A stretch of 32,442 bases of DNA, taken from assembly GCA_025656375.1 (NCBI GenBank), contig JAHXHU010000141.1:1-32442 (forward strand). The letters run 5' to 3'. This stretch comes from Candidatus Thiodiazotropha sp. (ex Ustalcina ferruginea). Lineage in GTDB: Bacteria; Pseudomonadota; Gammaproteobacteria; Chromatiales; Chromatiaceae. The notes under the pieces were generated by a model. That model did not search any database. It had not been told where the DNA came from and saw only the letters and a program-made list of their open reading frames with translations. Position 1 is the stretch's first letter, and each line of letters starts with the position of its first letter. A program made the position numbers and the translations under genes. Of the stretch, positions 1 to 32,442 are shown piece by piece.

Positions 1-84
1 AACTGCTGAATTCATTTTTTCCTTCCTTTGCCATAAACCGGAACACTGGGAATTATAAATGAATATTTTATTCAGGACACTACA
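1..84 (-). mobile_element. Partial IS element, start-proximal end: terminal IR plus first codons of a putative transposase (ATG at 15..13, MNSAV...)
   Basis: AGGACACTACA at 74-84 is the reverse complement of TGTAGTGTCCT at 32360-32370. On the minus strand AAAGGAAGG precedes ATGAATTCAGCAGTT running off the window. Family not assigned. Confidence 0.65.
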
Positions 85-572
85 CTAGTGAACGATGCGA
101 TTTGATCGCCCAGTCTGCTCCGATGCATGATATCGGGAAAATCGGCATCCAGGATGCCATCCTGCTAAAACCCGGACACCTCACTACGGATGAGTTCAAA
201 ATCATGCAGCGCCACACATTACTAGGTTATGAGATTCTCAAAGATAGCCCCTCCAAGTACATTCAGACCGGTGCTATAATCGCCCTCAGCCAGCATGAGA
301 AGTTTAATGGCCAGGGCTATCCAAACAGCCTCAGCGGTGAATATATCCCCCTGGAAGCAAGGATTGTGGCTGTAGCCGACGTTTTTGATGCACTGGTTAC
401 CGATAGACCCTATAAAAAGAGCTGGCCGATAGAAAAAGCAATCGATTATATTAGTGAGGAGCGTGGTATTCACTTCGATCCCGACTGCGCAGATGCGTTT
501 CTCAGCGAGATCCAGGAAGTGGAATCGATTCACAACGCTTTAAAGGTCACTCCCGAAGAGACAGATGCTTGA
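85..572 (+). pseudogene. HD-GYP domain c-di-GMP phosphodiesterase (RpfG-like response regulator), 5' truncated by IS
   Basis: HDIGK and FNGQGYP motifs, ADVFDALVTDRPYKK. The reading frame continues upstream of the called start (S-E-R-C-D-L-I-A-Q) until the IS end at 84/85, and no receiver domain remains. Confidence 0.85.
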
Positions 573-2474
573 AACAACTCACGACAAATAGCCTGTTGCC
601 CACTTACCCGAAAAGTGGTCATAGTAACTACCACAGCTTCGCATTTATTGTCAGCAGCATCGTACTCTGCAGCCTGATTGGGCAGTTTCTGTGGCAGACT
701 CCAACAGCGGCTCACCTTGCAACAGTGACTTTAGCCGCATACTACGCCCTGATTCGGCTTATACAGCTATTGACCCTAAGAAAAAGTTACTCCTTTCCCC
801 CCCTGACACATGGATCGTCTATTGTTTTTGATCAAATCTACCTGGGCATGATTACCTTAGCTGGGATGCCCGTGTTTCTGACGCTACCACTTAGTGGCGC
901 TTTACTTTATGCCACACGAGCAATGGGTAGTGGATATCTCTTGATTGCCGTTCCAACTGCCTTCGTAATGATACTAGTATCTCTGAGTCAGGGTCCGATC
1001 ATACAGTTAGATCTCGTACAATCGATAACCACCGGCCTGATCGCTGTAGTACTACCCAATCTATTCCCACTCAAGCTTCTTTCAGCACAGCGAAGTGAGT
1101 ACGGCACTGCCAACACACAAATTGTGAACGAAACTGATGAACTTCCTGAGAGTGAAGGCCTTCAGAGAGAAACAGAATCCACACTATCTGAACTCGAAAA
1201 CGGTACTCATCGGGTCCTGATACTTTCCAAAAACGATAACACTACCGAATCGATCTCCCATTATCTGAAAGATTGGGGGTGTGAATACACAGCCAGCAGA
1301 AATTGTGTCCAGGCGTTCAAACATATGCTGTCACGCAGACAGGGTGAGGTATTTGTCCCGTACAATGCGCTGATTGTTGACCAGCATGAATTGAATATTG
1401 ACCCCCGTTCTTTGGTAGGCCTGATTCGAGATGAAGTCAAATTAGCGGATTTAAAACTGGTTTGCCTAAAAAGCCCAACTGAGATAGAGGGTCATGCACA
1501 GCGGTTGATAGATGCTGGGTACTCCACACTACTCGAAAACCCTGTAAATAAAGCTCAGCTTTTTAGTGCCATCATGGGTGAGCCGCAACATTTCCCTGAA
1601 TCAACCAATATCATCTGCCTGTCAAAACACAGAGCGAGCAAGAAAAATCAACCAAGACAGGAAACGATACTACTGGCAGATTCTCCATCTACCGAACGTA
1701 CTTTACTCGGTAAGAAACTGATCCAATCCGGTTATCTCATCCTCATGGTCGATAATGGAGATCAGGCGCTTGATGCACTGGAAGAACGGGGTTTCGATCT
1801 GGCAATTGTTAATTTAAAGATGCCGGTTATGAGCGGTACTCAAGTCATAAAGTTACATCGTTTTACCACACCCTATAAGCATTGGGTTCCCTTCATCTTC
1901 ATGACCGATGAAAATACACCTGACACCCTGCGACTCTGCCGCAGCATTGGTGTGCAGGCTTGTCTATTCAAACCAGTGACTGCTGATGATTTATTGGAGA
2001 TGATCCCAACGGTATTAGGCCAACACCAATCGCTGGGGCCTGCACACGACAGTTACCGCAGTGCATCTTTTAAACACAATATCACCCAATTTCAACATTC
2101 TCGCCTACTGGACCATATGACTCTCGTACGACTGGAACAATTGGATAGCGGCATAGAATTCATCAGTGATCTGTTTAAGATATTTGAAGCTGAGGGACAT
2201 GTCATTCTTCGCACTATGCGAAGAGCCGTAGAGAGGAATCAGTTAGGCCAGTTTCTTGATCAAGCACAAAACCTCCTCGATAGCGCCGGTCAGCTTGGAG
2301 CATTCGTGTTGTATGAATTGAATCAACAAGCGACAAAGATTCAAGCAAAATGAATTCGAATACAAGGGTCCAGCGCTTCTGGAAGAGATAGAACACACCT
2401 TTAATCTTACACTGCAAGCATACGACCACTACCTGTCACAACGAACTGCTTCACAGCACACTGACAATATCTAA
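569..2474 (+). pseudogene. RpfC-like membrane protein with two receiver-like domains and a degenerate Hpt, no HisKA/HATPase; C-terminus frameshifted
   Basis: ORF 569-2353 has N-terminal TM helices, a REC-like segment (ALIVDQHE), a second REC with AIVNLKMP (Asp to Asn), and Hpt-like AQNLLDSAGQLGAF (His to Gln). After the TGA at 2351 another frame continues EFEYKGPALLEEIEHTFNLTLQAYDHYLSQR to a stop at 2472-2474. The start overlaps the upstream stop (TTGA). Confidence 0.7.
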
Positions 2475-2554
2475 ATAACAATGCTTTCTCTCATAGAGGG
2501 GGTAAGTTGAGCATATGATCAGAAATTAATATAAATTGATTGCATCGTCACCGT

Positions 2555-2570
2555 GTAGGCTGCGGCCTAC
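2555..2570. terminator. Hairpin GTAGGC-TGCG-GCCTAC between convergent genes
   Basis: Perfect 6-bp stem in the convergent intergenic region; no clear T-tract. Confidence 0.35.
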
Positions 2571-2686
2571 ATTGCAGTTACCCAACTAACCAAGGGAAGA
2601 AGTAAAACTATTTCTGCTTCGATTGTAGATAGTGATGCAGTGCCTGGCACGTCACAGAAAATGTTGATGATATCTTCGCTAGCAGT

Positions 2687-5170
2687 TTAACTGCCATGCT
2701 CATCAAATTCGCTCTGATCAATGTTTGAGGCAACAGAACAGACTGTCTTAAGAGAGAATGCCCCTATCCCTGTAGCATTATCCGTCAAGGCATGCGCTGT
2801 ATCTCTGTACTTATGAAGACTGTGCACTTCCAATGCCTTCTGCATTAGAATCAGTAGTGCTTCACTGTCATGTAAAAAACTCTCAGCCATATTCTGTACG
2901 AAATCCGGATCCTTACTCAGTTTTTCCAAATCATTGAGTGTTTTTATATCGATTACCCGGAGGTTTTTTTCAGTGGCAGAATCCCTGGTCGGCTGATCAA
3001 TGATTGTGTCTATTGGGATATTCTTGATATCAATTCCTAATACTTGATTCACTACTTCCAACAGATGGGAAGAACGAACTGGCTTTGTAAGATAGGCACT
3101 GACTCCAACCGCATCGCACTGCTTCACCGCTTCGGTCGTTGCATTTGCAGTAAGAATCATAAATGGCATTAAAGGCTCTTTGACATGCATCGCCTGATAG
3201 GACTTTATGACTTCAATACCACCCACATCAGGCATCTGTAGATCCAATATCGCCAAATCGAATACCTGACTCTCCAGCAGAGTTAAAGCATCTTCACCAT
3301 TTTCTACAACCTCAACATAATTGCCTTGCAATTCTAATATCTTCTTTACCACCTTCTGGTTAATAAGATTGTCTTCGGCCAATAATATCCTTGCCTGTTT
3401 TGACTCACTTCGAGCTATCGACCTGAATATTTTTGGTTCGAGTTGCTGTACCTCGCTTAGTTTGCTTTTATGGGCATGTTGGAGTGCATGGTGTAGCTTC
3501 TCTGCGGAGACAGGTGGTGATATAACAGCCGTACAACCCTCTCTACAGAGCATGGCTTCTCTATCCCGGTCTTGCGCATCCTGTGTGATACAGACCAATG
3601 CAAGCTGTTCCAGGCTTTTTTCAGCCCTTATTCCGCTAACCAGCTCATTGATGGATAGACCACTCTGACTTTCATCAATAATTGCAATATTATAAAGTGC
3701 ATCCAACTTTTCTGCACTCAACAGTTCAAGCATTCCATCCGTGATGCTGTTACAAACCTTGGTTATTACCTGCCACTCCTGAAGGTAATCAAGGACAGAC
3801 TCTTGATCAGACAATAGATCGGCAAAAAGAAGGACCTTGGCCTCAGACAATTGACTCATCATAATCGATTCATCCCCGGGAATGGCTAGAATTTCAAACC
3901 AGAAACGGCTGCCCTTGCCTAGACGACTCTCCACTCCGACCTTCCCGCCCATTAACTCAACTAATTGTTTTACGATAGTAGTGCCCAGTCCACTACCGGA
4001 GTAATGGCGTGTATTTGAGTCATCCCCCTGCATAAAGGGTTCGAATATCTGTTGCAGTTGAGTCTCTGTAAGTCCTATTCCAGTATCGATCACCTCGAAT
4101 AGCAACCTTGGCTCATACTGTTCCTTTTTACTATTTGAGCGGGTGGAAATCCTCAAGGTTTTACTACCCTGATCGGTAAATTTGATTGCATTATTCAGTA
4201 AGTTAATCAGGATCTGTCGCAGCAGCTGAGGATCAGTACGAATGACCGGTGGAACCTCCACATCGATGCTACTATTCAATTTGATTGACTTGGCATCAGC
4301 TGCTGGCTGCATCATGGAGAGAACAGCATCTACCAGATGTGCAATATCTTGATCAGAAGTGGAAACTTCTACCTTGCCTGCCTCGATTTTTGAGAAGTCT
4401 AGAATATCTTCAATCAAGCTTAACAAAGTATCTGCGGAAGCCTAAATAGTCTGCATGATCTCACGTTGCTCAACTCCCATGGGGGTTCCTGCCAATAGAT
4501 CAGTCATACCGACCACTCCATTTAACGGGGTGCGGATTTCATGACTCATATTTGCCAGAAACTGACTCTTGGCCTGGCTCGCTTCCTCAGCACGCTTTTT
4601 CTCATTTTCCAAGCGTTTCAGTAGTAGTGAGACATAGAGAGATGTGACTAGAAGCCCAATGAGTAGACCAACACTTAGAACCTGCTGTTCACTCCAGAAA
4701 TCACTGATGAGAATGACAAATGAAAACCCAATAAACCCTAAAGCACTGGTTAAATAGAGTGAGGGAATCCCGAAACGAAAGCCATTTCCCAGGCTAATCC
4801 ATAGATAAAACACATATAATATCGATACGCTTTCGCCACCCATCCACATCGCCAAAGTAACCATCCCCACATCGAACAACATCGTGAATAACCGACGGAG
4901 CCGGAAATTCAAGGGTGAGATGGCAATGGCAGCTACAACAATGAATGAGACCGCTGTATAGATAAATGAAATAATGAGCAGTGTCTGTGCCTGCTCATCC
5001 GCTGGTGATTGAAGCACCAACATGACACAGTAGCTCATCATCACTAACGCAATGACCACCCTGACGAATGCCGGCTCTGACTCCCGATCCGGTGACAGTT
5101 TCAGTCGATTAATTATTATCTGCAGTTGCATGTCTGTCGTTGTTGCTATCCTGGGAATAAATGGCATCAC
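2687..5170 (-). pseudogene. RpfC-like hybrid sensor histidine kinase (TM-HisKA-HATPase-REC-REC-Hpt) interrupted by an in-frame TAG
   Basis: ORF 4442-5170 contains TM helices and the H-box [10 protein letters not shown] and ends ...EIMQTI*. The same frame resumes ASADTLLSLIEDILDFSKIEAGK into ORF 2687-4426 with N/G boxes, two RECs (AILDLQMP) and Hpt (TAHALTDNATGIGA). The stop is TAG at 4444..4442. Confidence 0.85.
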
Positions 5171-5509
5171 CCTATGGGGTATCCCCAGGATGGATTGGGT
5201 TGTTATCCCCTGTCTTTAAGCTCTAATATGAGAATAGTATCTTATAATAAGCGTCGCCACTGGGACCATGAAGATCAAATCCTTGCATTGCATAGGTTAC
5301 AGGTTATCTATGGACCTGGCTGACTCATGAATCTTCCACTCAGGTCGACGCCTGCTCCTCACCACACAGGGTGAGAAGACTGATTCCACTATCTGAATAA
5401 ACAGCTCGTACAGTCAACGGGCAATTGTCATTTTACATCTAAGGGAAATACGACCTTGGCAATCTACTATTAAATCAAACCGCCTGGAACTAGACTAAAG
5501 TATGAAGAT

Positions 5510-5527
5510 GGTGCGGCGGGCCGCACC
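5510..5527. repeat. REP-like palindrome GGTGCGGC-GG-GCCGCACC
   Basis: Perfect 8-bp arms, intergenic; related copies at 10483, 13301, 13402 and 19751. Confidence 0.7.
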
Positions 5528-5687
5528 CTACATGCCAGATCGATCTTCAAGCACAATAAATAAGGGCATTTCAGATTATCGAATGCAATAATGGAAGAGA
5601 AAGCTGAAAGACAGGATATATGATCTGATTAGTCAACAAGTTTGTCATAGCTGAGATTCAAGCAAGGGTCCGATATCATACTAATCA

Positions 5688-6146
5688 ATGGCGGGGGGGG
5701 GCGATATGCATCAAATCATACACAGAGTCGGCATTGCTGTACCTCGCAGTGAAGTCTACAACGCATTGACCACAGATAAAGGCCTCTCCCAGTGGTGGAC
5801 GACAGATACTGCCGGTGCTGGCGATGTGGATTCTATCATTAAGTTCAGATTCGGCGGTGGTGGTCCCGATTTTACAGTGGCTGAACTCCATACTGACAAT
5901 CTCGTCAGATGGAAACATTCGGGTGAAGAGCCAAGACCCTGGATGGGTACTGAAATCTCTTTTCAACTACAGGACGATGGGGCGCAGACAATTGTTCTAT
6001 TCAAGCATTCGAACTGGCAAAAGCCGACCGATTTCATGGGACACTGCAGTACCAAGTGGGCTGTCTTCCTACTGAGTCTTAAAGATGCACTTGAAACAGG
6101 CAAAGGTAGACCGTTTCCTGATGATATCCACATAGATCACGATTGA
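5688..6146 (+). CDS. SRPBCC/AHSA1-like START-domain protein (start at 5688 or 5706)
   Basis: IIHRVGIAVPRSEVYNALTTDKGLSQWWTTDT...FRFGGGGPDFTV pattern of the SRPBCC family. A poly-G tract lies between the two candidate ATGs. Confidence 0.75.
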   Translation: MAGGGDMHQIIHRVGIAVPRSEVYNALTTDKGLSQWWTTDTAGAGDVDSIIKFRFGGGGPDFTVAELHTDNLVRWKHSGEEPRPWMGTEISFQLQDDGAQTIVLFKHSNWQKPTDFMGHCSTKWAVFLLSLKDALETGKGRPFPDDIHIDHD

Positions 6147-6226
6147 ATACTTTCAAATTCATACTTCTGTTTACCATTTTACAGTTACAGAAACGACATA
6201 TAGACTAGATGAACTGAACTTATGAG

Positions 6227-6712
6227 ATGATAGGCACTATGGAACAAAGACTGCTTTCACTACTTCTGGTTGTACTGTTGATGCAGCCAATTCATGTACT
6301 GGCTGATGCCCCCGAAGGTTATCCCTTTGTCCCATTCTATCAAGCCATGACGCAATCACAGAGTGAATCTAAATTATTGTTCGTCTACTTCGGTCGTTAT
6401 GGCTGTGGTTATTGCGAAAAAACCAATCGAGAAGCTTTTATCGATCCAACAGTAAGGCAACGATACTCAGAGAACTATGCACTTGCCTATGTAGATGCAG
6501 AGAGTGGTCGGCGTCTACGGCTACCCAGTGGCGAGCGAATTGCAGAACGTGACCTTGGAACACGTTATCACTCCCTGGTCACACCGGTATTCACTTTCAT
6601 AAACCCTGACGGTGAGCTTGTCCACCGCATGGTTGGCGTACAACGTATCGAAGATCTGATCGATGCGGATAATAAGATCCAAGCCGCACTGTCAAAGGCA
6701 AAGCAACAATAA
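6227..6712 (+). CDS. Secreted thioredoxin-fold protein
   Basis: Signal peptide-like N-terminus; YFGRYGCGYCEKTNREAF CxxC motif followed by LVTPVFTFINPDGE cis-Pro region. Confidence 0.75.
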   Translation: MIGTMEQRLLSLLLVVLLMQPIHVLADAPEGYPFVPFYQAMTQSQSESKLLFVYFGRYGCGYCEKTNREAFIDPTVRQRYSENYALAYVDAESGRRLRLPSGERIAERDLGTRYHSLVTPVFTFINPDGELVHRMVGVQRIEDLIDADNKIQAALSKAKQQ

Positions 6713-7956
6713 TGCAGATATTGATCACTGTGTTATTGTGGCTCACACCTGCGTCACTTCTTCTTGCAGAGCCTTGGCAATTCGAACATGCAGTGAATGT
6801 AACGCGTGCGGAATCGAGCACGACCCACAATATCTTTCACCATCTCGACTCATCAGGTCGACGCAATATTGCAACCTCTACGCAGGGCATTGCAGTCACC
6901 TGGGAGGATGATCGTGACGACACACCTCGTATCTATCTGGCCTTTAAAGCCAACAATGAGGACAGTTTTAAATACGAGGTTAAAATCAGTGGAGAGGGTG
7001 AAGCTTTTGAACCCTCATTGATCGCACTGGCTAACAACCGTTTTGTTGTTGCATGGGAAGAGAATAGCCAGATATTTGCACGGATGGTCGAATTCAACCG
7101 TGAGTTGCGACTAGGCCCAACAAGCATGCTCAATAAAGGCACCGCTGCGCAAGTCAGTCTGACGCAACACAAAGATAGCCTGTTTGCCTTGTGGTCAGAG
7201 CGAATGGGGCGCTATGGCCAGATTCGTTCACAGCGCTTGAGTGTCAACATTGATGGTGTATTGGAACCCGGTACCAGCTGCCCCATTGACACTGTTCCCC
7301 CTACCGATGAGCAGCTCTACCCCTCAGCCGTAATGACTGACAACCGATTAGTGGTTGCCTGGGAAGACCGCCGCCCGAAGCACACCATCATTATGGCCGC
7401 AGCTGAGCTGCCGGGAGAACCCTGTCACTTCAGTGAACCAATCCGCATCAGTGAAAAACCCGAGTCCCGCAACCTGCCTTATGGCGCAGGGCATGGTGTA
7501 TCGAGAGTTGCACTTAGTCGTTTCGGTCGTGAAGGTGTGTTCGCCGCCTGGGCTGACAAACGGGATTTTCGTGATGGTTACGATATCTGGGGTGCCGACT
7601 TCTCTTTAAGCAAGGGTGAATTCGGGACTAACGAAAAGGTGCAGGACGATTTTGGTGGACTCTCCAAACAGCGCCATGCCACAGTCGGCGGACACGCTAA
7701 GGGTATGCTCGTGGTAGCCTGGGATGATGAACGTGAGGGAAATGCCGATATCATGCTGAGCTGGCGTGAGAATGGAGAATGGAGTGAAGACTGGCCCCTG
7801 CCTGTCGCTTCCGGTGTGGGCCAGCAAAGCAATCCCAGCATTGTGCTGGATAGTGAAGGAAACCTGCATATTGCCTGGGTGGAACGTAACGCAATCGGTG
7901 CTACAACCCGATTAAAATATGCCTTCGGGAAATGGCAGGCAGATCCTGGTTTATAA
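6712..7956 (+). CDS. Secreted beta-propeller / sialidase-like repeat protein
   Basis: Signal peptide; repeated AW-x-D-x-R motifs (VTWEDDRDD, VAWEENSQ, VAWEDRRPK, AAWADKRDF, VAWDDEREG, IAWVERNA). Start overlaps the upstream stop (TAATG). Confidence 0.65.
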   Translation: MQILITVLLWLTPASLLLAEPWQFEHAVNVTRAESSTTHNIFHHLDSSGRRNIATSTQGIAVTWEDDRDDTPRIYLAFKANNEDSFKYEVKISGEGEAFEPSLIALANNRFVVAWEENSQIFARMVEFNRELRLGPTSMLNKGTAAQVSLTQHKDSLFALWSERMGRYGQIRSQRLSVNIDGVLEPGTSCPIDTVPPTDEQLYPSAVMTDNRLVVAWEDRRPKHTIIMAAAELPGEPCHFSEPIRISEKPESRNLPYGAGHGVSRVALSRFGREGVFAAWADKRDFRDGYDIWGADFSLSKGEFGTNEKVQDDFGGLSKQRHATVGGHAKGMLVVAWDDEREGNADIMLSWRENGEWSEDWPLPVASGVGQQSNPSIVLDSEGNLHIAWVERNAIGATTRLKYAFGKWQADPGL

Positions 7957-8080
7957 TTCCTGGAGCCTTTGATAGGATCGTCTTGTTGAAAAAAACCAAT
8001 CGAAAACTGGAGGGTATTGATGTTTGTAATAGCAGCCTTCCGGGCCATATCAGCGTAAATAACTTAGCCTGATATTTCTG

Positions 8081-8115
8081 CCCGGTTTCTAAAACCGGGG
8101 CACATGCCATGCCCC
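8081..8115. promoter_or_regulatory. Two overlapping hairpins upstream of / at the start of rsgA
   Basis: CCCGGTTT-CTA-AAACCGGG (8081-8099) and GGGGCA-(7)-TGCCCC (8097-8115) share bases 8097-8099. Confidence 0.35.
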
Positions 8116-9200
8116 TGATGAGTAATTCTACTGGACGCTCTTACGCGCCAGGGGTTTCTATGACACACTCATATTCTCCATCCCAATTGGGATGGCAGCC
8201 ATTTTTTCAACAACAACTCACACTTGAAGAGTGGGATCAATACGATATCGCACGTGTAGTTGCACAACACCGCTCAACAGTCGATCTACTAACAGCCACA
8301 GGCAAACAGACCTTGCCGCTAGTACCTGGAATGCCTGCCATGACAGTAGGTGACTGGATATTGCTCGATACAACAGGGAAATTTCATCGACGATTGGAAC
8401 GGTTGTCGCTATTTTCCCGTAAAGCAGCAGGAAGCAAAATATCAACTCAACTCATTGCAGCCAATGTGGACACCCTTTTTGTGGTCTGTTCACTCAATCA
8501 GGATTTTAACCTCAATCGTATTGAGCGCTATTTGGCGTTGGCGAATGACACCGATGTGGAAGCAGTTGTTGTGCTTACGAAAGCGGATTGCTGTCTTAAT
8601 CCTCAGCAATATACCCAGCAAGTGCAAATGCTTGATCCACACCTTATGGTCATTACGGTAAACAGTCTTGATCCTAGTGAGGTGAGTAAACTTGAACCTT
8701 GGTGCAGTGCAGGCAAAACGGTGGCGCTTCTCGGCTCATCCGGTGTCGGCAAATCCACACTGATCAATACCCTCGTTGGTGGCGTGGTCCAGCAGACAGC
8801 CACAATCAGGGAAGATGATGATAAGGGTCGTCACACCACAACAGGACGATCTATACATTTTTTACCAACCGGAAGCCTACTGTTGGACACACCCGGCATG
8901 AGGGAGCTACAGCTGGCCGATTGTGAGCATGGGATCATAGACACATTCAAGGAGATCAGTGATCTGGCAATCCAATGTCAATTCTCGGATTGTCAGCACC
9001 AACATGAACCCGGCTGTGCAGTCCGGTCAGGGATCGAAGCTGGAAAACTGGATGAGCGAAGGCTATCTAACTATTTCAAATTAATGCGTGAACAGAACCG
9101 CAACGGGGCAACCCTGGCTGAAAAAAGAGCGCAAGATCGTAAATTGGGTCGATACTACCGTTCTGTTCTATCTGAAGTACATCGCCGAAAAAAGAGGTAA
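8109..9200 (+). CDS. rsgA: Ribosome small-subunit-dependent GTPase A (true start could be 8118 or 8160)
   Basis: Circularly permuted GTPase: LTKAD (G4), GSSGVGKSTL (G1), DTPGMREL (G3), C-terminal zinc motif CQFSDCQHQHEPGC. Confidence 0.93.
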   Translation: MPLMSNSTGRSYAPGVSMTHSYSPSQLGWQPFFQQQLTLEEWDQYDIARVVAQHRSTVDLLTATGKQTLPLVPGMPAMTVGDWILLDTTGKFHRRLERLSLFSRKAAGSKISTQLIAANVDTLFVVCSLNQDFNLNRIERYLALANDTDVEAVVVLTKADCCLNPQQYTQQVQMLDPHLMVITVNSLDPSEVSKLEPWCSAGKTVALLGSSGVGKSTLINTLVGGVVQQTATIREDDDKGRHTTTGRSIHFLPTGSLLLDTPGMRELQLADCEHGIIDTFKEISDLAIQCQFSDCQHQHEPGCAVRSGIEAGKLDERRLSNYFKLMREQNRNGATLAEKRAQDRKLGRYYRSVLSEVHRRKKR

Positions 9201-9332
9201 GCAAAGAGTCAGTATCTCTACACTACAAGGATGTAAGTAGAGGTGGGAATATTTCCACCATCTGTAAGTTTACAAAATAACTTTTCTCTACACAGAGAGT
9301 AAACTGACATGAACGCCTCAATTTCGGTAACC

Positions 9333-9581
9333 ATTATCCTAGAATCCGCAGTTGAACGTGGATTTGTGGGAAATCCCGGCGTGCCCAGCAAGGCGACGTT
9401 CGCCGTTAATGGCTATGCCCTTAACAAGAGCGACAACGCAGCTGGGGGCGTCGGTATTTTTCACAAATTCATGTAGCGTTCCAAGACTCACCCAATGGGT
9501 GAGGAGAAAATTCATTATATGATTCGGCATATCATTACCTTACGTCAGATAACAGCGGTCAACTGCGGATTCTAGGATTAT
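9333..9581. mobile_element. MITE-like non-autonomous element (239 bp, 9338-9576) with 18-bp TIRs and ATTAT target duplications; IS1380-like ends
   Basis: CCTAGAATCCGCAGTTGA at 9338-9355 and its exact reverse complement at 9559-9576; ATTAT at 9333-9337 and 9577-9581. Confidence 0.85.
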
Positions 9582-9630
9582 GGTGCCTTGGCTGAAAAAT
9601 GTTCCATCCACCTTTATGTTGGTTTAGATC

Positions 9631-10416
9631 GTGACCGGACTAGAACCACTTACCCAGGAACTTATCTGGATGGCCGTTCCCGGCATTCTCTTAGCCGGAT
9701 TTGTTCATGGCACCTTCGGCATCGGTTTTCCCATGGTTGCCACACCCCTGTTGGCCCTGTTTACCGATGTATTCACCGCTGTGCTTATCTGTCTGATTCC
9801 AACCATGTCGGTTAACCTGACGGTAATATGGCAGGGTGGTATTAAGCAGTTGAAGAATAGTCGCCACTATTTGCCAGTCGTCCCCTTTATCCTACTGGGT
9901 ACGGTGATTGGCTCATTTCTGTTGTTATGGCTTGATCCACGTCCCTTTTTACTGCTGCTTGCGGTTGCCATCCTGCTTTATCTTAATCAACACCGCTTAC
10001 AAGGATTGGACTTCCACTGGGTAACAGATCACCCCATCCTTGCTTATGCCATTTTTGGATTAACTGCTGGTTTGATGGCAGGCACTGTCAATGTCATGTT
10101 GCCGGTATTGATTATCCTGTTTATGGAACTTCGCATTGCTGCGGCTACGATGGTGGTCTTGTTTAATCTGAATTTCTTTACCGGTAAACTAACTCAGAGC
10201 CTGATCTTTCTACAGCAAGACCTCCCGGGTATCGGATCTTTTCTGTTAACCACCCTATGCCTGGTACCTGTTGCTCTTGTGGCTCTCTACCTGGGCATGC
10301 AACTACGTAAATGGATTACTGCTGAAAACTATATAAGCATATTGAGAAGCGTGTTGTGGTCGATGGCAGGCATATTGATTGCACGATTTCTTTATGCCTA
10401 TCTGGTCACTGCGTGA
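9631..10416 (+). CDS. TauE/SafE (TSUP) family sulfite exporter/permease
   Basis: Multiple TM helices; VHGTFGIGFPMVATPLLALFTDVFTAV and GLTAGLMAGTVNVMLPVL repeats typical of TSUP. Confidence 0.85.
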   Translation: MTGLEPLTQELIWMAVPGILLAGFVHGTFGIGFPMVATPLLALFTDVFTAVLICLIPTMSVNLTVIWQGGIKQLKNSRHYLPVVPFILLGTVIGSFLLLWLDPRPFLLLLAVAILLYLNQHRLQGLDFHWVTDHPILAYAIFGLTAGLMAGTVNVMLPVLIILFMELRIAAATMVVLFNLNFFTGKLTQSLIFLQQDLPGIGSFLLTTLCLVPVALVALYLGMQLRKWITAENYISILRSVLWSMAGILIARFLYAYLVTA

Positions 10417-10482
10417 CTTTCATTCCAGCACGGATTTAGCTCGTAATTGCCTAACAAATAAGGCTGAATCAACTGGCATCCA

Positions 10483-10502
10483 GGGTGCGGCAGGCCGCAC
10501 CC
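10483..10502. repeat. REP-like palindrome GGGTGCGGC-AG-GCCGCACCC
   Basis: 9-bp perfect arms between convergent genes. Confidence 0.7.
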
Positions 10503-10566
10503 TTTCCTTCATGACCTGTCCTCGTCAAGGTGGCTCTGTGATTGGGTGCTGTTCTGATATGAAACA

Positions 10567-13098
10567 TCACGACTTTCTCGGCTTTGCTCTGGCAGTGGGT
10601 TCTGCCTGCAATGGATCATCCGGCCAATAGTGTTTGGGATATCGCCCCTTTAACTCCTTTTTTACCTGGGGATAGGTCCTTTCCCAGAATCCGGCCAGGT
10701 CGTCTGTGATCTGCATCGGACGTTGTGCAGGCGAGAGCAGATGCAGCATGACAGGTACCCTGCCACGACATAACCTTGGCGTCTCTGCCAAACCAAACAT
10801 CTCCTGCAGCCTGACCGCCAGTACAGGTGGCTCACCTGCAGCATAACCAAGAGGAACCCTGGAACCACTGGGTACTTTCAGATGAGTGGGTGCCTCCTGC
10901 TCTAGCAACTGTTGCTGCTGCCAATCGAGTCGAGCATGGAGTATCGCACTCAGATCGAGACGTCGCAGCTGATCCTTGCTGACGATCCCCTCAAGCCAGG
11001 GTGTCAGCCATTCTGAAAGATTTTCAGACAACCACTGATCCGACAGGTCAGGCCATGGGTCATCCTGAAGTTGGCTGCCAAGCCAACAGACTCTACCCTG
11101 CCATTGGCGGAGCTGTTTACTCCAGGGCAAAACCTCAAGACCCATTTCTGAGATCCCCTGCAGCATGGCAGTGAGTAGCGCATTCTGATCGGGATCGATA
11201 GCTTGGCGACGATTCAACACGACCGACCCTACCCGTTCTTCCTGTATGGCGCTCACCCGTTGGCGCTGTTTGTCCCAGACAACGTCAGTTACTCTATCAA
11301 CAGTGATATCGGGCAGTTGACGGATCTCCTTCTCGCTAATAACCGCAGCCAGCCTGACCCAACCCTGGGTCTCTCCCGCATCCAGTTGTGCGACGACCAG
11401 ATAGGCCTGACCGGCTAACGGATCATCTGCGGCCAGTTGTACCCCACGACCGTTTGACAAGCGGAAACGACCATGCCCAGTCTGTTGTGCAAGACGGTCC
11501 GGATAAGCCAATGCCAAGTGTTGAGCGGTGGATAGAACATCCCCACGGTGTAAGCTTGTCACATTTTTCAATCGCCTGCGCCAATCCTTACTAACTCGAT
11601 CTACCCGTTTACAAGCTCGTGGATCGACCCTTGATTGTTCTCCTGCTTGACGCTTTGCACGCCATGCTTCAAGGAGATGCAATCGTAGTTCTACATCCGT
11701 ACCTGGATGATGCTCTTTCTGACGTGGCAGGATATCCCGTTCGCTCAATAGCGCCACCAAATCGTAAACAGTTTGGTTCTCACCTTCACCTGCATTGAGC
11801 AGGATATGCGCCAGCCTCGGATGGGCGGGTAGTGCTGCCATACGTTTACCCAACGGTGTCAGCTGTCGCCGTTGGTCCATAGCACCGAGTCGCTGGAGTA
11901 GTTCGCAGGCTTGATCGTATGCAGCCAGTGGAGGTGGATCGAGCCAGTGCAGATCACTGGGATCGACAACGCCCCAACTAGCCAATTCCAACGCCAGGGG
12001 AGCCAGATCGGCCTGGAGGATCTCTGCAGGATGGTAGTCTGGTAACCTTGTCTGATGCTGTTCAGCCCATAAACGGTAGCAAATACCAGGGCCAAGACGT
12101 CCGGCTCGCCCGGCGCGTTGATCGGCTGCTGCACGGGAGACCGGCACAGTCTCCAGTCGGGTCAGACCTATACCAGGCAGGAACCGGGGCAGTCGTGACC
12201 AACCGCAATCAATCACCACCCCTACACCCTCAATGGTCAAACTGGTCTCTGCAATGGATGTTGTAAGTACAATACGGCGTCTGTTTTTCTGATCGGGAAA
12301 GAGTGCGCGATCCTGCTCCGTTTTTGGTAGATCACCATAGAGTGGACAGACCACAGGTTGCTCATCTGCATCGGCAAAGCGGGATATAAGACCTTGTTGT
12401 GTACGCCTTATCTCAGCCACACCAGGTAGAAAAGCCAGCAGATCTCCGCTCTCATTATGCCAAGCCTGAGAGATCGCCTTCACAACCTGTTCAGGTATTG
12501 CCCTTCTGTCCAGTCTCTGCCCAAGATAGCGGATTGTCACGGGGAATTGCCGACCCTTGGCTTCAATGACGGGTGCACCCTCCATCAGATCACTGATGCG
12601 GCGACTGTCGAGTGTTGCAGACATAAGCAGCAGATGCAGATCCTCCCGCAATCCCTGTTGCGCATCGAGTGATAGGGCCAATGCCAAATCACTATGTAGG
12701 TTCCGTTCATGGAATTCATCAAAGATGATCAGCCCTACACCCTGTAGTTCAGGGTCATGCTGCAGTCGGCGGGTCAGCATGCCCTCTGTCACTACTTCGA
12801 TACGGGTATTGTGGGAGACTTTACGTTCCAGACGTATGCTATATCCAACCCGCTCACCGAGGGATTCACCCAGCAGTTCCGCCATTCGTGCAGCAGCTGC
12901 CCGCGCAGCCAGACGACGAGGTTCCAACAACAGGATATTATGACTGGCCAACCAGCTGGCATTCAGCAACTCGATGGGAACCAGTGTGGTCTTGCCCGAG
13001 CCGGGGGGAGCACTTAGTACCGCCCTGCAGCTTGTTGCCAGTGCCGCTGAGAGTGCAGGCATGACCTGCTTGACCGGGAGTTCAACCTCTGGCTTCAC
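10567..13098 (-). CDS. hrpB: ATP-dependent RNA helicase HrpB
   Basis: SAPPGSGKTT, DEFHER, LLMSATLD, TSIAETSLTIEGV and QRAGRAGR motifs; full-length 843 aa with HrpB-like C-terminus. Confidence 0.95.
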   Translation of the reverse strand: MKPEVELPVKQVMPALSAALATSCRAVLSAPPGSGKTTLVPIELLNASWLASHNILLLEPRRLAARAAAARMAELLGESLGERVGYSIRLERKVSHNTRIEVVTEGMLTRRLQHDPELQGVGLIIFDEFHERNLHSDLALALSLDAQQGLREDLHLLLMSATLDSRRISDLMEGAPVIEAKGRQFPVTIRYLGQRLDRRAIPEQVVKAISQAWHNESGDLLAFLPGVAEIRRTQQGLISRFADADEQPVVCPLYGDLPKTEQDRALFPDQKNRRRIVLTTSIAETSLTIEGVGVVIDCGWSRLPRFLPGIGLTRLETVPVSRAAADQRAGRAGRLGPGICYRLWAEQHQTRLPDYHPAEILQADLAPLALELASWGVVDPSDLHWLDPPPLAAYDQACELLQRLGAMDQRRQLTPLGKRMAALPAHPRLAHILLNAGEGENQTVYDLVALLSERDILPRQKEHHPGTDVELRLHLLEAWRAKRQAGEQSRVDPRACKRVDRVSKDWRRRLKNVTSLHRGDVLSTAQHLALAYPDRLAQQTGHGRFRLSNGRGVQLAADDPLAGQAYLVVAQLDAGETQGWVRLAAVISEKEIRQLPDITVDRVTDVVWDKQRQRVSAIQEERVGSVVLNRRQAIDPDQNALLTAMLQGISEMGLEVLPWSKQLRQWQGRVCWLGSQLQDDPWPDLSDQWLSENLSEWLTPWLEGIVSKDQLRRLDLSAILHARLDWQQQQLLEQEAPTHLKVPSGSRVPLGYAAGEPPVLAVRLQEMFGLAETPRLCRGRVPVMLHLLSPAQRPMQITDDLAGFWERTYPQVKKELKGRYPKHYWPDDPLQAEPTARAKPRKS

Positions 13099-13300
13099 AC
13101 CCCATGACTCCTTTCCTGGTCGGATGGACAGATAATAGAAGTCATCACAATTGTATTGGTTAGCTTAGAGAGGATTGTCGACGAATAAACGCATATGGCG
13201 TTAGTCTGTCCGGCGCAACACCTTGATATTTTAACAGGACCACTAGTGAGGTGACATAGCCCATTGAGCATGTCGTAATCTACAAACAGGACAACCGAAT

Positions 13301-13328
13301 AGGGTGCGGCCTGGGCCTGCCACACCAA
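13301..13328. repeat. Degenerate REP-like palindrome AGGGTGCGGCCTGGGCCTGCCACACC
   Basis: Matches the GGTGCGGC/GCC(G)CACC family with imperfect arms. Confidence 0.5.
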
Positions 13329-13401
13329 ACACTGTGGTCCATACAACATAAAAATATGCACAACGGCTAAACGATTCAACCGTTTGATCCGAGACTTTTA
13401 T

Positions 13402-13424
13402 GGTGCGGCTGGGCCACACCCTAC
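13402..13424. repeat. REP-like palindrome GGTGCGGCTGGGCCACACCCTAC
   Basis: Same family, about 100 bp from the previous copy. Confidence 0.55.
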
Positions 13425-13486
13425 TAAGTGACGAAACCAGGTGTAAATCCAGGTAATCAACCCATTGGCTTGTATTTGTGGGCCGG

Positions 13487-15394
13487 TTACGCTTGCTTCA
13501 GCGGAATTGAATCACCCTCCCGATCGCAATGCACATGCAGATCGAAGTTCAAATCATCGGCAAAATCCTGTGCGACTATCCAGATCTGGTTCAACTCTTC
13601 GCTCAGTGTAGGCAGTACCGTCAATGAACTGCGGGTACGTTTCTCATCAAAGAAAGCAAAGGGCTCATCCAGGAACAGGAACTGACTGCCTTGCACGGCC
13701 CGATCGACCAGCTCCTGTGAGAGGGCCAGACGTACCGCCAGCATAATCTGTCGCTGGGTACCACTGGAGATCTCATCCAGATCCATAAAGTCCCGCTTCT
13801 CACTGGAGAAGGCACGTACACTCAGATCATCATCGATTTGGAGATGCTCATAGCGGTTTTCCGTAAACAGGGGAAGCGTCTTGCTGACCAGACAACGAAG
13901 CTTGTGATTGAACTGATGGGAAACTTCACGTGTAGTGCCCTGAATCAACTCATCCGCAACGGCACAGACAGCCATATGACGCTCTTTATCATCAATCTTC
14001 TGCTTCAAGTCAACCTTTATCCCCTGAAGTTGTTCGACCTTATCCAACCTCGCCTGCTCTTGTGCAATAGCTTGATCGAGCTGCCCCAGACGACGCCTGT
14101 CCACTTCCACACCTTTACGTAATTGACTCTCTTCATGACCCACGCCATCCCTGACCTCGGCTATGCCTGGACGCCAGTCACTGACCCGTTGACTCAGACG
14201 TTCCCGGGCGGCACGATCAACCACGATAGACTCGGATTCAGATTCAGTCGGCTCTTCTGATGAGGGAGATTCAGAGTGCTCGACTTCAGATGCTGTCTCC
14301 TGCCCCTCGCTATCGTCCTGGATTTCTACAGTTGGCAGACTGCCCAGGTTATCCAGGGCCGTTGCCAATACAGACGCTGTCTCATCATAGGCTTCAGCAC
14401 TATTGTATTTCGACGCCCGGCGTATCCAGAAAATCACAAACAGCAGAGCAAAGCCACCTGCAGCATAGAGCAGCCAGGGAATCATAGATGCTTGCCAGTT
14501 AGGCACATTGTTGCTGATAAATTCAGATAACTGCAGCGCATATTCATGCTCAGGCATCTTTGCCAGCACATACCAGGCGCCACTTGCAAGCAGGGTCAAC
14601 AAGAGAAAGATGAACCGAAAGAAACCGGCGCGGCCCTGAGCCGAGAGGGCTTTCTCCCGTTTTGGAAGCGCATCCTGATAAGCAATGGATGCATCATCCA
14701 ACTGCTCGATCAGCCGGTTGGATTCATCCATGTGCCGGGAAATCTCAGCATGTTCACCATCCAGGGATGGCATCAGGTGGGGGTTGATACCTATTTCCTC
14801 AATTTGACCCTGTACTGTGATCTGTTCCGCCTGACGTTGCTCAACTTCATTGAGAGTCTCCTCCTTGTCCTCCTGGCAGGCTTGATCACAGTATTCCAAG
14901 GTCACGAGTCCCGCCATGGTCTTGACCGCGTAGCTATGAGGATGCGGTGTTGTGATCTCCCGCTGAGCCAGATAGAAGGATTCAACGAACTCTTCATACT
15001 CATAGCCGATGAGTTCATAAACCTTGTCTGCAACCTGCTCAACACCCCGGGCTATAGGTTCATCGTTTGGTGCTGACGCAGCAAGTGTCAACCGGGCACT
15101 GTGATTGCCTCCGTCATCAAGAAAACGTTCCAATCTGTATCTTTTTCCATCCCGGGGTGTGAACTCCAGTTGTGCTGAACAGTGGGTCTCCCCCCAGCGG
15201 ATTACCTTGGAAAGCTCATCCATGCCCAAAGAGAAGGTTCTGCCAAACAGGGCGAAACAGACGGTTTCACCAATCGAACTCTTTCCCGATTCATTGGGTC
15301 CGGAGACAGCGATCAATCCCCGCTCAGGAATATCCTGCAAATCCAGATCGGCGTATTTCAGAATATTGCTTGATTGAATAGCATTGATAATCAT
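13487..15394 (-). CDS. Membrane-embedded Rad50/YhaN-like SMC-type ATPase
   Basis: Walker A SGPNESGKSS, Q-loop region LAQREIT, coiled coil, two hydrophobic TM segments (FFRFIFLLLTLLASGAWYVLA and MIPWLLYAAGGFALLFVIFWI), acidic linker, signature EISSGTQRQIMLAVRLAL, Walker B FLFLDEPFAFFDE. ATG at 15394 overlaps the upstream stop. Confidence 0.8.
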   Translation of the reverse strand: MIINAIQSSNILKYADLDLQDIPERGLIAVSGPNESGKSSIGETVCFALFGRTFSLGMDELSKVIRWGETHCSAQLEFTPRDGKRYRLERFLDDGGNHSARLTLAASAPNDEPIARGVEQVADKVYELIGYEYEEFVESFYLAQREITTPHPHSYAVKTMAGLVTLEYCDQACQEDKEETLNEVEQRQAEQITVQGQIEEIGINPHLMPSLDGEHAEISRHMDESNRLIEQLDDASIAYQDALPKREKALSAQGRAGFFRFIFLLLTLLASGAWYVLAKMPEHEYALQLSEFISNNVPNWQASMIPWLLYAAGGFALLFVIFWIRRASKYNSAEAYDETASVLATALDNLGSLPTVEIQDDSEGQETASEVEHSESPSSEEPTESESESIVVDRAARERLSQRVSDWRPGIAEVRDGVGHEESQLRKGVEVDRRRLGQLDQAIAQEQARLDKVEQLQGIKVDLKQKIDDKERHMAVCAVADELIQGTTREVSHQFNHKLRCLVSKTLPLFTENRYEHLQIDDDLSVRAFSSEKRDFMDLDEISSGTQRQIMLAVRLALSQELVDRAVQGSQFLFLDEPFAFFDEKRTRSSLTVLPTLSEELNQIWIVAQDFADDLNFDLHVHCDREGDSIPLKQA

Positions 15395-15588
15395 GACCAA
15401 CCCTCATCTGCCAGCACTTTCAGCTTGCTCATGACCATTTCGATTGCCTGATCGAATGCCTCCTCATCGAATGCCTCACCGGAGTTGAGCCTCCGCTCAC
15501 GCTCTGCCGCGCAATAATCGAGAAATTCCTGGGCCGACGCCCCCAATGACAGATTCTCCTGATGTGTAGTCCGTTCAGACGAAGACAT
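15391..15588 (-). CDS. Small conserved-looking acidic protein (65 aa) translationally coupled to the SMC-like ATPase
   Basis: SD AAAGGGGAG upstream of ATG at 15588 (MSSSERTTHQENLSL...); ATGA overlap with the downstream ATPase start. Confidence 0.7.
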   Translation of the reverse strand: MSSSERTTHQENLSLGASAQEFLDYCAAERERRLNSGEAFDEEAFDQAIEMVMSKLKVLADEGWS

Positions 15589-15873
15589 ACAGATCTCCCC
15601 TTTCTTGTTGTGTACTGCCTGAATCAATAGGTTCAGGTACCCATTCTGATTTTCTAACCCTCACACTGAGATCAGACTGCACAAGCCACAGGATGTGTGC
15701 CGGGTTGTTGTTGGAGGTCCAGTATAGGGAGTTCTGTACAACAGGTCATCACTCGTGTAGCGCACTATAAGTTACATCTTGTTACAACGGGTTACATATC
15801 AGAGAAGATTTCACAAATTACAACAACCAAACTAGCTGAAACGGCACCGAACAAACAGCAGCGCTGATGAGAT

Positions 15874-15912
15874 TTGACAGTTTGCAAATGTAGATACATA
15901 CTGGTTGGTATG
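15874..15912 (+). promoter_or_regulatory. Sigma70-like promoter TTGACA-N17-CATACT with overlapping operator CATAC-TGGTTG-GTATG
   Basis: TTGACA 15874-15879, CATACT 15897-15902, inverted repeat 15897-15912 just upstream of a TetR gene start. Confidence 0.6.
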
Positions 15913-15916
15913 CTAG

Positions 15917-16531
15917 ATGAATGTGCACAAAAACATGAATGCTGATGCTGACAGTACCCGACAATCACTCCTGAAAGCCGCCTACGAGGAGATCCATCGT
16001 TATGGTTTTCAAGCTGCCAGCCTGAATGCCATTCTGGATCGGACCGGCGTGACGAAAGGAGCCCTCTACCATCACTTCAGCAATAAGCTGCAACTCGGCT
16101 ATGCGGTGCTGGATGAACATATCGCCGTTGAATTGGAATCACTCTGGTTCGAACCCATGCAACAGCCCGGACATCCGATCGAGGTCTTAATGGCAGCAAT
16201 TAAACAGTTGGGGGATCACTATGAATGTGAAGAGATCACCCTTGGCTGCCCGCTTAACAATCTGGCTCAGGAGATGTCAGCCATCGATGATGGCTTTCGT
16301 CAGCGAGTTGATACCCTCTACCAGCGCTGGCAGACCAGTATCGAAACACTCCTGGCCAGAGGACAGCAGCAAGGCAGTGTGAACACCTCTATCGACGCTG
16401 CTGACACTGCATTTTTCATTTTGGCCTCCCTTGAGGGTTGTATGAGTATGGCAAAAAATGCGCAGAGTCACGACGAACTGATGCGCTGCGGCCAGGGACT
16501 GATGAACTATCTGAATAGTCTCCGTGCCTAA
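15917..16531 (+). CDS. TetR/AcrR family transcriptional regulator
   Basis: N-terminal HTH: LLKAAYEEIHRYGFQAASLNAILDRTGVTKGALYHHFSNKLQLGYAVLDEHI. Confidence 0.9.
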   Translation: MNVHKNMNADADSTRQSLLKAAYEEIHRYGFQAASLNAILDRTGVTKGALYHHFSNKLQLGYAVLDEHIAVELESLWFEPMQQPGHPIEVLMAAIKQLGDHYECEEITLGCPLNNLAQEMSAIDDGFRQRVDTLYQRWQTSIETLLARGQQQGSVNTSIDAADTAFFILASLEGCMSMAKNAQSHDELMRCGQGLMNYLNSLRA

Positions 16532-16625
16532 GCCTTAGTCAGAATAGGCAGCATCATTTCCATGGATTGAAAAAATTGAAGATCCTATTAACCAACAACA
16601 AAAAGTCAGTGACAGGGACAGAACA

Positions 16626-19028
16626 ATGAGCGAAGCATTTTTTCAGTTTGTATTGAAACACCGATTACTGGTGATATTCCTGGCTGTGACGCTCTCCCTG
16701 CTGATGGGAAGTGGTGTAAAACAGCTACAGTTCAGCAATGACTACCGGATGTTTTTCAGCGAGGAGAACCCTCAACTTAAGGCCTTCGAACAGCTGCAGA
16801 ACACCTACACCAAAAACGATAATGTGCTGTTTGTCATCAAACCCCGGAATGACAAAGTCTTTACCAGAGAGACACTGACTGCTGTCGCTGCACTGACCAA
16901 GGAAGCCTGGCAGATCCCCTACTCATTGCGGGTCGACTCTATCACCAATTTCCAGCATACCTATGCGGAAGGCGATGACCTGGTGGTTGAGGATCTGGTG
17001 CTGGATCCTCAGTCTCTGACTGATGAACAACTGGCAGAGAAGCAGCAGATCGCTACCAGCGATCCTTTGCTGGTCAACCGGCTCATATCACCTACTGCTC
17101 ACACCACCGGTGTCAATGTGACCGTTCAACTCCCGGGTAAAAAGCTGACTGAAGTGCCCGAAGTAGCCAGTATGGCCAGAGAAATGGTGCGCAATCTAGA
17201 AGCGGACTATCCCCATATCAAAGTTCACCTTACCGGTATGGTGATGATGAACAACGCCTTTCCCTCCGCCTCCCTGGATGACATGAAGAGCCTCTATCCC
17301 ATCATGTTCGGGGCGGTGATTCTGGTGCTGGTCGTGATGTTGCGCTCAATTCCCGGCACCCTCTCTACCCTGATCATAATTATCCTTATGATCATTGCCA
17401 CCCTGGGTTTGACAGGCTGGCTCGGCATCAAGATGTCACCACCCACCACAACTGTGCCGATCGTCATCATGACCCTGGCTATCGCAGACTGTGTACATAT
17501 CCTGGTCAATTTCTTACATAATATGCGCGACGGTGAGAACAAATATCAGGCGATGATGGAAAGCCTGAGAATCAATCTGCAACCGATTTTTCTCACTACA
17601 TTGACTACCGCAATCGGTTTTCTCAGCCTCAATTTCAGCGAGGCACCCCCTTTCCGTGATCTGGGTAACATGTCTGCGATGGGTGTGGTACTGGCATTTC
17701 TTCTCTCCATTACCTTCCTCCCTGCAATGATGATGCTGCTACCGGTAAAGGCACTGAGTGGTGATACCTTGGGCAGCGTCGCAATGATTCGATTTTCTGA
17801 ATTCGTAGTGCGCAATAAGAAAGGGCTGCTGTGGGGAATGGGAATAGTCATTCTGTTTCTCGTTTCACAGATACCCAACAATCGGCTTGACGATCAGTTT
17901 GTTAAATATTTCGATGAGACCATTACTTTCCGTCAGGCGACTGACTTCACCACTGAGAACCTGACTGGTATCTATCTGGTTGAATACTCATTGGAGAGCG
18001 GCGAGACAGGTGGCATCAGCGAGCCGAAGTTCCTACAAAAGGTGGAGGGGTTTGCCCAATGGTACCGACAGCAACCCTATGTGCTGCATGTCAACTCCAT
18101 CACCGACATCATGAAGCGTCTCAATCGCAACATGCATGAGGATGACAACGATTGGTACCGACTGCCGGATCAACGCGACCTGTCGGCCCAATACCTGCTG
18201 CTGTATGAATTCTCCCTTCCCTTTGGGCTTGATCTGAACAATCAGATCAATGTAAAGAAGTCTGCTATACGTTTTACTGTGACAATGGAGAGTATATCCA
18301 CACAACAGCTGTTGAAGATCGAGGAGAGTGCCCAGGCATGGTTGACCGAGCATGCACCGGGTATGCGTATTGATGGGGCCAGCCCAACGATCATGTTCGC
18401 CCACATCGGCAGTCGTAATATTATTGCCATGCTCAAGGGCACCACATTGGCCCTGGTAATGATCTCTATCATCTTGATATTCGCACTGAAATCATTGCGC
18501 ATCGGTGGACTCAGTCTGATTCCCAACTTAGTGCCTATGGGTATGGCTTTCGGACTCTGGGGCATGTTTGTCGGTGAAGTAGGTCTCGCCCTTTCCGTAG
18601 TGACAGGCATGACACTCGGTATTGTGGTTGACGATACGGTGCATTTTCTCAGTAAATATCTTCGTGCACGACGGGAGAAAAACATGGACCGGGAAGATGC
18701 GGTTCGTTATGCATTCTCCACTGTCGGCACCGCGCTATGGGTCACCTCACTGGTATTGATGGTTGGTTTCGGTATCCTTGCCTTCTCCCATTTCCAACTC
18801 AATGCGGGTATGGGTTTACTAACCGCCGTCACCCTCGGCTTTGCCCTTATTGCCGACTTTCTGTTTCTGCCCCCGCTGCTGATCTATTTCGGAGGAAAAA
18901 ATCATGAAGCCAATCCTTATTCCCATTGTATTGCTATTTGCGCCCGCTACGGCACTGGCAGCTACCGCAGAAGAACGCGGTTTGGAGATCGCCACGGAGA
19001 TCGAAGTACGGGATACCGGCTTCCATGA
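16626..19028 (+). CDS. RND/MMPL-family transporter (two SSD-like halves); C-terminal ~40 aa lie out of frame inside the next gene
   Basis: Twelve-TM layout with duplicated periplasmic regions, GMTLGIVVDDTVHFLSKY and TIAIADCVHILVNF-type motifs. Frame overlaps lolA-like ORF by 125 nt. Confidence 0.85.
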   Translation: MSEAFFQFVLKHRLLVIFLAVTLSLLMGSGVKQLQFSNDYRMFFSEENPQLKAFEQLQNTYTKNDNVLFVIKPRNDKVFTRETLTAVAALTKEAWQIPYSLRVDSITNFQHTYAEGDDLVVEDLVLDPQSLTDEQLAEKQQIATSDPLLVNRLISPTAHTTGVNVTVQLPGKKLTEVPEVASMAREMVRNLEADYPHIKVHLTGMVMMNNAFPSASLDDMKSLYPIMFGAVILVLVVMLRSIPGTLSTLIIIILMIIATLGLTGWLGIKMSPPTTTVPIVIMTLAIADCVHILVNFLHNMRDGENKYQAMMESLRINLQPIFLTTLTTAIGFLSLNFSEAPPFRDLGNMSAMGVVLAFLLSITFLPAMMMLLPVKALSGDTLGSVAMIRFSEFVVRNKKGLLWGMGIVILFLVSQIPNNRLDDQFVKYFDETITFRQATDFTTENLTGIYLVEYSLESGETGGISEPKFLQKVEGFAQWYRQQPYVLHVNSITDIMKRLNRNMHEDDNDWYRLPDQRDLSAQYLLLYEFSLPFGLDLNNQINVKKSAIRFTVTMESISTQQLLKIEESAQAWLTEHAPGMRIDGASPTIMFAHIGSRNIIAMLKGTTLALVMISIILIFALKSLRIGGLSLIPNLVPMGMAFGLWGMFVGEVGLALSVVTGMTLGIVVDDTVHFLSKYLRARREKNMDREDAVRYAFSTVGTALWVTSLVLMVGFGILAFSHFQLNAGMGLLTAVTLGFALIADFLFLPPLLIYFGGKNHEANPYSHCIAICARYGTGSYRRRTRFGDRHGDRSTGYRLP

Positions 19029-19683
19029 TTTCAAAGCGACTATGAGCATGCTATTACGAAACAAGCATGGCGAAGAGAGTTTGCGTGACATGCGCAACCA
19101 AACCCTGGAAGTGGACAATGACGGTAACAAGACGCTGGTCGTGTTCGATGAACCACGGGATGTCAAAGGCACCGCCCTGCTCAGCTTTTCTCATAAGGCG
19201 GGCGATGACGACCAATGGCTCTACCTGCCGGCCCTGAAAAGGGTAAAACGTATAGCATCACGCAACAAGTCAGGCCCCTTCATGGGCAGTGAATTTGCCT
19301 ATGAAGACATCTCCTCCCAGGAGGTAGAAAAATACAACTATAAGTTCATTGATGAAGGTGGACACGAAGGCATACCCAGTTTTATTCTCGAACGCTACCC
19401 GGTTGATCCCAATTCAGGCTATACCCGTCAACAGGTATGGGTCGATAAGGAGCGATATATTCCACTCAAGATCGATTATTACGATCGCAAAAACTCACCC
19501 TTGAAGACATTGGTTTTTCGTGATTACCAGCAATACCTCGATCAATATTGGCGGGCAGACGAGATGTATATGGAAAATCACCAGACGGGTAAAAGTACAC
19601 TGCTGACCTGGAAACAGTATGGCTTTCGCAGTGGCCTGACTGATGGGGATTTCAATAAGAACAGTCTGAAGCGGGCAAGGTGA
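18904..19683 (+). CDS. LolA-like outer-membrane lipoprotein-sorting protein
   Basis: Signal peptide, SD GGAGG at 18891-18895, DDQWLYLPALKRVKRIASRNKSGPFMGSEFAYEDI and YDRKNSPLKTLVF motif. Confidence 0.85.
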   Translation: MKPILIPIVLLFAPATALAATAEERGLEIATEIEVRDTGFHDFKATMSMLLRNKHGEESLRDMRNQTLEVDNDGNKTLVVFDEPRDVKGTALLSFSHKAGDDDQWLYLPALKRVKRIASRNKSGPFMGSEFAYEDISSQEVEKYNYKFIDEGGHEGIPSFILERYPVDPNSGYTRQQVWVDKERYIPLKIDYYDRKNSPLKTLVFRDYQQYLDQYWRADEMYMENHQTGKSTLLTWKQYGFRSGLTDGDFNKNSLKRAR

Positions 19684-19684
19684 C

Positions 19685-19718
19685 TTTGAGTTTTGAGTTT
19701 TGAGTTTTGAGTTTTGAG
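19685..19718. repeat. Heptanucleotide tandem repeat (T)TTTGAG x5
   Basis: Five near-perfect consecutive units directly after the lolA-like stop codon (19681-19683). Confidence 0.9.
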
Positions 19719-19750
19719 TCATAGGGTGTGGATCTTAAACAAAGCGCTCT

Positions 19751-19767
19751 GTGCGGCAGGGCCGCAC
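19751..19767. repeat. REP-like palindrome GTGCGGC-AGG-GCCGCAC, with an additional TAGGGTGTGG half-unit at about 19722
   Basis: Same family as 5510 and 10483. Confidence 0.65.
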
Positions 19768-19833
19768 CCTATGTGGCTGTTTTCTGCTCGACCAGGAAAA
19801 CTGGCCATTATTTTATTCTTAGGAGTATGTAGT

Positions 19834-21012
19834 GTGAAAGTATGGCGATGGGTATTGCTGCTGATCCCCGGGCTGTTATCTGCTGGTGAATGGAGTGGTT
19901 TTGTCGAAATGCAGGGGCGATTTTTTCCTCAGCAGGCACTGGATAGTGATCAGTCTGGTCAACTCGTCTCGGTTGTGCTGCAACCGGAATACTATCAACG
20001 CTGGGATAAGGATAAACAGAGTCTGCTGTTCATACCCTTATTCCGTTGGGACAGTGAAGATGATGAACGAACCCATGGCGATATCAGCGAACTGATCTGG
20101 ACCTATGCTGGAGACGGCTGGGAGACCCGGGCCGGCATCGGCAAGGTATTTTGGGGCGTCACAGAGGCACTGCATCTGGTGGATGTGATCAACCAGACCG
20201 ATCTGGTCGAAAACCCGGACGGTGAACAAAAGCTGGGCCAACCGATGATAAAGCTTTCTCTTGAACAAGCGTGGGGCATACTCGATTTATATGCCTTGCC
20301 AGGTTTTCGTGAGCGAACCTACCCGGGTGAAACCGGACGTCTGCGGACTCATCCACGTGTAGAGACAGATCAGGCAACCTATCAATCTGACCGGGAAGAG
20401 AGACATATCGATCTGGCGTTGCGCTGGTCCCATTTTATCGGTGACTGGGATATTGGCCTGGCCCATTTCAACGGTACCAACCGCGATCCCCTACTGATGC
20501 CTGATCTTAATGATAGGGGAGAGGTGATACTCATACCCTTCTACGAACAGATGCATCAAACCAGCCTCGACCTGCAAGCCACAAAAGGTGATTGGCTGTG
20601 GAAGATGGAACTCCTCCACCGCTCTCTCGATAGCGGCAGTTTCAATGCTGCAACCGGCGGTTTTGAATATACCCTGGTTGGCATCGCTGATAGTGACATG
20701 GACCTGGGTCTATTGGGCGAATATCTCTATGACGACCGAGGCGACGATGCCTCAACACCCTTTGAAAACGATCTGTTTATCGGTTTGCGTCTGACTGCCA
20801 ATGATGTGGAAGGCAGTGAACTCTTGGCAGGTGTCATCAAAGATCTGGATAATGACGGCTGGATGTTCAACCTTGAAGCGAGCCGGCGAATCGGTAACGA
20901 CTGGAAAACGAGTGCACAAATCCGCTTATGGTCAGATATCCCAGTAGATGATCCGCTATATATCTTCCATCGCGATGATTACCTGGAGTTTACGCTGACA
21001 CGTTTTTTCTAA
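19834..21012 (+). CDS. Putative outer-membrane beta-barrel protein partnered with RND/LolA-like proteins
   Basis: GTG start at 19834 (VKVWRWVLLLIPGLLSAGEW, signal peptide). Alternating aromatic/polar strands and C-terminal EFTLTRFF ending in aromatic F. Upstream ORF extension crosses the REP repeat and is unlikely to be translated. Confidence 0.65.
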   Translation: MKVWRWVLLLIPGLLSAGEWSGFVEMQGRFFPQQALDSDQSGQLVSVVLQPEYYQRWDKDKQSLLFIPLFRWDSEDDERTHGDISELIWTYAGDGWETRAGIGKVFWGVTEALHLVDVINQTDLVENPDGEQKLGQPMIKLSLEQAWGILDLYALPGFRERTYPGETGRLRTHPRVETDQATYQSDREERHIDLALRWSHFIGDWDIGLAHFNGTNRDPLLMPDLNDRGEVILIPFYEQMHQTSLDLQATKGDWLWKMELLHRSLDSGSFNAATGGFEYTLVGIADSDMDLGLLGEYLYDDRGDDASTPFENDLFIGLRLTANDVEGSELLAGVIKDLDNDGWMFNLEASRRIGNDWKTSAQIRLWSDIPVDDPLYIFHRDDYLEFTLTRFF

Positions 21013-21096
21013 GCTGGCTTTTGTATTAGCTGTAATCATATTTTGTATTCGGTGAGCGGGGCCGGCACCCCATATAACTCGCTTGCACATATGACA

Positions 21097-21123
21097 TTAG
21101 CGTTTATTCGCATCCATTTGCGG
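21097..21123. repeat. Dispersed repeat TTAGCGTTTATTCGCATCCATTTGCGG
   Basis: Related to 21777-21793 (TTAGCGTCCATTTGCGG), flanking the lipoprotein gene. Confidence 0.45.
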
Positions 21124-21144
21124 ACCCAATGAAATAACGTCAAT

Positions 21145-21687
21145 CTAAATCGCCAAAATAAGCTCAGCAAAATCACCCAGTGCCTCTCTGACCTCCCGAA
21201 TGGAGGGTGGATCTGCACCCCACCTATCGTTAAAAGCGCCTCGGCAGGTCAACCGCATGACATCGGGTTGCCGTGCTGAGTCAAGCCAGAGATGGTAACC
21301 GAGGGTAATCAGGGAGGATCCGGGATCTTCATAGCTTACTGTTATATTCCCCCGTCCGGTCATCTGTTGATATACAACCTGTTCCATCACCCGCTGTACT
21401 TTTTTAACGACAAAGGTGTCAGGCTCAATCCGTAGTGAACTATCCGCCAGGTTGCTGATTTCGAAATTACAATTCGGTACATACCGGTCGAATTCACTGA
21501 GTGCCATTGACACTCCCTGCTGAATAAAGGTACGCGTGGTTCCTGGTTGAATCATCACAGACTGCTTCAACAACAACTGACTGCCGACCGGTGGCAGGTT
21601 ATAGGGATACCCCAGATCGTCAGAGACCAGATAGGATTGACTGCACCCTGCCAACAGAATCAAAAGAAGTAACCATCTCATGTTCAT
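21145..21687 (-). CDS. Hypothetical lipoprotein
   Basis: Lipobox LLILLAGCSQ at N-terminus. Confidence 0.75.
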   Translation of the reverse strand: MNMRWLLLLILLAGCSQSYLVSDDLGYPYNLPPVGSQLLLKQSVMIQPGTTRTFIQQGVSMALSEFDRYVPNCNFEISNLADSSLRIEPDTFVVKKVQRVMEQVVYQQMTGRGNITVSYEDPGSSLITLGYHLWLDSARQPDVMRLTCRGAFNDRWGADPPSIREVREALGDFAELILAI

Positions 21688-21848
21688 CTATCCTAATCAT
21701 CCAAGAAGATCTTGTCGCAAATTTTCGCAAATAACCTCTACAAGGAAATCTCTTATTTGGCGTTAATTCGCGGTGATTAGCGTCCATTTGCGGCTTGTTT
21801 CTTAAATATGAGTACCGTTTGTGTCTGACGCCTGATTTGATGCCACTT

Positions 21849-23663
21849 TCAGAGCACTCTGAAGTAGCAGTTGAGATCCGGCAGGTCGATCTCTCGGGGC
21901 TTCAACCTGACACGATCATTCAAGCCGGCGTCTCCTTTAATGCGTAGCCTGGATTCCATGCCGATCGACGGCAGCAGTATGGTCGCCTTCTCCCCCTCCT
22001 TGGCTACTATGATCGCATCCCCCTGCCATTCGGGATTATTGAGCAGATAGATCAGACGCCAATGATTGTTCGACACCCGTTCGGTCTTGCGGTTCGCCAT
22101 GCTACCCATCTCCGACTGGGCAATCCGTTCAGAGATGGCATGGATATCCAGCACCGGGTCACCCTTCAAATGGGCACGCAGTTGTTGGTGGGTCAATAGA
22201 TCGGAGTGGCGCCTGAGTGGGCTTGTAGCACGGGTATAGGCTGCCAGTCCCAACCCGGAATGGGGCTCCGGCTGGGTCTTGACCTTGGTGGGTTTGAAGA
22301 AGCGTCGATAGGCATACATACCTGCCATATCTTCAGGTTCATTCAGCTCCTCCGGCGGCACCTGGGTGGCAAACGGGATGGGGATTTCGTTGATTTGGCA
22401 ATAGTCAGCTATCCCCTCCCCCGCCATCAGCATCAGATCGGTAACCATTTCCCGGCTTTCCAACCTGGGAAGCGGATCGATCTCCACCTTGCCGTCACGG
22501 ACTTTCAGCTTTACTTCCGGTAGTTGGATTGAAGCCGCCCCCGCCGCCTTTCTACGCTGACGATAGATTTGGCTTTTAGTCAGCAGTGGTGCAAACGGCA
22601 TTTCATGCAATCGCTGATCCGCCTCGGCATAGCTGATTCGCTCGACCTTCAGCCAACTCGGACGAACCTCAATAGCCTTTATCTCTCCCTGTTCTGACAG
22701 CCTGAAGCCAATAGATAGCGCTGGCGACCTCTCCTGCAGGCCGAGACCCAGCTGGTCGGTTACGGCTGGTGGCAGCATGGGAATTACACGGTCCGGCAGA
22801 TAGAGGTTGGCGCCACGAGCGCGGGCATCCAGATCCATATCGCTGTCCGGTGCTACCAGGGCGGCCACATCTGCCACATGGACCCAGATTCGCTCTCCAT
22901 CCAGACTGATCGCATCATCCGGGTCCTGGTTGTCCTCGTCATCTATGGCGAAGGCAGGTAAGTGGGTCAGGTCAAGCCGATCTTCCTCCGGTAGAATGGG
23001 CACTTCATGTCCAGGAATGGTTTCATCTATACCCATCCGACGTGGATAGGGATTTTCATAGGCCGGCCAATACCCGGTCTTAATCAGCAGACGGTGGGCA
23101 TTAACCGGCGTCTCCTGTATCTCCATTGCCTGCAGAATACGGCTCTTCTCACGTTTCTCGAGGGCAACTGCCTCTACTTCTCCAAGGGCCTTACGATCTT
23201 CTTCAACGATGGCTTCTGTTCGCAGTCGCTGCATGAAACTATGCCAGGCCTCTTCCTCGACAGCCTTCTGCTCCCGAGCGGCGATCTCCGACTCCACCTG
23301 CGCAGCGGCTCGTGGGCGGATCGACGGAGGAGTACCCTCAAAATAGACCTCTTCTGCAACTAACTGCCAAGTTGCCCAGGCCATCGCCGGTGTGTAGTCC
23401 CCAAATACCAGTTCACTCAGCTCCTTGATATCGGTCTCAGTCCCCTCTAGCAGCTCCCAATTCTCCTCAACCTCGCCGGTTTGTGGCGTCAGCTGATTCA
23501 GACTGGATAGTGGCCCTGGATGAAGCAACACCACATCCTTATCCCTGACACGTTTATTTTTAGCCCCCTCCAATTCAATGGTTATCTTGTCCGACACCTC
23601 AACGATACGAGCCGGTCGAATTTTGTAGAGAACCAGAGCACCTGCAGTCAATTTACTCATCAA
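21849..23663 (-). CDS. RNase II/RNB-domain exoribonuclease family protein
   Basis: DDEDNQDPDDAISLDG catalytic Asp cluster, LYLPDRVIPMLP, ATSPLRRHSDLLTHQQL. Confidence 0.9.
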   Translation of the reverse strand: MMSKLTAGALVLYKIRPARIVEVSDKITIELEGAKNKRVRDKDVVLLHPGPLSSLNQLTPQTGEVEENWELLEGTETDIKELSELVFGDYTPAMAWATWQLVAEEVYFEGTPPSIRPRAAAQVESEIAAREQKAVEEEAWHSFMQRLRTEAIVEEDRKALGEVEAVALEKREKSRILQAMEIQETPVNAHRLLIKTGYWPAYENPYPRRMGIDETIPGHEVPILPEEDRLDLTHLPAFAIDDEDNQDPDDAISLDGERIWVHVADVAALVAPDSDMDLDARARGANLYLPDRVIPMLPPAVTDQLGLGLQERSPALSIGFRLSEQGEIKAIEVRPSWLKVERISYAEADQRLHEMPFAPLLTKSQIYRQRRKAAGAASIQLPEVKLKVRDGKVEIDPLPRLESREMVTDLMLMAGEGIADYCQINEIPIPFATQVPPEELNEPEDMAGMYAYRRFFKPTKVKTQPEPHSGLGLAAYTRATSPLRRHSDLLTHQQLRAHLKGDPVLDIHAISERIAQSEMGSMANRKTERVSNNHWRLIYLLNNPEWQGDAIIVAKEGEKATILLPSIGMESRLRIKGDAGLNDRVRLKPREIDLPDLNCYFRVL

Positions 23664-23694
23664 ACCTTCCGAAAAAGATACATACCAGAGATAC

Positions 23695-23745
23695 TAGGGC
23701 CTGTTAACACTAATTTGGTTGTCAAATTAGTGTTAACAGGCCCTA
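23695..23745. repeat. 51-nt perfect hairpin (23-bp arms, 5-nt loop) bordered by TA; possible minimal MITE
   Basis: TAGGGCCTGTTAACACTAATTTG / GTTGT / CAAATTAGTGTTAACAGGCCCTA. Confidence 0.9.
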
Positions 23746-23930
23746 ATCAAAGTGAGGTGTAAGACCTCTCCCCTTTGGAAACCCCATGATCTCAAAGAAC
23801 AAAACCTTCAGCAGTTCAAAAAACAGGCTGCAGAATAATTATATCCGGAGTATCACAGGGAGTTTCGTCCTCTGCGGGATCGGGTATGATACGCACTGTT
23901 TAATCTTAAACCCAGGAGCCTGTTCCTGAC

Positions 23931-24926
23931 ATGAATAAAGAATGGACTGAATTCCTCGCCTCACACGCTGCTCCGGTACAGGAGAGTGCTGACATTGGTT
24001 GTGCCATGAATGATCTCTCCCACTATGGCCTGGTCCGTGTCGAAGGTGAGGATGCCATGCAGTTTCTACAGGGCCAGATGACCAACGACATGGGACAGAT
24101 TACAGAGACGCACAGCAACCTGGCAGGTTGGTGTAATGCCAAGGGACGCATGATGGCCAGCTTTCGCTGCTTTCGCCGAGCTGAGGCCTTCTACCTGCAG
24201 ACACCGTTGGAAAACATCTCCCGGGTGTTACAGCGGCTATCGATGTATGTGCTGAGATCCAAGGTCACTATCAGTGACGCCAGTGATGAACTGGTAAGAA
24301 TCGGTTTCACCGGTATCTGCGCTGAAGCCCTATTACAGCCCTTTTTCGAAGAACTGCCTGAGCAGGTCAATGATGTACAGCAGCAGGATCAGATGACACT
24401 CATTCACGTGCCGGGCGTCAGTCTGCGCTTTGAAGTGATTGGTCCGATCGGACAGATACAGGAGATATGGCAGACGGCAGAGGGTCAGGCACAAGCGGTC
24501 GATGAAAATTTCTGGGCGCTACAGGAGATTCGCGCCGGTATCCCAACACTTTATCAAAGTACCAGTGAGTCGTTCGTCCCACAGATGACCAATATGCAGT
24601 TGATAGATGGCGTGAGCTTCACCAAGGGGTGCTATACAGGCCAGGAGGTCGTCGCCCGCATGCAATACCTGGGCAAACTGAAACGACGCATGTATCTGGC
24701 CCATGTCAGTACCGCAACGCCCCCGAATCCAGGAGATGAACTATTCGCCAAGGACAGCACTTCGGGACAGGGTACCGGTAAGGTGGTGGATGCCCAGGCC
24801 AACGGTGATGGTTACGACCTGCTTGCAGTGATCGAAATTGCCAGTGCCGAGGAGCAGCAGGTCTGCCTGGGAGAAAATGGACCTAAGCTGGAGATCCTTA
24901 ACCTGCCCTACAGCTACTCAGAATAG
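23931..24926 (+). CDS. ygfZ: tRNA-modifying / folate-binding protein YgfZ (GcvT-like)
   Basis: KGCYTGQEVVARMQYLGKLKRRM signature; FLQGQMTNDM N-terminal motif. Confidence 0.92.
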   Translation: MNKEWTEFLASHAAPVQESADIGCAMNDLSHYGLVRVEGEDAMQFLQGQMTNDMGQITETHSNLAGWCNAKGRMMASFRCFRRAEAFYLQTPLENISRVLQRLSMYVLRSKVTISDASDELVRIGFTGICAEALLQPFFEELPEQVNDVQQQDQMTLIHVPGVSLRFEVIGPIGQIQEIWQTAEGQAQAVDENFWALQEIRAGIPTLYQSTSESFVPQMTNMQLIDGVSFTKGCYTGQEVVARMQYLGKLKRRMYLAHVSTATPPNPGDELFAKDSTSGQGTGKVVDAQANGDGYDLLAVIEIASAEEQQVCLGENGPKLEILNLPYSYSE

Positions 24927-24952
24927 ACAAGATACCGATTAAGAAATGCCTA

Positions 24953-24975
24953 TAGTGACCGCTAAGCTGTCACTA
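24953..24975. terminator. Hairpin TAGTGAC-(9)-GTCACTA between ygfZ and HDOD gene
   Basis: Perfect 7-bp stem; no T-tract. Confidence 0.3.
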
Positions 24976-25004
24976 CAGCTGCAGCCAAGGGAAGCACACG
25001 GAAA

Positions 25005-25832
25005 ATGATCGACGAAAACCAGTTTATTGAAACCCTCAATGAGGCCATCGACAAAAACCGTCTCACCCTTCCCACGCTACCGGAAGTGGCACTGAAAGTC
25101 AGGGATGCGGTGGAAAAAGAGCAGATTTCCGCCAACCAGATTGCCGAGATCATCGCCTCTGATGCTGCTCTCTCAGCACGCCTTCTACAGGTTGCCAACA
25201 GCCCTCTTTATCGTGGCCGGGTAGCGATCGACAATCTGCAAATGGCAGTGGCGCGCTTAGGGGTGCGTCTGGTGCGCAGTCTTATCATGCAGCAGATCTT
25301 TCAAGCCACCAATGATCTGCTGGATGCCAAATTTCGCCAGGTCTGGGAAGAGAGTGTGCAGATCGCCGCAATCTCTCGTGTCCTGGCAGGTAACGCGGAC
25401 CACCTCGACAAAGAACAAGCTATGCTGGCAGGCCTGATCCATAATATTGGGGCACTGCCGGTCCTCGCCATGGCCGAGAGCCATGAGGAACTGTTACAAG
25501 ACCCTCAGGAGTTGGACCGGATCATTGATGCGCTAAGTCCTCAAGTCGGCCAGCGGATTCTGGAGATGTGGGATTTTCCACCATCATTGATCAAAGTACC
25601 GGCAAATTTTCTCAATCTTGAGTATGTGAGTGAAGGCGATGCCTACTATGTGGATATCGTTCTGGTGGCACGTCTCGAGTCCCTGATGAACTCAGATCAC
25701 ACACCCGATACAACGGAGTGGTCTCAAATACCCTCGTTTGCCAAACTCGGCGTTGAGCCGGAGATCAATATCATTGAGATCGAAGGGGTCGCTGACGATA
25801 TCCAGGATATCGAGGTCATGTTTCTATCATGA
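25005..25832 (+). CDS. HDOD domain protein
   Basis: LPTLPEVALKVRDAVE...IAEIIASDAALSARLLQVANSPLY...ARLGVRLVRSLIMQQIF; LAGLIHNIG. Confidence 0.9.
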   Translation: MIDENQFIETLNEAIDKNRLTLPTLPEVALKVRDAVEKEQISANQIAEIIASDAALSARLLQVANSPLYRGRVAIDNLQMAVARLGVRLVRSLIMQQIFQATNDLLDAKFRQVWEESVQIAAISRVLAGNADHLDKEQAMLAGLIHNIGALPVLAMAESHEELLQDPQELDRIIDALSPQVGQRILEMWDFPPSLIKVPANFLNLEYVSEGDAYYVDIVLVARLESLMNSDHTPDTTEWSQIPSFAKLGVEPEINIIEIEGVADDIQDIEVMFLS

Positions 25833-25862
25833 TGTTATGCCGCTTTCAGCGCCAAGCAGACC

Positions 25863-26741
25863 ATGATTGAGGCAGAAAACCTCTGTAAACACTACGCAGG
25901 TGTAAAAGCGGTGGATGGGGTCAGTTTCGCTATACCCCGTGGCGTCTGCTTTGGCCTGCTAGGACCAAATGGTGCCGGTAAGACCACCACTGTGGAGATG
26001 CTGGAAGGTATCAAGACCCCCTCTTCCGGTGACATCCGATATAAAGGGGAGCCGCTTGGCCAGCGCTTCCGTAACGAAGCCGGAATCATGTTTCAGCACA
26101 CGGCCCTGCAAGAGTTTATTCGTGTCGACGAAGTGCTGAAGATGTTTCAACAGTTCTACAGCCACACCCGACCGATAGAAGAACTGGTAGAGGTCTGTGC
26201 CCTGGAAGAGTTCCTTACCCGAGATACGCGCAAGCTGTCCGGCGGACAGAAACAGCGTCTGTTGCTGGCGATTGCCCTGATCAACGATCCGCAAGTGGTG
26301 TTTCTCGACGAACCCACTACCGGCCTCGATCCCCAGTCACGTCGCAATCTCTGGCATCAAGTACGCAGCATCAAGGCTGAAAACAAAACCCTGGTGTTGA
26401 CGACCCACTACATGGAAGAGGCGTTTGAGCTGTGTGACGAGATCATCATCATGGACCATGGTGTTATCATTGCCCAAGGCAATCCAAAGGAGCTGTTAGC
26501 CAACCATTTTGACAACTCAGTCATTACACTGCCCCTCTCCGCACTACCCGCAGACTTTCGTGCCGATGAGGCATCTACACTCCATCCTCAGGATGGTCAG
26601 ATGGAGATTCTATCGCGGGATGCGGATGCTACCATCCACTACCTGGCAGCACAGCATATTCCTTTGAAGCAGTTACAAGTACGCTCTCCTACCCTGGAAG
26701 ATCTGTTCCTGGAATTGACCGGACACCATCTTCGTACCTGA
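25863..26741 (+). CDS. ABC transporter ATP-binding protein
   Basis: GPNGAGKTTTVEML, LSGGQKQRLLLAIAL, VVFLDEPTTGLD, TTHYMEEA. Confidence 0.95.
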   Translation: MIEAENLCKHYAGVKAVDGVSFAIPRGVCFGLLGPNGAGKTTTVEMLEGIKTPSSGDIRYKGEPLGQRFRNEAGIMFQHTALQEFIRVDEVLKMFQQFYSHTRPIEELVEVCALEEFLTRDTRKLSGGQKQRLLLAIALINDPQVVFLDEPTTGLDPQSRRNLWHQVRSIKAENKTLVLTTHYMEEAFELCDEIIIMDHGVIIAQGNPKELLANHFDNSVITLPLSALPADFRADEASTLHPQDGQMEILSRDADATIHYLAAQHIPLKQLQVRSPTLEDLFLELTGHHLRT

Positions 26742-26743
26742 TC

Positions 26744-27742
26744 ATGTCGATACGCCGTTTTCTCGCCGCTCTGCAAGCACGCAACCTGGAATTTCTGCGT
26801 GACCGTACTGCACTGGGTTGGAATCTGATCATGCCGGTATTGATTGTGATGGGTTTTGCCTTTGCCTTCTCCACCGGGCAGGAGGAGCTCTATAAGGTCG
26901 GACTCTATGGCCATTCTGAACAAGACCTTGCCGTACATGATTTCCTACAGACTCGCTATGTTGATTTCATACCTGTGGATGAGCTGGAGAGGATGATCGA
27001 CAAGGTTGACCGACATCAAATTGATCTGCTGCTTGATCTGAAAAATAGCCGTTACTGGGTCAATAGCACATCTCCCAAAGGTTACCTATTGGAACAGTTG
27101 CTTGCGCCTTTTCAGCTCAAACGGGAAGCGGTCAGCGGTTCAGAGATTCGCTATGTCGACTGGGTCATTCCCGGTGTATTGGGCATGAACATCATGTTCA
27201 GCGCCCTTTTCGGGGTCGGTTATGTGATTGTCAGATACCGAAAGAACGGGGTATTAAAACGTTTGCGTGCAACACCGCTCAGTGCCTTTGAATTCCTCTC
27301 GGCACAGATCACCTCACGCCTGCTGATGATCGTGACGGTAACTGTACTGGTCTATGCCGGCACAAACCTGGTTGTTGATTTCCGCATGGTCGGCTCATAT
27401 TGGCTGCTATTTTTGATTCTGGTCCTCGGTGCATTGAGTATGATCAGTGTCGGTCTGTTGGTTGCCGCACGCATCACCAGTGAGGAGGCAGCAAATGGCC
27501 TGCTGAACCTGATCAGCTGGCCGATGATGCTGCTTTCCGGGGTCTGGTTCTCACTGGAGGGATCACACCCTTTGGTTCAGAATCTGGCGCTCGCTCTTCC
27601 TCTGACCCATATGGTCGATGCCGCTCGGGTAGTGATGATTGAAGGCGCAGGACTTGCGGATGTCACAGATCAATTATTCACATTGCTCCTGTTTACCCTA
27701 TGCTTTGTCAGCATAGGTTCAAAAACCTTTCGCTGGGAGTGA
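26744..27742 (+). CDS. ABC-2 type transporter permease
   Basis: TM helices; YVDWVIPGVLGMNIMFSALFGVGYVIVRYRKNGVLKRLRATPLSAFEFLSAQI. Confidence 0.9.
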   Translation: MSIRRFLAALQARNLEFLRDRTALGWNLIMPVLIVMGFAFAFSTGQEELYKVGLYGHSEQDLAVHDFLQTRYVDFIPVDELERMIDKVDRHQIDLLLDLKNSRYWVNSTSPKGYLLEQLLAPFQLKREAVSGSEIRYVDWVIPGVLGMNIMFSALFGVGYVIVRYRKNGVLKRLRATPLSAFEFLSAQITSRLLMIVTVTVLVYAGTNLVVDFRMVGSYWLLFLILVLGALSMISVGLLVAARITSEEAANGLLNLISWPMMLLSGVWFSLEGSHPLVQNLALALPLTHMVDAARVVMIEGAGLADVTDQLFTLLLFTLCFVSIGSKTFRWE

Positions 27743-27747
27743 GCAGG

Positions 27748-28224
27748 ATGGCGGAGAATGATGCGTATTTCATGGCTGAAGCCCTAGATCTTGCACGCAG
27801 GGGGATCGAACGGGGCGATGGAGGCCCATTTGGTGCAGTGATTGTCTCAGAGGGTCGTATCATCGGCCGTGGTTGGAATCAGGTGGTCAACTTAAACGAC
27901 CCAACAGCACATGCTGAAATGCAGGCAATTCGTCAAGCTTGCCAAAGCGTTGCCAACTACCATATCCCTGGCAGTGTACTCTATGCTACATGTGAACCCT
28001 GTCCGATGTGTCTCAGTGCAGCCTACTGGGCACATATCGAACGCCTGGTTTATGCTGCTGATGCAGAAGACGCTGCTGCCATCGGTTTTAGTGACAGGGC
28101 GATCAAACTGGAACTTGATAAACCCCTGGTCGAGAGAAGCATCATTGTTAAGCAGCTGCACCGGAATGAGAGTCTTGCTCTCTTCAAACAATGGAAAATG
28201 AGCGATAAGAAAAAAGAATACTAA
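27748..28224 (+). CDS. Nucleoside/guanine deaminase (CDA fold)
   Basis: PTAHAEMQAIRQAC and CEPCPMCLSAAYWAHIERLVYAA zinc motifs; SD-preceded ATG at 27748. Confidence 0.9.
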   Translation: MAENDAYFMAEALDLARRGIERGDGGPFGAVIVSEGRIIGRGWNQVVNLNDPTAHAEMQAIRQACQSVANYHIPGSVLYATCEPCPMCLSAAYWAHIERLVYAADAEDAAAIGFSDRAIKLELDKPLVERSIIVKQLHRNESLALFKQWKMSDKKKEY

Positions 28225-28325
28225 GAAATGATAAAAGCTTGGATATTATTTTATGAACCAATGCTGACCGGAATGCACGAACGACGCACTCCCTCGAAAA
28301 TAACTTAATAAAACGAACCAACAAC

Positions 28326-30277
28326 ATGTGCGGTATAGCTGGAATAATTAACCTCAAGGATGGCACACCACCCTCCAGAAATGAACTCGAGGGTATGATA
28401 CATGCTGTCCATCACCGTGGTCCTGACGGCTATGGTTTCTTTTATCATGACAAACTTGGCCTAGCCCATGCCAGGCTCAGTATTATCGACTTGATCGGTG
28501 GTGATCAACCTATTCATAATGAAGACCAATCGGTTCAAGTGGTTTTCAATGGTGAAATCTTCAACTATCTCGAGTTGAGAGCGCAGCTCCAGAAAAAAGG
28601 CCATCGATTCTATACCCATTCCGACACTGAGGTCATTGTCCATCTCTATGAGGAACATGAAGAGGAATTTGTAAACCATCTCAACGGACAGTTTGCGATT
28701 GCTCTATGGGACAATACAAAACAGAAACTCTTACTTGCCAGAGACAGAGCCGGCATACGTCCACTGTTCACAATTGAAACGGGAGGGAGACTCTATTTCG
28801 CCTCTGAAGTAAAGTCCCTATTCTCTTCCCTCGTGAGATTAATCTGACGGCCCTGCAGGAAGTGTTCACATTCTGGACAACCCTGCCTCCTCATTCACTG
28901 TTCGAATCTGTAGAGATACTGCCACCCGGCCATTTCATGGTGATCGATAAGGGCGATAAGAGCGTGTCCAGATATTGGGACTGGTCATTTCCCAATGAAC
29001 AGATTGACAATCATAAATCGGTTACCGAATGGAGTGAGGAATTAAAGGCACTGATGGTCGACTCAGTTCGTCTACAGTTACGATCGGATGTCCCTGTCGG
29101 AGCCTATCTCAGTGGAGGCCTGGACTCTTCTGTTCTCACTTCCTTGATCAAGAACTTCACTGATACGCCACTGAGGACCTTCTCCATCGGATTCGAAGAT
29201 GAGGAATTCGATGAAAGCGGCTTTCAGAAAGACTTGGTTGATTATCTTGGTACCAAGCATACCCATGTTCTCTGCAAGCGTTCTGACATAGGCGCCGCAT
29301 TCCCAAAAGTGATCTCGCATACCGAGTCTGCCATTGTGAGAACTGCGCCGACACCCTTGATGCTGCTTTCCGGTGCGGTACGTGAAGCCGGTTATAAGGT
29401 TGTACTCACCGGGGAAGGTGCCGATGAAGTATTTGGTGGATATGATATCTTCAAGGAGGCTAAAGCAAGACGATTTTGGAGCCATGCTCCAGACTCGCAC
29501 TGGCGTCCTCTGATACTGCAGCGTCTCTATCCCTATCTGAAGCACTCACCTACAGCGAGTGGCGCATTCACTAAGCGCTTCTTCCAGCAGGGTATGGAAC
29601 ACCTCGAAAAACCCTATTTTTCACACATACCCCGATGGACTACAACTCAACGCATTTTGCAGTTCTTTTCTGATGAAGCGCGTGCAGCAGTGCCCCATCC
29701 GGTCGAGTTTGCTGCAATCAATCGCCTCCTCCCGGATGAGATCAACAGCTGGAAGCCGCTCAACAGGGACCAATATATCGAGGCCAATACGCTCCTTTCA
29801 GGATACCTGTTGAGCTCTCAGGGTGACCGCGTTGCAATGGCAAACTCAATAGAAGGAAGATTTCCTTTTCTCGACCACCGGGTTATTGAATTTGCTGCGA
29901 CGCTGCCAAGCCGTTATAAAATCATGGGATTAAATGAGAAATATATACTCAAGCACACCATGCAGGGGTTGATCCCGGAAAGCATCAGAAACCGAAGTAA
30001 ACAACCCTATCGAGCCCCAGACAATCAATCATTCTTTGTCGATGGTAAACCCCTGGAGTATGTCGCCTACCTCTTCAGTGAAGAGCGTATCCGTAAAGCA
30101 GGGTATTACAACCCCAAAACCGTCAACATGCTGATGAAAAAATGTGCCCGGGGTAAAGCGCTGGGATTTGCTGATAATATGGCCTTTGTCGGCATTCTCT
30201 CCAGCATGCTGCTCAATGAAACGATCATCGAAAAAAATGCCATTGAACCCTATAATCGCCATCAATCAAGCTGGTAG
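28326..30277 (+). pseudogene. Asparagine synthase (glutamine-hydrolysing) split by a frameshift near 28830
   Basis: MCGIAGIINLKDG Cys2 amidotransferase domain in ORF 28326-28847. The synthetase domain (VGAYLSGGLDSSVL, TGEGADEVFGGYD) is in the shifted frame, where REINLTALQEVFTFW can be read from 28832. Confidence 0.88.
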
Positions 30278-30485
30278 AATGTGGCAACCGAATTTCAGTG
30301 AAATATTACCTAAACTAGTTGATATTAGAATTTTAAAATATTGATTAGTCGATATGATCCATTGAAGGACACTGTATACAGGCCCCTGCCACCGATACCA
30401 TGAATGGGGCATATTGATTAATCAGCATGCGCAAAAGTAACAATTTTTTTACGGTTATCATATTGTCGAACCTTTAGGAATACCC

Positions 30486-30732
30486 ATGTCATCAGAAGCA
30501 AAAATTAGAAACTATATCCTTGAAAACTACCTTTTCACGGATGACGAGTCTGCCCTGGACAGTGCTGACTCCTTCCTGGACAAAGGAATTTTGGACTCTA
30601 CCGGTATTCTGGAAGTCATCTATTTTCTTGAAGATGAGTTTGAAATCAAGGTCGAAGACACAGAAATGTGTGCCTGAAAACCTCGACTCGGTGAACAACA
30701 TCGTCTCTTTTATCGAAAGAAAAAGGCAGTAA
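30486..30732 (+). pseudogene. Acyl carrier protein with frameshift at a TGTGTG tract
   Basis: FLDKGILDSTGILEVIYFLEDEFEIKVEDTEM, then the shifted frame VPENLDSVNNIVSFIERKRQ*. Phosphopantetheine Ser (DST) present. Confidence 0.8.
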
Positions 30733-32260
30733 TGTGGCACCTGCCAACTACGCTATTCGATCATTTTAAAACGACTGTAAACAAATACCCTGATTCGCTC
30801 GCCATTGCAGATAATAAGCAACGGGCCACCTATCAGAATCTTTTAGAAGAAGTCGGTAAAGTCAGTCGGTACCTGCTGGAATCAGGACTTAAAAAGGGTG
30901 ACCGAGTCTCCCTTGTTATCACCAATTCAGTTGAATATGCCGCAGTTTTTTATGCGATTTGGGCCGTTGGCGGCGTCACAGTTGCACTCAACACACAAGC
31001 AAAGGCGAGGGATATCATTAACTAGGTATACCACTCAGAAGCCAAATGGCTGTTTGTTGATGAGCGGCACCAAGAATTTAAAGCCGTAGTAGCAGAGATT
31101 AAATCGGATGTTGAGTTAATCTCAGTAGGCAGAGGTGCTGCGGATTACCAGACAGAATCCGCCGTTTCTTGGCAGCTGATACTTGACCAAACAGCCTCAG
31201 AGCCAAACATCAGTCTCACTCCATCGGATCTTGCTTCGATTATCTACACATCAGGTACAACAGGACATCCTAAAGGCGTCACCCTCAGCCACGGTAATCT
31301 TTCCGCCAACATCGATTCCATACTGACCTATCTTGAACTCACCGAACAGGATAGCATTCTCAATGTGTTGCCCTTCTACTACTCCTATGGCAACTCCATA
31401 CTACATACCCATCTTGCGGTGGGTGGTTCATTGGTATTGGAAAACAGTCTTGCCTATCCGCACCGCGTCATGGAGAAGATGGCCAATGAAGCGGTGACAG
31501 GTTTTTCAGGTGTACCCTCAACATTCGCCCTGTTACTTGGCCGGGTGAATATCAAAGATTATGGCCTCTCAAATTTGCGCTATATCACGCAGGCTGGTGG
31601 TGCGATGGCGCCTGCACTGGCTGACAAATTATCCTCCACACTACCCGATACTGAGCTGTTTATTATGTATGGTCAAACCGAGGCGGGTGCAAGATTGACC
31701 TACCTGCCACCTAAGATGCTTAAAGAAAAGCGGGGCTCTATCGGTATAGCCATACCTAATACAACAATTGAAGTGCGCAGTAAGGAGGGGAAAGTTACCG
31801 AACCAGGAGAAACCGGAGAGATCTGCGCTTTTGGTAAGAACATCATGCAGGGCTATTGGAAAGACAGTGAGAAAACAGGCGAAATTATCAAGAACGGCTG
31901 GTTGTATACCGGTGATTTGGCACATACCGATGTTGATGGATACCTCTATATCGATGGCCGGTCATCAGACATGATCAAAAGCGGCGCTAACCGGATCAGC
32001 CCGAAAGAGATTGAGGAGGTTATCCAGGAGATAGACCAAGTCCTGGAGGTCGCTGTTGTAGGTTGCCCTGATGATATGCTGGGAGAGGTCATTAAAGCTT
32101 ACGTGGTGCTGAAAAAAATAACAGCCTCGAAAAAAGGGTGATCCAACATCACTGTAAGAGTAATCTTGCACTCTATAAAATCCCAAAAATAATCGAGTTT
32201 ATTGAAGAGTTACCTAAAACAGCCTCAGGCAAGATACAGAAGTTTCTACTACAAAAATAG
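30732..32260 (+). pseudogene. AMP-dependent acyl-CoA/acyl-ACP ligase with internal TAG (31023-31025) and 3' frameshift at an A7 tract
   Basis: IIN*VYHSEAKWLFVDE in the same frame; YTSGTTGHPKGVTLSHGN; YTGDLAHTDVDGYLYIDGR. After the TGA at 32139 the shifted frame gives NNSLEKRVIQHHCKSNLALYKIPKIIEFIEELPKTASGKIQKFLLQK*. Confidence 0.88.
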
Positions 32261-32359
32261 AAGTGCTCACTGAACACTGGACCATGATGACTTAGGCCGA
32301 TGGAGTAGTAAACTGAATCTCACCTGAGCCCAATTGGTTAGGGCAATAGAACAATCTAG

Positions 32360-32442
32360 TGTAGTGTCCTAAACATATTATCCATTTTGCAATACAACCT
32401 TGGCTCGCCCCACTTTTTCCAGTATCTGATCAACGCTTTTAG
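32360..32442 (-). mobile_element. Partial IS element, 3' end: terminal IR plus C-terminus of a putative transposase (...KSVDQILEKVGRAKVVLQNG*, stop 32378-32380)
   Basis: TGTAGTGTCCT at 32360-32370 matches the IR at 74-84 in inverse orientation; minus-strand ORF enters from the window edge and stops 8 bp before the IR core. Confidence 0.6.

Follow-up and report, generated by a model that had tools for sequence, protein, structure and literature searches.

SMC and Rad50 machines are usually regarded as soluble rings or clamps that are closed by a hinge or a hook. A helix-loop-helix of Mre11 binds the base of the Rad50 coiled coil (PMC7407228), archaeal SMC-related proteins (ASRPs) mostly have a zinc hook (PMC9389158), and several defence systems employ SMC-like ATPases (PMC10586767). 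We analysed a gene pair in a DNA stretch of 32,442 nucleotides (the window) from Candidatus Thiodiazotropha sp. (ex Ustalcina ferruginea), in which a Rad50-like ATPase with transmembrane-like (TM-like) segments is encoded together with a small acidic protein. A conserved family of this kind in two bacterial classes, with a membrane hairpin in place of the hinge or hook and a tiny helical protein in place of the nuclease partner, would show that a Rad50 head has been recruited to membrane work, either the holding of DNA or signalling across the membrane, and the tight gene pairing makes this directly testable.

The gene pair, its distribution and its inheritance

Both ORFs were confirmed on the minus strand of the window where the preliminary description had placed them. 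The first gene of the pair encodes the small acidic protein of 65 residues (positions 15391 to 15588) and the second a membrane-anchored Rad50-like ABC/SMC-type ATPase of 635 residues (13487 to 15394), with its ATG at 15394 and its stop at 13487–13489; translation might also begin earlier, at an in-frame TTG at 15400. The stop of the small ORF and the ATG of the ATPase are joined in an ATGA overlap, and the nearest named locus (Candidatus Thiodiazotropha) is 97% identical. The offset from the small ORF to the ATPase was +4 in 110 of 131 loci. The position of the small ORF, always just upstream and mostly with overlapping start and stop codons, indicates co-translation and a stable complex. At loci L060 and L061 (around positions 409 and 307, respectively), the two ORFs share one frame, in contrast with the usual ATGA overlap, and are separated solely by a TGA plus two codons.

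The preliminary description had asked whether the 65-residue gene is conserved with the ATPase, and this proved to be so: the small ORF lay just upstream of the ATPase in all 137 loci whose 5' end was intact and for which upstream sequence was available. These comprise 131 loci found automatically and six checked separately, and some duplicates of one genome occur among them, the alignment containing 123 distinct pairs; the small-ORF scores were weak in three of the 131 (L127, L142 and L146). When the 170 genomes of the order were searched independently for each protein, the ATPase was found in 90, the small ORF in 89 and both in 89. No genome had the small ORF without the ATPase, and in the single ATPase-only genome the ATPase match was merely partial.

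The pair is carried by sulfur-oxidising symbiont bacteria and many relatives: the family occurs in 21 of the 22 genomes of the genus, 90 of the 170 in the order and 35 of 370 sampled Gammaproteobacteria, as well as in 22 of 30 genomes from a second class of this phylum, which may be the Magnetococcia. Since both proteins recur paired in more than 100 loci and in two classes, their association is not due to chance; the pair is genuine and ancient. In the genus and the relatives closest to it, the identity of the ATPase tracks that of the neighbouring HrpB (ATPase/HrpB identities 97/97, 91/90, 76/72, 73/73, 68/64, 64/64 and 58/59), which fits vertical inheritance. Three broken-looking ATPase copies (G720:C1:1537044-1540144, G811:C1:1495267-1496863 and G697:C103:15943-17904) showed in-frame stops or a split match, with the small ORF still detected alongside, suggesting that the pair is not essential everywhere.

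These results bear on the idea that the pair is an SMC-like anti-phage or anti-plasmid defence system, like Lamassu, Wadjet or MADS, in which the small protein would be a sensor or an effector regulator. The best PADLOC matches of the ATPase were indeed mad3 (3.5e-17) and LmuB (9e-12), although such matches are expected of any protein with this head, and SMC-like ATPases are known from several defence systems (PMC10586767). However, no effector domain is present in the pair, nearly all genomes of the genus carry the pair, it is syntenic and vertically inherited there, and a search of plasmid, phage and viral contig collections revealed no close relative. A defence function is thus regarded as quite improbable.

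Domain organisation of the ATPase and the small protein

Neither protein of the pair reached a specific family model. The only Pfam model passed by the ATPase was the generic AAA_23 (40 bits, cut-off 27), and its best NCBIfam match was archaeal Rad50 (69 bits against a cut-off of 847), with SbcC at 34.6 against 478.5. A PDB sequence search gave Rad50 matches at 4e-18, and Rad50 chains were the top Foldseek matches of the AF2 model of the ATPase (pLDDT 81). The heads had been called Rad50/YhaN-like. The Rad50 part of this assignment was borne out, the best scores being with archaeal Rad50, whereas kinship with YhaN was not: the AAA_27 (YhaN) match of 15.4 bits fell under the cut-off of 22, and the same genome encodes a YhaN of its own, in a separate frame of 1195 codons that has no TM segments.

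All ATPase features described here are on the minus strand. The N-terminal lobe (residues 1–162, positions 14909 to 15394) contains Walker A GPNESGKS (32–39) and the Q-loop Gln 144, and the C-terminal lobe (residues 491–635, positions 13490 to 13924) contains the signature SSGTQ (543–547), Walker B LDEP (575–578), the D-loop and the H-loop with Gln 609. Among 124 sequences, the G and K of Walker A were kept in every one and the Q-loop Gln in 121; residues of Walker A, the Q-loop, the signature, Walker B and the D-loop showed more than 90% conservation, the second signature Ser being conserved at 85%. This conservation of catalytic residues across homologues suggests an active ATPase. The earlier reading of 'IWIVAQDF' at the expected switch His was correct: Gln 609 occupies the position of the H-loop His, and Gln is found there in 122 of 123 homologues. 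Since the His is also absent from some SMC proteins, the Gln need not imply inactivity. Both head lobes are net acidic family-wide, with mean charges of -9.5 and -7.2.

An ascending coiled-coil arm (residues 163–250, positions 14645 to 14908; helices 163–201 and 207–279 in the AF2 model) and a descending one (residues ~402–490, positions 13925 to 14191; helix 411–510) extend from the lobes, and the span from head to membrane was estimated at 12 nm (~80–90 residues at 1.5 Å per residue). ATPases with long arms, of ~750 residues, occur in the second class and in some Gammaproteobacteria. Between the arms lie two hydrophobic TM-like segments with an intervening loop (residues 252–329, positions 14408 to 14641), as assigned by hydropathy and charge. 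The segments (~252–279 and ~307–329, each ~20–28 residues long) are joined by a loop of ~27–28 residues without Lys or Arg and bear basic residues on their outer flanks; the TM segments, like these flanks, are net positive and the loop is net negative. At least two mid-protein hydrophobic segments were present in 131 of 131 ATPases; TM-like segments were thus found, as had been claimed, in the middle of the coiled coil, in the position that the hook has in Rad50. By the positive-inside rule, both arms and heads would be cytoplasmic. The window ATPase has no CxxC, and just seven of the 131 homologues have one in mid-protein.

An acidic Ser/Glu-rich linker (residues ~353–393, positions 14216 to 14335) precedes the descending arm and is predicted to be disordered, with pLDDT below 50 at residues 357–391. 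It is present in the window ATPase as first described, but it is not a feature of the family: relatives differ greatly in its length and composition, and several nearly lack it.

The small protein has a pI of 4.35 and gave no match in Pfam, NCBIfam or PADLOC, and PHROG and PDB matches only at chance level; a Cullin-3 match of its profile (E 0.01, about one helix long) was likewise judged to be due to chance. Its near-invariant residues are F22, E29, R32, F40, A48 and L56. Following an N-terminal tail, a helix-loop-helix is predicted (~residues 18–37 and 42–58), which reaches pLDDT ~97 in the model of the L060 homologue, and R30 and D46 covary, as expected of an antiparallel hairpin. The fused pseudo-complex of L060, in which the TGA was read as Trp purely as a computing device, showed the helix-loop-helix with confidence but yielded no readable contacts from which to place a docking site; its alignment had unpaired rows and an 11-residue misalignment. 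Coevolution analysis (MI and mean-field DCA on 124 paired sequences, Neff 72) was rejected for the same use, since the top pairs within the ATPase were not sensible and the inter-protein pairs were therefore noise.

Nuclease genes, genomic neighbourhood and possible functions

The preliminary description had reported no adjacent SbcD- or YhaO-like nuclease, and no nuclease gene adjoins the pair in the window. The same was found among homologues: in 15 genomes no metallophosphoesterase was located within ~20 kb of the ATPase, the nearest Metallophos match being at least ~20 kb distant or on a different contig. A motif scan of the neighbourhoods revealed one metallophosphatase-like ORF (L143). 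It could still be argued that the ATPase is an SbcC/YhaN variant and works with an SbcD- or YhaO-like nuclease whose gene lies elsewhere. The Rad50-type head is consistent with this, as are eight metallophosphoesterase-family matches elsewhere in the same genome and the higher frequency of SbcD in carriers of the class (12 of 35) than in non-carriers (37 of 335), a comparison uncorrected for phylogeny. On the other hand, SbcD is unmatched in the genome itself and in 23 of the 35 carriers, no metallophosphoesterase is encoded near the ATPase in the 15 genomes, and YhaN and SbcC are separate proteins without TM segments in these genomes. It is therefore very unlikely that the ATPase is such a variant. 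The notion that the pair replaces SbcCD was also rejected, because SbcD is no less frequent in carriers. A canonical SbcCD pair was seen in one of the 22 genomes of the genus (L177/G006:C153), and the other 21, including the one studied here, gave no SbcD match.

The gammaproteobacterial neighbours of the pair vary and are housekeeping-like. They include hrpB and, as far as we could name them by reading the sequences, presumably hslVU, an RNase II-like gene, an alanyl-tRNA synthetase-like gene and a glucokinase/lactonase/UvrD-like set. One group of loci (L043, L046–L050, L053, L056, L062 and L121) has the conserved order of HslV-HslU-like genes, an ORF of ~123 residues and then the pair. On the plus strand of the window, positions 15917 to 21012 encode a TetR regulator, an MMPL-type RND protein, a LolA-like protein and an ORF without a Pfam match, a cluster that diverges from the pair and is conserved in the genus. 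SOS control was rejected, as there was no LexA-like site between positions 15588 and 15917; together with the housekeeping-like neighbours, this leaves a stress-related or phage-related function without positive support. The family as a whole has no conserved functional partner.

The second class differs in its neighbours. In 14 of 17 loci (L131, L134–L141 and L143–L147), a PstS-like PBP_like_2 gene (PF12849) was found directly downstream of the ATPase and in the same orientation, and several of these genes overlap the ATPase by 4 bases. Upstream of the small ORF there is often an MFS gene together with an ORF of ~380 residues without a Pfam match.

The head motifs, the TM-like segments and the gene pair itself are strongly supported by the sequence, and from them we infer dimerisation, a docking site for the small protein, DNA binding and the tethering of DNA to the membrane. 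We tentatively propose that the pair is an inner-membrane-anchored, two-subunit Rad50/SMC-type ATPase with a nuclease-free helix-loop-helix subunit, which clamps DNA at the inner membrane. Two copies would pair in the membrane via their TM hairpins, the heads would close on ATP, and the closed heads could then clamp DNA, such as ends, forks or incoming DNA, which would thereby be kept at the inner membrane, ready for other enzymes. A membrane-tethered clamp is favoured because of the Rad50-like head and because the Mre11 helix-loop-helix binds the base of the Rad50 arm (PMC7407228).

The net acidic head lobes, however, count against a DNA clamp, and the periplasmic protein gene that is coupled to the ATPase in the second class makes a role confined to DNA less likely. 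For these reasons trans-membrane coupling or signalling stays a serious rival, and it is the main one, although we consider it rather unlikely. Here the opening and closing of the heads would be passed through the arms and the TM hairpin to the periplasm, or a periplasmic state would be passed inward, by FtsEX/MacB-type mechanotransmission and with a periplasmic binding protein as the partner in some lineages. The TM hairpin at the arm tip of every member is in line with this, but no recurring neighbour comparable to the PstS-like gene was found in the Gammaproteobacteria examined, the periplasmic loop has merely ~28 residues, and the PDB searches liken the heads to DNA-acting Rad50 and not to transporter ABC domains. 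A specific form of this mechanism, in which the ATPase works across the inner membrane and head engagement in the cytoplasm moves the TM hairpin so as to act on or sense a periplasmic partner (PstS-like in one class) while the helix-loop-helix subunit gates the heads, appears unlikely.

Comparison with known systems

The pair had been proposed as an undescribed membrane-embedded two-gene ATPase without a nuclease partner. We found no matching description of a membrane-anchored Rad50-like protein in the libraries or the open-access literature, and the pair appears undescribed. With Rad50/SbcC the ATPase shares a split ABC head, whose N- and C-terminal lobes are joined by antiparallel coiled-coil arms, but its arms are short and end in a TM hairpin instead of a zinc hook, the H-loop His is replaced by Gln, the signature reads 'SSGTQ', and a tiny dedicated partner is coupled to it rather than an Mre11/SbcD nuclease. 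A plausible counterpart of the small protein's helix-loop-helix is the part of Mre11 that binds Rad50. YhaN, the partner of the YhaO nuclease, likewise has an SMC-like head (in the YhaN of the same genome, 'SAGTRDQLYLALRLA' resembles 'SSGTQRQIMLAVRLA'), whereas the ATPase described here has no YhaO-type nuclease as a neighbour.

LmuB of Lamassu and mad3 of MADS also have an SMC-like head; unlike them, the present ATPase has a TM hairpin and is tightly paired with an unrelated small ORF, with no effector in the pair. The archaeal SMC-related proteins ClsN/Sph and ASRP are similar in being SMC-like ATPases with a split head and coiled coil, although ASRP matched the ATPase only at E 0.19. Compared with condensin-type SMC proteins, the ATPase has TM-like segments at the position of the hinge and no globular hinge, and its partner is a 65-residue ORF without a kleisin or other Pfam match.
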